A stretch of 64,000 bases of DNA from Chitinophagales bacterium (lineage in GTDB: Bacteria > Bacteroidota > Bacteroidia > Chitinophagales > Chitinophagaceae). Position 1 is the stretch's first letter. The number at the start of each line of letters is the position of its first letter. Made by a program: the position numbers and the translations under genes. Shown here piece after piece: positions 1-64,000 of this stretch. The DNA is taken from positions 2,356,001 to 2,420,000 of the forward strand of contig JAFLBI010000001.1 in the NCBI GenBank assembly GCA_017303835.1. The letters are read 5' to 3'. The notes under the pieces are model-generated. The model worked only from the letters and a program-made list of their open reading frames with translations. It ran no database searches and was not told where the DNA came from.

Positions 1-727
1 GGTGTAGCAGGAGGTAAAAACACTGAACAACCATAGCACCGGCGGCAGATGCAGAAAAGATAACCACTTCCAGGTGGCTGTTTCTAAGCGTGATGCCCAA
101 TACGGGCAGCAGAAATGTGATTGCTTGGGTATATAAGAATATGTGTAACCATTTCCAGGTATAGGGGGAGTTTACACGAAGCGGATGATCGGGATGTTTG
201 TTCCATTTGCGTAGCAGCAGCCATTGTAATACCCAGTACACCAACATTTGCACAGTTCTGATGATCAGATAACCATAGGTTGGCATCCATTTACCCTGAC
301 TTAAGCCGAGTCTGTACTCGACGGCCGTCATTTGCTGATAAATATGCCATTTTTCCAGAGCCGAGAGTGCAAAAAATGGGGCAAGGTCTACCATATACAT
401 CAGCACAGGCAAGAGGTGTAGGGTATCTTTCCAAGCCCATGGCTTGGGATCCAGGCATTGTCGCAAGTAAAAAAAAGCCAGTGGTGGCATCAACAAGATG
501 GCGATATAGCCGGTTCTCAGGGTGTGCGCAAACATGGCACCCTCTCCATACACAAAAAGATAAGTAATGCCAATGAGGTAGAGATACGAAAGAAAATAGC
601 CCAATAATAGGCGGCCGGCAATCAGATCACCCTGCTTTCTTCTAAAGAGTAATTGCAATACCATTATCGATAACAAACAAATCGATGTCAGGTATAAAAA
701 TGCGTTATCGAGATTGGTGAACTTCAT
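1..727 (-). CDS. Partial multipass membrane protein, probably N-terminal part of a 7TM HTH regulator
   Basis: The minus strand is open from an ATG at 725-727 to the left edge of the window, about 242 codons, with no stop. The visible part is very hydrophobic, with about seven predicted membrane segments joined by short loops, beginning MKFTNLDNAF. Several Bacteroidota AraC-type regulators have such a 7TM sensor region in front of a C-terminal HTH domain, but that part would lie outside the window, so the regulator call is inference. The existence of the gene is well supported by the long open frame and by codon use like that of its neighbours. Shorter ORFs on both strands inside it are shadows. 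Confidence 0.6.
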   Translation of the reverse strand, partial: MKFTNLDNAFLYLTSICLLSIMVLQLLFRRKQGDLIAGRLLLGYFLSYLYLIGITYLFVYGEGAMFAHTLRTGYIAILLMPPLAFFYLRQCLDPKPWAWKDTLHLLPVLMYMVDLAPFFALSALEKWHIYQQMTAVEYRLGLSQGKWMPTYGYLIIRTVQMLVYWVLQWLLLRKWNKHPDHPLRVNSPYTWKWLHIFLYTQAITFLLPVLGITLRNSHLEVVIFSASAAGAMVVQCFYLLLH

Positions 728-803
728 CTGTTGGCCTTAAATCCTGCTTTTGATAAAACCAAAATAAGCAATCAGGCTAACAAAATCGGCAATTGTGGAA
801 TGT

Positions 804-1358
804 TCAAATCATGAACTGTGCTCTAAACCCCCTGGCCGCATAATAAGACTGGGCACCGTTATGGTATACAAACACATGATCATATCGTCTGTCGCCAAAA
901 AGCGCACCACCTAATTGGCGAATGGGCGCCGGCGTCAATATCCAGCTGGATGTTTTGAGATCAAATTCGCCAAGGGTTTGCAGAAAACGATATTGCGCTT
1001 CGTCTAATATTTGTGTGCCCATTGCAGCGGCCATGTCCATGGCATTGGTGGCGGGTGCGTGTTCTTTGCGCGATAGCAATCCCGCTTGGTCATAGCAACA
1101 GCTTCTTCTACCTGCGGGACTTTCGGGCGAGCAATCCATAAAAGTATAGCTGTCTTTCTTCGCATCATAATGCACTACATTGGGCATGCCGCCGCTTACT
1201 TCCATTTGTTGTAAAGTAAGGATATGTTTGGCTTGCAGTTTAGCTGCTAGTTTTTCCCACTGTAGTTCGGCAATACCATAACTATTCTTTCGGATACGTT
1301 GTTCTAGAATCGATAGTATTTCCTCGTTTTGTTTCGTCTTACTTGTTGATTTTGACAT
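804..1358 (-). CDS. DUF4256 family protein
   Basis: 184 residues, full length for the DUF4256 family. It carries the family's signature blocks: a GG-x-P-x-VV-x-YD segment near residue 57, the DCS-x-ESP-x-GRRS-x-CYD block near 75-88, SRKEH, and the C-terminal DRRYDHVFVYHNGA-x-SYYAARGFR block. The function of the family is unknown; the conserved Asp, Arg and His blocks suggest an enzyme-like fold, but this is inference. No signal peptide or membrane segment. It lies 11 bp downstream of the DUF1801 gene on the same strand and is probably cotranscribed with it. Confidence 0.85.
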   Translation of the reverse strand: MSKSTSKTKQNEEILSILEQRIRKNSYGIAELQWEKLAAKLQAKHILTLQQMEVSGGMPNVVHYDAKKDSYTFMDCSPESPAGRRSCCYDQAGLLSRKEHAPATNAMDMAAAMGTQILDEAQYRFLQTLGEFDLKTSSWILTPAPIRQLGGALFGDRRYDHVFVYHNGAQSYYAARGFRAQFMI

Positions 1359-1369
1359 GATCGAATTAA

Positions 1370-1759
1370 TTATGCAAGTCTTTCCAAAACACCTTTGCGC
1401 ATCACCAGGTTTTTATAGTCCCACTGTATTTGCACAGACTTAACCAGCCAATTGGTCAATTCGGCCAGATCAATCTCCTTGGCATCAGCATATACTTTCT
1501 CTGCTGCTTTGAATTTACCCACACCAAATAAGCCCGGTTCATCAAATGATTGTCCGCTCCAAAAAAGTAATTGAATGCCTTGCTTTTGTTTGCTATAGCC
1601 AACAATGGGATTGTCATCCATAAACCATACCGGATGACCATGCCAGACCTTAGCAGTAGCTGATGCTAATTGTTTTTTGATTTGTGCAGCAAGACACAGA
1701 CAAACATGTCTGTCATGAGCGGAGAGTGCTGCATGGTAGTTGTCGATATCGGGTTGCAT
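1370..1759 (-). CDS. DUF1801 (YdhG-like) domain protein
   Basis: 129 residues. It shows the DUF1801 pattern: a helical N-terminus, the WHGHPVW-x-MDDNPIVGY segment near residues 40-55, and a beta-strand region followed by a helical tail. These small cytosolic proteins are common as singletons in Bacteroidota and have no firmly established function; some relatives are linked to iron binding. The start is an ATG at 1759. It is followed 11 bp later by the DUF4256 gene. The ORF of 61 codons in another frame is a shadow. Confidence 0.75.
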   Translation of the reverse strand: MQPDIDNYHAALSAHDRHVCLCLAAQIKKQLASATAKVWHGHPVWFMDDNPIVGYSKQKQGIQLLFWSGQSFDEPGLFGVGKFKAAEKVYADAKEIDLAELTNWLVKSVQIQWDYKNLVMRKGVLERLA

Positions 1760-1855
1760 GAAGGCGGTTGGTTGTTGATCAAATCCGCTTAGTCCTTTGC
1801 ACGATTAAAACTACAAATTATGTGCGCAGCAAACGAATGGATATTGAATAAGCGC

Positions 1856-2473
1856 TTATCGCTTCAGCAACTTAAATCCAATTTCCCGTCCCAATCCCTG
1901 AAACATTGCAAGGTTAATCCAGAAAAAAGCAAACTGCTCCATTAAATTAAATCTGTCATTCCCGCCCACATCATAGCATTCTGCAAATCCGGCATCTTTT
2001 GCCAATTGTATGGCTGCTTCTTTTCCGCGAACACTATCTCCCGCAACAAATGCATCCAGCGCAACACCATTGTAATTGGGGTTTTCCATATTATTGAAGC
2101 CTGTAGTATTGAAGCATTTCACTACATCTTTTGTAGACGTATTGGCCAATATCGCATCCGCTGTGTTACTAAATCCCTGCGGGCCCCTGTTCATCACAAT
2201 ATTCATGGCATCAATGATTATCTTGCCGCTAGTATCGCCCAGTGATTGCGCAACAGCAATGGCTGCGGGCGCTGGGGTTGCCAGCAAAATAAGCTCCGCC
2301 TTTTGTACAGCTTCGGCAATGGTATGAACAGAAGTGTTGGGATTACTCAATAAGTGCTTGCCTTTAAAAGCGTCGGCATCTTGGGTGCCCAATAAAATCG
2401 TGTGGCCCGCATTGGCCCATTTAGTTGCTAAAGCGCCGCCAACATTGCCCGTTCCAATAATGGCTATCTGCAT
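1856..2473 (-). CDS. NAD(P)-binding F420-reductase-like oxidoreductase
   Basis: 205 residues. The N-terminus holds a Rossmann dinucleotide-binding motif, GTGNVGGALA, at residues 7-16, followed by LLATPAPA and IIIDAMN blocks as in the NADP oxidoreductase/F420-dependent family (PF03807). Bacteroidota generally do not use F420, so the substrate is unknown and the family name should not be read as function. The C-terminus (NLMEQFAFFWINLAM) is typical of the short forms. The gene stands alone. A nearly perfect inverted repeat at 2550-2569, 77 bp upstream of the start, resembles the site in front of the HxlR regulator at 29775, which suggests control by that type of repressor. Confidence 0.8.
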   Translation of the reverse strand: MQIAIIGTGNVGGALATKWANAGHTILLGTQDADAFKGKHLLSNPNTSVHTIAEAVQKAELILLATPAPAAIAVAQSLGDTSGKIIIDAMNIVMNRGPQGFSNTADAILANTSTKDVVKCFNTTGFNNMENPNYNGVALDAFVAGDSVRGKEAAIQLAKDAGFAECYDVGGNDRFNLMEQFAFFWINLAMFQGLGREIGFKLLKR

Positions 2474-2549
2474 AAAGAAAGATTGTGGTGATCAATATTT
2501 TCAAAACTCCAACAATCTTCTTACGCCAACAAACGCCAGATCTAATTTG

Positions 2550-2569
2550 CTTACACACTTTTTGGTAAG
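2550..2569. promoter_or_regulatory. Putative HxlR-type operator
   Basis: Perfect 5-bp inverted arms CTTAC (2550-2554) and GTAAG (2565-2569) separated by 10 bp, upstream of the F420-reductase-like gene. The same TTAC-R-CACYTTTTGGTA core is found at 29737-29754 next to an HxlR gene. Spacing and symmetry fit a dimeric winged-helix repressor; binding is inferred. Confidence 0.45.
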
Positions 2570-2678
2570 TATGTTATGTAGGGTTGCGACATTTATGCGC
2601 CTTGCGCTTCTGTTTTTCCTTGAATGAGCTTTGCTGTTTTGAACAGAAGCTCATTGGAGGGGTTGCCAATTTTGTACT

Positions 2679-3251
2679 TTAGTAGATCGGAAATTCCTGT
2701 AAAACCGACCATTTTCCACCATCAATTTGTTCTATCAGGCTTATTTGAGTAAAAGCAATTTTAGAGGGAAAATTTTGCTTTTGAATTTCCTCAAATATTT
2801 CATCTGTGCAGCTTGAATTTCTTGGATGCATTAAAGTAATATGTGGCTCAGGTTTGCGAATGGTTTCCACCACGCCGGTTAAAATCTTCGAACGCAGTTG
2901 ATGAAAAGATTCATTATCACCATAAGCCGGCAACATCACCCCTTTACCTTGTTCAAATCTTGTTACCCGTCCGAAGCTGATGGATATTGCCGGCGCTTCT
3001 AATTTTTTCAGATTGGCGATGATCGCATCAAGATTTTCTAGCTCATCTTCTCTGCAAAGTGTAACATGACAGGCGATTAATGCCTGTTGCATTGGATTGA
3101 ATCGTTTGCGTACAGCTTCTATTTCCTGTGCGTCTGTAGGATTGACAAATAATGTAAGCTGTCGCCTGATTTGTTGATTCAATGGATAAATATTTATGCT
3201 GTTGCTTTTACCGGCCGTATACCCCAAATAAGCAAATACACAATCATCCAC
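2679..3251 (-). CDS. 2'-5' RNA ligase (LigT-like) family protein
   Basis: Up to 190 residues with the two HxT-type motifs of the 2H phosphoesterase superfamily: CHVTL near residue 61 and PHITLMHP near 136. These two His-x-Thr motifs form the active site in LigT and cyclic phosphodiesterases, so an RNA-end or cyclic phosphate substrate is likely, though none can be specified. No ATG start is available: the frame opens with GTG at 3251, which overlaps the upstream DUF4386 gene by 58 bp, or with TTG at 3182, just before the conserved RRQLTLFV strand. The second start avoids the overlap and is equally plausible. Confidence 0.7.
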   Translation of the reverse strand: MDDCVFAYLGYTAGKSNSINIYPLNQQIRRQLTLFVNPTDAQEIEAVRKRFNPMQQALIACHVTLCREDELENLDAIIANLKKLEAPAISISFGRVTRFEQGKGVMLPAYGDNESFHQLRSKILTGVVETIRKPEPHITLMHPRNSSCTDEIFEEIQKQNFPSKIAFTQISLIEQIDGGKWSVLQEFPIY

Positions 3252-3874
3252 AATTCACCAATGGTTGCGGGCATTACCAATAATCCCAGATAGCTGTTTT
3301 GATAGCCGGCAGACTTTAGGAATGTTTGTAGAAGATAACCCAGTCCTCCAAGCAACAGTGTGTAGCCAAGCCAAGTGGGCATTGTTTTGTGTTTGATCAC
3401 CATATAGCCCATGGGTAAGAGCCAGAGACCGAAGAAAAGTCCGCCAACTGACCAGACTTGGCTAATGATATTACTCAAAACTTGTATCAGTGGTCGTTTT
3501 TCTTGAAGCGTCATAGTGCCGGTTTGGGCAATATCAGCAGCGACGCTCATCGTTACAGCACTGATGGAAATCAGCACCGCATTCACGGTGCCCCAAATCA
3601 ACAAAGCAAGTGCTGCGCTGGCATCTCGGTTAACGAATAGTTTATAAAAATAGAAAGCCGCAAGCGACTGCGATACGATAATGATCAATTCCAATACCAG
3701 TCTTGTGCTTGCAACAGATTCTTTTTGTATCAGGTTGTTCAGCGTTTGTGCGGCATTGTCTTTCACAAAGACTTGTCCATGAAACAATAAAAAGCCGAGC
3801 ATGCCCGAAATAGCGAGCAGTAAATAGCATAAGCCCGCAAGTCTCGCTGTTTGAATTGCCTGTTTTTGTTCCAT
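3194..3874 (-). CDS. DUF4386 family membrane protein
   Basis: 226 residues from the ATG at 3874 (MEQKQAIQTARLAG). Upstream in-frame codons run into the terminator hairpin at 3905-3930, so they are not used. About six membrane segments. The opening TARLAGLCYLLLAISG block and the internal RLVLELIIIVSQSLAAF and VWSVGGLFFGLWLLPMGYMV segments are characteristic of DUF4386. The function is unknown and it is probably an inner-membrane protein. The gene's 3' end overlaps the possible GTG start of the LigT-like gene, so the two are probably cotranscribed. Confidence 0.75.
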   Translation of the reverse strand: MEQKQAIQTARLAGLCYLLLAISGMLGFLLFHGQVFVKDNAAQTLNNLIQKESVASTRLVLELIIIVSQSLAAFYFYKLFVNRDASAALALLIWGTVNAVLISISAVTMSVAADIAQTGTMTLQEKRPLIQVLSNIISQVWSVGGLFFGLWLLPMGYMVIKHKTMPTWLGYTLLLGGLGYLLQTFLKSAGYQNSYLGLLVMPATIGELWMIVYLLIWGIRPVKATA

Positions 3875-3904
3875 GTGTTGTTTTTGTACTTTCTTAAAAA
3901 TACA

Positions 3905-3930
3905 AAAGAGCCCCAATGATGGGGCTCCTT
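3905..3930 (-). terminator. Rho-independent terminator
   Basis: GAGCCCC (3909-3915), a 6-bp loop, then GGGGCTC (3922-3928): a perfect 7-bp stem. On the minus strand it is followed by a T-rich run (CTTTTGTATTTTT). It lies just after the stop of the 413-residue membrane protein gene. Confidence 0.8.
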
Positions 3931-3947
3931 TATGATAAGCGTCATTA

Positions 3948-5189
3948 TTAAAATACAAGAGGGAAAATAAAACAAACAATTGCTACCCACACCGCATAAA
4001 CAGGCAAAAAAGAAACAATGGTTTTTAGCAATGTTTGCTGTGAGCCCGTTTCGCGCAACTGACGATACAGCTGCTCACAGATCATAATCAGGTGGATGAG
4101 CAATAAGAGATTTGCACCCAACACCGCTAAACGATTTGCACTAAAACCCCATTGGCTAATTCTGAAAACAATTGCGGACAGCGCAATGGTGTTGACCAAT
4201 ATGGTTGTAGTGGCCAACAGGGTTAATAACCAAGCATTCCATTTTTTTAATTGAGCAGTATTGTTCTCTGCAGCAATAAAAAAGATGATCAGCATCACGC
4301 CCAATAAAACAACATTAAAGAGTAGTAAGAACTCGCGATCGTTATAAGGATCTTTTCCAACAAACAACATACTACCTATATATAACCAAAGAATCAATAA
4401 TACAACAGGCCCAAACAGATTAGCCAATACCGGCGTAATCTTTCCTGCGAGGTTGGGATTGTTTTCATTCAGGTAGGCTGCAATAATGGGCACAGCAGGC
4501 AAACCAAATGGCAGTATGTTTTGAAAATACCAATCACCAATTTTAATACCCAGTAATTCAAACAGACCAACTGTAACACCGGTAACCATTCCGCCAGCTA
4601 TCAGGATTAATCCGGATAAGAGCAGCAAGTTTCCATTCAAACGTAAATAAGCCAAGCGGTCTGCGCGACCATCCTGTCTGAATACAAAAGCAAGCAATAA
4701 CCAAAGTAATATGGGCAAGTGAATACTGATGAGTATTTGTGTCTGGCTATTCTTGGTTACCCATTCATTCAATACAAAAGCAAAGAGATATGCGCCGCCA
4801 ACCAATAACCATTGTTGTTTTGGTATGGATTGCTTGTAAGCAAAATAGGCCAACAAAAAAGGAAAGACCAGAAAGCCAATATGCTGTTGGTACCATTCCG
4901 GCTGTTGGTCGCCAATTAACCAAAACAAGGGTAATCTTGCTGCAAAGCCCGCCAGCATACTTAATGCCAAGACCAATATCCATTCTGATTTCTGCCCAAA
5001 TGTAATCAAGCTTTCCTTGGTATACTGCAATCTTGCTTGCCAAAATGCTGCAGCACTTGTTTGTGCGATGGAGGGATACATTGTTTGGAATGCATTTGTA
5101 AATTGTTTTGGGGAGTCGCGATACAATTGCTCCAGCTTCTCAGGCTGATCAATATTTGCGCGTATCTCTTGTGTGAGTTGTTGTTCCAT
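3948..5189 (-). CDS. Multipass membrane protein, possibly DUF4153-like
   Basis: 413 residues. A soluble N-terminal segment of about 75 residues is followed by roughly ten hydrophobic segments. The stretch DPYNDREFLLLFNVVLLGVM near residue 300 resembles blocks of DUF4153-type membrane proteins, but the match is from memory and tentative. It lies 50 bp downstream of the winged-helix regulator gene and probably belongs to the same transcript (membrane protein 5539-6147, regulator, this protein). The unit ends at the strong hairpin at 3905-3930. The function is unknown. Confidence 0.6.
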   Translation of the reverse strand: MEQQLTQEIRANIDQPEKLEQLYRDSPKQFTNAFQTMYPSIAQTSAAAFWQARLQYTKESLITFGQKSEWILVLALSMLAGFAARLPLFWLIGDQQPEWYQQHIGFLVFPFLLAYFAYKQSIPKQQWLLVGGAYLFAFVLNEWVTKNSQTQILISIHLPILLWLLLAFVFRQDGRADRLAYLRLNGNLLLLSGLILIAGGMVTGVTVGLFELLGIKIGDWYFQNILPFGLPAVPIIAAYLNENNPNLAGKITPVLANLFGPVVLLILWLYIGSMLFVGKDPYNDREFLLLFNVVLLGVMLIIFFIAAENNTAQLKKWNAWLLTLLATTTILVNTIALSAIVFRISQWGFSANRLAVLGANLLLLIHLIMICEQLYRQLRETGSQQTLLKTIVSFLPVYAVWVAIVCFIFPLVF

Positions 5190-5239
5190 AATGTTTATTT
5201 AAAAGAACTTTGAATTACAAAGTATTTGGGTAAAAAAAT

Positions 5240-5539
5240 TTATTGTTGTGTTTTAATGAGTTTTTCCAAGGCCTTCAGGTGTAGCTCAAATGCTTTTCTG
5301 CCGGCGCGGGTTACTTCATATTTAGTATTTGGTTTTTTATCAATGAATGATTTTTTTGCCACGATGTATTGTTCTCTTTCTAATGCTTTAATATGACTGG
5401 CCAGGTTTCCATCGGTTAAGTTGAGCAATGTCTTCAATGAATTAAAATCCAACGCATCATTTACAGACAGTGCACTCATGATACCCAATCGGATACGATG
5501 ATCAAAAGCCTTATATAATCCGTCAATAGAAATCTCCAT
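5240..5539 (-). CDS. Winged-helix transcriptional regulator (HTH_34-like)
   Basis: 99 residues from the ATG at 5537-5539 (MEISIDGLYKAFDHRIRLGI). It has the pattern of the short winged-helix family used in Bacteroidota: FDHRIRLGIMSAL, a recognition region LTDGNLASHIKALE near residue 45, and a wing with KPNTKYEVTRAGRKAF. Its start overlaps the stop of the upstream membrane-protein gene (TAATG), which is translational coupling. An in-frame extension to 5629 would run into that gene and is rejected. It probably controls its own membrane-protein operon. Confidence 0.8.
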   Translation of the reverse strand: MEISIDGLYKAFDHRIRLGIMSALSVNDALDFNSLKTLLNLTDGNLASHIKALEREQYIVAKKSFIDKKPNTKYEVTRAGRKAFELHLKALEKLIKTQQ

Positions 5540-6147
5540 TACTTGTGCCGAATATGCATATAGATGCCGTAAATAATATGTAATACGCCAAAGCCTATTG
5601 CCCAGAATATGAGTGCGGAAGGAATCCAATACAATCCCAATAAGCCCAACAGTATTTGTAAAAGGCCCAAGCTCTTCACTTCTGCATAGGTGTATTTTCC
5701 CGCCATAAACAAGGCAATACCGTAGAAGATTTGTGTAATGGGCGCTAATAAACCAATCCAGCCTTTATCCAAGGCAATCAAGGCAAACAAACCACCCGCA
5801 ACCAAAGGCACCGCCATCTGCATCACCAATTGTTTGGCTGCCGGTGTAAAAAAGGGTTCGCCATTTCTGGTTGCTTTCTGCAAGGAAAAATAGACTGCCG
5901 TTGCAATGGCCAACAATAAAACCAGCACCGCTACAAGCAATAGCGCTCCTGTATTTGTTTGTGCATCTGTATCTGTAATTGCCTTGGGCGCAAAACCCAA
6001 TAATTGATGCACAATATAGACACCGGCTAATGCATAGACACCAGCCAGCGCACCGGTTCCTCCGGAGAGGGAAAGGAATTTGGAAGACCTTTCCATCATG
6101 GATCGGATCTCGGCAATATCCCTGAGTGCGTCCTTTTCTTCCTTCAT
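5539..6147 (-). CDS. Membrane protein coupled to the winged-helix regulator
   Basis: 202 residues. A short charged N-terminus (MKEEKDALRDIAEIRSMMERSS) is followed by about five membrane segments. I do not recognise a named domain. The same arrangement, a small membrane protein overlapping a 100-residue winged-helix regulator, recurs in Bacteroidota. It is the first gene of the operon; its stop TAA overlaps the regulator's ATG by one base. The role is unknown. Confidence 0.65.
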   Translation of the reverse strand: MKEEKDALRDIAEIRSMMERSSKFLSLSGGTGALAGVYALAGVYIVHQLLGFAPKAITDTDAQTNTGALLLVAVLVLLLAIATAVYFSLQKATRNGEPFFTPAAKQLVMQMAVPLVAGGLFALIALDKGWIGLLAPITQIFYGIALFMAGKYTYAEVKSLGLLQILLGLLGLYWIPSALIFWAIGFGVLHIIYGIYMHIRHK

Positions 6148-6207
6148 TAAGTACTTTTAAATTCAAAGTAAGTGTATCTTTTTGTATTGGCCAAGTTTTA
6201 TTGAGCT

Positions 6208-6283
6208 GTTGCGCGTAAAATGGATGAGTGGGAAATTGGGTTTACGGCTTTATGTTCATGTGGGTTTTTCGGCCGCACGCAAC
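6208..6283. repeat. Weak inverted repeat at the distal edge of the cassette array
   Basis: GTTGCGCG (6208-6215) and CACGCAAC (6276-6283) form 7/8 complementary arms about 60 bp apart, downstream of the FISUMP gene. The position is where a sixth cassette site would be expected. It lacks the central motif of sites A-E, and its ends do not complement the start of cassette 6 (GTTATTTCCGG). It could be a decayed site or chance. Confidence 0.2.
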
Positions 6284-6311
6284 TCTGTAATCAATTCATT
6301 ATGATGAAAGC

Positions 6312-6977
6312 CTACTCCTTTATACAACGAACAGCATAACCATCGCTGGCAAATGTTTCCCAAAAGGTTGACACCTTATCACTTTTAAAATTCAATGAGT
6401 ATGCAATCAACTCGAATGACCGAGCAATTCTGGTGCTGCTCCACCATACACAGATGCTACCGTTTCTTGAAAAGCCATTGTTTGTAGTAATCATGGCAAA
6501 TTCACGGGACCCGCTGGGTAACGCATTAAACCCATTATAATTAGTGCCATTTCCATTATCTCTCCATCCATTGGTGCTTTTAAGTTTAACACCGGCAACT
6601 TGCTTTCCGCCCAAGGTTTTAAAGAGCTGTTCCCAATCATCAGAACTGGGTATCTTCCAATTTTTTGGCGCCAGTCCTCTCGGGTCGCGTATAGCATAAT
6701 AATTATACAATTTACCATACGTTGAGTCATAGCCCTTGTCGTTATTAAAATAGCACCACGCGGGTTGTTTTTTACCAAGAAAAGCCTTCCACTCACTTAT
6801 CGTTTTAGCCTCTGGTATTGTGTCGCCATTTTTGAATGTGCTGACATGTAGGTTTTCACTCATCCATGTTTGATTACCAATAACTACTTCCTTATAGGAA
6901 GCAGTTTCGTCATGATGCATCCACGAGGTTAACATCAGAGAAACAATAATGACGGAACTTATAATCAGTTCTTTCAT
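6312..6977 (-). CDS. FISUMP-domain exported protein
   Basis: 221 residues with an N-terminal hydrophobic signal or anchor (KELIISSVIIVSLML). The rest is one Fibrobacter succinogenes major paralogous (FISUMP, TIGR02145) domain. Visible family blocks are the VVIGNQTWMSENL opening, YGKLYNYYA, LAPKNWKIPSSDDW, NYNGFNALPSGSR, WWSST and the ending GYAVRCIKE. Such domains occur in surface lipoproteins of Bacteroidota; the function is unknown. No lipobox Cys is present. It sits 31 bp after the distal end of site A, like the other cassette genes, but no clear 3' site follows it, so it is either the last, decayed cassette or a resident gene. Confidence 0.8.
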   Translation of the reverse strand: MKELIISSVIIVSLMLTSWMHHDETASYKEVVIGNQTWMSENLHVSTFKNGDTIPEAKTISEWKAFLGKKQPAWCYFNNDKGYDSTYGKLYNYYAIRDPRGLAPKNWKIPSSDDWEQLFKTLGGKQVAGVKLKSTNGWRDNGNGTNYNGFNALPSGSREFAMITTNNGFSRNGSICVWWSSTRIARSFELIAYSLNFKSDKVSTFWETFASDGYAVRCIKE

Positions 6978-7003
6978 TTTATTTTTTTTCTTGTTTACCG
7001 GAA

Positions 7004-7162
7004 ATAACCAGCGTTTGCGTTGGTTGGATAATCCTTTTGCCCACTGCTGGCTTGGCCACTAAAGCCCCGATTGGTTAAAGCCAAATTACTGAAGTTGATT
7101 AGTTCAACCAAGGCTGATGAGCCAGTGCCGAAAGCCAAACAGGCGTAAAGCCTATCGTTAAC
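7004..7162 (-). repeat. Cassette site A (attC-like inverted repeat)
   Basis: Imperfect inverted repeat of about 159 bp between the FISUMP gene and parE. The outer arms read AACCAGCGTTTGCGTTGG at 7006-7023 against the complement of the right end up to GTTAAC at 7157-7162. It carries the central motif TTACTGAAGTTGATT at 7086-7100, shared with site E (TTACTAAAGTTCATT). It begins 7 bp after the parE stop. The right end GTTAACTGTGGTTTT complements the start of its own cassette at 7775-7789 (12 of 15). Confidence 0.6.
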
Positions 7163-7169
7163 TGTGGTT

Positions 7170-7469
7170 TTACTCTTGTATCCTGTTTTTCAAATCCATT
7201 TGTGCATGCAAGATTCTAGCTATTTCAACTTTACCCGGGCTCAGCTTTCTATAGAAAAGTATGTGCTGCCCGGCTTTAAATCCTACAATTTCTGCACTTA
7301 TCTCTGGATAATTTTTGCCTAAAACCTTACCATCAGCTATGTCTTGACAAGAATCTAATAACATGAAATAATATTTGTCAGCTTGTCTCTCTGACCAGGT
7401 ATCAACTGTATATTCCCAAATTGATGATAAATCTTGAACTGCTTTATTTGTTAAAGAGTAACTACCCAT
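7170..7469 (-). CDS. parE: ParE/RelE-family toxin (cassette 5)
   Basis: 99 residues, the usual length for ParE. The fold's landmarks are visible: N-terminal SLTNKAVQDLSSIWEYT, AGQHILFYRK in the middle strand, and the C-terminal VEIARILHAQMDLKNRI. ParE toxins poison DNA gyrase, while related RelE toxins cleave mRNA; the pairing with a ParD-type antitoxin favours ParE. The start overlaps the end of parD by 8 bp, the normal antitoxin-first order. It lies inside cassette 5 of the array and ends 7 bp before site A. Cassette-borne toxin-antitoxin pairs are known to stabilise integron arrays, and the same may apply here. Confidence 0.85.
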   Translation of the reverse strand: MGSYSLTNKAVQDLSSIWEYTVDTWSERQADKYYFMLLDSCQDIADGKVLGKNYPEISAEIVGFKAGQHILFYRKLSPGKVEIARILHAQMDLKNRIQE

Positions 7470-7713
7470 TTTTTTTTCTAGCAGCTTTTAATTTTTCAAG
7501 ATGCTTTTTAGGGTCGAAACTTCTAGCCACACCACTTTCAATACCATCTGTTATCGCTTTTTTGAGTGCTTGAATTTTTGATTCTTCCTCTTCTAAAAGC
7601 CTAAGACCCGCTCTTATTACTTCACTAGCATTCTTAAATCTTCCTGTTGAAACTTTGTCATCAACGAAATCTTCAAAGTGATCCCCTAATGAAATGGATG
7701 TATTGCGTCCCAT
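7462..7713 (-). CDS. parD: ParD-type antitoxin (cassette 5)
   Basis: 83 residues, ribbon-helix-helix type. The N-terminal GRNTSISLGDHFEDFVDDKVSTG strand and helix and the block FKNASEVIRAGLRLLEEEE are diagnostic. The C-terminal part wraps the toxin. It is similar to the second ParD at 14200-14460, so the two modules are paralogues. It is probably autoregulated through the palindrome TACCAAA-a-TTTGGTA at 7735-7749, 22 bp upstream of the start. Confidence 0.87.
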   Translation of the reverse strand: MGRNTSISLGDHFEDFVDDKVSTGRFKNASEVIRAGLRLLEEEESKIQALKKAITDGIESGVARSFDPKKHLEKLKAARKKNG

Positions 7714-7734
7714 TAATGCATGTTTAAGCTAATG

Positions 7735-7749
7735 TACCAAAATTTGGTA
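7735..7749. promoter_or_regulatory. Putative ParD operator 1
   Basis: Perfect palindrome TACCAAA (7735-7741), one base, TTTGGTA (7743-7749), upstream of parD. The core TACCAA-N3-TTGGTA is identical to that in front of the second parD (14482-14496), which supports a conserved ribbon-helix-helix operator. Confidence 0.6.
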
Positions 7750-7783
7750 ACATTTCGCATTTCAGTGGGGTTAAAAAATTACA

Positions 7784-7982
7784 GCTAACGAGCAGGTATT
7801 GCCGATGGTGGGGCTACTGCGTTTCGTCATGCTTGAACTGATTTTAAATATAGTTACTAATGTTGATTGTGATTACAAAAGATGAGCAGCGTTCTGTCGA
7901 GCTGGTGACGAAAGGAAAATAGTAGTACAAATGTTGAGATTTATTCTGTCAACCCCCAATATTGCCAAACCTTTTGTTGTAG
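7784..7982 (-). repeat. Cassette site B (attC-like inverted repeat)
   Basis: 199 bp from GCTAAC (7784-7789) to GTTGTAGGC (7974-7982). The arms GGTATTGCCGATGGTGGGG (left) and the complement of CCCCCAATATTGCCAAACC (right) pair imperfectly. The central motif TTACTAATGTTGATT is at 7854-7868, and the segment at 7930-7945 (GTTGAGATTTATTC) also occurs in site C. It starts 9 bp after the stop of the 172-residue gene. The right end GTTGTAGGCAGGCTT complements the start of its own cassette at 8514-8528 (14 of 15). Confidence 0.7.
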
Positions 7983-7991
7983 GCAGGCTTT

Positions 7992-8510
7992 TTAATCTAA
8001 ATACATCTCTATTTCTTCTTTGATACGTCTTCTCAATCTTTCTGTCCCGCCAAAGTCAATAAAACCGCCATCTGTACTTCCATGTCCTTGCACACTAAAA
8101 CAAACTTGTTTTTCGTCATAATACAAGTGAATGTCAAAACTTGACAACCAAAAGCTTTTTTGGTAGCGAAATAAGTAGTAATTGTCATTAAAGCCATAAG
8201 GTGTCGAGCCAAAGTTTACAATTGTATTTTTCAGTGCTTCTTTTTTGTCGTCTAAAGATTTTAAACTGTCAATAGTGATGATTTTAAAACGATTAGGTAA
8301 TTTATAGAGTCCATATGTACCCATCAAAAACAAAAAAGTGAAGCAGGAATAATGAAATGTATGGTTTCCCTTGAATTTGTCTGGCTTTGTAATTAAGAAG
8401 AAAAGTAAAGTAAGACTTAAAGCGATTGTTAGAATACAAAGTCCGAAATACCAGTATCTGTCAAACCAGTTTTTCTTTTTTATTCGCTCTTCAAATTTTT
8501 GGTATGTCAT
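7992..8510 (-). CDS. Hypothetical membrane-anchored protein (cassette 4)
   Basis: 172 residues from the ATG at 8508-8510 (MTYQKFEERIKKKNWFDRYW). The longer frame to 8573 would run through site C and is rejected. Two membrane segments lie near residues 20-40 and 55-72, followed by a soluble domain of about 95 residues with a FDIHLYYDEKQVCFSVQGHGS strand pair. I recognise no family. The sequence is visibly more AT-rich than the core genes nearby. It is the only gene of its cassette, 18 bp from the cassette start and 9 bp from the site after it. Confidence 0.6.
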   Translation of the reverse strand: MTYQKFEERIKKKNWFDRYWYFGLCILTIALSLTLLFFLITKPDKFKGNHTFHYSCFTFLFLMGTYGLYKLPNRFKIITIDSLKSLDDKKEALKNTIVNFGSTPYGFNDNYYLFRYQKSFWLSSFDIHLYYDEKQVCFSVQGHGSTDGGFIDFGGTERLRRRIKEEIEMYLD

Positions 8511-8519
8511 TTTAAGCTT

Positions 8520-8716
8520 GCCTACAACGAGCAGGGCTTTATGCAGGTTGGGAATTGTTATCCGTCCGCCCACAACCGCTGCTGATTAAAAATATAAAGT
8601 TGAATTTAAGAACTAAAGTTGAGATTTATTCGTCCAGCCCGAACCACAGCCTGGGTTTGCAATTTGCTGATGTTTGCTGGTCATGCCCAACTTGCATAAA
8701 ACCCAATGTTGGTGGC
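8520..8716 (-). repeat. Cassette site C (attC-like inverted repeat)
   Basis: 197 bp from GCCTACAAC (8520-8528) to GTTGGTGGC (8708-8716). The inner arms GGCTTTATGCAGGTTGGG and the complement of the right arm, GGTTTTATGCAAGTTGGG, match 16 of 18. The central motif AACTAAAGTTGAGATT is at 8611-8626. It begins 10 bp after the stop of the Ntn hydrolase. The right end GTTGGTGGCAGTTTT complements the start of its own cassette at 10174-10188 (14 of 15). Confidence 0.75.
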
Positions 8717-8726
8717 AGTTTTTCAC

Positions 8727-10139
8727 TCACCATACATAAAGTTTTGAATAAATTTTGGGTCCTGTCCCAATGTGCATAAAGTTTTTACTGTCTGCCAAAT
8801 ACTGGTCGTTTACTAAGAACTTGTATGTGTTTTCGCCCTTTGGTAAAGTAACTTCACAAGTCCAATAACCATTTTCCTTTTTCATTTTGATTGGATGCTT
8901 TGTCCATTCTGTAAAGTCACCCATTACTGAAACTTGTTGTGCATCTTCAAAATCTGCCAACTTAAAAATAACTTTTTGATTTTCTTGTCTGCCCCAAAGG
9001 GTGGCTAAATAGTCATTTGGTTTTTGCTCTAAAACATTTGAAAAATATTTATTGCTTTCGTTAATGTTGTTAGCCTTTCTGTTTGCCACGCCTAACCAAG
9101 AGAAAATATTGGTATTATTTGGGTCAAATTCTTTTAGACATTCTAATAGCTTTATTGCATCATGGGGTTGTCCTTTCTCAATCCAACTTATTGCAAGGTT
9201 TATTGCATCGTCATTCTTAAAATTGTATTTGTCAAAAGATGTTTTTCGTAATGTCTTGTACTGTTCAATAGCTGAGTTGATGCCATTGCTTTTATATGTT
9301 TTTTCAAGGATGTTGGTAATACTTGCAGGAAAATAATATTGAATGTCTTTGTGATGTTTTCCTTTTTTTAGTTCTTCTGATAATGCTAAGGTTGAAACTG
9401 TTGTAAAATCATTTTTGTAGTATAAATAAATTGTGCTTGTCTTTAAATTAACTGCCATTGAATAATTTGAGATTAAATTATTAGGAAGTTTTTGAGTTGA
9501 TTTTTCTAAAATATTTGTGATGTCATTTAATTGAAAACTTGTAGTTGAATTTAAGTAATGAGTGGCTACATCTCTTCTATGGCAGGCTTCTTTGTGTCCA
9601 TTATTGATGCAGTAATTTGTCAATGCAAAATTGTTGTCTGTCTTCCGAACAATGTAACCACCTGTAACAGTTGCATAATTTCCACTTGCATCACCTATGA
9701 ATAATTGTACATTTAGAAGTTTTATCAAGTTGTATTTGTTCAGGTATAATAATGCGTCTTCAACTGTCTTACAATTTATAAGCAAGTCGGTTACTACTTG
9801 CTTTTTCCTGTCTTTCTTTTGTTCGTCCTTTACTGCTGTAATTTCATCTATTGCAGTATAATCTAAAAAAAGTCCAAATTCATTTAATCCTCCTTGTGGA
9901 TTTAGTTTATTTAGGAATTTTATTTTTATGTTTAAGTCTGTCCAAATTGTGTAGCCATAACTATTTTTTTGTGCAGGATAATACCACATTCTATACTTTG
10001 TATTTTGAAGTTCATCTTCATTGTTTCCAATCCAAACGTTCTTTCCATCATTCGCCATAAAAATGGTACAGGCATTTACAATAAATGTATTTGTCAACAC
10101 AAAGCATAGCAAAACTGTCTTAAAGATTTTATATATCAT
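8727..10139 (-). CDS. Secreted Ntn (choloylglycine/acyl-amide) hydrolase with TPR and CBM48-like domains (cassette 3)
   Basis: 470 residues from the ATG at 10137-10139. The signal peptide (MIYKIFKTVLLCFVLTNTFI) ends right before Cys in NA-CTIFMAND. The Cys exposed by cleavage is the expected N-terminal nucleophile of linear amide C-N hydrolases (penicillin V acylase/bile-salt hydrolase superfamily), supported by WIGNNED and GGLNEFGLFLDY. TPR-like helices follow near residues 330-395. The last 80 residues form an E-set/CBM48-like domain (VSVMGDFTEWTKHPIKM, ENTYKFLVNDQYLADS). The substrate is unknown. The frame extends to 10310 through site D, but that part is not coding. It is the largest cassette gene and is AT-rich relative to the core. 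Confidence 0.75.
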   Translation of the reverse strand: MIYKIFKTVLLCFVLTNTFIVNACTIFMANDGKNVWIGNNEDELQNTKYRMWYYPAQKNSYGYTIWTDLNIKIKFLNKLNPQGGLNEFGLFLDYTAIDEITAVKDEQKKDRKKQVVTDLLINCKTVEDALLYLNKYNLIKLLNVQLFIGDASGNYATVTGGYIVRKTDNNFALTNYCINNGHKEACHRRDVATHYLNSTTSFQLNDITNILEKSTQKLPNNLISNYSMAVNLKTSTIYLYYKNDFTTVSTLALSEELKKGKHHKDIQYYFPASITNILEKTYKSNGINSAIEQYKTLRKTSFDKYNFKNDDAINLAISWIEKGQPHDAIKLLECLKEFDPNNTNIFSWLGVANRKANNINESNKYFSNVLEQKPNDYLATLWGRQENQKVIFKLADFEDAQQVSVMGDFTEWTKHPIKMKKENGYWTCEVTLPKGENTYKFLVNDQYLADSKNFMHIGTGPKIYSKLYVW

Positions 10140-10179
10140 TTTATGTCTGTTGAATTTGTGTAGGGTACTCAATAAAATT

Positions 10180-10378
10180 GCCACCAACGGTTCAGCGTTT
10201 GCGATGGGCTGGCAATAGCGATTGGTCAGCCTGGTACAAATGCTTAATTGAAAAACTAAAAGTTGAAAATATAAAACATAAGCCGAATAGCAAAGGTCAA
10301 GCTGGAACAACTATTGATGCTTGCAAAAATGCTGAGAACTTAATGTCGAGCCAGCCTATTGCAAACGCACCTGTTAGC
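10180..10378 (-). repeat. Cassette site D (attC-like inverted repeat)
   Basis: 199 bp from GCCACCAAC (10180-10188) to GTTAGC (10373-10378). The arms GCGTTTGCGATGGGCTGGC (10194-10212) and the complement of the right arm, GCGTTTGCAATAGGCTGGC, match 17 of 19. The central motif, AACTAAAAGTTGAAAAT, lies near 10254-10270. It begins 12 bp after the stop of the 178-residue gene. The right end GTTAGCTGTA complements the start of its own cassette at 10963-10972 (10 of 10). Confidence 0.75.
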
Positions 10379-10390
10379 TGTACACCCAAG

Positions 10391-10927
10391 TCAGGCATGA
10401 GGAGGTGTCCTTTTAATTGTACTCAGAACTTTGTACCAGCCGTTGCCTAAGCTGTCAACCGAAACTGTTTCTTCATCTGTCACAAGTGTTTGGCAATCGC
10501 AAACACAATTGTCATTGTAAACCAAGATTAAAGTCTGCCATTTGTTTACAAGAAAATAATTATTAAATGAATGTTTTAGTATAAAACGAATACACTTTGG
10601 TCGGTCAATGTCTATTTGGATTACTTGACCTTTTGAAAATAGGCTTTTGATTTTTTCTCTTTCAGCATTTGTCAAAAAAGAAAATAAACTGTCAACAGCA
10701 TTTGCATTCATATAACCATAAGCGTCAATTTTTGCTAAAGGTGAAAATACAGTTGTACTGTCTTGCGGAATTTTGTCTTTATTGTTTGTCAAAATTTGCT
10801 GAACAGATTTAATGTCTGCGAAGGTGTCTTTATTAATAGTTGTGTCGCTTATTGACGTTGGGAATCCAATGACAACAATTGCGATAATGACTGCAATTGC
10901 AATAGTTGTCCATAAGAATATTTTCAA
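10391..10927 (-). CDS. Hypothetical protein with N-terminal membrane anchor (cassette 2)
   Basis: 178 residues. The frame has no early ATG and apparently starts with TTG at 10927, giving KIFLWTTIAIAVIIAIVVIG as a membrane anchor or signal. The remainder is soluble, with a conserved-looking NCVCDCQTLV segment near residue 140 holding three clustered Cys. I recognise no family. Low GC, single gene in its cassette, 45 bp after the cassette start and 12 bp before site D. Confidence 0.5.
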   Translation of the reverse strand: MKIFLWTTIAIAVIIAIVVIGFPTSISDTTINKDTFADIKSVQQILTNNKDKIPQDSTTVFSPLAKIDAYGYMNANAVDSLFSFLTNAEREKIKSLFSKGQVIQIDIDRPKCIRFILKHSFNNYFLVNKWQTLILVYNDNCVCDCQTLVTDEETVSVDSLGNGWYKVLSTIKRTPPHA

Positions 10928-10966
10928 ACCTTTTTCAAATATTAAGATGTGTCAAAATGGGTTACA

Positions 10967-11096
10967 GCTAACGTTTTCGGGCTTTGCGTTCGGGCGGGTT
11001 TCGGAGCACAAAGTTTCAAATTATTACTAAAGTTCATTAGAGGCACAAAGCCCCAAGTTTGCACGTCAGCCCGCCTGACGCAAAACCCGTGTTAGC
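10967..11096 (-). repeat. Cassette site E (attC-like inverted repeat)
   Basis: 130 bp from GCTAAC (10967-10972) to GTTAGC (11091-11096). The arms CGGGCTTTGCGTTCGGGCGGG and the complement of the right arm, CGGGTTTTGCGTCAGGCGGG, are nearly identical. The central motif TTACTAAAGTTCATT is at 11024-11038. It begins 9 bp after the stop of the gene at 11105. The right end GTTAGCGGTTGTTTT complements the start of its own cassette at 11704-11718 (14 of 15). Confidence 0.78.
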
Positions 11097-11104
11097 GGTT
11101 GTTT

Positions 11105-11461
11105 TTATTCTTTCAATTCTGCTGTCCACTTAATTTGTCCACCTTTTTCACTACAAATTTCAAGTCCACCCATACCATAATCATAGCCCAATGAATATTC
11201 AACTTGTCGATATTTGATAAAGTCTGAAAGCTCTTGAGAAACAGCAATCATCTTATTGAATAAATCCTTTGTTTCGTTAAGTTCTGCTAGAGCTTTGTCC
11301 TTTGATAAATTTTTTAACTCATTGCAAACTGTCCAGCCTGTTACAGTAAAATGTTTGCCGTCTTTGCACCCAAAAGTCAAGTCACCAACTTTGAAAGGGT
11401 GTCCGTCTTGCAGTAAAACAATAGCATTTTTTATGCGATGAATTAGTTCTTCTTCGTTCAT
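11105..11461 (-). CDS. Hypothetical protein (cassette 1, second gene)
   Basis: 118 residues, cytosolic, mostly helical, starting MNEEELIHRIKNAIVLL; no motif recognised. Its ATG overlaps the stop of the upstream 81-residue gene by 4 bp, so the two form a small two-gene unit within cassette 1. The overlap and the sizes are reminiscent of toxin-antitoxin or toxin-immunity pairs, but no residue supports that. It ends 9 bp before site E. Confidence 0.55.
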   Translation of the reverse strand: MNEEELIHRIKNAIVLLQDGHPFKVGDLTFGCKDGKHFTVTGWTVCNELKNLSKDKALAELNETKDLFNKMIAVSQELSDFIKYRQVEYSLGYDYGMGGLEICSEKGGQIKWTAELKE

Positions 11462-11703
11462 TGTCTGTCAATAATTTCTGTGTCCAACAACATTAGGGAT
11501 TGTTGCAATCCTTCGTCAACCAGATTTCCTCTAACAGTTATTTCTAATTTGTCCGAAAGCATTTTCTCGTCAGACTTGTTTTTGAACAAGGCTGTAATCT
11601 GTCTCGTAACACCATTATACTCAATCTCAGTTGAAATGTAATGATGTCCACCGTCAGCACCAGTCGATAATACGTTATAATTTGTCAGTTTGAGTGTCGT
11701 CAT
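11458..11703 (-). CDS. Small hypothetical protein (cassette 1, first gene)
   Basis: 81 residues from the ATG at 11701-11703 (MTTLKLTNYNVLSTGADGG). The longer frame to 11778 crosses the attI-like end and is rejected. No family is recognised; it is probably a beta-rich small domain. The start codon lies only 9 bp from the end of the GTTAGC core of the recombination end at 11713-11718, so expression probably depends on a promoter upstream of that end, as for first cassettes in integrons. Confidence 0.5.
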   Translation of the reverse strand: MTTLKLTNYNVLSTGADGGHHYISTEIEYNGVTRQITALFKNKSDEKMLSDKLEITVRGNLVDEGLQQSLMLLDTEIIDRQ

Positions 11704-11712
11704 AAAATAACC

Positions 11713-11718
11713 GCTAAC
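11713..11718 (-). other. attI-like recombination end (start of cassette 1)
   Basis: On the minus strand GTTAGCGGTTATTTT begins here and matches the end of site E. To its right (towards the recombinase) there is no paired inverted-repeat arm, unlike sites A-E. This is the layout of an integron attI/first-cassette junction. The region 11719-11914 contains no gene; it holds the palindrome at 11833-11878 and presumably the promoter for cassette 1. Confidence 0.5.
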
Positions 11719-11832
11719 TCTAAAATATGCGAAAGTTTTGAGATAATAAAGACTTGTGCAATCTGCCAGAAACAGCAAAAAATCAACGCCTTATAAAAAA
11801 GTGTGGGTGTTTTATGGCAGTAGCGCAATTGC

Positions 11833-11878
11833 AACCGATTAAATTTATTTAAACGTTTATAAGCGTTTAAAATCGGTT
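11833..11878. repeat. Nested palindrome between recombinase operon and array
   Basis: TTTAAACG (11848-11855), 8-bp spacer, CGTTTAAA (11864-11871), with outer arms AACCGATT (11833-11840) and AATCGGTT (11871-11878). The inner repeat has the size of a tyrosine-recombinase core or a dimeric repressor site. It could be the recombinase's own attachment core, an operator for the XRE protein encoded next to it, or a terminator of that operon. Confidence 0.5.
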
Positions 11879-11914
11879 ACTATTTCGTTATGATATCCAA
11901 TTCAGTTTCCTGAT

Positions 11915-12433
11915 TTATACAATCTTTAACGCGATCTTTCTAGATAAACCCAATTCCACAATTTTATACAGTGTATGCAACTCGGGCTCAATCAAATCAT
12001 TTTCCACCCGAGAAATATAGGCCTTACTGGTGCCGCTCTTTTGCGCCAGTGCATCCTGCGATAAACCCTGTGCCTTTCTTGCCCTTCGTATGGCCGCGCC
12101 TAATAAAAACCGCTTTTGTGCAATTGGCTCACTATGCTCAAACAATACTACCGGGTCTATCGCATATGGTTTTTGCATTTCATTTCCACCCATATCTGTA
12201 ATCCTTAACAAAATATTCGGCCAACTCAGGGTTTGCTCAATTAGCTTTAACCGTTTAAACTGTTGCACATCCAGCAATGGATATTCAGGATCTGTTTTCT
12301 TTATCCGCCATTGTTTGAAGAGCCGCGCAAAATCAATGCGCCTGGTTTCTCCATTGTTAAACACACAAACCACCTCAAACCCCTTTACAGAAACCAGTTT
12401 TAAGATGCGTGGTATTTTATTGGCTCTTTTCAT
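11915..12433 (-). CDS. DUF2442-like plus XRE-family HTH protein
   Basis: 172 residues. The N-terminal half (VSVKGFEVVCVFNNGETRRIDFARLF, then ITDMGGNEMQKPYAIDPVVLF) resembles DUF2442. Residues about 112-165 form an XRE/HTH_3 domain (GAAIRRARKAQGLSQDALAQKSGTS with KAYISRVEND). DUF2442 proteins are typically encoded beside DUF4160 proteins as toxin-antitoxin-like pairs, and here the antitoxin-like part is fused to a DNA-binding domain. Its ATG overlaps the stop of the DUF4160 gene (ATGA), and it is the last gene of the recombinase operon. It may repress its own operon, possibly including the recombinase. Confidence 0.75.
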   Translation of the reverse strand: MKRANKIPRILKLVSVKGFEVVCVFNNGETRRIDFARLFKQWRIKKTDPEYPLLDVQQFKRLKLIEQTLSWPNILLRITDMGGNEMQKPYAIDPVVLFEHSEPIAQKRFLLGAAIRRARKAQGLSQDALAQKSGTSKAYISRVENDLIEPELHTLYKIVELGLSRKIALKIV

Positions 12434-12675
12434 TTTTTTAAACCCGGGTTTAGCTCATAAAAATTCTGTAACAACCATGCCGTTCTACCATCTTCTTTCA
12501 TCCACTTTCTGCATTTCCGTAGTACCGAAACCGGAAGATGTCCGGCAAGGATAGCACCTGATTGTATTTCCAACAGCGCTTCATCTCCACCATACCGTAG
12601 ATGTATATGTGGCGGTAAATGATCACGACTGTATACCTCCACTTTAATTCCCTCAAACAAATGCAAGGTAGGCAT
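12430..12675 (-). CDS. DUF4160 family protein
   Basis: 81 residues from the ATG at 12673-12675 (MPTLHLFEGIKVEVYSRDHL). The family pattern is clear: HLPPHIHLRYGGDEALLEIQSGAILAG, followed by a helical tail. DUF4160 proteins occur with DUF2442 partners in modules thought to be toxin-antitoxin-like; the activity is unproven. The start follows the recombinase stop by a single base, and the end overlaps the next gene by 4 bp, so the three genes form one tightly coupled operon. Confidence 0.8.
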   Translation of the reverse strand: MPTLHLFEGIKVEVYSRDHLPPHIHLRYGGDEALLEIQSGAILAGHLPVSVLRKCRKWMKEDGRTAWLLQNFYELNPGLKK

Positions 12676-12676
12676 T

Positions 12677-13810
12677 TTAGTAATTTTTGTTGCCGAATTT
12701 GGTAACAAAATTCAGGTGTAGATCATCCAGCGGACTAACCACTTTCAATAAATCCTTATTGGTGGTATGGAGATAACGTAAGGTGGTCTTGATATCCTGA
12801 TGGCCAAGCAGCTTTTGAATGATGCTGATATCTGTGCCCTTATCCAGCAAGTGTGTGGCAAAACTATGCCTCAATGCATGTATTGACCCGTCCTTACATA
12901 TACCTGCTTTCCGCTTTGCCTCCTGTAAAACAATTTGCAGCGATCTGGTACTATAGGGTGTGCCCGGCTCCTGCCCAGCAAACAAATACCCTTGTTTATC
13001 TGGGCGGTACTGTCTGGCATACGCACGCAAAATCACCAATAGTACCGGACTTAATTGAACCAATCTGTCTTTCTTTCCTTTGGCTCTTTCTACCAATATA
13101 CACCTGCGGTCTGGCATAATATTGGCCGTCTTTATACTCACCACTTCACTCACCCGCATACCGGTACTATAACAAAGCATCAGCATGGCCTTATGTTTGA
13201 TGTTTTGTACCACCTGTATAATGCGCACCACTTCATCTTGAGAAAAAAAACGCGGAATCTGTAGTGGTTTTTTTGGCCTCGGTATCTCCCATAAAAATCT
13301 TGGTCTATGCAATACCTGCTCAAAATAAAATTTGATCGCATTAAGCCGGCTGTGTAAGGTGTTTTCAGAAAGGCCCAATTCAACGGCGCAATAAAGCATA
13401 TACCTGCGCAAGTGTTCTGGCTGCAAGTCTTCCACCGGTACATCACCCAACTTCATGAGTAACTGGGTAAACTCATTTCGGTATGTCGTAATCGTGGATC
13501 TGGAATATTTTTTTAAAATCAACTGCTCTACTATCCGCTTCAACTGCAACAAATTTTTCTCGCTAATCCTTGTTCGTTGTTGCGGCAATGCCCGTATTGT
13601 TGGTTCTGCTGTTGTTTCAGCATCCGGCATTAACCCAACCATTCGGCGGTTCTCCGGCGTATCCGGAATATGCCAAGCACCATGGGTTTTACTCCACCGA
13701 GCATCCGCTATACCGCGAATACGTTTATTCCAGCTACTCTTTGTTGAAAAGCGCAACAAGATTCTGTGTGCGCCCCTGTGTTCAATAATTTGTGCAATAG
13801 TTTCCTCCAT
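12677..13810 (-). CDS. Tyrosine recombinase (Xer/phage-integrase type), candidate cassette recombinase
   Basis: 377 residues from the ATG at 13808-13810. An N-terminal domain of about 80 residues (SSWNKRIRGIADARWSKTHGAWHIP) is typical of Bacteroidota integrases. A SAM-like core-binding domain follows (YSRSTITTYRNEFTQLL), then the catalytic domain with the full set of residues: Arg in TGMRVSE, Lys in AKGKKDR, HALRHSFATHLL, LLGHQDIKTT and Tyr in LRYLHTT. The ending VVSPLDDL resembles the SPLDAL end of IntI1, but the additional IntI segment before HxLR seems absent. It leads an operon with the DUF4160 and XRE genes and lies next to the cassette array, which makes it the obvious candidate to move the cassettes. 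This link is inference. Confidence 0.88.
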   Translation of the reverse strand: MEETIAQIIEHRGAHRILLRFSTKSSWNKRIRGIADARWSKTHGAWHIPDTPENRRMVGLMPDAETTAEPTIRALPQQRTRISEKNLLQLKRIVEQLILKKYSRSTITTYRNEFTQLLMKLGDVPVEDLQPEHLRRYMLYCAVELGLSENTLHSRLNAIKFYFEQVLHRPRFLWEIPRPKKPLQIPRFFSQDEVVRIIQVVQNIKHKAMLMLCYSTGMRVSEVVSIKTANIMPDRRCILVERAKGKKDRLVQLSPVLLVILRAYARQYRPDKQGYLFAGQEPGTPYSTRSLQIVLQEAKRKAGICKDGSIHALRHSFATHLLDKGTDISIIQKLLGHQDIKTTLRYLHTTNKDLLKVVSPLDDLHLNFVTKFGNKNY

Positions 13811-13891
13811 AAGCAAGGTTTTGCTTCATCAGAGGTTACTGATACGAATATACTAAACCGGCTTAGTTATATAATTCAGATAGACATGTTT

Positions 13892-13912
13892 TACCCAATT
13901 AACACCGCCGCC
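13892..13912. repeat. Copy of the nadA 3' end (direct repeat, left)
   Basis: The 21 bases from 13892 match 14548-14568, inside the last codons of nadA, at 19 positions. The copies are in direct orientation and flank the second parDE module. It may be the mark of integration at the nadA 3' end. Confidence 0.45.
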
Positions 13913-13916
13913 CGAT

Positions 13917-14216
13917 TCAATCATTCAACCGATTTTCAATATCCATGCTTTGGTGTAAAATCCTGATGACTTCAATTTCAGTTTTACTGTCTATTGCTCG
14001 GTAAAAAATAACATGCGACTTTACTTTAGCAGAGCGATAGTTTTTTCGAATATGGCTGCAATCCTTTCCTGATGCAGGATGGTTTGCCAGGTATTCAATT
14101 TCGTCGATGATCAAATTAATATATCTATCCGCCTGTGCTAATGACCAGTTCTCAACAGTGTACAACCAAATCTGCTCAATATCTTCAGCAGCTTTAACAC
14201 TAAGTTGATAACCCAT
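13917..14216 (-). CDS. parE: ParE/RelE-family toxin 2
   Basis: 99 residues, same family as the toxin at 7170-7469 and clearly related to it: KAAEDIEQIWLYTVENWSLAQADRY, then VKSHVIFYRAID and EVIRILHQSMDIENRL. The predicted role is gyrase poisoning, held in check by the ParD encoded upstream. The start overlaps the end of parD2 by 17 bp. The module lies between the recombinase operon and nadA, outside the recognised cassette sites, and is flanked by a 21-bp direct repeat. Confidence 0.85.
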   Translation of the reverse strand: MGYQLSVKAAEDIEQIWLYTVENWSLAQADRYINLIIDEIEYLANHPASGKDCSHIRKNYRSAKVKSHVIFYRAIDSKTEIEVIRILHQSMDIENRLND

Positions 14217-14460
14217 TGGTCAAATGTTGATCATGCAAGTTTTTGAGGAATTTTTTTCGGTCAAAGTTTTGTACAAAACCCGACTGCTCACCCTTTTTCA
14301 ATTCCTTGATTAAGGCATTTTTTTGATTTTCTTCTTGTTCAAAAAGACGTAAAGCTGCGCGTACAACTTCACTAGCAGAAGAGAAACGGCCACTTTGTAC
14401 CTGATGGTTGATAAAATTATCAAAGTAATCTCCCAATAAAATGGAGGTGTTCTTAGCCAT
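14200..14460 (-). CDS. parD: ParD-type antitoxin 2
   Basis: 86 residues from the ATG at 14458-14460 (MAKNTSILLGDYFDNFINHQ). Ribbon-helix-helix N-terminus and the diagnostic FSSASEVVRAALRLFEQEE block; paralogue of the ParD at 7462-7713. An in-frame start at 14487 would place the operator inside the gene and is rejected. It is probably autoregulated through the palindrome at 14480-14498. Confidence 0.87.
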   Translation of the reverse strand: MAKNTSILLGDYFDNFINHQVQSGRFSSASEVVRAALRLFEQEENQKNALIKELKKGEQSGFVQNFDRKKFLKNLHDQHLTNGLST

Positions 14461-14479
14461 AACTACAACTTTGATCGAA

Positions 14480-14498
14480 TATACCAATTCTTGGTATA
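14480..14498. promoter_or_regulatory. Putative ParD operator 2
   Basis: Perfect palindrome TATACCAA (14480-14487), ttc, TTGGTATA (14491-14498), 20 bp upstream of parD2. It shares the TACCAA-N3-TTGGTA core with the first parDE operator. Confidence 0.6.
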
Positions 14499-14546
14499 TA
14501 CAACAAGTTTACAGCAGCGTTTTCCTGTGTTTAACTTTTTAAATAT

Positions 14547-15554
14547 CTACCCAATCAACCCCGCCGCCTTACTAATCTCCAGCATTCGGTCCATAGGTTT
14601 CTTGGCAGCTAATCTGAGTGATTCATCCATGATAATCTCCGGCAGCTCATATTCCATGCACAGATAGATTTTCTCCAAGGTGTTGAGCTTCATGTGCGGA
14701 CAGTCATTACAAGCACAATTGTTATTGGGTGGGGCGGGTATAAAAGTCTTGTTCGGACTTTCCTGTTGCATCTGGTGCAGAATACCCGTTTCAGTAGCCA
14801 CAATAAAGCTCGTGGCTTCGTTGATCTGGGTATACTTGAGTAATTGGGTGGTGCTGCCAATGAAGTCGGCCTGGGCCAGCACAGCCTCCTCACACTCGGG
14901 GTGGGCAATAAATTTCGCTTCCGGGTGACGGATTTTCAGCTTGGTGATCTTTTCCAGACTAAAAATCTCATGGACCATACAAGCGCCATTCCAGAGCAAC
15001 ATATTGCGGCCGGTAACCTTATTCAGCCAGGCACCCAGGTTTTTATCCGGCGCGAAAATGATGGGTTGATCGGCTGGCAGACTGTCGATAATGGCTTTTG
15101 CATTGCTGCTGGTGCAGATAATATCGCTTTCCGCCTTAATATCGGCTGTACAGTTGATATAGCTTACCACCAAATGATCAGGGTGTTTGGCCTTGAATGC
15201 CCGAAATTGGTCAACCGGTGCTGAATCTGCCAAAGAACAGCCGGCTTTCAGGTCGGGCAGGAGTACTTTTTTGGTTGGGTTTACAATCTTGGCGGTCTCA
15301 GCCATAAAGTGCACGCCGGCAAACACAATAATATCCGCATCGGTCTGGGCCGCTTTCTGGGCAAGGCCCAGGCTATCGCCGATATAATCGGCCACATCCT
15401 GGATATCAGGCTCCTGGTAATAGTGCGCCAGCAGAATCGCATTTTTTTCTTTTTTCAGACGCTCAATCTCGGCAAATAAATCCAATCGAACATCAATATC
15501 CTGATCTAAAAATCCTTTTGTTGCTAATGCCTGCTTCGCTGCCAAAATGTTCAT
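14547..15554 (-). CDS. nadA: Quinolinate synthase
   Basis: 335 residues from the ATG at 15552-15554. Condenses iminoaspartate with dihydroxyacetone phosphate to quinolinate in de novo NAD synthesis, using a 4Fe-4S cluster. Family blocks are visible: [66 protein letters not shown] and the C-terminal [19 protein letters not shown] region with the Cys ligands. The family's three conserved Cys appear present. It is the last minus-strand gene before the putative origin and stands alone; no nadB or nadC is in the window. Its last codons are duplicated at 13892-13912. Confidence 0.96.
14548..14568. repeat. nadA 3' end copy (direct repeat, right)
   Basis: Partner of the repeat at 13892-13912; 19 of 21 identical, inside the last codons and stop of nadA. 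Confidence 0.45.
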
Positions 15555-15560
15555 AACCAA

Positions 15561-16066
15561 CGTAATATATTTATATTAATACCTTATTTATATAAAACCA
15601 ATACTACTATTACAGCTGTGGATATCGGGATAAATCATTTATACACAAGAGGCAAAGTTAATAAGCTGGGTACTTGTACACCGGAATCCACTGTTAATTA
15701 ACACAGACAAATCCTTATCTGTTCTGTATTTAATTGGTTTATACACAGTTGTGGATCATCTGAACCTAGAAAACCCACATACCTAAGTCCACATTTTAGA
15801 CACTGTGTATTCCTGTGAACTGCAGTCGGATAAAAACCAGTACTAGGGATTTTCGGTGATTCAACCGGCCCTAGTTTTCCCTTTTTCATACACCAAAGTT
15901 TGGGGCAAAAACCGGGTTTATCCACCCAAAAAGGGGCTTATCCACGAGCGTATGTGTATAGGTTTTCTCAGCTTGGCGGTAAGGTTGGAACCGACCGGTT
16001 TCTTTTTCAGGTTTTCCACGTGGTACAAGCCCTTGTTTTTCGGGCATTTATCAGGGTTTTCCACAG
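15561..16066. other. Candidate chromosomal replication origin (oriC)
   Basis: This is a gene-free stretch between divergent nadA and ppiD. Exact TTATNCACA DnaA boxes lie at 15639-15647 and 15739-15747. One-mismatch boxes are at 15617-15625 and 15750-15758 (both minus), 15918-15926, 15938-15946, 15953-15961 (minus) and 16057-16065. A very AT-rich stretch at 15562-15600 could be the unwinding element. Every gene from the left edge to 15554 is on the minus strand and the genes right of 16146 begin on the plus strand, the divergent pattern expected at an origin. The dnaA gene is not in the window, which is not unusual in Bacteroidota. Short ORFs here are not coding. Confidence 0.7.
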
Positions 16067-16097
16067 TTTGTTCTAACGGTCAATTACCCTATTTTTG
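16067..16097 (+). promoter_or_regulatory. Bacteroidota-type promoter of ppiD
   Basis: TTTG at 16067-16070, exactly 19 bp, then TATTTTTG at 16090-16097: a full match to the Bacteroidota sigma-A consensus TTTG-N19-TAnnTTTG. The start codon follows at 16146. Confidence 0.75.
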
Positions 16098-16145
16098 CCA
16101 CCCGCCAATGTGCGGGCATTTTTATTCAAGACCAACAAATCGATT

Positions 16146-18245
16146 ATGTCTGTTATTCAAAGTATTCGTGACAAGGGAGCGTGGATCATTTTTGCTATCA
16201 TCGCTTTAGCCCTGATTGCATTTATTCTGCAGGATGCTTCATTTCAGCGTGGCAGTATTTTCTCTAATACCACAACGCTGGGTAAAGTGAATGGAAACAA
16301 TATTGAGCGTGCTGAATTTGAAGAGAAGCTGGCGATGCAACAACAGATGTATGGTGCACAAGCACAGCGTGATCAACTGATTGGTATGTTGTGGAACCAG
16401 GAAATTGATAACCTGTTATTACAGGATGAATACAATAAACTGGGTTTACAAGTAACCAGCAGTGAATTAACAGATATCCTTTTTGGCGATAACTCTCCAT
16501 TCAGAAATGAATTTACTGATCCTAAAACTGGTGAGTTTAAAGTAGATGATGCTAAGCGAACACTGGCTCAAATTAAGAAAAGCAAAAACGCAGAGCAGCT
16601 GAAGATGATCAATGATATCTACATCAAGCCTGCTATTGAGCAAACATTGCGTTATAAATATCAGTCTTTGGTTCAGCAAGGTATGTATGTACCAAAGTGG
16701 ATGGTAGAAAAAACCATTGCTGATAACAATGCTATTGCAAACGTATCGTATATCTACGCACCTTATGCAAGCGTATCTGATAGCGCAGTGAAAGTAAATG
16801 ATCAGGATATTCAGGCATATATCAGCAAGCACGCATCTGAGTTTAAGCGTGAAGAAGAAGGTCGCAATATTTCCTATATCAGTTTTGATGCATTCCCTTC
16901 TGCACAGGATACTGCAACAGTATTGAATCAAGTACAAAGTCAGCAGGCCGAATTCAGCACAACGGCTGATGTAAAAGCGTTTTTAAGTCGCGTAGAAACA
17001 GAGCAGCCTTATTTGGATGCGTATGTGATGAAAGAAAAAATTCAGGTACCCAATGCAGAGCTGATTAAGAATCTGCCTGTTGGTGGTACTTATGGTCCTT
17101 ATATGGATGCAGGAAATATTGTAGTTGCACGCATGGTTGCGAAGCGCAGCATGCCGGATTCAATTAAGTGCAGACACATTCTCGTGAAGATTGGTACTGC
17201 TGCGGAGCCTGGCCTTTCTGATTCTGCTGCACGCAAGCGTATTGATAGTGTTGCTGCATTAGCGAAGAGTGGTGCTGATTTCAATGAACTGGTACAGAAA
17301 TACAGCGATGATCAGGGTAGCAAGGGTACTAAGGGAGAATACGAATTTGCTTCTATTCAGTTCCCTAACCTCAGCAAAGAATTTGCAGAAGCTGTTTTCT
17401 ACGGAACAACAGGCGATAAGAAAATCGTGAAAGTTGAAAACGAAAGTTATACCGGTTACCACTACATTGAAGTGTTGAACCAGCGCAAGGTTGGTGAAGC
17501 TGTGAAGATTGCTTACCTGAGCAAGAAGATTGTTGCCAGCAACGAAACCATTGCTGCTGCCAGCACTGCTGCTGCACAATTTGCAGCGACCAGCAAGAAT
17601 AGAAAAGCATTTGAAGACAACGCGAAGAAGTTGAACAAGTTTCCATTGTTAGCCAGTGATGTAAAAGAGAATGATTTCAGCATCATGGGTCTTGGTGAAA
17701 CACGTTCTTTGGTTCGTTGGATTTATGAACACAAAGAAGGCGAAGTGAGCGAACCAACAGAAGTTGCCGATCGCTACATTGTTGCTACCATCACCGCTAT
17801 TCATAAGCCCGGTACATTAACTGTTGCAGAAGCAAGACCACAGGTAGAAGGATTTGTGCGTAACGAAAAGAAAGCACAGCAAATGATTGCCAAGTTTACC
17901 GGTAACACACTGGAAGCAATGGCTACTGCGTCCGGTAACGTAGTAATGCGTGCAGACAGCATCACCTTTGCGAATGCATTTATTCCAAATATTGGTAATG
18001 AAGCCAAGGTTGTTGGTGCAGCTTTTAATAAGTCTTTACAGGGTAAAGCAAGTGCACCCATTGCAGGTGTTGGTGGAGTGTATGCGCTGCGTGTAGAAAG
18101 CATTGGTGCAAAAGCCAACCTGGCTACAGATGCAGAAACCGTGAAGCAGGGTCTGGTTCAAGCCATGCGCATGGCTGCTTTCAGAAGTGCTGAAGCTTTG
18201 CGTAAAGGCGCAGTAATTAAAGATTACCGCTTTAAGTTCTATTAA
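16146..18245 (+). CDS. Periplasmic peptidyl-prolyl isomerase, PpiD/SurA-like
   Basis: 699 residues from the ATG at 16146. The 17 upstream in-frame codons overlap the promoter and are rejected. A short cytoplasmic start (SVIQSIRDKGAW), one membrane anchor (IIFAIIALALIAFILQ), and a long periplasmic part follow. An N-terminal SurA_N_3-like chaperone region covers about residues 40-240. A parvulin (PpiC) domain near residues 340-450 has CRHILVKIG, GADFNELVQKYSDD and GEYEF. A C-terminal region resembles a second, degenerate parvulin. PpiD-type proteins help fold exported outer-membrane proteins at the inner membrane. It ends with a strong terminator. Confidence 0.88.
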   Translation: MSVIQSIRDKGAWIIFAIIALALIAFILQDASFQRGSIFSNTTTLGKVNGNNIERAEFEEKLAMQQQMYGAQAQRDQLIGMLWNQEIDNLLLQDEYNKLGLQVTSSELTDILFGDNSPFRNEFTDPKTGEFKVDDAKRTLAQIKKSKNAEQLKMINDIYIKPAIEQTLRYKYQSLVQQGMYVPKWMVEKTIADNNAIANVSYIYAPYASVSDSAVKVNDQDIQAYISKHASEFKREEEGRNISYISFDAFPSAQDTATVLNQVQSQQAEFSTTADVKAFLSRVETEQPYLDAYVMKEKIQVPNAELIKNLPVGGTYGPYMDAGNIVVARMVAKRSMPDSIKCRHILVKIGTAAEPGLSDSAARKRIDSVAALAKSGADFNELVQKYSDDQGSKGTKGEYEFASIQFPNLSKEFAEAVFYGTTGDKKIVKVENESYTGYHYIEVLNQRKVGEAVKIAYLSKKIVASNETIAAASTAAAQFAATSKNRKAFEDNAKKLNKFPLLASDVKENDFSIMGLGETRSLVRWIYEHKEGEVSEPTEVADRYIVATITAIHKPGTLTVAEARPQVEGFVRNEKKAQQMIAKFTGNTLEAMATASGNVVMRADSITFANAFIPNIGNEAKVVGAAFNKSLQGKASAPIAGVGGVYALRVESIGAKANLATDAETVKQGLVQAMRMAAFRSAEALRKGAVIKDYRFKFY

Positions 18246-18269
18246 TCGATCAAGCGTTATATAATAAGG

Positions 18270-18297
18270 CCCCCGACAGTATCGTCGGGGGTTTTTT
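18270..18297 (+). terminator. Rho-independent terminator after ppiD
   Basis: CCCCCGAC (18270-18277), loop AGTATC, GTCGGGGG (18284-18291), then six T. The stem and loop are the same as those at 26314-26334. Confidence 0.9.
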
Positions 18298-18344
18298 ATT
18301 ACCCGCATTTTCCGCTATCGAAAACCAAAACCCGGTAACAATTG

Positions 18345-18352
18345 TACTTTTA
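18345..18352 (+). promoter_or_regulatory. -7 element very close to the DUF2480 start
   Basis: TACTTTTA (one mismatch to TAnnTTTG) ends 4 bp before the ATG at 18357, which suggests a leaderless or nearly leaderless transcript. Confidence 0.4.
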
Positions 18353-18356
18353 CTGT

Positions 18357-18878
18357 ATGGAACCCATCGTAAACAAAGTAGCAGAAAGCGGACTCATCAC
18401 CCTGGATCTGGAACAATTCTATCCAAAAGGCGAGATCAAAACCTTCGACCTGAAGGGCTATTTGTTTATGGAGCTGATCCTGAAAGAGAAGGATTTTCGT
18501 GCCGCATTGCAGAATACCGATTGGGAAGCCTATAGAGATGCATTCGTAGCGGTTACCTGTTCGGCAGATGCCATAATCCCCGTATGGGCCTATATGCTGG
18601 TTGCCAGTTACCTGCAACCGGTTGCCAAAGAAGTGGTTTTCGGTACAGAGCAAGAATTGATCAATACCATACTGCAGCGTAATATTCAATCAATGAATGC
18701 TGCAGAATATACTGATCAGCGAATCGTGGTTAAAGGATGTGGTGATATCCATATTCCCGAAACAGCGTATGTAGCGGCTACCCAAAAACTGCGCCCTTAT
18801 GCCAAAAGCATTATGTATGGAGAGCCTTGCAGCACTGTTCCTATCTTTAAGAAAGCACCGGCCAATAAGCCCGCATAA
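18357..18878 (+). CDS. DUF2480 family protein
   Basis: 173 residues from the ATG at 18357 (MEPIVNKVAESGLITLDLEQ). It matches DUF2480, a family almost limited to Bacteroidota. Recognised blocks are LDLEQFYPKGEIKTFDLKGYLF, LILKEKDFRAAL, TDWEAYRDAFVAVTCSADAIIPVWAYMLV and VVKGCGDIHIPETAYVAAT. Cytosolic and single-domain. Its function is unknown; in some genomes it sits near Fe-S and NifU genes, but nothing here proves a role. The Cys in the VKGCGD loop is conserved in the family as I remember it. Confidence 0.85.
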   Translation: MEPIVNKVAESGLITLDLEQFYPKGEIKTFDLKGYLFMELILKEKDFRAALQNTDWEAYRDAFVAVTCSADAIIPVWAYMLVASYLQPVAKEVVFGTEQELINTILQRNIQSMNAAEYTDQRIVVKGCGDIHIPETAYVAATQKLRPYAKSIMYGEPCSTVPIFKKAPANKPA

Positions 18879-18985
18879 ACACCATTGGTGTAACAAATCG
18901 GCCTTCAACCACGTTTTTCAAGTACAAAAAATGCCCCGCTGAAAGTTTGGCATTAGCTTTGAAGTAGTTATTCAAAACGTGGTAT

Positions 18986-19381
18986 ATGAAACAGTTCATC
19001 ACCCTTTTGCTTTTATCCTTTGGACTGAGTGTTCAAGCGCAGGAATTACTGCCTGATCAGAATCCTAATTTTCAGCTCAGCAGAACCAAATACATGCAGC
19101 AAAAAGATTCGCTGGGCATGTATATGAACACGACCATACAGAATACTTATAAGGCTTATGACTGGTATGAAGCCAGATTAGAAAGACGTCAGGCCCGATT
19201 CGATAACCGCATGCAGCGCAGACTATGGAATGCCCAGAATACTTATTGGGTTAATGATTCCTGGAACTGGGGCTGGAATAATTGGAACGGTTGGTATGGC
19301 GGCAATGATTGGCGTTGGCGCAATCGTTGGGCCAGACCCACAATCGGCTTCCGCACTGGTAACTGGTGGTTTGCTTTTTAA
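18986..19381 (+). CDS. Small exported Trp/Asn/Arg-rich protein
   Basis: 131 residues with a clear signal peptide (KQFITLLLLSFGLSVQAQ). The mature protein is basic. The last 50 residues are extremely rich in Trp, Asn, Gly and Arg (about a dozen Trp). No family is recognised. It lies 36 bp upstream of the LpoB-like gene and may be cotranscribed with the lipoprotein pair. The aromatic-rich tail suggests envelope binding, which is inference. Confidence 0.6.
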   Translation: MKQFITLLLLSFGLSVQAQELLPDQNPNFQLSRTKYMQQKDSLGMYMNTTIQNTYKAYDWYEARLERRQARFDNRMQRRLWNAQNTYWVNDSWNWGWNNWNGWYGGNDWRWRNRWARPTIGFRTGNWWFAF

Positions 19382-19416
19382 AGAGAACAAGTATTTTTCA
19401 ATCAATAACCCGAAGC

Positions 19417-20004
19417 ATGTTTAAGTTTACACGCATTACCCTTTTTGCAGCCATCATATTTTTTGCTGCAGCTTGTGCCAACAGACAAGTTACCCGAATC
19501 GATCCCGCAGAAACACCAGATATCAGCGGTAAATGGAATAATACTGATAGTCGCCTCACGGCAGATGAAATGATTGGCGACGTTTTGACTGCAAAGTGGA
19601 TCAACAATCACCTCACCACAAAAGGTAAAAAGCCCGTTGTGATTGTGGGTATGGTAAGCAACAAAAGCCACGAGCATATTGAAGCAGAGACCTTCATGAA
19701 AGATTTAGAGCGCAGCTTTATCCGCACAGATAAAGTGGGCTTGGTACAAAGCGGCAAAAAGCGCGAAGAACTGCGTGCTGAAAAAGCAGACCAGCAAACC
19801 AATGCATCACAAAGCACCATGAAAAAGTTTGGATTGGAGAATGGTGCTGATTATATTCTGCAAGGCTCAATTAATTCTATCGTTGATGCCTATAAGCGCA
19901 AGAAAACGGTTACCTATCAGGTGAATCTGGAGCTCACCAATATTGAAACCAATGAAGTGGTTTGGATAGGCGATAAAAAAATTGCGAAGTACGTAAAGAA
20001 CTAA
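19417..20004 (+). CDS. Penicillin-binding protein activator LpoB-like lipoprotein
   Basis: 195 residues from the ATG at 19417. Lipoprotein signal with a lipobox Cys (FFAAACANR). The domain matches the LpoB/FlgO-like family: IDPAETPDISGKWNNTDSRL, the long VVIVGMVSNKSHEHIEAETF strand, MKDLERSFIRTDKVGLV, ADYILQGSINSIVDAYK and NLELTNIETNEVVW. LpoB in proteobacteria activates PBP1b; in Bacteroidota the target is not established. It is followed 18 bp later by the COG3014 lipoprotein, an arrangement found widely. Confidence 0.85.
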   Translation: MFKFTRITLFAAIIFFAAACANRQVTRIDPAETPDISGKWNNTDSRLTADEMIGDVLTAKWINNHLTTKGKKPVVIVGMVSNKSHEHIEAETFMKDLERSFIRTDKVGLVQSGKKREELRAEKADQQTNASQSTMKKFGLENGADYILQGSINSIVDAYKRKKTVTYQVNLELTNIETNEVVWIGDKKIAKYVKN

Positions 20005-20022
20005 GCAGCTAAACAGCTTCAC

Positions 20023-21477
20023 ATGAATGGCTTTTCCAAACGGGTATGGATAGGGCTCCTATGTATACCCGTTTTATTTTCCTGTGCTACCTATCAGCGC
20101 AAACTGTCTGCATACTATCAACAAGTAGATGCTGGACATTATGAGCGTGCAGATGCTTTGCTTAGCCGGAATAGCTATATGCAACGCGACAGAAACCAGT
20201 TGCTCTATTTTATGGAAAAGGGAAAACTGTTTCATCTTCGTGGTTTGTATGATAGTAGTAATCTTTACTTGAATAAAGCAGATGCACTCATTGAAGAAAA
20301 GCGTAAGTCTGCAGGAGATGTTGTGCTTGGCGCGAGCGTTAACCCCATGCTGCAAACCTATCTGGGCGAAGACCATGAGCGTTTTCTCGTGCATTATTAC
20401 AAAGCCCTGAACTACCTGCAGTTGGGTAATATTGATGGAGCGCGTGTTGAAGCAAGAAGAATTCAGCTTAGTGAAGATGCGCTGAACGATAAAACGCGCA
20501 AAGAGAATAAATACCAGCAAGATGCTTTTGCGCTGATTTTGCAAGGACTCATTTATGAAACAACAGGCGAGGTTAACAATGCTTTTATCAGCTATCGTAA
20601 CGCTGTTGATTTATACTTGAAAAACGGCGGCAATTATTACGGTGTAAGTCTGCCGGAACAACTCAAGCAAGACCTCATCAGAACCGCACATGCATCAGGA
20701 TTTACTGATGAGGCTACACGTTATGCCAAAGCAACCAATCCTAAGCCCGATTCAATACAAAATCCCGCGGGTGGTTGGTTGGTCTTGTTCATTGAATCTG
20801 GGGCCGCACCCGCAAAAGAGGAAATCCGTTTTTCCATCACACAGGGCGTCAACGGATTTTATTTTATCGGAACTGACGGTATTCGACAAGATGTTTTTAT
20901 TGATGCAAACAGGTGGAACGACTATCAACTGAGTCAGATCCGAAATACAACCGTAGCAATTCCTTATTATCAGGCAAGAAGTTATCATACGCCAACACTG
21001 AGTATCAGCGCCAATGGCCGTAACTATCGCGCAGAAGATGTAGAAAATTTGAATGCGCTTTGTGCAAGACTGATGCAAGAGCGCATGGGCAAAGAAATTG
21101 CCAATGCTTTAATCAGACAGCTGGTAAAAAAACTGGCTGAGAGGGGTTCAGAAGCAGTAGCTACCGCAGCAGCACAAAAGAGCGACACAAAAAAAGATGG
21201 CACCAAAAAAACGGATGCGGAAAAAAGAAAAGATGCTGAAAATGCGGAAGCTATTGGTGCAGCAGTTGGCCTGTTGGTGAACATGGTCAATAGCGCTACT
21301 GAAAAAGCAGACACCCGTAACTGGCAAAGTCTGCCAGCATTTATTCAATATGTACGCATTCCATTACAGGCAGGAACCAATACGATTTCATTGTCAGCAG
21401 GAAATCAGCAAAGAACCGTTACTGTACAAGGCAATGGCGGCATACAATTACAGAACTGGATTGTGCGCGGGCGTTGA
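20023..21477 (+). CDS. COG3014 family lipoprotein
   Basis: 484 residues. Lipoprotein signal with Cys in VLFSCATYQR. N-terminal TPR-like helices near residues 30-210 (HYERADALLSR, HYYKALNYLQLGNIDGARVEARR) are followed by a beta-rich C-terminal part. A Lys/Asp/Ala-rich linker lies near residues 385-410. COG3014 genes are regularly paired with lpoB homologues, as here, which suggests a joint role in the cell envelope. Its 3' end overlaps the convergent sterol-desaturase-like gene by 30 bp. Confidence 0.8.
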   Translation: MNGFSKRVWIGLLCIPVLFSCATYQRKLSAYYQQVDAGHYERADALLSRNSYMQRDRNQLLYFMEKGKLFHLRGLYDSSNLYLNKADALIEEKRKSAGDVVLGASVNPMLQTYLGEDHERFLVHYYKALNYLQLGNIDGARVEARRIQLSEDALNDKTRKENKYQQDAFALILQGLIYETTGEVNNAFISYRNAVDLYLKNGGNYYGVSLPEQLKQDLIRTAHASGFTDEATRYAKATNPKPDSIQNPAGGWLVLFIESGAAPAKEEIRFSITQGVNGFYFIGTDGIRQDVFIDANRWNDYQLSQIRNTTVAIPYYQARSYHTPTLSISANGRNYRAEDVENLNALCARLMQERMGKEIANALIRQLVKKLAERGSEAVATAAAQKSDTKKDGTKKTDAEKRKDAENAEAIGAAVGLLVNMVNSATEKADTRNWQSLPAFIQYVRIPLQAGTNTISLSAGNQQRTVTVQGNGGIQLQNWIVRGR

Positions 21478-22227
21478 TGCGGTTCTGTTCTTTACCTCAT
21501 CAAATCTTTCTTCATAATCCGGACGGATAGTACCCATCCATCGGTCCCACCACAAAAAATACAAACCATAATTCCCTTTAAAATATTGGTGGTGCATATT
21601 GTGGTTCACCGATGTGTTGATCCATTTACCGATTAGGCTGCGCTGAAACCCCTTCGGATATAATTCATAGCCTAGGTGACCATATACATTATAGACGATC
21701 GATAATAAAAAGAATATAGCCACTTGCGTGATGTGAATGGGTACAGTGAAAAAGAAAACAGCAACGATGCCATTTTCTACCAAGGCTTCCAGCGGATGAA
21801 AAGCATAGGCTGCCCAGGGTGATGGGTTAGTGGATTTATGATGCACCAGATGAAACCATTTGAACAAGGCCGGATGATGCATGGCGCGATGGGTCCAGTA
21901 GAAATAAGCATCATGCAATACAAACAAAACCGGAAACAAAGCGAAATAGTAGAACCAGCCATATTCGTGGATATCTGTGTAGCGTGTGGTGTGTGGAGCA
22001 ATGGTGGGATGTGTTAGCACCAACATATAGACCGGAAAGATAGCAATTGACAAAAGTGAAAATCCGGCTTCTCTTAGGAAGTCGCTATTCTTGGGGAAAC
22101 GCAGCTGTATTTTCTTATACGCAATTTGTTTGCGCAGCAATACATAGAAAACCAGAAAAGCAAGGCCCGCTACCACAAAATAGCGACTGCCAATCTTTTC
22201 AATAATCATCCAATAATCTGGGCGCAT
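21448..22227 (-). CDS. Sterol desaturase / fatty acid hydroxylase family protein
   Basis: 259 residues with about four membrane segments. It carries the histidine boxes of the di-iron fatty acid hydroxylase superfamily: HDAYFYWTHRAMHH near residues 104-117, HLVHHKS near 126-132, and NHNMHHQYF near 208-216, followed by YFLWWDRWMGT. Predicted to hydroxylate a membrane lipid or carotenoid; the substrate is unknown. It follows the SnoaL-like gene on the same strand with a 1-bp gap. Confidence 0.88.
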   Translation of the reverse strand: MRPDYWMIIEKIGSRYFVVAGLAFLVFYVLLRKQIAYKKIQLRFPKNSDFLREAGFSLLSIAIFPVYMLVLTHPTIAPHTTRYTDIHEYGWFYYFALFPVLFVLHDAYFYWTHRAMHHPALFKWFHLVHHKSTNPSPWAAYAFHPLEALVENGIVAVFFFTVPIHITQVAIFFLLSIVYNVYGHLGYELYPKGFQRSLIGKWINTSVNHNMHHQYFKGNYGLYFLWWDRWMGTIRPDYEERFDEVKNRTASTPAHNPVL

Positions 22228-22228
22228 A

Positions 22229-22705
22229 TTAATGAGCTGCTTGTTGCATGAATTGTGATAATCCTCTTAACGCTTTTCGGCGAACGCTGTTGTGTAGAAA
22301 CCCGCTCCAGCCAAAGATCCAGCCAATGGGACCAAGGGCTTGCTTGCACCAACGATACAAAGAAAAAGCATCAGAATGTTCTGTGATGATGCCATTCTGA
22401 ATGCGCACGTGCGCAGTAATCTTATTCACCACTTTTCTGCCCGTTGCGCCGAATGTGTAAGTAGCTGTCCAGTTACAAGTAGCATACTCCTCATCCAAAC
22501 ATTGAATATTGCCAAACTCCAATGAGAAATCCTTGGCTCTTGCACAAAGCATCTGCCACATCGCACGAACGGCATCACCCTGCATCATACCAAAGACCGG
22601 GTCGCTGAATACGATATCATCGGCATAGCAACTATTCATTGTGGCAGCATCTTTCTGCTGAAACGCTGTATAAAATTTCGTGATGATGGCTTCTTGTTGG
22701 TTCAT
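22229..22705 (-). CDS. SnoaL-like / NTF2-fold protein
   Basis: 158 residues. The first 110 residues have the SnoaL pattern: QQEAIITKFYTAFQQKDAATMNSCYADDIVFSDPVF, ARAKDFSLEF, ATCNWTATYTF and VRIQNGIITEHSDAFSLYRW. The tail has a basic, hydrophobic segment. Members range from cyclases to isomerases and binding proteins, so no reaction can be assigned. It is located between polA and the fatty-acid-hydroxylase-like gene, 9 bp after the polA stop in transcription order. Confidence 0.8.
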   Translation of the reverse strand: MNQQEAIITKFYTAFQQKDAATMNSCYADDIVFSDPVFGMMQGDAVRAMWQMLCARAKDFSLEFGNIQCLDEEYATCNWTATYTFGATGRKVVNKITAHVRIQNGIITEHSDAFSLYRWCKQALGPIGWIFGWSGFLHNSVRRKALRGLSQFMQQAAH

Positions 22706-22714
22706 GTGTTTGGT

Positions 22715-25540
22715 TTAATGTGCTTCCAGCCAATTATCGCCCGCGCCCACTTCGGCTTCAACAGGCACATTGTTGGGTAAAGGCAATGCGGCACGCATAT
22801 TTTCTAAGATGAGCGCCTTCAGTGTATCTACTTCGCTCTTGTGTGCATCAAAGACCAATTCATCATGCACTTGCAGAATCATTTTGCTGCGCAGCTTTTC
22901 TTGCCGCATGGCTTTGTGAATACGAATCATCGCCAGCTTGATCATATCAGCAGCAGTTCCCTGTATCGGTGAGTTGATGGCGTTGCGTTCTGCAAAGCCA
23001 CGCACCGTGAAATTGGACGAGTTGATGTCACGCAACCAACGCTTACGGCCCATCACGGTTTGCACATAGCCGTTTTCTTTGGCGAAGTTCACCGTGTCAT
23101 CCATGTATTTCTGGATGCCGGCAAATTCTCTTTTATAGTTATCAATAATTTCCTTGGCTTCGGTTCTGCTAATGCCCAGATTATCCGCCAAACCAAAAGC
23201 ACCTTGTCCATAGATGATACCAAAGTTTACACTCTTGGCTTTGTAACGCATTTCCTTGGTCACATCTGCTTCAGCCACACCATAGACTTTTGCTGCGGTT
23301 GCGGTGTGGATGTCTTTGCCCAAACGAAACGCTTCACACATATTTGGATCACCACTAATGGCGGCAACAATGCGTAATTCAATCTGCGAATAATCCGCGC
23401 TCAATAAAATATGTTCTTTATCTCTCGGCACAAATGCTTTTCTGATTTCTCTGCCGCGTGCTGTTCTAATTGGAATATTCTGCAGGTTTGGATTATTGCT
23501 GCTCAATCTCCCTGTAACCGCAACGGCCTGTGCATAGGAAGTGTGCACCCGTCCCGTACGCGGATGAATCATTTCTGGCAACGCGTCTACATAAGTTGAT
23601 TTGAGTTTGGTGAGTTCTCTGAAGGCCAGAATATCATCTACAATTTTGTGACCCTTCACCGCAAGTTTATTCAACACATCTTCCCCGGTTTGGTACTGAC
23701 CCGTCTTGGTTTTTTTCGCAGAAGGATCTAATTGCAGTTTATCAAACAACACTTCACCCAATTGTTTAGGCGATGCCAAATTGAATTTCACACCCGCTTG
23801 TTCATACACTGATTTTTCTGCTTGACGCGCTTCTTCATCCAACAACCTACTATACTCATGTAAAAAACCTTCATCTACACGCACACCCTCAAACTCCATA
23901 TCGGTGAGTACGCGTACCAAAGGCGTTTCCACCTCATCAAATACACGTTGCACTTCTTTCTGTTGCAATTGTGGTGTGAAGACTTGTTTTAGTTGTAATG
24001 TTATGTCTGCGTCTTCTGCTGCATATTCTTTCACCTTTTCTACATCCACATCGCGCATGGTGCCCTGGTTCTTACCTTTCTTACCAATGAGTTCATCAAT
24101 ATGCACGGGCTCATAGCCGAGATATTGCGCACTCAGCAAATCCATGCTGCGTCTACCTTCCGGCTCAATGAGGTAATGCGCCAACATCGTATCAAACAAT
24201 GAGCCCGAAGGAACAACACCATAATTTTTCAACACCAATAAATCATACTTGATGTTTTGTCCCACCCAACGCTTGTTGGCATCGTTGAATAATGGGGCGA
24301 GTTGTGTAAGAATTGTTTCGGTTGCTTTTCTATCGGCCGGACAAGGAATATAATATCCTTCACCTGCTTTATACGAAAAGCTAATGCCCACCAATTCTGC
24401 GAGCATTGGATCAATATGTGTTGTCTCTGTATCGAAACAAATTTCTTCTATGCCTTGCAGTTCTTTCACCAATGCATCAATCGCTGCAGCATCGTTCACC
24501 AACAAATAGTTATGCGGTGTGTTATGGATATTGCGCGTGGCGCTGAGTCCCGCTTCTGCGGCGGGCGCGGGATCAATTAGTTTTTCCGTTTTCTTCTCCG
24601 GTTGTTCTACCACATTGCCAAACAAATCCGTCTGCACACCAACCGGTGGCGTTGCAAATGCGTTGAAGCTTTCACCTAGAATACGCTTACCAAGTGTTTT
24701 GAATTCTAACTCAGTAAATACTTCGGTTAGGGCTTCTGTATTCCATTCTTTTAAACGAAAATCTTCTTCATGAAAATCCACCGGCACATTGGTGATGATG
24801 GTTGCCAGCTTTTTACTCATCACGGCGAGTTCCTTACCGTTGCGTACTTTTTCACCCAATGCACCTTTGATGGCTTCTGCATTGGCCAACACGTTTTCCA
24901 GCGTATTGTATTCTTTCAAGAGCTTTGCTGCTGTTTTCTCACCCACACCGGGTATGCCGGGTATATTGTCCACCGCATCGCCCATCAAACCTAGGATATC
25001 AATCACCTGGTCTACGCGTTCAATATTCCACTTCGTACAAACTTCCGCAGGGCCCATGATCTCCACATCACCACCCTGATAGCCGGGCTTGTATATATAG
25101 ACACCATCGCGCACGAGCTGGCCATAATCTTTATCGGGCGTAACCATATAGACTTCATAACCCGCATCATGGGCTTGCCAGGCGAGCGTGCCGATCACAT
25201 CATCGGCTTCATAGCCCTCTACACCAATCACCGGAATATTGAAACCGCGGATAATGCGTTGGATATCCGGAACAGATTCCAACAAGTCTTCAGGTGCTTC
25301 TTGTCTATTGGCTTTATAATCAGCGAAATCTGTATGGCGTTCTGTTTTGCCCTCCACATCAAAACATACAGCTAGGTGGGTGGGCTTTTCTTTATTAATG
25401 AGGTCGAAAAGTGTATTGGTAAAGCCAAACTGGGCATTGGTGTTTCTGCCCGTAGAGGTGATGCGCGGATTGCGGATCAGGGCATAATAAGCCCGGAAAA
25501 TCAAGGCAAAGGCATCGAGCAGAAAGAGTTTCTTTTGCAT
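22715..25540 (-). CDS. polA: DNA polymerase I
   Basis: 941 residues from the ATG at 25538-25540. 5'-3' exonuclease domain at about 1-290 (FLLDAFALIFRAYYA, VTPDKDYGQLV, GLMGDAVDNIPGIPGVGEKTA). 3'-5' proofreading domain at about 340-520 with intact motifs: Asp370 and Glu372 in FDTETTH, NIKYDLLV, and YAAEDAD. Polymerase domain with DYSQIELRI at about 716, the RYKAKSVNFGIIYG O-helix and QVHDELVFD near 897. It fills gaps in repair and removes Okazaki primers. The upstream in-frame extension to 25600 is not needed. A TACCTTAG element lies 4 bp before the ATG. Confidence 0.97.
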   Translation of the reverse strand: MQKKLFLLDAFALIFRAYYALIRNPRITSTGRNTNAQFGFTNTLFDLINKEKPTHLAVCFDVEGKTERHTDFADYKANRQEAPEDLLESVPDIQRIIRGFNIPVIGVEGYEADDVIGTLAWQAHDAGYEVYMVTPDKDYGQLVRDGVYIYKPGYQGGDVEIMGPAEVCTKWNIERVDQVIDILGLMGDAVDNIPGIPGVGEKTAAKLLKEYNTLENVLANAEAIKGALGEKVRNGKELAVMSKKLATIITNVPVDFHEEDFRLKEWNTEALTEVFTELEFKTLGKRILGESFNAFATPPVGVQTDLFGNVVEQPEKKTEKLIDPAPAAEAGLSATRNIHNTPHNYLLVNDAAAIDALVKELQGIEEICFDTETTHIDPMLAELVGISFSYKAGEGYYIPCPADRKATETILTQLAPLFNDANKRWVGQNIKYDLLVLKNYGVVPSGSLFDTMLAHYLIEPEGRRSMDLLSAQYLGYEPVHIDELIGKKGKNQGTMRDVDVEKVKEYAAEDADITLQLKQVFTPQLQQKEVQRVFDEVETPLVRVLTDMEFEGVRVDEGFLHEYSRLLDEEARQAEKSVYEQAGVKFNLASPKQLGEVLFDKLQLDPSAKKTKTGQYQTGEDVLNKLAVKGHKIVDDILAFRELTKLKSTYVDALPEMIHPRTGRVHTSYAQAVAVTGRLSSNNPNLQNIPIRTARGREIRKAFVPRDKEHILLSADYSQIELRIVAAISGDPNMCEAFRLGKDIHTATAAKVYGVAEADVTKEMRYKAKSVNFGIIYGQGAFGLADNLGISRTEAKEIIDNYKREFAGIQKYMDDTVNFAKENGYVQTVMGRKRWLRDINSSNFTVRGFAERNAINSPIQGTAADMIKLAMIRIHKAMRQEKLRSKMILQVHDELVFDAHKSEVDTLKALILENMRAALPLPNNVPVEAEVGAGDNWLEAH

Positions 25541-25686
25541 GCGACTAAGGTAACAAATGCCCACATAGCCTGCGCGGTCTTTCGATAAACGAAAAAACAC
25601 CCGTCGCTTTCGGCAAAAAGGGTCGGATCGGCCGTGCTGCCCGCCCGAAACCCGTTATTTTTGTACCCGACCTTAAAATCATTCGT

Positions 25687-26286
25687 ATGATCAAGACAGG
25701 CAATCCCGTGATCAGCATCTATACAGAGATGACGCCCAACCCGGAAACCATGAAGTTTGTCGCCAACAAACTCCTGTATCCCGGTAAAAGCATCGATATC
25801 GCTGATGAAAGTGCTGCGGGCCCTTCGCCTTTGGCTAAGGAATTGTTCAGCTTTCCTTTTATCAAGAGCGTTTTCATCGCCAGCAATTTTATCACGCTGA
25901 CCAAAACAGCGGATACAGAAGATTGGCAGGATGTGATCCCAACCATTAAGGAGTTCCTGAAAGATTATCTGGAGAATGGCGGCGTGGTGGTGAATGAAGA
26001 TGAAGTGGTGAAGATGAAGCAGGAGGCTACCAACACCGTACATGCAGATGACGATGATATCGTGAAGCGCATCAAGGAATTGTTGGAGAATTATGTGAAG
26101 CCAGCAGTTGAAATGGATGGCGGTGCTATTCAGTTCAAGAGTTACAATGAAGGCGTGGTGAACCTGATGTTGCAGGGAAGCTGCAGCGGTTGTCCTTCTT
26201 CTATGATCACGCTGAAAGCTGGCATTGAAGGCATGATGAAGCGCATGATTCCTGAAGTGAAGGAAGTGGTTGCAGAAGCAGAATAA
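25687..26286 (+). CDS. NifU-family Fe-S scaffold/carrier protein (Nfu type)
   Basis: 199 residues. N-terminal Nfu_N domain at about 8-95 (YTEMTPNPETMKFVANK, FSFPFIKSVFIASNFITLTK) and C-terminal NifU domain at about 118-195 with the CSGCPSS motif holding the CxxC cluster ligands. Proteins of this type transfer 4Fe-4S clusters to client enzymes. It has a TATTTTTG -7 element at 25656-25663 and is divergent from polA. The transcript ends at the bidirectional hairpin at 26310-26338. Confidence 0.93.
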   Translation: MIKTGNPVISIYTEMTPNPETMKFVANKLLYPGKSIDIADESAAGPSPLAKELFSFPFIKSVFIASNFITLTKTADTEDWQDVIPTIKEFLKDYLENGGVVVNEDEVVKMKQEATNTVHADDDDIVKRIKELLENYVKPAVEMDGGAIQFKSYNEGVVNLMLQGSCSGCPSSMITLKAGIEGMMKRMIPEVKEVVAEAE

Positions 26287-26309
26287 TTAAGATCGAGCTA
26301 TATTTAATA

Positions 26310-26338
26310 AAAACCCCGACAGTATCGTCGGGGTTTTG
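26310..26338. terminator. Bidirectional Rho-independent terminator
   Basis: AAAACCCCGAC, loop AGTATC, GTCGGGGTTTT between the convergent nfu and OsmC genes; the A/T tracts on both sides allow use on both strands. The stem-loop is the same as the one after ppiD. Confidence 0.85.
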
Positions 26339-26357
26339 TTTTTAGCAAGGGAATGAT

Positions 26358-26768
26358 CTATACCAATGCAGCATCCGATGAGATGGCAGTGTTGTACAAT
26401 TTACTGATGGGACAATTGGCTTCTGCATCTTTTACGCAAGCCTGAAATTGTTCCTCGCCGATGCCGGGCACTTTGGCTTTTACAATTAAGTGCGATTTGG
26501 TGATGGCGCCATCGCGCAATTCAATCTCACAAGTTGTTTCCAATGCTTCCGGTGTAAAGCCCGCTGCGCCTAGCACAAAGCTCAGCTTCATGGTAAAGCA
26601 ACCCGCATGTGCGGCGGCCACCAATTCTTCCGGATTGGTACCAATGCCATCAGCAAAGCGCGAGTTGAATGAATATTGTGTTTTGTTGAGTACGGTGCTT
26701 TGTGTGGTAAGGTGACCGTTGCCTTCTTTTCCTGAGCCGTTCCATACGGCAGATGCGGTGCGTATCAT
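26358..26768 (-). CDS. OsmC/Ohr-family peroxiredoxin-like protein
   Basis: 136 residues from the ATG at 26766-26768 (MIRTASAVWNGSGKEGNG). OsmC fold with NPEELVAAAHAGCFTMKLSF, which carries the first reactive Cys, and DAEANCPISKLY with the second. These reduce organic hydroperoxides, with the Cys pair as the redox site. Its ATG overlaps the stop of the TMEM175-like gene by 4 bp. Confidence 0.92.
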   Translation of the reverse strand: MIRTASAVWNGSGKEGNGHLTTQSTVLNKTQYSFNSRFADGIGTNPEELVAAAHAGCFTMKLSFVLGAAGFTPEALETTCEIELRDGAITKSHLIVKAKVPGIGEEQFQACVKDAEANCPISKLYNTAISSDAALV

Positions 26769-27379
26769 GTTGTCTTGTTTTGTTGTTGAATATGTTTGGG
26801 TCTGAAAAAATACAAAGGAACGGCGATAAAAAATAACCAAGCAGCAGGCGCGTAGACAATCGCGGCCAATAATCCGCAGGCGTAAAGAGACGGACCAACT
26901 AGCGAACGCCGAATCAGGGATCTCTTTTGTTGATTGTCAACGGCTTCTGTCATCAGTTCGCCTTTATACATCGCATGTCTGCTCATTAAGGTAAAAGACA
27001 AAGCCGCACAAAGCATTACAAAAGCATAACCCATATTGGCGGCATTACTGAAGGGGTGTTCGCCAATAAAAGCTGTTGGCAAAGGAATCAGGCTGAGCCA
27101 GAAAAGTAAATGGTTGTTGTGCCAGAGCAGGCCAGCGTCCGAATGTGTAAGGTGATGAAAGAAATTGTGGTGGTTAACCCAGAAAATTGCAATTACTAGA
27201 AAACTGAATGCATAAGCAATGAGTTTAGGCGCCAGCTCTTTAAGCGCGTGCATCAATGCTTGTTGTGTAAACTGTTCGGCGAGTTGCGGCACATGTAATT
27301 CTAAAACAAGAATAGTGATGATGATGGCCATGACACCATCACTAAAGGCTTCAATTCTTGTGGTTGAAGGTATTTTCAT
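26765..27379 (-). CDS. TMEM175-family (DUF1211) membrane protein
   Basis: 204 residues, six membrane segments. The family signature RIEAFSDGVMAIIITILVL is at residues 9-27; the FSD motif lines the pore in TMEM175 channels. Bacterial members conduct potassium, with low selectivity. It overlaps the upstream DUF2490 gene by 29 bp and the downstream OsmC gene by 4 bp, so the three appear translationally coupled. Confidence 0.88.
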   Translation of the reverse strand: MKIPSTTRIEAFSDGVMAIIITILVLELHVPQLAEQFTQQALMHALKELAPKLIAYAFSFLVIAIFWVNHHNFFHHLTHSDAGLLWHNNHLLFWLSLIPLPTAFIGEHPFSNAANMGYAFVMLCAALSFTLMSRHAMYKGELMTEAVDNQQKRSLIRRSLVGPSLYACGLLAAIVYAPAAWLFFIAVPLYFFRPKHIQQQNKTT

Positions 27380-28148
27380 CTTTTCGTTTTTTCAGTTGAT
27401 AATTCAATCCGAAAGAGAACAATGCATCACGCTGTTGCACACCACTCACCACCACTTGCTCATAGAGATTGGTGTAGAGCATTGTGAAACCCAATCCTTT
27501 GTGTATAGGACAATCCAAGCCGGCTTCACCGGAAACCCGGTAATTATTTTGTCCGTCTAAACCCGGCTGATAATAAATAGTGTAATGCAAGCGAAGCCCG
27601 TTTTCATTGAATCGATGTTGCCCAGCTAACCAGGATGTTGCACGCCACAAACGAATTTGGTTTTGTCCGGTGTAGTGGGTGTTATTGAATTGCCTGCGCG
27701 AGAAATAGGTTTGTTCATACACCATCGAAGCAGATAGTTTGATGTTGCTCTTAGATAATTTGATCATTTGCCAGGTAGCGCCTCCGCCAACAAACACACG
27801 TGTATTGATTTTGAGACGATAATTGCTGGCCACAAAGCCCATCACAAAAGGATAGACAGGCTGTTGTGGACGATAATAGAGAAAGTTTCTGCTGAAGAGA
27901 TCTGCATCGGCCTTGGTTTTAAAAAAGGATTGATACAAACCATTGTTCTGCGTTTTGAATACGAATTTTTTTCCCGCGGCAGACAGTTCTATTCTTCCAC
28001 GCAGTGCAAACAATTGCACATTGCCTGCTTGGTAATTACTGGTGATACTGCTACGCAATTGTACACGTGCAGTATCACTTTCGTTGATCTGCGCCTGAAC
28101 AAATATTGGCAGACAAATCACTAGCAGCAATATGCAGATTTGCTTCAT
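27351..28148 (-). CDS. DUF2490 outer-membrane-like protein
   Basis: 265 residues with a signal peptide (KQICILLLVICLPIFVQAQ). The mature protein is beta-rich with alternating hydrophobic residues, and the block ATSWLAGQHRFNENGLRLHYTIYYQPG is like DUF2490 proteins, predicted small beta-barrels. The function is unknown. It follows the DJ-1/hydrolase fusion gene with a 6-bp gap. Confidence 0.65.
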   Translation of the reverse strand: MKQICILLLVICLPIFVQAQINESDTARVQLRSSITSNYQAGNVQLFALRGRIELSAAGKKFVFKTQNNGLYQSFFKTKADADLFSRNFLYYRPQQPVYPFVMGFVASNYRLKINTRVFVGGGATWQMIKLSKSNIKLSASMVYEQTYFSRRQFNNTHYTGQNQIRLWRATSWLAGQHRFNENGLRLHYTIYYQPGLDGQNNYRVSGEAGLDCPIHKGLGFTMLYTNLYEQVVVSGVQQRDALFSFGLNYQLKKRKDENTFNHKN

Positions 28149-28154
28149 GGTTGT

Positions 28155-29666
28155 TTATTTGCTGAATTGCCAAATGTTTTGCAGAAATTCTTGTGGTTTT
28201 ACTACAAACGGAAGGTGTGATGTTTCCATTTCTACCACTTGTTTGATCTGACCATTTGCTTTGATCATTTTTTGTTGTAATGCATAGGGTACTGCATTAT
28301 CATTCTTGGTACTGATATAGTATTTGGGTATGGCTTTGAAATTATTGCCCAGCTTCACCACATCATTAAAGCCTTTGGTGGGTTCTGCTCTGTGATACTT
28401 TACAATTGTTTCTTTCATATAGTCTGGGCAGTCGGCACACACAACCGTTGGTAACGCTTCTTTTTCAACCGAGACAAGGGAGTAATCTTGATTGAAAGAG
28501 AATATCTCAATTGGTTTGTTACCATAGAAACTGGTATTGATGCCTTGTACAGACTCTCCATTCTTCGGCAGATACGCGGCTACATAAATCAAGCGGTCAA
28601 TTTTACCGGGCATGTTTTCTGCCACTTGTGAAATGATTGCGCCAGCCATGGAGTGGCCCACCAATATCACCCTACCGCTTACCGCGTTAATAGCATCACT
28701 TACCGTTTTAACATAGTTTGCGAGTCCAACCCCTGCACCATAAGTGTTGTCTGCTCCATGGGCGGGTAGGTTTACGACAACAACATTGGCCTTTTGAGCA
28801 AGCTCATTGCGTACGAAGCCCCAGGCACTTTCGTCTGCCCATGCACCATGTACCAGCACATATGTTGGATAACGTTTTTTATCTTCTTCCAGCGCCTTGA
28901 GCACTAGTTCTGCTGCTGCTGCGCCTGAGTTTTGTTGTTGGCCTGTAATTAGATTCCCATATTTTACTGCGTGCGCATCAAACATGTGTGCTACTTCAAA
29001 GCGACTATTGGGCATTTTGCGTGCTTCGTCTTCAATGCGGAATGGTTGAATCTTCATACCTACATAAGCATCCGCATAGTTTTCTTCACTGTTAGCAAAA
29101 CCCGTCCAACGTTTTCCTTCAACAAGGTATTTGCCATTAGGCAGCTTTGCTTCTAAGAGTACAGCGGTGCCATGGCAAATAGCGGCAGCGGGTTTACCCG
29201 TTTGATAGAAATTAGAAAAGAAAGTGGCTATTTCAGGATTGTTGCGCCAAGTAAACATCGGTCCCTGACCACCGCAAAGGAAAATGGCTTTGTAATCTGC
29301 AGGATTAATGTTGGACAGTTTGAGGGTGTTTTTAGTAAGTGCCATTTTCGCCGGATCTTTTTTAAAGCCCAAGGACACATAATCAAAAGCTGCATATTTA
29401 CTGGCATCTTCCGGATCACTAAATCCATCAAATTGTATTTCACCGCCATTGAGGCTGGCAATGTCTACCTGATAACCAGCTTCACTGAAAGCCCAATAAG
29501 GATGTGTTAATTCTGCATACCATACACCAATAGGCCATCCGGTTGTTTTAGATATAGATGGGTTGCTAACCACCATCAGGATCTTACCATTATTACCGGC
29601 ATTGTGTTGCGCTACGGCAACATCAAACAAGAAGAGCGTTGCGAGCATTGTTAATAACTGTTTCAT
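28155..29666 (-). CDS. Secreted DJ-1/PfpI domain fused to alpha/beta hydrolase
   Basis: 503 residues with a signal peptide ending near VAVAQ. Residues about 27-255 form a DJ-1/PfpI (Hsp31-like) domain with Cys in AAICHGTAVLL and upstream FLCGGQGPM. Residues about 268-500 form an alpha/beta hydrolase: YVLVHGAWADESAW, LVGHSMAGAI (nucleophile Ser), an Asp in STKNDNAVP and His in TSHLPFV. The hydrolase half resembles EstC/salicylate-esterase types. The fusion puts two usually separate detoxification-type domains in one periplasmic protein. It is divergent from an HxlR regulator with a putative operator in between, so it is likely the regulator's target. Confidence 0.85.
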   Translation of the reverse strand: MKQLLTMLATLFLFDVAVAQHNAGNNGKILMVVSNPSISKTTGWPIGVWYAELTHPYWAFSEAGYQVDIASLNGGEIQFDGFSDPEDASKYAAFDYVSLGFKKDPAKMALTKNTLKLSNINPADYKAIFLCGGQGPMFTWRNNPEIATFFSNFYQTGKPAAAICHGTAVLLEAKLPNGKYLVEGKRWTGFANSEENYADAYVGMKIQPFRIEDEARKMPNSRFEVAHMFDAHAVKYGNLITGQQQNSGAAAAELVLKALEEDKKRYPTYVLVHGAWADESAWGFVRNELAQKANVVVVNLPAHGADNTYGAGVGLANYVKTVSDAINAVSGRVILVGHSMAGAIISQVAENMPGKIDRLIYVAAYLPKNGESVQGINTSFYGNKPIEIFSFNQDYSLVSVEKEALPTVVCADCPDYMKETIVKYHRAEPTKGFNDVVKLGNNFKAIPKYYISTKNDNAVPYALQQKMIKANGQIKQVVEMETSHLPFVVKPQEFLQNIWQFSK

Positions 29667-29736
29667 GTTAACTGTATTTGTAACATAAAAGTGAATGCAT
29701 TAAGGCCCCCAACCATGTACAACACTAATATGACCG

Positions 29737-29754
29737 TTACGCACCTTTTGGTAG
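29737..29754. promoter_or_regulatory. Putative HxlR operator in divergent promoter region
   Basis: TTAC (29737-29740), 10 bp, GTAG (29751-29754), sharing the core TTACRCACYTTTTGGTA with the site at 2550-2569. It lies between the fusion gene and the HxlR gene. Confidence 0.45.
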
Positions 29755-29774
29755 GGAATGCCTAATTTTAGTCC

Positions 29775-30167
29775 ATGCCCGATGTAATCATCAATAAAGA
29801 AATCTTTTATAACCCGGTTGATTTTGTGCTGAAGAAGCTAGGAGGCACTTGGAAGATTCCGGTGTTATGGCGTTTACGCAAAAAAACATGGCGCTATACT
29901 GAGCTGCAGAAAGATATTGAACATATCAGCCAGAAAATGCTTTCACAAACATTAAAGCAACTGGAAACTGAAGGTTTTGTACAAAAGAAAACCTATGCGG
30001 AAGTGCCGCCACGAACCGAGTATTCTCTTACGGAAAAAGGAAAGCGTGCGGTTGAAGTAATCGAATATTTGCGCAATTACGGACTGGAGCTGATGAAGGA
30101 AGACGGCATTGATTATGAAGCCATGATGCGTGAAGAAGCACACAGAAAAAAACAAGCGGGCGCATGA
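29775..30167 (+). CDS. HxlR-family transcriptional regulator
   Basis: 130 residues. Winged-helix domain of the HxlR type: NPVDFVLKKLGGTWKIPVLW, WRYTELQKDIEHISQKMLSQTLKQLE, and the wing KKTYAEVPPRTEYSLTEKG. The Cys that senses electrophiles in many members (position before PVD) is Asn here, so redox sensing by that residue is absent. It probably represses the divergent fusion gene and perhaps 1856-2473. The stop overlaps the pnuC start by 4 bp (ATGA). Confidence 0.9.
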   Translation: MPDVIINKEIFYNPVDFVLKKLGGTWKIPVLWRLRKKTWRYTELQKDIEHISQKMLSQTLKQLETEGFVQKKTYAEVPPRTEYSLTEKGKRAVEVIEYLRNYGLELMKEDGIDYEAMMREEAHRKKQAGA

Positions 30168-30793
30168 ACACGATTCTGGAACAATTCATCAGCGGCTTAA
30201 AAGCAACGACCTTCTTAGAGTTCATCGCTGTTTTCGCGGGTATTGGCAGTGTATGGTTCAGTAGGAAGGAGCACATACTGGTTTATCCTGTCGGACTCAT
30301 CAATACCACGATTTATATCTACCTCAGCCTGAAAGCAAACCTCTTCGGTGAAGCCAGCGTGAACCTGTATTATACTATCATGAGTATTTATGGCTGGATA
30401 CTCTGGAGCAAGAAAGATGCCGTGAAGCACGAAGCCGTATTACACATTCAATTCAGTACAAAGCAAGCGTGGTTGCATCAGTTATTATTCTTTGCTGGAT
30501 TTTATACAGCGATTTACGCAGCACTGAGTTGGCTGCAAACCTCCTTTGCACCGGAAGCCATTCCTTGGGCAGATGCTTTTGCTTCGGCAACCGCCTTTAC
30601 GGGCATGTGGCTGATGGCCAGAAAAAAAGTTGAGAGCTGGATCTGGTGGATAGCAACCAATATTGCATCCATACCCCTGTACTTCGTGAAAGGCTTTGTG
30701 TTTACGAGTGTACAATACCTCGTATTACTCATCCTGGCGGTATTTGGCTTCATCAGCTGGATGCAGAAAGCCAGACAAAATACACACGCATGA
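30164..30793 (+). CDS. pnuC: PnuC-family nicotinamide riboside transporter
   Basis: 209 residues, seven membrane segments. PnuC signatures are visible: EFIAVFAGIGSVWFSRKEHILVYPVGLINT, EASVNLYYTIMSIYGWILWSKK, SWIWWIATNIASIPLYFVKG and SVQYLVLLILAVFGFISW. Imports nicotinamide riboside by facilitated diffusion, trapped by phosphorylation. It is coupled to HxlR upstream and Tag downstream by ATGA overlaps; the NadR-like kinase encoded two genes on would supply the trapping step. Confidence 0.92.
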   Translation: MNTILEQFISGLKATTFLEFIAVFAGIGSVWFSRKEHILVYPVGLINTTIYIYLSLKANLFGEASVNLYYTIMSIYGWILWSKKDAVKHEAVLHIQFSTKQAWLHQLLFFAGFYTAIYAALSWLQTSFAPEAIPWADAFASATAFTGMWLMARKKVESWIWWIATNIASIPLYFVKGFVFTSVQYLVLLILAVFGFISWMQKARQNTHA

Positions 30794-31347
30794 GTTATTG
30801 CAGCGCGATAGCACAAATGAAGCCGGAGGACGCGGCAATGCATCAAGCCTATCATGATAAGGCCTATGGTTTTCCTATTGAAACCGATGATGAATTATTC
30901 TGCCGATTGATTTTAGAAATCAATCAGGCTGGTTTAAGCTGGACAACCATTCTACGCAAGGAAGCGAGTTTTCGCAAAGCCTATCATCAGTTTAAGATTA
31001 AGAAGGTTGCGGCCTATACCGATGCAGATATAGAACGCTTGATGAATGATGCGGGCGTTATCAGAAACCGCTTGAAGATTCTGGCTGCTATAGAGAACGC
31101 AAAGACTATTCTTACAATACAAAAATCGCATGGCTCTTTTCGAAATTGGTTAGATGCACATCATCCACTAACAAAACAGGATTGGGTTAAACTATTTCGG
31201 AAAACTTTTCGTTTTACCGGAGGTGAGATTGTGAATGAGTTTCTGATGAGTGCCGGCTTTCTGCCGGGCGCACATGAAGCAACCTGTCCGATCTATAAAA
31301 AAGTACTGAAGCAAAAACCCGCATGGAGCAAAGCCTCAAAAAAATAG
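30790..31347 (+). CDS. tag: DNA-3-methyladenine glycosylase I
   Basis: 185 residues from the ATG at 30790 (overlap ATGA with pnuC). Tag family: YHDKAYGFPIETDDELFCRLILEINQAGLSWTTIL, FRKAYHQFKIKKVAAYTDADIERLM, GVIRNRLKILAAIENAK, and the C-terminal GFLPGAHEATC part. Excises 3-methyladenine from alkylated DNA. The N-terminal zinc ligands of the E. coli enzyme are not obvious here. An extended frame to 30646 lies inside pnuC and is rejected. Its 3' end overlaps the next gene by 25 bp. Confidence 0.88.
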   Translation: MSYCSAIAQMKPEDAAMHQAYHDKAYGFPIETDDELFCRLILEINQAGLSWTTILRKEASFRKAYHQFKIKKVAAYTDADIERLMNDAGVIRNRLKILAAIENAKTILTIQKSHGSFRNWLDAHHPLTKQDWVKLFRKTFRFTGGEIVNEFLMSAGFLPGAHEATCPIYKKVLKQKPAWSKASKK

Positions 31348-31883
31348 TGATTATCGGACCCGAGAGTACGGGTAAAAGCACACTTTGCGAAGAGCTGGCA
31401 CAGCATTATCAAACAGAATGGTGTCCAGAGTTTGCACGTGAGTATTTGCTCACCAATGGCACCAATTATGATATGGATGATTTGGAACTGATTGCCAAGG
31501 GACAATTAGCGCTGGAAGATGAATACGCGTCACTGGTATGCAAGAATCAATCGGATAATCCAAGTCCACTATTGTTTGTGGATACAGACATGTATGTGAT
31601 GAAAGTGTGGTGCGAATACGTGTTTGGGAAATGCCATCAATTCATTCTCGACGAGATCATTACGCGCAAATACGATCTCTATTTGCTTTGTAATATTGAT
31701 TTACCCTGGACCAAAGATGAATTACGCGAATATCCAGATGAAGGTCCGCGCAAAGAGTTGTTTCACATTTATCAAGATATACTGATTAATCAGTCTGTTC
31801 CTTGGGCATTGATCAGCGGAGAAGATGAAGCGCGTTTCGCTTCAGCGAAAGCAGCAATAGACCGATTTATTTTTTCAAAATAG
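31323..31883 (+). CDS. NadR-like AAA kinase (probable ribosylnicotinamide kinase)
   Basis: 186 residues. P-loop IIGPESTGKSTLCEELA at residues 11-27, PEFAREYL near 37, FVDTDMYVMKVW (Walker B-like) near 82, and CNIDLPWTKDELREYPDEG near 122. This matches the C-terminal kinase half of NadR, without the adenylyltransferase part. It probably phosphorylates nicotinamide riboside imported by PnuC to NMN. The 3' end overlaps convergent mtgA by 17 bp. Confidence 0.85.
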   Translation: MEQSLKKIVIIGPESTGKSTLCEELAQHYQTEWCPEFAREYLLTNGTNYDMDDLELIAKGQLALEDEYASLVCKNQSDNPSPLLFVDTDMYVMKVWCEYVFGKCHQFILDEIITRKYDLYLLCNIDLPWTKDELREYPDEGPRKELFHIYQDILINQSVPWALISGEDEARFASAKAAIDRFIFSK

Positions 31884-32568
31884 CTTCCAGATCTTCATCG
31901 CCTTCCAGCTGATTCATCTGACGCATAATCCACTGCTGTTTCCAACCAACAAATCTGGATGCTGGTTTCACGGTAAATCTTTTTGGATTGGGTAAGCAAG
32001 CGATGATGGATGCCGCTTCAGCGCGAGACAAATCTTTGGCATGTTTACCATAATAATATTGAGCAGCCGCTTCAATACCAAATATGCCCGGCCCCATTTC
32101 AATTACATTCAGGTAGACTTCCAGAATGCGTTGTTTGCCCCATATCCATTCAATCAATAAAGTAAAATACGCTTCGGGTAACTTGCGTACATAACGAATG
32201 GGGCCGCTGCCCTGCCAGAGAAAGACATTCTTAGCGGTTTGTTGTGTAATGGTACTGGCGCCGGCGCCAAGTGGTAATTTCTTTTTCTTGTTCTTCTTTT
32301 TTGGGTTGAGGCTTTTCTGAATGGCATTCAAATCAAATCCATTGTGATCAGGAAAGGTTTGGTCCTCGCTTGCAATAACTGCCAATTTCACATTGCGTGA
32401 TATCTGGCTCCAAGGTACATAATCTCGTTTGAGTCCATAAGAAAAGCTATCGCCGAGCTGTGTGATGGTGATAGGCGGAAACAGAAACCGACAAACCAAT
32501 AAATACACCAGTGAGCTGATGAAGCAGAAGAGAAATGCTTTTTTGAAGAAGCTCCAGATTTTTTTCAT
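31867..32568 (-). CDS. mtgA: Monofunctional peptidoglycan glycosyltransferase
   Basis: 233 residues, one N-terminal membrane anchor. GT51 motifs: VIASEDQTFPDHNGFD with catalytic Glu near residue 70, GASTITQQTAKNVFLW, RKLPEAYFTLLIEWIWGKQRILEVYLN, and GIFGIEAAAQYYYGK. It polymerises lipid II glycan chains at the outer face of the inner membrane. The next gene upstream (32580) is 11 bp away on the same strand. Confidence 0.95.
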   Translation of the reverse strand: MKKIWSFFKKAFLFCFISSLVYLLVCRFLFPPITITQLGDSFSYGLKRDYVPWSQISRNVKLAVIASEDQTFPDHNGFDLNAIQKSLNPKKKNKKKKLPLGAGASTITQQTAKNVFLWQGSGPIRYVRKLPEAYFTLLIEWIWGKQRILEVYLNVIEMGPGIFGIEAAAQYYYGKHAKDLSRAEAASIIACLPNPKRFTVKPASRFVGWKQQWIMRQMNQLEGDEDLEAILKK

Positions 32569-32579
32569 GCTGGCTAAAA

Positions 32580-33128
32580 TTACAATTCCAGCATTTCAAC
32601 CCGATATTTTTTTCCCATAACCATGCGGTCCTTCTCCAGCTTTTGTAAGACCAAGCCCACCACAAATACGCCAGCTGTTATACCCAATCTGGTACCATTA
32701 CCATCGGAAAACAATGGAATACCTCTGGTAATTGAGTTCAGCAGATTGATACCGCCATATGCTGCAGCACCCAACTGCAAGAGACTTCCCGGGCTTTTCC
32801 AGATAGAGGTAAAGCGCGCGTCTTTAGGAATTGCTGCAACGTCTTTGATAGAAAACACATCAAACCCTTGTCTTACTGTATCAATCTTAGTACCCATTCC
32901 GGCTTTTACAAGACCCATATAGCCCAGCATCAGGTGAATACTATCGTTTTTGTTTTTTCTAATCCAGCCCTGCACCAATCCGCCACCAGGATGATAGAAT
33001 TGAAGGAAAGCGCCTTCGTAATAGCGCGTAACAGTGGTTTCACCTTTTTTAACAATCAGCACACCTCTCTGAGCAAAAGCAACCGATGTGCACAAGAGTA
33101 CAATAAGTAGCAGTAGTGTTTTATGCAT
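32580..33128 (-). CDS. Hypothetical exported protein
   Basis: 182 residues from the ATG at 33126-33128. Signal peptide (HKTLLLLIVLLCTSVAFAQ), then a domain with RGVLIVKKGETTVTRYYEGAFLQFYHPGGG and a late hydrophobic, Gly-rich region (GSLLQLGAAAYGGINLL and LGITAGVFVVGLVL) that may be two membrane segments. I recognise no family. It lies just upstream of mtgA in the same direction. Confidence 0.65.
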   Translation of the reverse strand: MHKTLLLLIVLLCTSVAFAQRGVLIVKKGETTVTRYYEGAFLQFYHPGGGLVQGWIRKNKNDSIHLMLGYMGLVKAGMGTKIDTVRQGFDVFSIKDVAAIPKDARFTSIWKSPGSLLQLGAAAYGGINLLNSITRGIPLFSDGNGTRLGITAGVFVVGLVLQKLEKDRMVMGKKYRVEMLEL

Positions 33129-33170
33129 TGGCTGCAAGTTAAGTGGAGGTATATAGTTAAATCGTTAAGA

Positions 33171-33806
33171 CTATGATAAACAATCACCAAAAGCCAGTGT
33201 GCCCCAGATCAGCGCAATACCAAAGCCAATCAGAATAAGGCCCGAAAGGATATTGATGTAATGAATGTTTTTTGGTGTCAGTTTTTTGCGCAGTGCACCT
33301 GCCAGAAAAACCTTGGCCAAATCTGTCAGCAAAACCACGAATAAGCAGGTACCAAATAAAACAACTCGGTGCGAAAAACTAAGGCCCACTACAGATGTTG
33401 CAATGATGAGCCAGAATGCAATCACGCTGGGGTTGAGGATATTCATGAAATAACCAGATAGAAATACCCGAACAATATCGCGCTTGCGCAATTGAATTAT
33501 CTGCTCACCTTCCTCATTTACCATTACTTTTTTAAAGAACAAAACATACACACCAATGATGATCAGTAGTATGCTTCCGCCCACACCAATTTCTTTTTTA
33601 TAATCAATGAGTGTGCGGAATAACTCTGTAAACAACTGACTGAAGAGCACCAGACTGATATCACTTGCGCTAACGCCAGCAACAAAGGCAAATCCACCTT
33701 TGTGTCCGTTATTGATGCTTTGCTTGATGATAGAAAAAATAACCGGCCCAACTGAAATGCTGAGCAGTAAGCCCAGCAATAGTCCCTTGATAATGGCAGC
33801 GGTCAT
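33171..33806 (-). CDS. LysE-family exporter
   Basis: 211 residues with six membrane segments. LysE/RhtB signature: KGLLLGLLLSISVGPVIFSIIKQSINNGHKGGFAFVAGVSASDI, followed by FLSGYFMNILNPSVIAFWL. Predicted to export amino acids or similar small molecules; the substrate is not predictable. It stands alone, after the terminator of the amidohydrolase unit. Confidence 0.88.
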   Translation of the reverse strand: MTAAIIKGLLLGLLLSISVGPVIFSIIKQSINNGHKGGFAFVAGVSASDISLVLFSQLFTELFRTLIDYKKEIGVGGSILLIIIGVYVLFFKKVMVNEEGEQIIQLRKRDIVRVFLSGYFMNILNPSVIAFWLIIATSVVGLSFSHRVVLFGTCLFVVLLTDLAKVFLAGALRKKLTPKNIHYINILSGLILIGFGIALIWGTLAFGDCLS

Positions 33807-33836
33807 ACCCTAAAGGTCTTTATCTGATTTCGTACC

Positions 33837-33871
33837 ACAAAAAAATCCCCTCACGATTTCGTGAAGGGATT
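33837..33871 (-). terminator. Rho-independent terminator of the amidohydrolase unit
   Basis: AATCCCCTCACG (33844-33855), loop ATTT, CGTGAAGGGATT (33860-33871), 11 of 12 paired. On the minus strand the stem is followed by TTTTTTTG. It is 24 bp past the stop of the 440-residue gene. Confidence 0.85.
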
Positions 33872-33894
33872 GAATCTATTCAAAACCACTAGGT

Positions 33895-35217
33895 TTATTT
33901 GATACCGTATTTGTGCTTATAGCGCTCGTACAATTGGCTATGCTTATTGTCCAGGCTCACATGACGGCCCTGTATAAACGCATGGCTGATTTTGCTGCTG
34001 CGCATATCCAGGATATCACCTTCGCTGATGACGATATTGGCATCTTTACCTACTTCAATAGAACCGGTTCTATTCGCAATACCCAGAATCTTTGCTGTAT
34101 TCAGTGTCATAGCACTAATGGCGGCCTCTTTATCCAAGCCATAAGCTACGGCAGTACCTGCATTGAAAGGCATGTTACGACCACGATTCTGTGAATCATC
34201 ATCAGTAATAGCAAATAGTACACCGGCTTTTTGTAAAGCAGCAGGTGTTTTGAATGGCTGATCAATATCATCATCATCCAATGTTGGCAGGTTGTGCATT
34301 TGAGATAAGATCACAGGCACATTGTTCTGCTTCAGCAGATCAGCAATCTGCCAGCTTTCAGAACCACCTACAATCACCACATCAAACCCAAACTCTTTTA
34401 CAAAATCAAGTGCGAGCAACATTTGCTTTACCTGATCGCAGTGTACAAAGAGTTTTTGTTTTTTCTCAAACAATGGTCTTGCTGCTTCAAACTTGATATT
34501 GATACTGGTCTTAGCATCTTTTTGATAATAAGCTTTTGCATCGCGGAAGAATTCTTTCACCGCTTCAATTCTATCCAAAGCCTGCTTAACAGGATCTGTT
34601 TGAATTTGTCCGCCAAAGGCAGCAAATAATCTGCCGAAGCGGCCACCGGGACCAGCGAGCAAACTGGGCATATATAAGTTCATGCCATTGTCCGGTGCAT
34701 AGGCAGCATCTTCATAATTCCAGGCATCCAGCTGTACTACTGATGAAACACCACCCACGAGCGAACCTTGCGGAATGATGTGTGCCAGTAAAATACCATT
34801 GGCTTTTACCGTGTTGATGATTTTAGAATCAGCATTGTATGCTGCAAGTGCGCGTACACCAGCATTTACATCACCAATTTCACGATAGTCGTTGCTACCA
34901 CGAACGGCATTACCTCCAATCTCCTGAATACCCAGAGTGGATGTTGGCAGAATCAGGCCCGGGTAAACATGCTTACCCTTGGCGTCATATACTTTTACAT
35001 CATCTGCAGGAATGGCAATATTGCTGCCCACTTTGGTGATCTTACCATCTCTTACTTCAATGGTGGCATTTTCAATTACCTGACCATTACCAACGTGAAC
35101 GGTACCATTCTTGATAAAGAGTAAACCTTTTTGTTCTTTGGCCGGATACACAGTTTCCTGTGCGGTTGCTACGCTGAGCGACAACCAGGCGGCGCATATA
35201 AAGAGTGTCTTTTTCAT
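33895..35217 (-). CDS. Secreted amidohydrolase-family protein lacking the HxH motif
   Basis: 440 residues from the ATG at 35215-35217. Signal peptide (KKTLFICAAWLSLSVATAQ). Composite domain of the amidohydrolase superfamily: LFIKNGTVHVGNGQVIENATIEVRDGKITKVG, then GLILPTSTLGIQEIGG, where the metal-binding HxH would be expected after the GLI strand, and the end TGSIEVGKDANIVISEGD. The HxH is replaced by residues that cannot bind zinc, so the protein is probably not a classical metal-dependent hydrolase. It follows the large 1043-residue homologue with a 10-bp gap. Confidence 0.8.
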   Translation of the reverse strand: MKKTLFICAAWLSLSVATAQETVYPAKEQKGLLFIKNGTVHVGNGQVIENATIEVRDGKITKVGSNIAIPADDVKVYDAKGKHVYPGLILPTSTLGIQEIGGNAVRGSNDYREIGDVNAGVRALAAYNADSKIINTVKANGILLAHIIPQGSLVGGVSSVVQLDAWNYEDAAYAPDNGMNLYMPSLLAGPGGRFGRLFAAFGGQIQTDPVKQALDRIEAVKEFFRDAKAYYQKDAKTSINIKFEAARPLFEKKQKLFVHCDQVKQMLLALDFVKEFGFDVVIVGGSESWQIADLLKQNNVPVILSQMHNLPTLDDDDIDQPFKTPAALQKAGVLFAITDDDSQNRGRNMPFNAGTAVAYGLDKEAAISAMTLNTAKILGIANRTGSIEVGKDANIVISEGDILDMRSSKISHAFIQGRHVSLDNKHSQLYERYKHKYGIK

Positions 35218-35227
35218 GTGTCTCAGT

Positions 35228-38200
35228 TTAGTGGTTATCATGTTCATCAGCATCTTCTGCTTCAATTTCCAGCATACCCAGTTTATGACCATGGTCTAAA
35301 CAAGTGTGGATATACTTATAGCTCGGTTGTGCCGGAATGGTTGGGCGGCCCTGTGCTTTTTCGCCCACCATTTTGCTGATCAGGCGAAGGCGCTCTGCTT
35401 TAACGTCTTTACGCATTTGCAGATCTTTTTCACGATCAAAATAAATGGTACCGTCTACCATGGTGTAGAGTGATTTGGCATAAATGCTCAGTGGATTGTC
35501 GCTCCACAATACCAGATCAGCATCCTTACCGGCTTTGATGCTACCTACTTTATCATCTACGTGCAGCATCTTGGCAGGATTGATGGTAACCATTTTCCAG
35601 GCATCTTCTTCGCTTACACCACCATACTTCACACTCTTAGCAGCTTCCTGATTCAGGCGACGCGCCATTTCTGCATCATCAGAATTGATGGCCACGTTCA
35701 GTCCAACCGCATTCATGATCGCAGCATTCTGCGGAATGGCATCTTGTACTTCCAACTTGTAAGCCCACCAATCAGAGAAGGTAGAAGCAGCTGCACCATG
35801 TTCTTTCATTTTATCTGCTACTTTATATCCTTCCAAAATATGCGTGAACGTATTTACGCGGAAGCCGAACTTTTCTGCTACGCGCATGGTTGAAGTGATT
35901 TCACTTGCTACATAAGAGTGACAAGTGATGAAGCGCTTTTTGTTCATGATTTCTACCAACGCATCCAGTTCCAAATCTCTGCGGAAGATCATGGGCGTTG
36001 CACCTTTCTTTTTATTGTTGGCCTCAACTGCTTTCATGTTGGCTTCATAATCCTTGGCACGCTGGAAAGCATCTGTCAATACTTGTTCCACACCCATGCG
36101 CGTGTCGGGGAATCGGTTATTGCCAGTAGCTGCTGATGTACGCTTTACGTTTTCACCCAATGCAAACTTGATGAAAGGATCAGCACCTTGGAACTTCAAA
36201 CCCTCATCGTTGGTACCCCAACGCAGCTTGATCAATTGTGTTTGTCCGCCAATGGTGTTTGCAGAACCATGCAGGATATGCGAAGATGTTACACCACCAC
36301 TTAACTGACGATAGATATTGATATCATCCGGATCGAGGTTGTCTTGTATGCGCACTTCAGAAGTTACAGTTTGTCCACCCTCGTTGGTTGAAGCAGAAGC
36401 AATATGTGAGTGTTCATCAATCACACCTGCGGTGAGGTGTTTGCCTGTTGCATCAATTACACGAGCGCCATCTGCAGAAAGATTCTTACCTACTTTATCA
36501 ATCTTACCATTCTTTACCAAAACATCTGTATTCTGAAGAATGCCTTGTTTATCACTGGTCCAAACGGTAGCGTTTTTAAACAAAACGGTTTCTTGTTTAG
36601 GCTGGTTGTTCTCTCCAACACCAAATGCGGTGAATGGATATATAACCTCTCCAACTTTTGGTGCAGGTTTTGGTGCTGGCGCTTCTGCAGCTTTGGCTGT
36701 TGCTGGTGTTGTTAAAGTAGCCGACCAGTTTACTGCGTTGCCCAATGAATCAACACCGGTACCCTGCCAGTAATCGCCATTGCTTACGCCGGTGAGTTTG
36801 GTTGCATTCGCGGGAAGTGGTGACGCAGGTGCTTGGAAGTTACCACCACCAAAACCAGCAGGTCTTCTGCGCTGTGTAGCAGGAGCAAAACTGATTTTCA
36901 CCATCTTGCCATCAAAGCTAAAGCGTGTGTTCAAAGTGTCTTTACCAACAGCGGTAGCGTTGCTGTTGCCTTTTACATCTAATGTGTAATTGGTGTTGCT
37001 ACCATCAGCATTGATGACAGTAATATTATAGAGACCGTTGATGCTGTTCCAGCTGTCTTCTTTGATACCAAATTTCTTACCCTGTACCCAGTTGTGCAGA
37101 ATGGTTGTTCTTTCTGCGAATACAGGACCGTTGGTGATAACGAAGTTGGCCCACTTGCCTGCATCGAGGCTACCAACTTGATCATACACACCAAGCATGG
37201 TTGCCGGATTTTTCGTCAAGGCTTCCATCGCAGCTTTTTCGCTGAGACCATATTCCATTGCTTTGCGTAGGTTGGCCATGAACGTGCGTACATCGCGGGT
37301 GTCTGACGGGGTTAAGCAGAAAGGGATACCCGCTTTTTCAATAGCAGCAGGATTGGATGGTGCCAATTCCCAATGCTTCATATCCGCAAGTGAAACGAGT
37401 CTTGTATCGTTGGGATCTTCTACATCTTGTGCAGCAGGAAAGTTCAACCCAACAATTAATGGTGCTTTGGTAGCAGCCACTTCTTTGATGCGCTGATATT
37501 CTTTACCTGTTGCTTTAAGAATGTACTGTACACCAAACTCATCACCGATGCGGTCTGCGCGCATTAGGTTCCACAAATCTGAGAGACGATCACTTGGATC
37601 GAAAATTTGCGGTAAGCCCTGTACATCGTTCCATGCTTTTAGTGTAATGTTTACGCCTTCGGCGGAAGGATTTGATTTATACCATTGTGCGTCTAAATAG
37701 GTTTGACGCAACAATGCAATATTACCCATCATGGATGAGGGATAAGATTGTTGGCTGCTTCCCTTACTAAAAGAATAATGCGCAGTCGCTTTTTCTTTCA
37801 GGATCATCAGGTTCTCACGCTCACTGCCTAAAGCAACAACAGTACCTGTTCCGCGTGCAATACCATCTTTGTTGTGTGTGAGCACTACGCCGAAGCCGCC
37901 TTCGCGCAGAGATTTTGCGCGCGCTTCATCAGCAGCAAATAATTTGTGTGCTTCTACATCTGCTTTCAACGCTTGGTTCCAACCATAAGCGCCTTTCTGG
38001 TTGCTGAACAATTGGGGGGGTGCGTTGAAGTTGAATGGTGCAGCCTGACGGTTTTGCTGCGGCATGCCATAATCACTATAAATATCAATGAAAGAGGGAT
38101 AAATAAATTTATCCTTACAATCAATGACTGTTGCATCCTTCGGTATGGCAAGGCCATTACCTACTGCAATAATTTTTCCTTCACGAATGACCATGGTGGC

Positions 38201-38359
38201 ATTCTGTAATGTGGTGTTTGCATCTTTCACGATGGTGGCATTGGTGAAAGCATAAGTGCCGTCACGTTTGTCTGCCACGCCATTGACGAAGAATGTTTCC
38301 TGCGCTTGCGATACAACACATGCAAGCAGTGCAGAAAACAATAGCCAGCGTTTTCTCAT
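35228..38359 (-). CDS. Secreted two-module amidohydrolase-family protein
   Basis: 1043 residues with a signal peptide (RKRWLLFSALLACVVSQAQ). The first amidohydrolase-like module spans about 20-440 and has IDIYSDYGMP in place of the HxH motif, so it is degenerate. A beta-rich linker follows at about 440-600. The second module runs from about 600 to 1010, with GVIDEHSHIAS, GGVTSSHILHGSANTIGG, CHSYVASEI and INSDDAEMARRLN: a metal site that looks intact. The C-terminus is His-rich. The likely role is hydrolysis of peptides or cyclic amides in the periplasm; the substrate is unknown. It forms an operon with the 440-residue homologue. Confidence 0.85.
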   Translation of the reverse strand: MRKRWLLFSALLACVVSQAQETFFVNGVADKRDGTYAFTNATIVKDANTTLQNATMVIREGKIIAVGNGLAIPKDATVIDCKDKFIYPSFIDIYSDYGMPQQNRQAAPFNFNAPPQLFSNQKGAYGWNQALKADVEAHKLFAADEARAKSLREGGFGVVLTHNKDGIARGTGTVVALGSERENLMILKEKATAHYSFSKGSSQQSYPSSMMGNIALLRQTYLDAQWYKSNPSAEGVNITLKAWNDVQGLPQIFDPSDRLSDLWNLMRADRIGDEFGVQYILKATGKEYQRIKEVAATKAPLIVGLNFPAAQDVEDPNDTRLVSLADMKHWELAPSNPAAIEKAGIPFCLTPSDTRDVRTFMANLRKAMEYGLSEKAAMEALTKNPATMLGVYDQVGSLDAGKWANFVITNGPVFAERTTILHNWVQGKKFGIKEDSWNSINGLYNITVINADGSNTNYTLDVKGNSNATAVGKDTLNTRFSFDGKMVKISFAPATQRRRPAGFGGGNFQAPASPLPANATKLTGVSNGDYWQGTGVDSLGNAVNWSATLTTPATAKAAEAPAPKPAPKVGEVIYPFTAFGVGENNQPKQETVLFKNATVWTSDKQGILQNTDVLVKNGKIDKVGKNLSADGARVIDATGKHLTAGVIDEHSHIASASTNEGGQTVTSEVRIQDNLDPDDINIYRQLSGGVTSSHILHGSANTIGGQTQLIKLRWGTNDEGLKFQGADPFIKFALGENVKRTSAATGNNRFPDTRMGVEQVLTDAFQRAKDYEANMKAVEANNKKKGATPMIFRRDLELDALVEIMNKKRFITCHSYVASEITSTMRVAEKFGFRVNTFTHILEGYKVADKMKEHGAAASTFSDWWAYKLEVQDAIPQNAAIMNAVGLNVAINSDDAEMARRLNQEAAKSVKYGGVSEEDAWKMVTINPAKMLHVDDKVGSIKAGKDADLVLWSDNPLSIYAKSLYTMVDGTIYFDREKDLQMRKDVKAERLRLISKMVGEKAQGRPTIPAQPSYKYIHTCLDHGHKLGMLEIEAEDADEHDNH

Positions 38360-38435
38360 ATGCGGTTGGTTTGTGAATGTGAAGCATTAAAGCTAAACAT
38401 TTCAAACATCAACCGCGAAACCGTCTATCCAAAAA

Positions 38436-39458
38436 TTATTTAGCTGCTTTGTCTGTTTTGTGAATGAACTGAATCACACCATTCATGAAGGTTTGCTGAT
38501 CATCCCACATAGCTAGGTGACTTCCATTAGGGCAATAGAGATATTCACCCTTGGGCATTTGTTTGCTCATCCATTCCATATGCTCGGGATCCATGGTATC
38601 GTGCTTGGCGCCGATGGTGAGTGTGGGAACCGAAATTTCTTTCAGTCTTGATTTGATATCCCAATTGGCTAATCTGCCGCTGATGCCAAATTCAGATGGG
38701 CCCTGCATCATGGTGTAGATGGTCATATTGGCATGCTTAAATGAACGCTGAACAGGATCAGGATTAGGCGTGATGCGGCAAAGGTGTTCATCATAATAAC
38801 CTTGCAAGAGTTGCATAAATCTTGGATCGCTCGTTTTTCCTTGATTCTGTAAAAGCATGATGCTGTCGATGGTATTTTTATCCATTTGCGCCTGCAGCTT
38901 CAGATTATAGAGTGCATAGTCTGGCGCACTTGCCATCATGTTGGCAATAATTAAGCCCTTGAGATTTTGTTGATACTTGAGTGCATATTCCATAGCAAGA
39001 ATACCGCCCCAGGAATTTCCGAGTAGAAAAAAATTATCTTTTGTCAGTCCGAGTGCTTTGCGCACTTGTTCAACCTCCTCTACAAATCGCCCTGTTGTCC
39101 ATAAACTGGAATCGGTAGGTTGATCTGAGTAATAAGAGCCGAGTTGATCATATTCTATGAATTCAATTCCCTCTTTTGGAAAAAAGCTTTCGAAACATTC
39201 CATGTATTCATGCGTCATTGCCGGACCGCCATGCAGAAGCAATACTTTAATGCGTGGATTATTGCCGATACGCTTTGTCCAAACCTTGAATTTACCCACG
39301 GGCGTTTCAATGGGGATCATCTTTATGCCGGCTGATTGTACCCCCGAATCTTGGGCTGCATGGTATTCGGCCACAGAAGGCGTTTCGGTCTTTTGGTTCT
39401 TACATGCTGCAAAGAGGACAGTGCAACAGGCACAAATAATGGGCAAAGCAATACGCAT
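38436..39458 (-). CDS. Proline iminopeptidase-like lipoprotein
   Basis: 340 residues. Lipoprotein signal with Cys in LFAACKNQ. Alpha/beta hydrolase of peptidase family S33: LLLHGGPAMTHEYMECF (the HGGP motif), EYDQLGSYYSDQP, the nucleophile elbow LGNSWGGILAMEYA, an Asp in GAKHDTMDPEHM and the catalytic His in CPNGSHLAMWDD. Removes N-terminal Pro or similar residues from peptides, here anchored in the envelope. Monocistronic. Confidence 0.9.
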   Translation of the reverse strand: MRIALPIICACCTVLFAACKNQKTETPSVAEYHAAQDSGVQSAGIKMIPIETPVGKFKVWTKRIGNNPRIKVLLLHGGPAMTHEYMECFESFFPKEGIEFIEYDQLGSYYSDQPTDSSLWTTGRFVEEVEQVRKALGLTKDNFFLLGNSWGGILAMEYALKYQQNLKGLIIANMMASAPDYALYNLKLQAQMDKNTIDSIMLLQNQGKTSDPRFMQLLQGYYDEHLCRITPNPDPVQRSFKHANMTIYTMMQGPSEFGISGRLANWDIKSRLKEISVPTLTIGAKHDTMDPEHMEWMSKQMPKGEYLYCPNGSHLAMWDDQQTFMNGVIQFIHKTDKAAK

Positions 39459-39516
39459 ATTGAGTGTTTATGTATTAATAATTAGAAAAAAACTAATTAA
39501 TAACTCTTTATATCAG

Positions 39517-41385
39517 TTATCGACCCATATACACCATCAATATCTGCACATCACTCGGATTGACGCCTGAAATCCTGGAAGCTTGTCCCAAAGTCCTCGG
39601 ACGAATCTTATTAAACTTTTGTAAAGCCTCATTGGACAATGCTGCCACTTTATGATAATCAAAGCTTTCGGGAATAACCAGAGATTCCATCTGCTGCATG
39701 CGCGTAGCAATTTCTTGTTCCTTTTCTATATAGCGCTCATATTTCACTTGCACTTCTGCCTGCTCTAAATGATCCGTTTTATAGGCAGATAAGGTTTCTT
39801 GCAGACGTGGAATGGCATTGGTTAAATCCGTCAATCCCACATTGGGACGAAGTACCAATTTGGAAGCTTTTTGTTTTTCGCTCAATTCGGCAGAGCCGAT
39901 GGATTGAAAATGGGGATTGATTTCCTCCGGTTCTACAGAGAATTGTTGGAGCGTTTTTTTGATTTCCGCCACTGCGTTCTGTTTTGCCAAAACCTTTTCC
40001 ATTCTTTCCTGAGAAGCCAGGCCGAGGCGGAAACTTTTTTCGGTCAGACGTAGATCGGCATTGTCTTGGCGCAGCAGGGTTCTGTATTCTGCTCTACTGG
40101 TGAACATGCGGTATGGTTCATCCGTACCCTTGCTGATCAAGTCGTCAATCAACACACCAATATAGGCTTCGCTTCTTTCCAGAATTACTGGCTCCAGCTG
40201 ATTGGCTTTCTGGTGGGCATTGATGCCGGCCATCAAACCCTGACAAGCCGCTTCTTCATATCCGGTGGTACCATTGATTTGTCCCGCAAAGAACAGATTA
40301 TCAATGAGTTTGGTTTCTAATGAATGCTTGAGCTGTGTGGGTGGGAAGTAGTCATATTCAATCGCATAGCCAGGTCTAAAGACACGAACATGTTCAAAAC
40401 CAGGAATAGTACGAAGTGCCTCGTATTGCACTTCTTCTGGTAATGATGTAGAGAAGCCGTTTACATAGATTTCAACGGTATTCCACCCTTCCGGCTCTAC
40501 GAAGATTTGGTGACGATCACGATCTGCGAAACGGTTGATCTTGTCTTCGATGCTTGGGCAATAGCGCGGACCAACACCTTCAATCCTGCCTTGGTACATC
40601 GGACTTCTATCGAAACCCGTTTTCAAGATGTCGTGTACTTGGGGATTAGTATAAGTTATAAAGCAAGAGCGCTGTTGCTCGGGACGAATGCGCGGTATAT
40701 CCAGATAGGAGAATCCGGTAATGATATCGTCACCTTTCTGCTCTTCCATTTTAGTATAGTCAAGTGATCGACCATCCACTCTTGGCGGTGTACCCGTTTT
40801 CAGACGGTCGCTTTCAAATCCATATTCAACCAATTGCTCTGTGATACCAGTGGCTGCTTTCTCCGAAATTCTTCCTCCACCCAATTGCTTTTCGCCGATA
40901 TGGATCACACCGTTCAGGAAGGTACCACTGGTTACGACAACGGACTTGGCTTTCACTTCGTGGCCTAGACCAGTAATCACCCCACAGGCTTTGCCATCTT
41001 TGATGATGATGGAGCGTACCATGTCCTGGTAGAAATCTACATTGGGTGTTTGTTCCAGCATTTCGCGCCACACTGCGGCAAAGAGCATACGGTCGTTCTG
41101 TGTTCGGGGACTCCACATAGCCGGACCCTTACTGCGGTTCAGCATGCGGAATTGGATCATACTCTTGTCGGTAACGATACCGCTATAGCCACCCATGGCA
41201 TCTATCTCACGCACAATCTGCCCCTTGGCAATACCACCCATGGCGGGATTGCAACTCATTTGGGCAATGGTCTGCATATTCATGGTGATCAGCAAAACCT
41301 TACTGCCCAAGTTGGCGGCAGCTGCGGCAGCTTCACAACCGGCGTGGCCGGCACCCACTACTATCACATCGTAAACTGGAAACAT
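39517..41385 (-). CDS. mnmG: tRNA uridine-5-carboxymethylaminomethyl modification enzyme MnmG (GidA)
   Basis: 622 residues, full length. FAD-binding GAGHAGCEAAAAAANLG at residues 11-27, the CNPAMGGIAKGQIVREIDAMGG block, LKTGTPPRVDGRSLD, GRIEGVGPRYCPSIEDK, and the GTDEPYRMFTSRAEYR block near 430. With MnmE it modifies U34 of certain tRNAs. MnmE is not in the window. A TATCTTTG -7 element at 41390-41397 ends only 4 bp before the ATG. Confidence 0.97.
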   Translation of the reverse strand: MFPVYDVIVVGAGHAGCEAAAAAANLGSKVLLITMNMQTIAQMSCNPAMGGIAKGQIVREIDAMGGYSGIVTDKSMIQFRMLNRSKGPAMWSPRTQNDRMLFAAVWREMLEQTPNVDFYQDMVRSIIIKDGKACGVITGLGHEVKAKSVVVTSGTFLNGVIHIGEKQLGGGRISEKAATGITEQLVEYGFESDRLKTGTPPRVDGRSLDYTKMEEQKGDDIITGFSYLDIPRIRPEQQRSCFITYTNPQVHDILKTGFDRSPMYQGRIEGVGPRYCPSIEDKINRFADRDRHQIFVEPEGWNTVEIYVNGFSTSLPEEVQYEALRTIPGFEHVRVFRPGYAIEYDYFPPTQLKHSLETKLIDNLFFAGQINGTTGYEEAACQGLMAGINAHQKANQLEPVILERSEAYIGVLIDDLISKGTDEPYRMFTSRAEYRTLLRQDNADLRLTEKSFRLGLASQERMEKVLAKQNAVAEIKKTLQQFSVEPEEINPHFQSIGSAELSEKQKASKLVLRPNVGLTDLTNAIPRLQETLSAYKTDHLEQAEVQVKYERYIEKEQEIATRMQQMESLVIPESFDYHKVAALSNEALQKFNKIRPRTLGQASRISGVNPSDVQILMVYMGR

Positions 41386-41389
41386 GGTG

Positions 41390-41397
41390 CAAAGATA
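41390..41397 (-). promoter_or_regulatory. -7 element of mnmG, leaderless arrangement
   Basis: TATCTTTG on the minus strand, an exact TAnnTTTG match, 4 bp upstream of the mnmG ATG. Confidence 0.5.
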
Positions 41398-41426
41398 GTT
41401 GTGTAACGTTGGAGCCCGGTTTTGGA

Positions 41427-42032
41427 TTACCCGAACTTCTTCAATATTTCCTTTTCTAATAAGAGATCTGCTATGCTGCTACCCTCGTGCAGGCGAAGGA
41501 AATCTGCCTGATCAAAACTGCGGGCGGCTTCCAGAGCTGTCAAATTATTTTGCAGAAACTGCTTTTGCCCCTCACTGATGGTAATAGGTTGATCAGGTAT
41601 CTGTGCAATTCTCTCTATCATGGCAGCACAAACAGAGAATCCGGATACTTGCTGCAGGGTTTCAAAGTATTGCCTGATTTGTTGGAGGCCGGGTCTTTCT
41701 CTGGGAAGGTCAATTCTTTCCGGTCTGATATTGATGAAATGCCAGCCCAATCTCAGGTCGGCTTCATCAGATAGGTTCAAATAAGCCAGGGGTAGCACAT
41801 GTTCAAACTGCCAAAGCTTGCCAAAGTTCTCCCAGTGCATGTCCGCATCAAACTGTGCTTCCAGCCAGGCGCGAATACCCTTGCTATCCAATCCGAAATA
41901 AGGCGCATACTCTGTACTAGGGGATCCTTCCAGTACAAATCGGCGAAAGCCAAGCTGCCACTTCTTTTTTTCTTTCGATAGCAAATCGGCTTCTGTCAGG
42001 TTGGTTTGTGGTGTCCATTGCTTTCTTGCCAT
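41427..42032 (-). CDS. Hypothetical protein with HNH-like region
   Basis: 201 residues from the ATG at 42030-42032 (MARKQWTPQTN). The middle part, KLWQFEHVLPLAYLNLSDEADLRLGWHFINIRPE at about residues 86-120, resembles the HNH-type pattern seen in phage and viral nucleases (His in EHVLPL, then a distant His-x-x-Asn). No zinc-binding Cys pairs are seen. The cytosolic protein has a helical C-terminal half. A nuclease role is a weak inference; the function is unknown. A TACATTTG -7 element lies 3 bp before the ATG. Confidence 0.6.
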   Translation of the reverse strand: MARKQWTPQTNLTEADLLSKEKKKWQLGFRRFVLEGSPSTEYAPYFGLDSKGIRAWLEAQFDADMHWENFGKLWQFEHVLPLAYLNLSDEADLRLGWHFINIRPERIDLPRERPGLQQIRQYFETLQQVSGFSVCAAMIERIAQIPDQPITISEGQKQFLQNNLTALEAARSFDQADFLRLHEGSSIADLLLEKEILKKFG

Positions 42033-42035
42033 AAT

Positions 42036-42043
42036 CAAATGTA
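42036..42043 (-). promoter_or_regulatory. -7 element, leaderless arrangement
   Basis: TACATTTG on the minus strand, an exact TAnnTTTG match, 3 bp upstream of the ATG of the HNH-like gene. Confidence 0.5.
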
Positions 42044-42143
42044 CATGTTCCGGGGTGAAACCGTGATTCGTGGAACAATTCAAGTTTCGATAAAGAATCT
42101 CAGTAAAGCCTCGTTTCTCCTTGAAACTGTGCTACGTGGAACC

Positions 42144-42806
42144 TTATTGTGTGCAAGCAAACTCTTGTACAGCCACCCATTGGTCTTTTTTATTGGCCTT
42201 AGCATAACCAATACCGATGGTAGTGAAGTTGGGGTTCATCAGGGTTTTTCGGTGGCCTAGGCTGGGCAGGTCTTTGTCCAGATATAATAATAGTAGATCC
42301 AAAAGCACATCAGCATGGCCCATACTGATATTCTCCCCTGCACAGTAGCGGATGCCTGCGTTTTTGACCCTTTGCTCAAAGCTTTCTCCATCACGGGCTG
42401 TATGGGTGGGCGCATCCGGGTTTTGTGCATTGTCATTGGCATGGGTGCGCGCTACTTTGATCAGGGTTTCATTGAGTTTGAGAAAAGGCTGGGGTTGTGC
42501 ATTGTACAGGGTCTCCTTCAGGCTATTGGCATAACTACCCTTTAATGATGGATACACCACCAGGAGGGGAACAAACAAACTATCCCACAAGGCTTTGGGA
42601 TTGAGGCGAGCATAGTTGGTCCAATAATAGAGCTCCTGCTCCATTGGGTTCAACTTGGTGTACAGGGGTTGGTCGATAAGTTGTTGTTGCAGCTGTAGGT
42701 CGCGGGTATGCGAGGGTCTGAAAGCCTTATTGGGCAGAATTACCTGAGAGCGTTGTGCATGGGCAAAAGAGACAAGGAAAACAAATACGAGCGTCAGCCA
42801 TTTCAT
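42144..42806 (-). CDS. Secreted CAP/SCP-domain protein
   Basis: 220 residues with a signal peptide (KWLTLVFVFLVSFAHAQ). The CAP domain covers about 60-220: ELYYWTNYARLNPKAL, VARTHANDNAQ, RVKNAGIRYCAGENISMG, LGHRKTLMNPNFTTIGIGYA. The CAP cavity residues (His in RTHAND, Glu in AGEN, His in LGHRK) are present. The function of bacterial CAP proteins is mostly unknown. Coupled by a 4-bp overlap to ybeY upstream. Confidence 0.88.
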   Translation of the reverse strand: MKWLTLVFVFLVSFAHAQRSQVILPNKAFRPSHTRDLQLQQQLIDQPLYTKLNPMEQELYYWTNYARLNPKALWDSLFVPLLVVYPSLKGSYANSLKETLYNAQPQPFLKLNETLIKVARTHANDNAQNPDAPTHTARDGESFEQRVKNAGIRYCAGENISMGHADVLLDLLLLYLDKDLPSLGHRKTLMNPNFTTIGIGYAKANKKDQWVAVQEFACTQ

Positions 42807-43234
42807 GATCGGGTGCGTTTTTGGTATAAACGCAAATACTGGTCCTCTTTTTGTCTCATGAGGGCAATATCTTTTTTGGTCTTGTCTTTATAGCCACACA
42901 AATGCAGTGCACCATGGAAAATCACACGCAGTTGTTCTTCCCGAACGGTAACGCCCAGGGACTTGGCATTGTCCTTTACCCTGTCCAGGCTAATGTAAAT
43001 TTCTCCAGTGATGGGTTCGCCTTTGGCGGATAAGCCGAAGGTGATGATATCGGTGTAATAATCATGCTGGAGGAAATCCCGGTTCATTTGGAGCAGAAAT
43101 TCATCAGAACAAAAGATATAAGCTAATTGGGATAAAGCTTTTTGCTCTTTTTTGAAGAGAAAAGCGATGAAATCCTGGAGTTCGCGCTTGCCGCGGAAAT
43201 GAAATGCTTTATCGGCCTGATGGAAATAGATCAT
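42803..43234 (-). CDS. ybeY: Endoribonuclease YbeY, rRNA maturation factor
   Basis: 143 residues from the ATG at 43232-43234 (MIYFHQADKAF). Zinc-site motif FHGALHLCGYKDKT near residues 105-118. The third His of the usual H-x3-H-x5-H pattern appears replaced by Asp/Lys context, as in other Bacteroidota members I recall. TDIITFGLSAKGEPITGEIYIS is also typical. Acts in 16S rRNA 3' processing and ribosome quality control. The start at 43288 proposed by the longer frame overlaps the feoA promoter and is rejected. Confidence 0.92.
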   Translation of the reverse strand: MIYFHQADKAFHFRGKRELQDFIAFLFKKEQKALSQLAYIFCSDEFLLQMNRDFLQHDYYTDIITFGLSAKGEPITGEIYISLDRVKDNAKSLGVTVREEQLRVIFHGALHLCGYKDKTKKDIALMRQKEDQYLRLYQKRTRS

Positions 43235-43288
43235 GGGTGATGATATAGAGAACTCCAAAATTCGACATAAAAACCGATGTGGCAGCAT

Positions 43289-43296
43289 TACTTTTG
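43289..43296 (+). promoter_or_regulatory. -7 element of the feoA-like gene
   Basis: TACTTTTG, an exact match to TAnnTTTG, 16 bp before the ATG at 43313. No good TTTG partner was seen at 19 bp spacing. Confidence 0.45.
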
Positions 43297-43312
43297 TGCC
43301 ACAAACGGAAAC

Positions 43313-43540
43313 ATGAAAAGGCTCTCAGAAATTGGCGTAGGTAGAAGGGTAAAGATCAGCTCAATAGAAAATGATGATAACCTGATCAAGTTGATGGAAA
43401 TGGGCTGTGTGCCCGGCGAAGTGGTGCAGGTAGAGCAGATTGCTCCGCTTGGTGACCCGATTTCGATTTCCGTTGCCGGCTATAGCCTGAGCCTGCGTAT
43501 CAGCGAAGCGGAGAGTATTCTTGTAGAGGATTTTGTATAA
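43313..43540 (+). CDS. FeoA-domain protein
   Basis: 75 residues from the ATG at 43313. SH3-like FeoA fold: KRLSEIGVGRRVKISSIE, LMEMGCVPGEVVQVEQIAPLGDPISISV, and the LSLRISEAESILVE end. FeoA supports the ferrous iron transporter FeoB at the inner membrane. FeoB is not in the window; a stand-alone feoA is common but its partner must be elsewhere. It precedes nadD by 23 bp on the same strand. Confidence 0.9.
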   Translation: MKRLSEIGVGRRVKISSIENDDNLIKLMEMGCVPGEVVQVEQIAPLGDPISISVAGYSLSLRISEAESILVEDFV

Positions 43541-43563
43541 TTAATTGATTATCAATCTATTAA

Positions 43564-44130
43564 ATGAAAATTGGCCTGTATTTCGGTTCTTTTAACCCCA
43601 TTCACACGGGCCATTTAATCATTGCGGCACATGTAGCCAACCATACAGATGTGCAACAGGTTTGGCTGGTGGTGTCTCCTCAAAATCCGCTGAAGCAGGG
43701 CGGACTCCTCAACGAATATGATCGCTTGCACTTGGTGCAATTGGGAATTGAAGAAGATCCGCAACTGCGTGCGAGCGATGCAGAATTCAAACTGCCCCGC
43801 CCCTCTTATACCATCGATACACTCACTTATTTACAAGAGAAATATCCGCAGCATGAATTTGCGGTGATCATGGGTGGCGATAGTTTTCAGAACATCCATC
43901 GCTGGAAAAATTACCAAGCACTGTTGCGCGACTATCCTATTTATATATACAACAGACCCGGCTTCGCGATTACAGAAACACATGGTGCACGTATCACCAT
44001 TTTAGATGCGCCGCTTTTGGAAATTTCTGCAACACAAATTCGCGACTATATCAAAGCGGGTAAAAGTATTCGCTACCTCGTGCCGGATAAAGTGCGCGAG
44101 GAAATTGAGCGAAGTCATTATTATCGTTGA
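43564..44130 (+). CDS. nadD: Nicotinate-nucleotide adenylyltransferase
   Basis: 188 residues. Nucleotidyltransferase motifs: GLYFGSFNPIHTGHLIIA at residues 4-21 (GSFNPIHTGH) and the C-terminal LEISATQIRDYIKAGKSIRYLVPDKV with the ISATxIR motif. SPQNPLK and MGGDSFQNIHRWKNY are also typical. Converts nicotinate mononucleotide to deamido-NAD, a step that both the de novo (nadA) and salvage routes need. It follows feoA closely. Confidence 0.95.
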   Translation: MKIGLYFGSFNPIHTGHLIIAAHVANHTDVQQVWLVVSPQNPLKQGGLLNEYDRLHLVQLGIEEDPQLRASDAEFKLPRPSYTIDTLTYLQEKYPQHEFAVIMGGDSFQNIHRWKNYQALLRDYPIYIYNRPGFAITETHGARITILDAPLLEISATQIRDYIKAGKSIRYLVPDKVREEIERSHYYR

Positions 44131-44134
44131 TGCA

Positions 44135-44608
44135 TCAGGCTTTCAGCGCATCCCATGCAGCAATGATTTCTGCAGCATGCTCCTTACTCTTTGGTTTGTG
44201 AAAGATTTTTCGAATCACGCCCTTCTCATCAATCACAAATGTGGTGCGCAACAAACCCATGTATTTGCGACCATATAGTTGCTTCTCGCCCCACACACCG
44301 TATTGCTCAATAATCTTGCGTTCTGGATCTGCCAACAAGACAAATGGCAGTTGATGTTTGTCTTCAAATTTTTTGTGCTTGGCCACATCGTCCGGACTAA
44401 CGCCCACAACTTCAAAACCGTGCTTGCGTAAGAGCGCATGATTGTCGCGCAAATTGCAAGCTTGCACTGTGCAAGTAGGTGTGCCATCTTCAGGATAGAA
44501 ATAGAGTACCACTTTCTTACCTTTCCAATCAGCCAGTTTGTGCTTCTTGCCGTTCTGGTCAACACCGGTAAACGCCGGTGCTTTTTGTCCTTCAGTTAGA
44601 TGTGTCAT
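44135..44608 (-). CDS. bcp: Thiol peroxidase, Bcp/PrxQ type
   Basis: 157 residues. Peroxiredoxin with peroxidatic Cys in EDGTPTCTVQACNLRDNH near residues 44-51. The second Cys five residues later is the resolving Cys of the PrxQ subtype. VGVSPDDVAKHKKFEDKHQLPFVLLADPE and the WGEKQLYGRKYMGLLRTTFVID part are standard. Reduces hydroperoxides using thioredoxin. Convergent with nadD with a 4-bp gap. Confidence 0.95.
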   Translation of the reverse strand: MTHLTEGQKAPAFTGVDQNGKKHKLADWKGKKVVLYFYPEDGTPTCTVQACNLRDNHALLRKHGFEVVGVSPDDVAKHKKFEDKHQLPFVLLADPERKIIEQYGVWGEKQLYGRKYMGLLRTTFVIDEKGVIRKIFHKPKSKEHAAEIIAAWDALKA

Positions 44609-44695
44609 ACAAAGCCTTTACGCAATAACTCCGGCGGGGCGCCATTGTTCGTGCAAAAAGACAAAAAATTAAAACACCATCTTGTGCGATAGCAG

Positions 44696-44703
44696 TACAT
44701 TTG
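44696..44703 (+). promoter_or_regulatory. -7 element of the carB half-gene
   Basis: TACATTTG, exact TAnnTTTG, 17 bp before the ATG at 44721. Confidence 0.45.
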
Positions 44704-44720
44704 CACAATTTGTTTTTACC

Positions 44721-46367
44721 ATGCCCAAAGACCCTTCCATTAAATCGGTATTGATCGTTGGTTCAGGACCCATCATTATTGGCCAGGCTTGTGAGTTCGA
44801 TTACTCTGGCTCCCAAGCTGCACGCAGTTTGCGTGAAGAAGGCATTGAAGTGATCCTGATCAACAGCAATCCGGCAACCATCATGACAGACCCGATGATG
44901 GCCGACAAGGTTTACTTGTTGCCATTAACGGTGGAGAGCATTGAAAAAATTCTGCAGGAAAATCAGATTGATGCGGTGCTGCCTACCATGGGCGGACAAA
45001 CAGCATTGAACCTGTGTAAAGAAGCAGATGAGCTCGGTATCTGGAAACAGTACAATTGCCGCATGATTGGTGTGGATGTGGCCGCTATTGATACAGCTGA
45101 AGACCGCGAACAGTTTCGCCAGTTGATGGTGAAGATTGGTGTAAAGGTTGCACCAAGTAGAGTTGCCAATAGTTTTCTGGAAGGTAAAGAGTTTGCACAG
45201 GAAATCGGTTTTCCATTGGTGATTCGTCCATCATTTACCTTGGGTGGAACAGGTGGTGGTTTCGTGCATAGCAAAGAAGATTTGGATGCAGCATTGCAAC
45301 GTGGTTTGGAAGCATCGCCTATTCACGAAGTGCTGGTGGAAAAAGCCGTATTGGGTTGGAAAGAATATGAATTGGAATTGCTGCGCGATAAGAATGATAA
45401 TGTGGTCATCATCTGTACGGTTGAAAACCTGGATCCGATGGGTGTGCACACAGGTGATTCTATTACTGTGGCGCCCGCGATGACATTAAGTGATACGGCA
45501 TTTCAGGACATGCGTAACCAGGCGATGTTGATGATGCGCAGTCTCGGCAATTTTGCCGGTGGTTGTAATGTGCAGTTTGCATTGAATCCTGCAAACGAAG
45601 AAATTATTGCTGTTGAAATTAATCCGCGCGTGAGTCGTTCTTCTGCATTGGCATCCAAAGCAACGGGATATCCTATTGCCAAGATTGCTGCGAAGTTGGC
45701 GATTGGTTATTCATTGGATGAATTGAAAAACCAAATCACACAAACTACTTCTGCTTACTTTGAACCAACACTGGATTATGTGATTGTAAAAGTGCCACGT
45801 TGGAACTTCGATAAGTTCAAGGGCGCGAACGATACACTAGGCTTGCAAATGAAGAGCGTGGGTGAGGTGATGGCCATTGGCCGCAGCTTTACAGAAGCGA
45901 TTCAGAAAGCTTGTCAGAGTTTAGAAAATGAAGCGGTTGGTTTGGGTTATTACGGTAAGAGCCTGATGAAGAGTGAGGAGATTGTAGAGTATATCAAGAC
46001 GCCAAAATGGGATCGCATCTTCCGTATTAAGGATGCTTTGATGCAGGGCACAACAGTGAAGACCATTGCACAAGCAACCGGTATTGATCGTTGGTTCTTG
46101 TACCAAATTCAAGAGATCTGCAATATTGAAAAGCAACTGGCAGAACAAAGTCTGGAGAGCATTTCAGAAGACTTGTTGAAGACGGCGAAAAAGAACGGCT
46201 TCAGTGATGAGCAGATTGCACGTATTCTGAATGGCAACGCCACAGAAGAACAGGTATATGAAAAGCGCAAGGCCTTGGGTATTACCCGTGTGTACAAAAT
46301 GGTAGACACTTGCGCGGCAGAGTTTGAAGCAAAGACGCCTTATTTCTATAGCACGTTTGAAGGATAA
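44721..46367 (+). CDS. carB: Carbamoyl-phosphate synthase large subunit, N-terminal half only
   Basis: 548 residues from the ATG at 44721. It matches the first synthetase half of CarB: VLIVGSGPIIIGQACEFDYSGSQA, INSNPATIMTDP, PTMGGQTALNL, VIRPSFTLGGTGGGF, AVEINPRVSRSSALASKATGYPIA, and the oligomerisation region to CAAEFEAKTPYFYSTFE. The full E. coli subunit is about 1070 residues. Here a stop occurs at the junction where the second ATP-grasp half would begin, and a perfect terminator follows, so the gene is a split carB rather than a sequencing break. The C-terminal half and carA are not in the window. Confidence 0.9.
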   Translation: MPKDPSIKSVLIVGSGPIIIGQACEFDYSGSQAARSLREEGIEVILINSNPATIMTDPMMADKVYLLPLTVESIEKILQENQIDAVLPTMGGQTALNLCKEADELGIWKQYNCRMIGVDVAAIDTAEDREQFRQLMVKIGVKVAPSRVANSFLEGKEFAQEIGFPLVIRPSFTLGGTGGGFVHSKEDLDAALQRGLEASPIHEVLVEKAVLGWKEYELELLRDKNDNVVIICTVENLDPMGVHTGDSITVAPAMTLSDTAFQDMRNQAMLMMRSLGNFAGGCNVQFALNPANEEIIAVEINPRVSRSSALASKATGYPIAKIAAKLAIGYSLDELKNQITQTTSAYFEPTLDYVIVKVPRWNFDKFKGANDTLGLQMKSVGEVMAIGRSFTEAIQKACQSLENEAVGLGYYGKSLMKSEEIVEYIKTPKWDRIFRIKDALMQGTTVKTIAQATGIDRWFLYQIQEICNIEKQLAEQSLESISEDLLKTAKKNGFSDEQIARILNGNATEEQVYEKRKALGITRVYKMVDTCAAEFEAKTPYFYSTFEG

Positions 46368-46386
46368 TCAATTCAGACGCAGAAAG

Positions 46387-46423
46387 AAAATCGCCTTGTT
46401 GTAAAAGACAAGGCGATTTTTTT
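46387..46423 (+). terminator. Rho-independent terminator of carB half-gene
   Basis: AAAATCGCCTTG (46387-46398), 10-bp loop, CAAGGCGATTTT (46409-46420), a perfect 12-bp stem, followed by T. Confidence 0.9.
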
Positions 46424-46487
46424 ATAGGACTTTAAGTCAGGAGCAAAGGTTCTGCACAGTAACTTTAGCGGAATAAATTGCCCCCAC

Positions 46488-49331
46488 ATGAGAAAAGGAT
46501 TTGGCCGGCTCCTGCTATTGGCCCTGCTTGCCCTTGGTTTCCATCAAGTAAATGCCCAAACAACGGGCACTATCGGTTTTCAAGGTGTTGCTTTAGATAG
46601 TCTGAACAAGTACATCAGCAATAAACCTATTGCGATTAAATTGTCTATTCTAGATAGCGCAGCTACAACGATCTATCAAGAAACCCATTCGCTAACAACA
46701 GATCTTTTTGGTCAGTTTAGTTTGGGTATTGGATCAGGAACTGTCGTGAGCGGTCAGTATACAACACTCAATTGGGCGGATAAGAAAATGAGCCTGCGTG
46801 TGGAAATGGATGCAAACGCAACTGGGAGTTTCAAGTTGATATCAACGCAACCATTTGGTTTTGTGCCTTATGCTAAGTATGCTGATCAAACCAGTGGTTT
46901 AAGAATCATGTACGATTCTACAGGTGTATTCCCTCTGGGATTGTCAGTTGGTGTTAACCTGCTATCATCGCCAACAAAGAAAAGAGGCAATGATAATTTG
47001 GCATTTGGCTGGCGCGTCTTAGATTCCTTAACAACAGGTAGTGGCAATATTGCTATTGGTAGCGGATCTCAAATCAGTAATAGAACCGGATCGATCAATA
47101 CTGCTGTTGGTTTTGGCTCAATGTCTAAAAACAATTCGGGTTACTACAATGTGGCTGTAGGTAATAGCACGCTGTCTGGTAACATTACTGCTATTCAGAA
47201 TAATGCGTTTGGTGTATTTGCGCTAAACAAAACAGATTCATGCTGTAATAATGCTTTTGGATTTAATGCACTGCTAGAGAACACAAAGGGAACGCGTAAT
47301 TCAGCTTTTGGCAATTTCACCATGCGCGATAACACAACAGGAAGTTATAACTCGGCATTCGGCAGAAATGCGTTGATGGGAAATATTACCGGAAGCGATA
47401 ATACAGCGGTGGGTAACAGAACACTAGTAAGTAATACAACCGGTTCTCAAAATATTGGTGTTGGTAGTTATGCGGGAGGTAGATTGCAAACAGGTAACAA
47501 TAACGTCTTTATTGGTTATGGCGCCGCCAATAATAGCGCCTTTACAAATCTCAGCAATCGGCTGATTATTCATAGCGGCGATTCTGCAACAACCAATCCG
47601 CTGATTTATGGAGAGTTCGATAATAGGAAAATTAAAATCAATGGTGATTTAGAAATAACTGGAGTTTTTGCAAATGGATTAATCAAGGTTCAAACCAATA
47701 ATATTTTTTCTTCTGAAAGCTTTGCCAGGCAGAATGTAACTGCGGTTAACAATAATGGATATGGTAGTGAAGCCTTACACAATATCGCTTCAGGTAATGA
47801 TAACGTGGCTGTTGGTTTCAGATCTGCTAAAGAAATGCGTACGGGAGCAGCCAACGTAGCCGTGGGTACTTTCTCATTAGAGAAAGCAAAAACAACCAGC
47901 GGTAGTGTGGCCATTGGTCAGGCTGCTATGCAGTATGATTCAGTTACTAATGGTAACGTAGCGGTGGGTAATTATGCTTTGAGTGTAAATAACAGCAATG
48001 GTCAGGTTGCTGTTGGTAACAATGCTTTGCGTAACAATACATCTGGTGTCAGCAATACTGCGCTGGGCTATAATGTTATGCAAAACAACACGAGTGGCGC
48101 ATACAATACTGCAGTAGGTGCTTATGTGATGAACGATCACACTACCGGAAGCGGCAACACTGTTGTTGGTCATTTTGCGATGCACAAGAGTACCACCGGT
48201 GGACAGAATGCGGCACTGGGTGTTGATGCATTACGCAATAGCACCACTGCTTCTGGTAACACGGCGCTGGGTGCGTCTGCATTAAGAAGTAATACAACGG
48301 GCGGAAGCAATGTGGCCGTTGGTCAGGGCGCAATGGAACTCAGTACAACAGCGGTTAACTTAACTGCTGTGGGTTGGATGGCATTAAGGAATAACACAAC
48401 TGGCACCGAAAACACAGCTGTTGGTTCAGAAGCGCTGCAAAACAACACAACCGGTTGGTGGAATATTGCCGTAGGTACAAATGCATTAGGGTCTGTTACC
48501 ACAGGTAATGAAAACACTGCGGTGGGTAGAAGAACCATGAATAATTTGCAAACGGGCACTTTCAATACGGCTATGGGTCAGGCTGCTTTATATGGAAACA
48601 TCTCAGGCAGTGATAATACAGCAATGGGGCGTGTTGCATTAAATAAGGTAACCAGAAGCTTCAATACGGGTATTGGTTCTGCAGCAATGAATAATATTAC
48701 GACAGGCCAATTCAACACTGGATTAGGTGAGGCTGTTATGCAAACCAATGTTACCGGTGATAACAACACAGCACTTGGCGCAAGAGCTGATCTAACAGCA
48801 GATGGCATTTCTAATGCAACAGTTATTGGATACAATGCAAGGGTTGCCGCATCCAATACTGTAGCCATTGGTAATTCAAATGTTACCAAGTGGGTTTTTG
48901 GCATTAGCAATACAACAGATAATGGCTATGCTTTGCAAGTGGGCAGTTCCACCAGCAATGGTAATGGTGCTTATCTGACAACAGGTGGTGTTTGGACCAA
49001 CGCTTCCAGCAGATTCTTCAAGGAGAATTTTCAGCCTATTGATGATCAGGAAGTATTAGAAAAGCTCAGCAATTTGTCCATCACCAAGTGGAATTATAAG
49101 GGTACTGATGAACTACATGTTGGTCCGGTTGCAGAGGATTTTAAACAAGCATTTGGTCTTGGCGTAAAAGGTGATGCAGCACACATCAGTACAATTGATG
49201 CTTCTGGAATTGCGCTGAAGGCAGCGCAGGCCCTACAGAAAAAACTGGATGAAAAAGAGGCAAAAATTGACCAGTTAGAAAAACGCCTCAAACAACTAGA
49301 AGATAAGCTCAATACACTACTGAAAAACTAA
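46488..49331 (+). CDS. Large surface protein with YadA-like head repeats and C-terminal S74 chaperone domain
   Basis: 947 residues with a signal peptide (LLLLALLALGFHQVNAQ). The N-terminal part to about 150 is non-repetitive. From about 170 to 800 runs a long array of 14-16 residue head repeats of the type N-x-A-V-G-x-x-A-L-x-N-T-T-G, interrupted near 360-420. The C-terminus from 839 is a Peptidase S74/intramolecular chaperone domain (ASSRFFKENFQPI, VGPVAEDFKQAF, STIDASGIALKAAQAL) ending in a coiled coil. In phage tailspikes S74 trimerises the fibre and cuts itself off at a Ser (likely in the ASSRF segment). It is probably a trimeric adhesin-like fibre. Confidence 0.85.
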   Translation: MRKGFGRLLLLALLALGFHQVNAQTTGTIGFQGVALDSLNKYISNKPIAIKLSILDSAATTIYQETHSLTTDLFGQFSLGIGSGTVVSGQYTTLNWADKKMSLRVEMDANATGSFKLISTQPFGFVPYAKYADQTSGLRIMYDSTGVFPLGLSVGVNLLSSPTKKRGNDNLAFGWRVLDSLTTGSGNIAIGSGSQISNRTGSINTAVGFGSMSKNNSGYYNVAVGNSTLSGNITAIQNNAFGVFALNKTDSCCNNAFGFNALLENTKGTRNSAFGNFTMRDNTTGSYNSAFGRNALMGNITGSDNTAVGNRTLVSNTTGSQNIGVGSYAGGRLQTGNNNVFIGYGAANNSAFTNLSNRLIIHSGDSATTNPLIYGEFDNRKIKINGDLEITGVFANGLIKVQTNNIFSSESFARQNVTAVNNNGYGSEALHNIASGNDNVAVGFRSAKEMRTGAANVAVGTFSLEKAKTTSGSVAIGQAAMQYDSVTNGNVAVGNYALSVNNSNGQVAVGNNALRNNTSGVSNTALGYNVMQNNTSGAYNTAVGAYVMNDHTTGSGNTVVGHFAMHKSTTGGQNAALGVDALRNSTTASGNTALGASALRSNTTGGSNVAVGQGAMELSTTAVNLTAVGWMALRNNTTGTENTAVGSEALQNNTTGWWNIAVGTNALGSVTTGNENTAVGRRTMNNLQTGTFNTAMGQAALYGNISGSDNTAMGRVALNKVTRSFNTGIGSAAMNNITTGQFNTGLGEAVMQTNVTGDNNTALGARADLTADGISNATVIGYNARVAASNTVAIGNSNVTKWVFGISNTTDNGYALQVGSSTSNGNGAYLTTGGVWTNASSRFFKENFQPIDDQEVLEKLSNLSITKWNYKGTDELHVGPVAEDFKQAFGLGVKGDAAHISTIDASGIALKAAQALQKKLDEKEAKIDQLEKRLKQLEDKLNTLLKN
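47030..48880 (+). repeat. Coding tandem repeats (YadA-head type)
   Basis: Degenerate 42-48-bp coding units rich in AACACNGCNGTNGG and AATACAAC patterns encode the head repeats of the protein at 46488-49331. They vary too much in sequence to be a DNA-level repeat such as CRISPR. Confidence 0.75.
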
Positions 49332-49340
49332 GTATAAATA

Positions 49341-49365
49341 ACCCCGGATTATCCGGGGTTTTTCT
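49341..49365 (+). terminator. Rho-independent terminator
   Basis: ACCCCGG, loop ATTAT, CCGGGGT (49341-49359), then TTTTT. 9 bp after the stop of the head-repeat protein. Confidence 0.85.
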
Positions 49366-49421
49366 TTTCGCAAAATTGTATCTTAGGGAGCAAGCTACCC
49401 CGAACAACCAAAACAAAGACA

Positions 49422-50402
49422 ATGAAAAAAGCCTTCAAAGTGCTAGGCTATCTCCTGCTTGGCATTATCGTACTGCTTGCTGCTGCTTTAACTTATGTAA
49501 AATTGGCTCTACCCAATGTGGGTGAAGCACCACAACTAACCGTACAAGCCACGCCTGAAAAAATTGCCAGGGGCGAGTACCTCGCCAATCACGTAACAGT
49601 TTGCATGGACTGTCATTCCAAGCGAGATTGGACAAAGTTTTCCGGTCCGGTTACACCAGGAACTTTAGGTATGGGTGGCGATCGCTTCGACGAATCCGTT
49701 GGCATGCCCGGTGTTTTTTATGCAAAGAATGTTACGCCCGCCGGCATCAATCGCTATAGTGATGGTGAATTGTTTCGCTTGATCACCACAGGTGTTACCA
49801 AAGAAGGTCGGGCCATGTTTCCTTTGATGCCCTATCCTTATTATGGCAAAATGGATGCGGAAGATGTGGAAGCTATTATTGCGTATTTGAGATCTATTCC
49901 CTCTATAAAAAATGATGTGCCCGATTCCAAGCCAAGCTTCCCGATGAACTTCATCATCAATACCATTCCGCAAAAAGCTACGCTTAGCAAGCGTCCTGAT
50001 ACAACAGATATACTTGCATACGGTGGTTATCTCACCAATGCTGCGGGTTGTGTGGAATGTCATACCCCCGTTGAGCAGGGTAGAATCATTTCGGAAAAAT
50101 CTTTCGGAGGCGGAAGGGTCTTTTTGTTTCCTGATGGATCTGAACTGCGTTCATCTAATATTAGTCCACACAAAACTGGCATCGGCAGCTGGACCGAAGC
50201 CATGTTTGTACAACGATTCAAAGCATATGCTGATTCAAACTATACGCCACCTGCGGTAAAGCAAGGCGAGTTCAACAGCATCATGCCCTGGACTATGTAT
50301 GCGGGTATGAAAGAATCAGATCTGAAAGCGATTTATTCCTACTTGAAAACAGTACAGCCACAAGAGAACATGGTGGAGAAATTTGTTGTTGCCAAAAAAT
50401 AG
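49422..50402 (+). CDS. Dihaem c-type cytochrome
   Basis: 326 residues. An N-terminal membrane anchor (VLGYLLLGIIVLLAAALTYV) is followed by two cytochrome c domains with haem motifs CMDCH (near residue 62) and CVECH (near 212). Met axial ligand candidates lie in PLMPYPYYGKM and IMPWTMYAGM. These anchored cytochromes resemble the subunits that serve membrane-bound alcohol/aldehyde or gluconate-type dehydrogenases, but no dehydrogenase is adjacent, so the electron donor is unknown. Convergent with the next gene (6-bp gap). Confidence 0.88.
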   Translation: MKKAFKVLGYLLLGIIVLLAAALTYVKLALPNVGEAPQLTVQATPEKIARGEYLANHVTVCMDCHSKRDWTKFSGPVTPGTLGMGGDRFDESVGMPGVFYAKNVTPAGINRYSDGELFRLITTGVTKEGRAMFPLMPYPYYGKMDAEDVEAIIAYLRSIPSIKNDVPDSKPSFPMNFIINTIPQKATLSKRPDTTDILAYGGYLTNAAGCVECHTPVEQGRIISEKSFGGGRVFLFPDGSELRSSNISPHKTGIGSWTEAMFVQRFKAYADSNYTPPAVKQGEFNSIMPWTMYAGMKESDLKAIYSYLKTVQPQENMVEKFVVAKK

Positions 50403-50408
50403 ACAAAA

Positions 50409-51566
50409 CTATCCTCTTCCGATTGCTGCTTGCTTTTCAAGGAAGACTTTCACTTCCATTGGCGACTCATTGCGAATTAGTTGGATTGTCATTTCCTTAC
50501 TAACCAAAAAACGTTCTTTCAGCTGGTTGATGGTTTTTGGGGAGTTTGCAATTTCATTGTTGATGGTTACTATGATATCATTTACCTTGATATCGGCTTT
50601 AGCCGCCGGGCTACCTGGCGTTACAGAAGTAACTAAGAGTGTGATACTAACGGACTGAGTGGTAATGCCAATGAATGATAAACTGTTTGGGGCAAGGTAA
50701 ATAGATTGACTACTTGCCGAAGCGGTTTTACTGGCAGCAGCAACAGAACCTACTAAACCAAATGCATCGGAGGAGCGGTTATTGGTAACAACTCTGTTCT
50801 CTCCTGGCTTTAGTTTTTCAAAGTATTCTTTAGCCTTTTCCTTGGTAATGGTTACCACATCCAAATCTCCATTCCACTTATTGTAATCAACCTCCAAAAA
50901 AACAGGCGTTTCTGGTAACACATCAATTTCTGTAAGCTCGGTTTTTCTTTTAATCTCAGTACTTCTGCCATCCTGAGCACCAAAGCTATGCCTGCCTGGT
51001 AAAACATCAAATGATAAGTATTCTTTATTACTAATGCGCCCAACTACCTGACCATCTTGGAAAACTTGAAAACCCACAGCGCTTGCTGCAAAGCCTGTAG
51101 ACCTAAAGAGATATACTTTGACAGTAGCGTTCTTTCTGGCTAATTCCCTTTTTGCTTCTTCTTCTGCATTTTTTTCAGCAACAAGCTTCTGGTATTCCTC
51201 CATGGTTTTGGGGTATTTGGCATAAGACTCCTGTATTTTATACACCTGACGATATTTTTCTTCAATGCCTTCCATGGTTTCATAGTCAATCAAAAACTGC
51301 TCACAATTTTTGCGCAGGTTGGCGAGCATGGAAAAGTCAAGCTTTTTCTGCAAAAGCTTATCCTGAGAAACAATGCGTAAATGCAAAATGGGCACATTGA
51401 TTTTACCAAACAACTTCTCAGCATCTTCTAACTTAGAGAGTGTTGTGGTATAGTCGCCTTTGTTGAAAGCTTCTTCAGCGTCTTCAAACTTGAGGCGCGC
51501 AATGGCTGCCTGACCAGATACTTCGATAGCGAACAATACGGTAAAAAGGAGGTAGATTATGCGCAT
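50409..51566 (-). CDS. Secreted protein with C-terminal PDZ domain, tandem-paralogue N-terminus
   Basis: 385 residues from the ATG at 51564-51566 (MRIIYLLFTVLFAIEVSGQ signal peptide). The N-terminal 120 residues (AIARLKFEDAEEAFNKGDYTTTL, SKLEDAEKLFGKIN) are helical repeats very like the next upstream protein. A charged coiled-coil segment near 130-155 and a beta domain follow. The last 100 residues are PDZ-like (FIGITTQ, LVTSVTPGSPAAKADIKVNDIIVTINN). There is no protease domain. The role is unknown. Last gene of a three-gene set 54577-50409. Confidence 0.7.
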   Translation of the reverse strand: MRIIYLLFTVLFAIEVSGQAAIARLKFEDAEEAFNKGDYTTTLSKLEDAEKLFGKINVPILHLRIVSQDKLLQKKLDFSMLANLRKNCEQFLIDYETMEGIEEKYRQVYKIQESYAKYPKTMEEYQKLVAEKNAEEEAKRELARKNATVKVYLFRSTGFAASAVGFQVFQDGQVVGRISNKEYLSFDVLPGRHSFGAQDGRSTEIKRKTELTEIDVLPETPVFLEVDYNKWNGDLDVVTITKEKAKEYFEKLKPGENRVVTNNRSSDAFGLVGSVAAASKTASASSQSIYLAPNSLSFIGITTQSVSITLLVTSVTPGSPAAKADIKVNDIIVTINNEIANSPKTINQLKERFLVSKEMTIQLIRNESPMEVKVFLEKQAAIGRG

Positions 51567-51594
51567 AGTTTTTGTCAAATTACTCGTGAACAGA

Positions 51595-52419
51595 TTACAT
51601 TGGTTGAATATTGAAGATAGCAATCGCTTTAAGCTTACAGTCTTTATACAAGCGACTTTTCTCTTTTTCTTTAACTGGAATAACTGAGATCTCGTCTCCT
51701 TTTCTTCCTTCAACATCCAGCTTAAATTCTGCTGGCAATCCGTTAGAAATAAAGACAGGATATTGTTTTGTGCTTAGGGCTAGTGTTTTTGCTTGCGGGT
51801 TCTGTGTGTCTTCAAGTTGAAAAGCAAACTGATAAGTGCCAGATGGAATATGGAAAGCCAAATAGGTGTCGTTTTCAAGCGAACTAACATATTTCCCATT
51901 AATAAAAAACGCGAAGTTTTTTGATGCACTTGAGCGGTCAGTATTTCGAAAAATGCTGATAAAGACAAGTTTTTTAAATTCCGCTTCAGTTTTTTTTCTT
52001 TGCTCTTCTGCCTTTTTCTGAGCGACTATTTTCTCATATTCAGCAGCCGTTGCGGGGTGTTTTGCATTCGCTTCCAATACCTTGTATACCTGTCGGTATT
52101 TATCCTCAATACCTTCCACATTTTCATAATCCTTTAAAAACTGATTGCAATTATTACGCAAAGATGTCAGTAGTCCAAATTCAAGATTTTTTTGTAAGAG
52201 TTTGTCTTGAGCCAGAATGCGAAGATGAAGAATGGGCAAATTGATTTTACCAAACAGCTTTTCTGCGTCTTCCAGTTTGGAGAGTGTGGTGGCGTAATCA
52301 CCTTTATTGTATGCTTCTTCTGCGTCTTCAAATTTGAGCCGAGCAACAGCGGCCTGACCTGAAGTGCCTTGAACAATGAGCAGTAGCGAAAGTAAACAAA
52401 GCAAAAAATACTTTTTCAT
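51595..52419 (-). CDS. Secreted paralogue of the PDZ-protein N-terminus
   Basis: 274 residues with a signal peptide (KKYFLLCLLSLLLIVQGTSGQ). Residues 22-150 are closely similar to the downstream protein (ARLKFEDAEEAYNKGDYATTL, IEDKYRQVYKVLE), which shows a tandem duplication. The remaining 120 residues are a beta-rich domain that also seems shared in part (SIFRNTDRSSASKNFAFFINGKYV). There is no PDZ. The function is unknown; the TPR-like repeats suggest protein binding in the periplasm. Confidence 0.65.
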   Translation of the reverse strand: MKKYFLLCLLSLLLIVQGTSGQAAVARLKFEDAEEAYNKGDYATTLSKLEDAEKLFGKINLPILHLRILAQDKLLQKNLEFGLLTSLRNNCNQFLKDYENVEGIEDKYRQVYKVLEANAKHPATAAEYEKIVAQKKAEEQRKKTEAEFKKLVFISIFRNTDRSSASKNFAFFINGKYVSSLENDTYLAFHIPSGTYQFAFQLEDTQNPQAKTLALSTKQYPVFISNGLPAEFKLDVEGRKGDEISVIPVKEKEKSRLYKDCKLKAIAIFNIQPM

Positions 52420-52426
52420 GTAGGGC

Positions 52427-54577
52427 TTATTTATTCAACAAACTCAATACCTCATCCATTGTCGGGTCGTTGATGTTCTTCGATAAGAATGTAACAAAGT
52501 CTTCTCGAATCTTGTATTCCCATGGCAGACTAAGAGAGGCAATCATCTTTTTTCTATTGGCAGTATAGATTTGTTTTGCTTGCTCTGTTTGTTTGTTCAG
52601 CAATAAAGCATGTGCCATCAGCAGCTGATATTCCAAGTTATCCGGCTCCTGAGCAGTGATTGCTTGTATGCGGGTGAGCGCTTGTGAAAAGGACTTATCT
52701 AAAAGTAAATTCCAAACAGAATCTGCGCCGGCTTTAAGCGCTTGTTTGTTGATGGTGGTTTTTGAAACAGTAGCAGGCGCTTCGCTCCAAAAGGTTTCAT
52801 CATTCTTTTTGACTGGGGCAGGAGGCGGCTCATCTAGTTTTTGTTTCTTTTCCATCGCAGGCTCAGCCCAGAAGCTGTCATCTTTTTTGGGTGCAGGAGC
52901 CACTATAGTGTCGCGCTTAACTGGTTTGGGTACATCGCTATTATCCCAGAACTTATCCTTTGTTTTTTTGGGTTTTGGTTGAGGATCTGTTGCAAACTGA
53001 TCATTTTCTCTTTCTACGGGTGTGCCTGACCAAAAATCATTGCCCCACTTGCTATTACTGTTACCTTGTTTTTTACGTTGATAGTTGATGCTATTGATGG
53101 AAACCTGGCTCATGCGCAGCATTTCCTCTAAGCTGTTTTTAGACAGCTCGGCTTCTTCTTCAGAGTAGTAGTAGCCGTGAAAAACTTCTTGTAATGGTGT
53201 CAGGGGTTGAATCTCTTCTTGAATCGTACGCAGGTAGGGCCAAGTACCATCGCCGAAGCGGGCAATTTCAACGATAGGACTCAAGTAAAAAACCATATTG
53301 CCCTCTTCAATCTTGGATGGATCATAAGCATAGACGAAATAATACAGCTTATCTGCTTCTATTTTGGTTGTAGATGTAGGGATGGTACCGGGTTTGAAAT
53401 TTGCAATAGCAGCAGTTCTGGATTCGCGTCTAAAAGCTTTTTCCTGAGCAATTTTCTGCAGACGCATTTCTTCTTGTCGTTGTGCTTCAAGCTGTCTTTG
53501 TCTTTCACGCTCTTTCTTTGCTTTGGCATCGCTAATCAGTCCGCCAATAAAACTTCCAATCTGCACCACAGCATCTGCTGTTTGGTTTGCCAGCTGAGTT
53601 ATCTGTTGATCCCTGATTCTGTTGGCCTCTTGCTGCTTGCGCATTTTCGCATTGAAATCATCCATCATCTGCTTTTGCTGCTGTTGTTGCATCTGCATGC
53701 GTTGCGTAGCTTCTCTGTCGCGCTGTTGTATTTCTAATTTTCGTTGAGAGGCCGCATCAATGATATGTACCTTGCCATTTTTATCAGTTACATCATAAAG
53801 ACCGTCGGCTCGTTTAACGCCCGGTCCAACAGGATAAATTAACCCAGGTGAATTGTCAAACTTCCCGGCTCCAGCATTACTGCCTTTGGCATCATACCCG
53901 TTTTGGTTGGGTGAGGGTGTTTTATTGACCTGATTATTGGAAGAATAGTTCTGATTGGCTGGCCGTTGTGTGTTGTAATTGTTGTTGTATGTGTTATTGG
54001 TTTTCTGACTATTATAATTACTCCCACCCCAAGGATCTTTATTTTGCTGCTGCGCTTCCTGTTGTTTTTTCGCATCTTCTGCTTGCCTTTTTGCAGATTC
54101 TAGTTCATCAATTTTACTTTTTAAATCATTGATGCCAGTTGTGCCTGTAATTCTATTGACAGTCATGCTGCCATTTATTTGCGCCCCCTTTTTGATACCA
54201 CAAAGCGCATTGCCCTTCGTTTCACCCTCACTCCAAGAGCCGCTTATGGAAGTGGTATGATCGCACAAGGTTCCTTCTACCCTAATGGTTATATCAACTC
54301 TTGTAACCCGAATCTGATTAAAGTAGTGTTGCAGCTGACCTCCAAAATCACTGTAGCCATAATTTCTACCCCTATAGTTAATGCCATTACCTACACTAAC
54401 CGAGGCATTAAATGATTGAACGGTGGCCATTGGATAGTCGCCAGCAGCTCCAGATTTCACTCCCAAATTGTAGTGAGGGCTTAAGTAAATTGTAACACCT
54501 TCAACGGTAAAAGTTTGCGACAAGGCAGAACTATAGAATAGAAAAATAGCCGTTACCAATAGGCAAATTCTTCTCAT
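52427..54577 (-). CDS. Large exported protein with DxFW repeats, function unknown
   Basis: 716 residues from the ATG at 54575-54577. Signal peptide (RRICLLVTAIFLFYSSALSQ). An N-terminal beta domain to about 150 is followed by a Gln/Asn-rich low-complexity stretch, a charged coiled coil at about 285-390, and a beta domain at about 400-500. At about 510-600 there are four repeats of a D/N-x1-3-FW motif (NDFWSG, KDKFWDN, KDDSFWAE, NDETFWSE) separated by Pro/Lys-rich linkers. A helical TPR-like end follows. I do not recognise it. First gene of the set with the two paralogues. Confidence 0.6.
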   Translation of the reverse strand: MRRICLLVTAIFLFYSSALSQTFTVEGVTIYLSPHYNLGVKSGAAGDYPMATVQSFNASVSVGNGINYRGRNYGYSDFGGQLQHYFNQIRVTRVDITIRVEGTLCDHTTSISGSWSEGETKGNALCGIKKGAQINGSMTVNRITGTTGINDLKSKIDELESAKRQAEDAKKQQEAQQQNKDPWGGSNYNSQKTNNTYNNNYNTQRPANQNYSSNNQVNKTPSPNQNGYDAKGSNAGAGKFDNSPGLIYPVGPGVKRADGLYDVTDKNGKVHIIDAASQRKLEIQQRDREATQRMQMQQQQQKQMMDDFNAKMRKQQEANRIRDQQITQLANQTADAVVQIGSFIGGLISDAKAKKERERQRQLEAQRQEEMRLQKIAQEKAFRRESRTAAIANFKPGTIPTSTTKIEADKLYYFVYAYDPSKIEEGNMVFYLSPIVEIARFGDGTWPYLRTIQEEIQPLTPLQEVFHGYYYSEEEAELSKNSLEEMLRMSQVSINSINYQRKKQGNSNSKWGNDFWSGTPVERENDQFATDPQPKPKKTKDKFWDNSDVPKPVKRDTIVAPAPKKDDSFWAEPAMEKKQKLDEPPPAPVKKNDETFWSEAPATVSKTTINKQALKAGADSVWNLLLDKSFSQALTRIQAITAQEPDNLEYQLLMAHALLLNKQTEQAKQIYTANRKKMIASLSLPWEYKIREDFVTFLSKNINDPTMDEVLSLLNK

Positions 54578-54682
54578 GTGCAAGAAATTAGAGGTGCAGC
54601 AGATTGCTAACTTAAAAGTACAAGGAAAAAAGAGTACGCAAAAAATCTACAAGGAAATACGCAGAATTGTGTAACAGACTTA

Positions 54683-56212
54683 TTAATGCATAAATGTACC
54701 GTTCAAAAAACGCTGCCAGTCTTCCAGCATCTGGCCCTTAAGCACGCGTGGAAATTTGTGTTGTCCGCCCACTTTTCCTTTGGCGGCCATAAAGTCAAGG
54801 AATTGTTGCTCTGTCAAAACATCCAGAAAAACTTCTTTTAATGCACTCTTGCGTTCCACTGCGTAATCGTCATTGAGTTCTTTGAGCTTTTCATCGATGG
54901 CAATTCTTAATTGCTCTGCATCTACCGTATCGTTGCAAGCAACATACCAGTGGTGGGCAAAGAAATTGCCGTGTGGCACACCCGCTACGGTAAACTCGGG
55001 AATAGAAACATTCAGCTTTTCACCTACCAGCTGAATGGCTTTGTTCATATTGTCAACACTCAGGTGCTCACCTACAAGACTGAGAAAATGTTTGGTTCTG
55101 CCGGTGATGATGATCTCACAGTTTTCTTTATCTACAAAACGAACTGTATCACCAATCAGGTAACGCCAGGCACCCGCAGCAGTACTGATCAAGACAGCAT
55201 AATCCTTGTGCTCTTCCACTTCATGAATCATCAACACTTCCGGATTGGCCACCATCTCGCAATCGGGCGTAAAGTTTTTCTCATCAAATGGCACAAACTC
55301 AAAATAGATATGCTCATTGGTAACCAGTCGCATACCCTTTGGAAACTGTCTGTCCTGATAAGCCAGAAAACCTTCGCTGGCCAGATAGGTTTCAATATAG
55401 GTGAGCGGCTTGCCCAATAATTTTTCGAAGCCTTTTTTATAAGGCTCGAAGCTTACGCCGCCATGTACAAAGAAGGCCAGGTTGGGCCAGATATCGTGTA
55501 TAGTATTCAGCTTATAGCGCTCAATGATTTGCTCCATGCAGAGTTGAATCCATGCAGGCACACCTACAATGAATCCAATATCCCATTCAGGTGCTTTGGC
55601 AACAATCTCTTCCAGCTTGCGGTTCCAATCGCGCTGTTTGGCAATTTTTTTACCCGGCTTATAAAAAGGCTGAAACCAGAATGGTGCTTTTTTGGCGGTG
55701 ATGCCGCTTAGATCTCCGGCATAATAACCGGGGCCTTTTTGCAGATCGGTACTACCGCCCAGTGTTAACCAACCTCTGCCGAGTGAGGAGTATGGAATAT
55801 CCTCATAATGCCTGAGACTAAACAGCTGTTTAATCATGGCATTCTTATTGCCCTTCAGCAAATCATTTGTAATGGGTATGTATTTGCTGGCAGCTCCGCT
55901 AGTGCCACTACTCAGCGCATAATATTTGATCTTACCCGGCCAGCACACATCCAAATGGCCTTCCAGGGTTTTGTGCCACCACTCACGATAGATGCGATCA
56001 TAATCATAAGTGGGTACGAGTTCCTGAAATTTTTTGCCAGGATGTTTACTCAAGAGAATGCTATCGAAACCATATTGTTGACCGAACTCGGTAAACTGTG
56101 CTTTGCGTAAGAGCTTTTTCAACACCCTTATCTGCTGCCTGCGCACGTTGTTCTTCGGCAAGCGAAGCACCTTTGCAATCGAGTTAGGCAATGTAATGTC
56201 GAATATGGGCAT
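54683..56212 (-). CDS. GH3 auxin-responsive-promoter family protein
   Basis: 509 residues, complete. It matches the GH3 family of adenylate-forming acyl-amido synthetases: YALSSGTSGAASKYIPIT with the ATP-binding loop near residues 98-115, VYIETYLASEGFLAYQ-type block, YAVLISTAAGAWRYLIGDTVRF and ITGRTKHFLSLVGEHLS near 365-380. In plants GH3 enzymes join amino acids to auxin or jasmonate; the bacterial substrate is unknown. Monocistronic. Confidence 0.88.
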   Translation of the reverse strand: MPIFDITLPNSIAKVLRLPKNNVRRQQIRVLKKLLRKAQFTEFGQQYGFDSILLSKHPGKKFQELVPTYDYDRIYREWWHKTLEGHLDVCWPGKIKYYALSSGTSGAASKYIPITNDLLKGNKNAMIKQLFSLRHYEDIPYSSLGRGWLTLGGSTDLQKGPGYYAGDLSGITAKKAPFWFQPFYKPGKKIAKQRDWNRKLEEIVAKAPEWDIGFIVGVPAWIQLCMEQIIERYKLNTIHDIWPNLAFFVHGGVSFEPYKKGFEKLLGKPLTYIETYLASEGFLAYQDRQFPKGMRLVTNEHIYFEFVPFDEKNFTPDCEMVANPEVLMIHEVEEHKDYAVLISTAAGAWRYLIGDTVRFVDKENCEIIITGRTKHFLSLVGEHLSVDNMNKAIQLVGEKLNVSIPEFTVAGVPHGNFFAHHWYVACNDTVDAEQLRIAIDEKLKELNDDYAVERKSALKEVFLDVLTEQQFLDFMAAKGKVGGQHKFPRVLKGQMLEDWQRFLNGTFMH

Positions 56213-56323
56213 CGATAACAGCGGGGTTCAAAAACACGAAGCTAATTAAAAGCCAGTATTGTGTTGCGAATATCCGGGCTTTGTGTATAAGAATGCTGTT
56301 AAAATCAATGCATTGTGTAAAAC

Positions 56324-57868
56324 TTATTTGCTCAATGTGTAGCCGCTGCTGTCCTTAGAATCGCTGCCTATAATACTCCTGCTGCCCGCATGATGAAAGC
56401 GAAGGGCGGTCTTTCCTTTGAGCTTATCCGCAAAAGCAATCAACTGATGCATAGAGAGGTGGCCGGATACCAGTATTGTTTCATGTGCCTGATTTGCGAC
56501 CACTGCCTGCTCACAATCAGACTCATTGTTACACCACTGCACCACACGCGTATCCAGTTGCATGGATTGGAAGAAGGATTGTGCTGCTGCTTGGTCATGC
56601 GCATGAACCAGAACCACAGCCCGGTCAATGACCTGGCCCGTTGCATCTGGTTTCAGCCAGCGAATGCGTAAGAGCCACCATCGGAATAACCAAAGCCCAA
56701 GACCAGCACCAACACTACCCAGCAAGATAACGGCGCGCGAAAAACGCCAGCCCTCTGGTAATAATGCATAAACGGCCAATGTGCTTATCAGCGCCAGCGA
56801 TAATGCCGATCCAATTTTCTTAGGCGCATAAATACGTTTGTATAAACCAGAAGCTGTAGCTGCTAACCAATACACCAATACAAATGCAGGAAGTAGAATG
56901 CTGATTTGTGCTCTCTCAAAAGGAAACTGCTTGATATAGGTTTCCCAATAGGATTTGCTGATCCAGAATAAAAGAAAGATGATGCCACCATCAATGATGG
57001 GCATGCCAATGCTGGTTACAAATCGCTTGATCAATGAAACACCTGCACGCAGCAAAATGCCTAATTGCAAACCTTGTACAATCAATGCAGACCTACTACC
57101 GCTGTAATGCTTGCGTACAAACTGTTGCATGGCTTTGTAAAACAATTGTACATAATTGCTACTGCCTTTTCTTGTACTCTCGCCTTTGAAATGAATGATG
57201 CTGGTGTCTGCACAATACCAGTTTTGGTAACCCGACTGCCGGATACGATAACTCAAATCAATATCTTCTCCATACATAAAGAACTGCTCATCAAAACCGC
57301 CAAGTTGCTCAAATAAATCCCGGCGTACCAACATACAGGCGCCGGCCAATACATCCACCGGATGATTGCTTTTTTCATTCAAATGCCCCAATGCATAAGC
57401 ATTCAACACCGCAGAAAGAGGAAATAATCTCGCCAATCCTGTTAGTTTAAAGAAAGCTGGCATCAGTGCAGGGAAAGCCCTTTTACTTTCCGGCAGAAAT
57501 TGTCCCGCCCCATCCAACATGCGTACACCCACGGCACCGGCATCAGGACCTGTTTGTAAACAAGCCAGCATTTTATGCAAAGTGTCTTCTGCGATCAGGG
57601 TATCTGGATTAAGAAAAAGCAGGTAATCGCCCTTGGCCAATCTTGCAGCATGGTTATTGGCTTTGGCAAAGCCGAGATTTTCCTGGTGCGCAATGAATTG
57701 TACCTGAGGAAATAATGGTTTCAAGTATTCCAGGCTGCCATCGGCGGAAGCATTATCAGCTACGATCACTTCCGCATCCAATTCGGCAATAGCCCTATAT
57801 ACAGCATGCAGGCATTGCTCCAGAAAATGGCGCACATTGTAGTTTACGATGATGATGGAAACCTGCAA
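56324..57868 (-). CDS. Family 2 glycosyltransferase fused to a WcaJ-like membrane/CoA-binding region
   Basis: About 514 residues. No ATG is available near the conserved start; a TTG at 57866-57868 precedes QVSIIIVNYNVRHFLEQCL and is preferred over the TTG at 57904. GT2 domain at about 1-270: VIVADNASADGSLEYL, ENLGFAKANN, YLLFLNPDT, ACMLVRRDLFEQLGGFDEQFFMYGEDIDL. After that come about four membrane segments and a soluble C-terminal region near 400-510, resembling the N-terminal part of WcaJ-type polyprenyl glycosylphosphotransferases, without their catalytic part. Probably acts in surface polysaccharide synthesis. Confidence 0.8.
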   Translation of the reverse strand: MQVSIIIVNYNVRHFLEQCLHAVYRAIAELDAEVIVADNASADGSLEYLKPLFPQVQFIAHQENLGFAKANNHAARLAKGDYLLFLNPDTLIAEDTLHKMLACLQTGPDAGAVGVRMLDGAGQFLPESKRAFPALMPAFFKLTGLARLFPLSAVLNAYALGHLNEKSNHPVDVLAGACMLVRRDLFEQLGGFDEQFFMYGEDIDLSYRIRQSGYQNWYCADTSIIHFKGESTRKGSSNYVQLFYKAMQQFVRKHYSGSRSALIVQGLQLGILLRAGVSLIKRFVTSIGMPIIDGGIIFLLFWISKSYWETYIKQFPFERAQISILLPAFVLVYWLAATASGLYKRIYAPKKIGSALSLALISTLAVYALLPEGWRFSRAVILLGSVGAGLGLWLFRWWLLRIRWLKPDATGQVIDRAVVLVHAHDQAAAQSFFQSMQLDTRVVQWCNNESDCEQAVVANQAHETILVSGHLSMHQLIAFADKLKGKTALRFHHAGSRSIIGSDSKDSSGYTLSK

Positions 57869-57918
57869 GTACAATAATTGAAACAGCAAATTAGCAAATT
57901 GCAAGCGCTACAAACAAC

Positions 57919-57926
57919 TACCTTTG
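57919..57926 (+). promoter_or_regulatory. -7 element of suhB, leaderless arrangement
   Basis: TACCTTTG, exact TAnnTTTG, only 3 bp upstream of the ATG at 57930. Confidence 0.5.
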
Positions 57927-57929
57927 CGC

Positions 57930-58709
57930 ATGCTTAAAGAAACACTGATTCAAGCCACGGAAAAAGGGGCTGCTGTGTTGAAAGAATATTTCGACAAACC
58001 CTTTACGATTTCCAATAAAGAGGGCATGAATAACCTCGTTACCGAAGTAGATCATAAGAGCGAGGCAATCATCATGGCCACCATCCGCGAAGTTTTTCCG
58101 GATCATTTTATCCTGAGTGAAGAAGCCGGTGAAATGGCCCAGTCATCATCGTATAAGTGGATTATCGATCCTATTGATGGTACGGTAAATTATGCCAATG
58201 GTATTCCCATTTGCTGTGTAAGCATTGGTGTAGAGAAAGACGGACAAATGGTCCTTGGTGCGGTGTATAATCCTTTCATGAATGAATTCTTTTTAGCCGA
58301 GCGGGGTCAGGGTGCAAGCCTGAATGGCAAGCCCATCCGCGTAAGCGAAAAAACGGAAGTGATTCATAGTTGCATGGTAACCGGATTTCCATACACCTAT
58401 TTAGATATGCCTAACGGTCCGCTGGAAGTGTTTGAGCGTTTTATCAGGAAAGGCATTCCGGTTAGAAGATTGGGTAGTGCGGCGATTGATTTGTGTTGGG
58501 TAGCTGCAGGAAGATTTGATGCATTCTACGAACACAAATTGCAGGCATGGGATAGCGCTGCCGGATTTTTAATGGTGGAAGAAGCGGGTGGTAAAGTGAC
58601 TGATTTTACCGGCGCGTATTATTCACCCTATCAGCCACACCTGGTGGCTTCTAATGGAAAAATTCACGACGAATTATTGGCTGTTATCAATAATCAGAAA
58701 ACATTATGA
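57930..58709 (+). CDS. suhB: Inositol monophosphatase family protein
   Basis: 259 residues from the ATG at 57930. Metal-binding motifs of the family: SEEAGE near residue 67, IDPIDGTVNYANGIP near 82-96, and WDSAAGFLMVEEAGG near 209-223. It hydrolyses inositol-1-phosphate or related sugar phosphates with magnesium; in bacteria the real substrate varies, and SuhB-like proteins can also bind RNA polymerase. Its stop overlaps the thiL start by 4 bp. Confidence 0.9.
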   Translation: MLKETLIQATEKGAAVLKEYFDKPFTISNKEGMNNLVTEVDHKSEAIIMATIREVFPDHFILSEEAGEMAQSSSYKWIIDPIDGTVNYANGIPICCVSIGVEKDGQMVLGAVYNPFMNEFFLAERGQGASLNGKPIRVSEKTEVIHSCMVTGFPYTYLDMPNGPLEVFERFIRKGIPVRRLGSAAIDLCWVAAGRFDAFYEHKLQAWDSAAGFLMVEEAGGKVTDFTGAYYSPYQPHLVASNGKIHDELLAVINNQKTL

Positions 58710-59740
58710 GCGAGAACAGAACTGAAATAGCTTCATTAGGCGAGTTTGGTTTGATTGAACAACTCACCAAGAATATTGAATTGCAAAATGCTTCTTCCAT
58801 TCTGGGCGTAGGCGATGATGCAGCGGTGATTGATCACTTCGGCAAACAAACGGTAATCACTACAGACCTTTTGTTAGAGGGTATTCACTTTGATTTGATG
58901 TACACACCACTCAAACACCTCGGTTATAAATCGGTGGTGGTAAACCTGAGTGATATCTATGCGATGAATGCAGAGCCCACGCAGATTACGCTCAGCATCG
59001 GCATCAGCAATCGCTTTAGTGTAGAAGCATTGAATGAGTTTTATGAAGGCGTTTACGCAGCTTGCGAAAAATATGGTGTTGACTTAATCGGCGGCGATAC
59101 ATCTGCATCACAAAAAGGATTGGTGATTTCTGTAACCGCTATTGGAGAAGTGGCGCCTGATAAATTTGTGAAGCGCAGTACGGCACAAAAAGGTGATTTG
59201 ATTTGTGTGAGTGGTAATCTTGGTGGCGCATTTCTGGGCCTCACTTTGATGGAGCGCGAAAAACGAATTTATCTGGAGAACCCACAATTACAGCCTGATC
59301 TGGAGAATGAATCTTATATCGTTGGTCGCTTACTGAAACCAGAAGCACGCAAAGACATCATTGCATTTTTTGCTGAGAATGAGATTGTACCCACATCTAT
59401 GATGGACATCAGTGATGGCCTGAGCAGTGAAGTGCTGCACCTGTGCAAGCAGAGTGGTTTGGGCTGCAGAATTTATGAAGAAAAGCTGCCTCTTGCTGAT
59501 GAAGCAAGAAAAGCAGCTTTCAAATTCGGTTTAGATCCCACCGTATGTGCTCTGAATGGTGGGGAGGATTACGAACTGATCTTTACCCTGAAGCAAGAAG
59601 ACTACGACAGGATTACGTTGAACGAAGAGATCAGCGTTGTCGGCTATATGACCGACGCGCATGAAGGAACTAAACTGCTCTCCAGAGGGGGGAATAGTTT
59701 TGACCTCACCGCGCAGGGCTGGCAAGCTTTCCATGGTTGA
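58706..59740 (+). CDS. thiL: Thiamine-monophosphate kinase
   Basis: 344 residues. ThiL/PurM-like ATP-grasp fold with GVGDDAAVIDHFGKQTVITTDLLLEGIHFDL at about 33-63, VVVNLSDIYAMNAEPTQI, LIGGDTSASQKGLVISVTAIGEV, MDISDGLSSEVLHLCKQSGLG, and LNGGEDYELIFT near 280. Phosphorylates thiamine phosphate to the pyrophosphate. Cotranscribed with suhB (ATGA overlap). No TPP riboswitch is seen upstream. Confidence 0.95.
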   Translation: MSENRTEIASLGEFGLIEQLTKNIELQNASSILGVGDDAAVIDHFGKQTVITTDLLLEGIHFDLMYTPLKHLGYKSVVVNLSDIYAMNAEPTQITLSIGISNRFSVEALNEFYEGVYAACEKYGVDLIGGDTSASQKGLVISVTAIGEVAPDKFVKRSTAQKGDLICVSGNLGGAFLGLTLMEREKRIYLENPQLQPDLENESYIVGRLLKPEARKDIIAFFAENEIVPTSMMDISDGLSSEVLHLCKQSGLGCRIYEEKLPLADEARKAAFKFGLDPTVCALNGGEDYELIFTLKQEDYDRITLNEEISVVGYMTDAHEGTKLLSRGGNSFDLTAQGWQAFHG

Positions 59741-59765
59741 GGATTGTAGCGTTAGAAAATGGCGA

Positions 59766-60023
59766 TTACTCGATGATGATGGTCATCGGCATATTGGCGC
59801 GCTCTTTCTGCTGCATTTTCACTTTTGAAAGACGCATATCTTTCAAAACGGAGAAATACATCACAACTGCTGTTGCAATAGCTGCTAAGCCGCAAACAAT
59901 TGATGTAACCATGTCGCTTTTGGAAATTGCCGTGCTGAGGTCTGAAATCATCAGAAAAAATACAGCACCAAAGAAAAGTGCGAAGACAAGCTTCAGTGTG
60001 AAGGTTCGGTAATTCATAAACAT
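59766..60023 (-). CDS. Small two-TM membrane protein
   Basis: 85 residues (or 83 from the second ATG at 60015-60017). Two membrane segments (LKLVFALFFGAVFFLMIS and VTSIVCGLAAIATAVVMYF) and a charged C-terminus. No family is recognised. Convergent with thiL, divergent from the S41 gene. Confidence 0.55.
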   Translation of the reverse strand: MFMNYRTFTLKLVFALFFGAVFFLMISDLSTAISKSDMVTSIVCGLAAIATAVVMYFSVLKDMRLSKVKMQQKERANMPMTIIIE

Positions 60024-60101
60024 TGGATATTAGATTTTACACCCTTTAGAGGTGTTTTGGATATTGTGACATAAAAGTATACGGATTTGCGCAAAAAAAA
60101 G

Positions 60102-61640
60102 ATGATGCAGAAAGCAAAAAACCCGTTTCAAGGTCTTTTTAAGGCGCTTCGAAACTGGCTGCTTTTTGTTGTAATGATCTCATTATTAGTATCTTGCGCT
60201 ACAACAGCCAAGCGTGCAAGCCAACCGGAAACACGGCTCTCACCTGAAATACTTAAGGAGGATTTAAGCCTGTTGAAACGCATTTTGGAGGCGAATCACC
60301 CCTCTTTATACTGGTATACCAGTAAAGACAGCCTTGATGCACAGTATGCGCGCACGTTTTCAGCCATCAAAGACTCGATGAATCTGGTATCATACAAGAA
60401 TTTACTGGCACAATGGGTGGCGCAAATACAATGTGGACATACGCGTGTGTTGTTTCCAACCAATTTTTCGCGCAGTGCAGACAGGTTTCGTTTTCCATCA
60501 TTTCCGCTCACACTAAAAGTGTGGAATGACACTGCTGTTGTGACGGGTAATTTTGATCGCAATGATTCCATCTTGCGCAGAGGCACACAGCTCCTGTCAA
60601 TTAATGATCGCAGTATTGCCAATATCACCGCAACCATGTATATATACATGAGTACGGATGGTAATGCGTTAAACCATAAAGCACAAAACATTAGTAGCAA
60701 CTTCCCGGCATGGTATAGAACTGTGTTTGGTGCGGATACACTGTATCGTTTTGTGTATAGAACAAAAGAAGGAAGCATTGATACTGTGCTGCGCAAAGCA
60801 TTTACACCCATACGTATTACTTCTGCAGCAAGAGTAGATAGTAGCAGCAGTACGGCTCCTGCATTGAGTAGGCGAAAAATCAGGTTATTATCAAAGCGTG
60901 TGTTGATGGTGGATACAGTAAATCGTTTTGCAGTGATGCGCTTGAATACTTTCAGTAATGGAGCGATGAAAAAGTTTTTCCGTTCATCGTTTCGCACTTT
61001 GAAGAAATTGGGCATCAATGATCTGGCGATTGATCTGCGAGAGAATGGTGGCGGTAGAGTCAATAATTATATTCGCTTAACACGTTATCTCGCACAACAA
61101 CCATTTAAAGTGGGCGATACTGTTGCAGCAACTACCAGAAATATTCAATACAAAAGATACATCAAGCCTGCGTGGCCTTTCTGGATAGCCATGCAATTCA
61201 GCGCAAAGAAAATGGAGGATGGTAAATACCATTATCGACGTTATGAGCGACATTATTTTCAGCCATACAAATCCGATAAATCCTATAATGGAAACCTCTA
61301 TTTGATTCAAGCGGGCGCTACGTTCTCCGCAGCATCCATGTTTACTGCAACATTAAAGGGTCAGTCCAATGTCTTGATTGTTGGTGAGGAAAGTGGTGGT
61401 GGTTATTATGGCAATTCTGCCATGCATATTCCGGAGATCGTATTACCAAATACGCGCGTTCGCGTTACGCTGCCATTGTATCGTTTGGTGATGGATAAAA
61501 ACAGAGCAAAAGGAAGAGGTGTTATGCCTGATGTAGTGGTGCCTCCCAATGCATCGATGATTGCAAAAGGTATTGATCCGAAATTGCTTTATATCAGCAA
61601 CCTGATTGCAGCTCGCAAGCAAGCAGCTGTTAAGGAATAA
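60102..61640 (+). CDS. S41-family peptidase-like lipoprotein
   Basis: 512 residues from the ATG at 60102 (MMQKAKNPFQGLFKALRN). A TTG 15 bp upstream is less likely. Lipoprotein signal with Cys in SLLVSCATT. A cap region at about 40-130 and a PDZ-like part near 130-190 (LRRGTQLLSINDRSI) lead to the S41 fold: LAIDLRENGGGRVNNY near 310, IQAGATFSAASMFTATLKG near 405 with the nucleophile Ser, and VGEESGGGYYGNS near 428, the position of the general-base Lys region. No obvious Lys precedes, so activity is uncertain. 3' end overlaps convergent nagA by 11 bp. Confidence 0.82.
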   Translation: MMQKAKNPFQGLFKALRNWLLFVVMISLLVSCATTAKRASQPETRLSPEILKEDLSLLKRILEANHPSLYWYTSKDSLDAQYARTFSAIKDSMNLVSYKNLLAQWVAQIQCGHTRVLFPTNFSRSADRFRFPSFPLTLKVWNDTAVVTGNFDRNDSILRRGTQLLSINDRSIANITATMYIYMSTDGNALNHKAQNISSNFPAWYRTVFGADTLYRFVYRTKEGSIDTVLRKAFTPIRITSAARVDSSSSTAPALSRRKIRLLSKRVLMVDTVNRFAVMRLNTFSNGAMKKFFRSSFRTLKKLGINDLAIDLRENGGGRVNNYIRLTRYLAQQPFKVGDTVAATTRNIQYKRYIKPAWPFWIAMQFSAKKMEDGKYHYRRYERHYFQPYKSDKSYNGNLYLIQAGATFSAASMFTATLKGQSNVLIVGEESGGGYYGNSAMHIPEIVLPNTRVRVTLPLYRLVMDKNRAKGRGVMPDVVVPPNASMIAKGIDPKLLYISNLIAARKQAAVKE

Positions 61641-62700
61641 GCGCTAAGTGCTCGTCAACAAAACAAAAGTTTGCTGCATAGCCCGGTTCAATTTTGCCCA
61701 ATACATCTTCCATGCGTAAAACAGCAGCCGGATATAAACTACACATGCGAATGGCTTCATCTTCGGGTACGCCTACATGATGAATTAAATTCAACATACA
61801 CTGGTGCATGGTTAAAGCAGAACCACTGAGAATACCATTGCTTTCATATTTATCGCCAGCAGGCTGATGCGGATAAAAACCTTCGGTGGTAGTTGTAACC
61901 GCATCTGTAATGGCAAATAATCTACTACCCATGATTTTCTTTGCAATCCTCACAGCAGCATAATCTACATGATGTCCATCAGGAATAATACTGGCGCGAA
62001 CAGTTGGGTGATTGAAGACAGCACCAACTAAGCCCGGTGCGCGGTGTTGAAGCGGACTCATAGCATTATACAAATGCGTAACCGTACTGATGCCTCCATC
62101 AAAAGCTTTGGTGGCGGTAGCATAATCTGCATCACTATGCCCGGCAGAAACAATGATGCCTTCGCTTTGAATAAAGTTGATGATGGCTGGATCGCAAACT
62201 TCGGGTGCCAGTGTAATCATTTTGATGGCCCCCTTTCCATAAGCCAATAATGATTGCACTTCTTCCATGTTAGGTGCATGAATGAGTGACTCAATATGTG
62301 CACCTCTGCGTTTGGGGTGTAACCATGGTCCTTCAATATGTAAACCGATACAACCTTCACCACCTTCTAGCCAATAGGCGCGCACCGCATCAATGCATTG
62401 CCTGATGACTGTGTCGTGATTAGTAGCAACGGTCGGCAAGAAAAATCCGGCACCACCGGCTTTGCAATAAGCATGAATTGCATGAATCGTGGCTGCATCA
62501 GGATAAACGGCCAGTAATCTGTCGTGTGCGCCATAGAGTTGAATATCTATCAACGCAGGCAATACCGTGTGTGTATCGTAGTGATTGTCCTGATTCGGTT
62601 CTATTGCAACAATGTGTTTATCGGCAATCACCACAGTATGATCGTACAACCAATGATTGCCGGTAAAAAGCCGTGCAGTTTTAATGCGTTGTTCAGCCAT
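61630..62700 (-). CDS. nagA: N-acetylglucosamine-6-phosphate deacetylase
   Basis: 356 residues. NagA signatures: LPALIDIQLYGA (the GxID-QxxG type opening), LHIEGPWLHPKRRGAH near 119-134 with the metal-binding Glu, GHSDADYATATKAFDGGISTVTHLYNAMSPLQHRAPG near 190-226, ASIIPDGHHV and LFAITDAV with catalytic Asp. Removes acetate from GlcNAc-6-P in amino-sugar catabolism or cell wall recycling. No nagB or transporter is adjacent. Its start overlaps the omega-amidase stop by 8 bp. Confidence 0.95.
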   Translation of the reverse strand: MAEQRIKTARLFTGNHWLYDHTVVIADKHIVAIEPNQDNHYDTHTVLPALIDIQLYGAHDRLLAVYPDAATIHAIHAYCKAGGAGFFLPTVATNHDTVIRQCIDAVRAYWLEGGEGCIGLHIEGPWLHPKRRGAHIESLIHAPNMEEVQSLLAYGKGAIKMITLAPEVCDPAIINFIQSEGIIVSAGHSDADYATATKAFDGGISTVTHLYNAMSPLQHRAPGLVGAVFNHPTVRASIIPDGHHVDYAAVRIAKKIMGSRLFAITDAVTTTTEGFYPHQPAGDKYESNGILSGSALTMHQCMLNLIHHVGVPEDEAIRMCSLYPAAVLRMEDVLGKIEPGYAANFCFVDEHLALIP

Positions 62701-63484
62701 GGTGAATGGTAAAGGGGTCTGCGTCTTTTAAGAAAGGAAGTTTGTTGCGGATATCGTCCAGCGGTTGTTTTTCCAGTGTGATGGTGTGTACATCATCGCC
62801 ATGGGCTTTTTCATACAGTATAGTACCCATCGCATCAACTACCATGCTATCACCACTGTGGTAAATATCATTACCGTCTCTGCCTACACGGTTCACACCA
62901 ATCACATAACACTGATTCTCGATGGCTCTTGCCTGCAACAGTGTTTTCCATGCATGATTTCTTCTTTCGGGCCAATTCGCAACATAGAGCAGCACATCGT
63001 ATTCGGGTCCATCATGTTGTTGTTGTCTGGCCCAAACGGGGAAACGCAAGTCGTAGCAGATTTGCAGATTGATGCGCCATCCTTTCACCGATGCAATCAA
63101 ACGCTTGCTGCCCGGTGTATAATGCTTGTCCTCGCCTGCATAGCCAAAACAATGTTTCTTATCGTAATAACCATATTCGCCGTTAGGCAGCATCCAGATT
63201 AATCGGTTGTGGTATTGACCATTCTCTTCAATCATCAGACTGCCGGTTAGAATGATTTTTTTCTCCGCAGCTGTGTTGCGCATCCAGGTGACTGTTGGAC
63301 CGTCCATCTTTTCTGCAAAGATTTCCGGGCGCATGCTGAAACCGGTAGAGAACATTTCCGGCAATACCACTACTTCAGTGTGTTCATGGATGTTGTGGAT
63401 GATGGAACTAAAGTGCTGGATATTGGCTGTCTTGTCCTCCCAAACCAAAGCTTGTTGCAAAAGGGTAAATGTTAGGGTTGACAT
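62693..63484 (-). CDS. Nitrilase-superfamily omega-amidase (YafV-like)
   Basis: 263 residues from the ATG at 63482-63484 (MSTLTFTLLQQALVWEDK). Catalytic triad visible: Glu in VVLPEMFSTGFS near 45, Lys in GYYDKKHCFGYAGEDKHY near 109, Cys in INLQICYDLRFPVWAR near 138. This matches YafV/Nit2-type omega-amidases, which hydrolyse alpha-ketoglutaramate and related amides, a metabolite-repair function. It overlaps nagA slightly and is probably cotranscribed with it. Confidence 0.92.
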   Translation of the reverse strand: MSTLTFTLLQQALVWEDKTANIQHFSSIIHNIHEHTEVVVLPEMFSTGFSMRPEIFAEKMDGPTVTWMRNTAAEKKIILTGSLMIEENGQYHNRLIWMLPNGEYGYYDKKHCFGYAGEDKHYTPGSKRLIASVKGWRINLQICYDLRFPVWARQQQHDGPEYDVLLYVANWPERRNHAWKTLLQARAIENQCYVIGVNRVGRDGNDIYHSGDSMVVDAMGTILYEKAHGDDVHTITLEKQPLDDIRNKLPFLKDADPFTIHHG

Positions 63485-63503
63485 ACACTGATTTTTGATA
63501 AAG

Positions 63504-64000
63504 TTACTGAGCTCGTTGAAAGCGGTAGGCAAAACCTATTACGCCATAATTCTGATTATTGGTTTGTGAAGTAGCTTCCTTACCCTGGTGCACAACTTCA
63601 ACACGTAGTGTGGTTCTGTTCTTTGCATAGCAGAAACCAAAGCGGTGTTCAGGTAAAAAATTGCTGGGACTTGCCGTTACCACGGGTGCGCCGGGTTTAT
63701 TGCCCATGGGGCCCTGTATGGTAGCATTATACCATTGCCAGGTAATAGATGGGTAATAATAAACAAAGACCTCTTCTTTATGCTGCCACTTTGCTTGTCC
63801 CTTGTGGATGCGGTTATTGAACAAAGCAGTTTGTTGCATGGCTTCAGCCTTACCTAAAACAAAATATGCGCCCGCCCGCAGATTACTGAAGGTGGTACCC
63901 AAGTTCAACTGTGCTGTTGGATAAATACGTGCTAAGCCATTTTTTTCCGGTTGAATATCAGCGGTGTATTGTACACTTGCATCAAGTGCAAAATGATTGG
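63504..64000 (-). CDS. LpxR-like (DUF2219) outer-membrane protein, C-terminal part
   Basis: The frame is open from the right edge of the window to the stop at 63504, giving about 165 residues. Alternating hydrophobic beta-strands with aromatic girdle residues indicate an outer-membrane barrel, and the block ITWQWYNATIQGPMG resembles the LpxR lipid A 3'-O-deacylase family. The last residues (YGVIGFAYRFQRAQ) are not a classical terminal-Phe end. The N-terminal catalytic residues lie outside the window. It precedes the omega-amidase by 19 bp on the same strand. Confidence 0.6.
   Translation of the reverse strand, partial: NHFALDASVQYTADIQPEKNGLARIYPTAQLNLGTTFSNLRAGAYFVLGKAEAMQQTALFNNRIHKGQAKWQHKEEVFVYYYPSITWQWYNATIQGPMGNKPGAPVVTASPSNFLPEHRFGFCYAKNRTTLRVEVVHQGKEATSQTNNQNYGVIGFAYRFQRAQ

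Follow-up and report, generated by a model that had tools for sequence, protein, structure and literature searches.

Integrons, whether mobile or sedentary chromosomal, comprise gene cassettes bounded G^TT to G^TT, each carrying a hairpin site with R boxes, unpaired spacers and a variable tip, and an insertion point, attI, adjacent to the recombinase; long arrays, integrase-free clusters and resistance cassettes all occur, and the integrase is often divergent from the array. The pdif modules of Acinetobacter are small units, often toxin–antitoxin or resistance, that a tyrosine recombinase system mobilizes at 28-bp XerC/XerD duplex sites, with no hairpin, attI or linked recombinase. The system described here shares with pdif modules such small units and a recombinase of that type, and with integrons every feature listed except the divergent integrase: its recombinase is read in the direction of the array. 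Searches for integrons depend on IntI and classical attC models, according to PMC9024848, and the CALIN and In0 classes of IntegronFinder treated there have their like here, where sites without a recombinase also occur. No description of the present system was found in the literature.

Positions 6243–11718 (minus strand) of the window, the whole stretch of 64,000 nucleotides analysed, form a cassette array whose flanks at both sides are common with a sister species (G001). It is highly probable, on sequence comparison, that the cassettes here form an integron-like array, a recombinase without the IntI insert being predicted to insert them at position 11718. The initial annotation had proposed an integron-like array with a tyrosine recombinase, made up of five sites interspersed with units of one or two genes, all on the minus strand; all five sites (A–E, Table 1) were confirmed close to where it had placed them, and the model search, homologue arrays and sister-species comparison agree with the proposal as a whole. 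Units are bounded G^TT to G^TT at the window sites. Neither gene of cassette 1 (the ATG start of 11458–11703 being the analyst's selection), nor the genes of cassettes 2 and 4, matched a Pfam or NCBIfam family; the C-terminal part of the cassette 3 product is carbohydrate-binding-like (AMPK1_CBM/CBM48). No intact site was seen after the FISUMP-domain gene, and Rfam gave no match at E 1 over positions 5000–15000.

Table 1. Features of the cassette array and its flanking genes, in order from the recombinase to the distal flank.
Feature	Position	Strand	Remarks
Tyrosine recombinase of array	12677–13816	-	Predicted integron integrase without IntI insert
DUF4160/DhiT-like toxin-like gene	12430–12708	-	Between recombinase and attI; also in G001
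HTH antitoxin-like gene	11915–12433	-	Between recombinase and attI; also in G001
attI-like insertion site	11718–11763	-	Junction G^TT at 11718/11717; AACTTTCGCATATTTTAGA precedes
Cassette 1	10972–11717	-	Genes 11458–11703 and 11105–11461; last part is site E
Site E	10961–11102	-	attC-like, short class; R1 134.1 bits, but an R1 training row
Cassette 2	10188–10971	-	Gene 10391–10927; last part is site D
Site D	10177–10384	-	attC-like, long class; R1 E 2.5e-10; R2 145 bits (R2 training row)
Cassette 3	8528–10187	-	Gene 8727–10139; last part is site C
Site C	8517–8719	-	attC-like, long class; R1 E 3.7e-7; R2 183 bits (R2 training row)
Cassette 4	7789–8527	-	Gene 7992–8510; last part is site B
Site B	7778–7987	-	attC-like, long class; R1 E 1.3e-6; R2 122 bits (R2 training row)
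Cassette 5	7008–7788	-	ParD antitoxin 7462–7713 and ParE toxin 7170–7469; last part is site A
Site A	7000–7167	-	attC-like, 3′ arm decayed; missed by R1 and R2
FISUMP-domain gene	6312–6977	-	Inside variable region
Distal end of variable region	6243	.	Start of flank common to G001 (86%)

Simple hairpin scans, tried as a site finder, missed sites A and B or gave false hits in coding sequence, and covariance models were therefore used instead. One model, R1, was built from 17 short sites, with site E the only member from the window; the training rows of the other, R2, include sites B, C and D. Alignment A4 of short sites comprised 16 of 21 listed and site E, and alignment A5 of long sites 27 of 72, of which 50 were listed, and three window sites. 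The sites, about 80–205 nt overall and mostly 124–205 nt, which sets them apart from those of integrons, are hairpins with paired arms, an unpaired spacer and a variable tip, in which structure rather than sequence is kept. The arms form a 19-pair stem, with 92.3% of 535 alignment cells paired, compared with 35–47% when the stem was slid along the alignment. Doubly changed cells numbered 140 against 52 after shuffling, the figure of 140 being reached in 0/500 shuffles, the stem having been read off the same alignment rows as were used in this covariation test. Site E folded alone was no better than its shuffles (z -1.33). The bottom strand folded better in 82/99 sampled sites and the top strand in 16/99.

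Site A escaped both models (R1 at E 0.05, R2 at E 0.01). It is nevertheless considered a real site with a decayed 3′ arm, because cassette 5 and most of site A share 88% identity over 743 nt with a cassette from another genus (G413), in which the site is intact. The central motif first reported for the sites, close to TTACTAAAGTTGATT, stands out in A, B and E and is less distinct in C and D. Of the claims made about site ends, departure from the classical core held, with GTTRRRY found at 0/6 window junctions, 26/297 sites of a relative's genome (G411, described below) and 6/107 sites of 36 loci, but the two fixed end types did not: ends are cassette-specific, and the R box reads GTTR, free bases, then often G(C/T), where integrons have GTTRRRY. 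When classical attC sites were sought under strict criteria, the window array had none, but neither had six canonical-IntI loci; this search, lacking a classical control model, says little.

An attI-type insertion point appears, from sequence, to adjoin the recombinase. It is predicted at the G in position 11718, which separates the toxin–antitoxin-like pair from cassette 1 and which the initial annotation had left unmarked; G001 and the window agree through GTTAG at this G^TT and then differ, a different array lying in G001 between the same flanks, the distal one included. The fixed gene order in relatives that would have spoken against cassette movement was thus not what G001 displayed. The attI-like motif, which is the system's own and differs from that of integrons, has C at -13 in 25/25 aligned rows and A-8 and T-7 in 24/25, over a background in these rows of 0.04–0.24 bit. 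Recombinase 12677–13816 would insert circular cassettes here, using the hairpin-forming attC-like site that each one carries. The adjacent recombinase would do the work, acting on the bottom strand in folded form as happens in classical integrons and cleaving at G^TT; new cassettes would enter beside attI and be expressed from upstream. A Pc promoter reading into the array was sought with a sigma-70 model only, and promoters of Bacteroidota differ from the sigma-70 type.

Cassette logic could be followed most extensively in G411, where about 350 same-strand sites span 507 kb with a recombinase at the predicted end: from the minus-strand array it was forecast just above 3.982 Mb on that strand, and it lies at 3985825–3986793. 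Demanding AAC/GTT and 100–215 nt reduced the sites from 352 to 313 and then 297. If cassettes move as circles, the R′ of one site is expected to match the R′′ of the next, and at least 6 of 9 positions matched in 217/257 consecutive pairs (the other 40 matching at fewer than six), against 35/296 within the same site and 28/293 for random pairs. At other loci 48/64 consecutive pairs matched, against 15/107 within the same site. Many duplicated cassettes have their limits at the junctions or close to them: of 432 cassette pairs of at least 90% identity, 229 stayed alike until 3 or 4 bases past the start of the next junction, and in 115 the identity started one base before the cassette's own junction. 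Boundaries are more blurred on the 5′ side than on the 3′ side: identity often continues for 16–31 bases or more within the preceding site, and in some duplicates it reaches the neighbours. This array may contain errors or decay, given an assembly 93% complete and 5% contaminated, an ORF of at least 50 aa in only 146/257 cassettes (the remainder shorter or containing N), and a longest ORF that is antisense in 28/146. A scan of cargo in 70 of 116 ORFs, near-copies removed, gave 27 families, none in more than two members. R1 also matched the plus strand of G411, where the same palindromes score lower.

The recombinase matches Pfam Phage_integrase (1e-39) and Phage_int_SAM_4, and also NF040815 (189.6 bits) and TIGR02249 (164.3 bits), both below cut-off. 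R221, K246, H313, R316, H339 and Y348, which we take from family knowledge to be the catalytic residues, are invariant in the 16-row recombinase alignment A3, from which P0004 and P0071 were excluded as possible chimeras. That the protein lacks the IntI-specific segment, as first suggested, was borne out: two motifs flanking the insert near patch III are 64–68 residues apart in 92 array-type proteins, compared with 106 in 15/15 measurable canonical IntI. Alignment to IntI4 breaks between query residues 264 and 293 (chain 178 and 247), and in many listed relatives the TIGR02249 match is confined to about 2–179 and 239–315. The best PDB match is XerA, with IntI4 among the closest solved structures thereafter, and AlphaFold modelled the protein with moderate confidence. 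With XerA, XerC and XerD the array recombinase shares a core and SAM-like domain and no insert, but its N terminus is about 85 residues longer and cassette arrays are linked to it. In a quick 65-row tree (SH-aLRT only, long-branch outgroup), an IntI group of 16 rows (SH-aLRT 99) and an array group of 47 rows (89; 34 array-type proteins from 80 loci, 12 others and the window protein) were separate, so that the array recombinases appear to lie outside the IntI clade.

Site matches formed arrays beside homologues of recombinase 12677–13816, the point that the initial annotation had wanted a covariance-model search to examine. In 80 recombinase loci, 142/144 R2 matches (27 of the 144 being training rows) lay downstream and on the same strand as the recombinase, in sequence comprising 260 kb downstream and 630 kb upstream, and 25/26 loci with at least 3 kb of downstream sequence carried a site. 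R1 sites occurred in 110/247 genomes drawn from the phylum, less often in IntI-positive genomes (21/70 versus 89/177, a comparison confounded by phylogeny), and the six canonical-IntI loci gave 0 R1 matches. Repeats scattered through the genome without adjacent small genes would have spoken against the proposal. Ten further sites do lie in the source genome outside the window; those inspected, a cluster of three, are same-strand cassettes with matching R′/R′′.

Could the locus be an ordinary integron, with a divergent true IntI and classical attC? It has the same overall design, a TIGR02249 match at 164 bits, IntI4 among its closest solved structures after XerA, and, like classical attC, GTTR and a C preceding G^TT; moreover, the insert is only partly conserved in an integron-like recombinase subgroup, as reported in PMC8138268. 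This reading is improbable, given the absence of the insert from all 92 array-type proteins, the two-part TIGR02249 matches of many listed relatives, the separation of the groups in the tree, the rarity of GTTRRRY at junctions and sites, and the distribution of R1 sites, nil at canonical-IntI loci and, subject to phylogeny, sparser in IntI-positive genomes.

The two remaining alternatives, which deny the adjacent recombinase its role, are both very unlikely. Were the sites REP- or MITE-like palindromic repeats spread by another agent, with the recombinase a bystander, their occurrence elsewhere in the source genome and in nearly half of the genomes drawn would be understandable, but hardly their position downstream on the recombinase strand, R′/R′′ matching that holds within a cassette and falls to chance level within a single site, duplication of junction-to-junction units, or a conserved motif at the first junction. 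Nor do hairpins of 80–205 nt with a separate attI-like site, in arrays beginning at this recombinase family, resemble the 28-bp duplex sites at which host XerC/XerD would move real cassettes as in pdif modules, even though two more proteins related to the recombinase are encoded in the source genome and PMC7473080 places tet(X14) beside an xerD gene.

An integron-like system with its own recombinase family is thus favoured, likely a second and so far unrecognised kind of integron, through which genes, those for resistance among them, would be captured and reshuffled across Bacteroidota. Few cases speak for movement from species to species, since the 99 cassettes of the loci and window yielded only 3 matches between cassettes or loci. 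Probably this is a second, IntI-independent integron lineage, widespread in Bacteroidota, in which an array can extend over half a megabase with about 350 sites, and a hidden vehicle packaging tet(X), lnu(H), aadS and other pathogen genes as mobile cassettes; either integrons would then predate the IntI insert or hairpin-cassette capture would have evolved twice. A large gene-capture system, in a phylum common in soil, water and gut, would escape searches with IntI and attC models. It makes testable whether hairpin recombination needs the IntI insert, could give gene-delivery tools for Bacteroidota, and would offer a way in which tet(X) and further resistance genes could spread. Such genes, tet(X) included, have been noted beside 'xerD' genes with no integron recognised, in PMC7473080 and PMC11194056. 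On plasmids of Empedobacter, Bacteroides, Riemerella and Proteus, tet(X) is followed by a site of the present family, as is aadS in two of these and lnu(H) in one.

Every gene annotated from 14487 to 6312 lies on the minus strand (see table), and downstream of the toxin-antitoxin-like pair come gene units with sites E, D, C, B and A in between, in minus-strand order. The decisive feature of this array is the edges of its sites: each site closes on bases (R′, G^TT...) whose counterpart is the opening (R″) of the following site, not its own opening. The start of cassette 1 (GTTAGCGGTT) thus matches site E, the end of site E (GTTAGCTGTA) site D, the end of site D (GTTGGTGGCAATTTT) site C, the end of site C (GTTGTAGGCAAGCTT) site B, and the end of site B (GTTAGCTGT) site A. 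As in integrons, such correspondence is expected of one-site circles that were cut open at G^TT, and each cassette would once have been a circle of this kind. The five sites alternate with gene units on this strand, as in the initial annotation. In both sister species a DUF4160/DhiT-like and HTH gene pair stands between the recombinase and the attI-like point; it might stabilise the array.

Genes preceding the cassettes, in reading order
Feature	Coordinates	Strand	Position
parDE pair	14487-13917	minus	directly upstream of recombinase, outside the cassette array; second parDE pair of the window
Recombinase	13816-12677	minus	after parDE
DUF4160/HTH toxin-antitoxin-like pair	12708-11915	minus	after recombinase

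The first junction puts the predicted point of insertion at 11718; the antitoxin-like gene is 197 bases away. G001, a sister species of the same genus with a 100% identical recombinase, is collinear with the window as far as the GTTAG at this point and divergent beyond; its contig C10 starts with a site and, shortly past the G^TT of that site, carries the flank whose counterpart in the window begins at 6243 (86%). The two species thus have common flanks and different sequence between, and not the same genes in fixed order, which would have counted against a cassette system; the G001 assembly is split into contigs and its array visible only in parts. Ahead of the predicted first junction, 25 aligned rows shared C at -13 (25/25) and A at -8 and T at -7 (each 24/25); these comprised 23 of 36 loci with scanned sites, chosen by a match of at least 7 within 400 bases, plus the near-identical window and G001, and the L112 row resembles an overlooked site more than a first junction. 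The control, 207 other GTT positions, gave 0.04-0.24 bit/column.

Thirty aligned long sites, three of them from the window, share a stem of 19 pairs, with 92.3% of 535 cells paired, both sides changed in 140 cells versus 52 in shuffles, and covariation of 0.596 versus 0.164 shuffled (0/500 shuffles); two of five shuffle measures (double-change pairs and further pair types) were not above shuffles. The signal collapsed when an arm was slid by 1-3 columns, a comparison in itself biased toward the stem, which was defined from the same rows. RNAalifold independently recovered nearly the same stem, plus YAAC/GTTR pairing; site E alone folded no better than shuffles. One nearly constant mid-stem A.C mismatch and unpaired spacers of unequal length on the two sides between R and stem recall attC, with its extrahelical bases and its central spacer (PMC2727003, by which the bottom-strand base next to AAC is G in most attC sites). 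In G411, a relative with a half-megabase array, C precedes G^TT in 295/297 sites, and the bottom strand was the better folder in 82/99 sampled sites. A short site class of ~80 nt also occurs beside the same recombinase family (L099 13711-14319, L102 11472-13932 and L110 3934-4019).

Association with the recombinase was assessed at 80 loci from a genome scan with an alignment of this protein, the best 80 of 216 encoding a relative. The long-site model gave 144 matches (27 of them its training rows), and 142 lay downstream of the recombinase on its strand, the exceptions being at L057 and L104; sites do form arrays next to its homologues, a point raised at the outset as a question. At least one match was present in 42/80 loci, rising with downstream length from 0/22 at <500 bases to 36/40 at ≥1.5 kb and 25/26 at ≥3 kb; the sole negative locus of this last class, L110, had an 86-nt hairpin site in an earlier scan. 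The contig broke off within 2 kb on the downstream side of the recombinase at 42/80 loci and on the upstream side at 7/80, and repeat arrays could cause the downstream breaks. Nine of ten loci with insert-less recombinases from other families (L241-L250) had sites (none in L250), a check rather than a sample, since eight were picked for sites already listed nearby. No sites were found at the six canonical-IntI loci examined.

The G411 genome (a single 4.27-Mb contig; assembly 93% complete, 5% contamination, 1298 masked bases) yielded at least 150 matches to a covariance model of 17 short sites including E. Between 3.74 and 4.02 Mb, 158/158 matches at E 1e-5 were on one strand, and plus-strand matches at 3.46-3.74 Mb (E 0.01) were weaker shadows of minus-strand sites. 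Profile search with both models gave 352 non-overlapping sites on the array strand and five on the opposite strand (short model only). Junctions span 3475295-3982375. A minus-strand recombinase gene shortly past 3.982 Mb was predicted beforehand, and the recombinase was found at 3985825-3986793 (46% identical). R′ and R″ of consecutive sites matched in ≥6/9 places in 217/257 pairs, versus 35/296 within sites and 28/293 random pairs. There were 432 cassette pairs at ≥90% identity: 229 end three or four bases into the next junction, 115 start one base ahead of their own junction, and many others start 16-31 bases or further back, within the preceding site. One cluster (3.46-3.98 Mb) has 54 members at ≥90% identity, most near 660 bp; within the 640-680 bp size range, 51 cassettes gave 993 aligned pairs with a median identity of 87.6% (minimum 80%). 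The one copy translated has no long sense frame and an antisense frame of >50 aa, and this cassette is possibly gene-less and amplified within one array. An ORF of ≥50 aa was present in only 146/257 G411 cassettes, in 28 of them antisense.

Repeats scattered over the genome without adjacent small genes would have counted against a cassette system. The short-site model placed 10 of the 14 sites of the window genome outside the window (four within), partly in same-strand clusters, and the single outside cluster examined (L164, three sites) has R′/R″ matches (8/9, twice). Array DNA matched 191/394 genomes of the family, mostly through its sites, and the window's parDE cassette recurs in another genus (G413) at 88% identity over 743 nt, with its site intact. 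Among 72,556 plasmid records, 15 matched the tet(X)-linked site; the match reached ≥95% in 13, from Empedobacter, Bacteroides, Riemerella, Sphingobacterium, Myroides and Proteus, and was weaker in Adhaeribacter and one Empedobacter. Four plasmids were examined, one each from Empedobacter, Proteus, Bacteroides and Riemerella: the site behind tet(X) has an R″ common to all four, and the sequences that begin at its G^TT are four different ones; no matching R′ was found upstream in the Proteus plasmid. What follows aadS likewise differs between the Bacteroides plasmid and the Riemerella plasmid, lnu(H) lies between two matched sites in the Empedobacter plasmid, and on a Chryseobacterium plasmid a recombinase of 37.6% identity has sites downstream on its own strand. 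An ltrA gene lies inside this last array (L259 21753-23069), and the sequence preceding the G413 parDE cassette start (L163 ~7390-7470, reverse strand) looks like a group II intron end. Group IIC introns target attC, and introns may, by analogy, target array sites.

The recombinase scored below the cut-off of both curated models (TIGR02249, 164 versus 265 bits; NF040815, 189.6 versus 220 bits). Its suspected lack of the extra IntI segment was confirmed by the spacing from the lysine motif to the H-LRHSFA motif, which across 92 array-type proteins measures 64-68 residues (in a further protein, from G411, it was unmeasurable) versus 106 in 15 canonical IntI rows (two more unmeasurable); two other recombinases of the window genome have 68 and 72. 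A quick tree of 65 rows, with long outgroup branches, separated IntI (16 rows, SH-aLRT 99) from the array type (47 rows, 89). By test, then, the system is no IntI integron. Its architecture, structure, association and natural replacement, as read from sequence, indicate that it works like an integron; we infer the role of the recombinase, single-strand chemistry and expression.

A full-text literature search that covered few subscription papers and no bioRxiv preprints returned no description of such a cassette system. Integron searches rest on models of IntI and of classical attC (PMC9024848), Bacteroidota are named in lists of integron carriers (PMC9668308, PMC8618304), attC models cover 11 taxa, Bacteroidota not among them (PMC8352920), xerD lies beside tet(X) or catB (PMC7473080, PMC11194056), with no predicted integron found at the xerD-adjacent resistance locus of PMC7473080, and an integron is mentioned in a cited reference only (PMC8565304).

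Canonical IntI above cut-off occurred in 1/195 genomes of the window's family and in 70 of 247 genomes taken from the phylum; among those 70, G052 alone belongs to the window's class. Sites of the short model were present in 110 of the same 247 genomes (21/70 IntI-positive, 89/177 IntI-negative). In one protein, P0004, the N-terminal half is that of the window recombinase, whereas the C-terminal half differs from it and resembles P0071, through either natural recombination or an assembly chimera.
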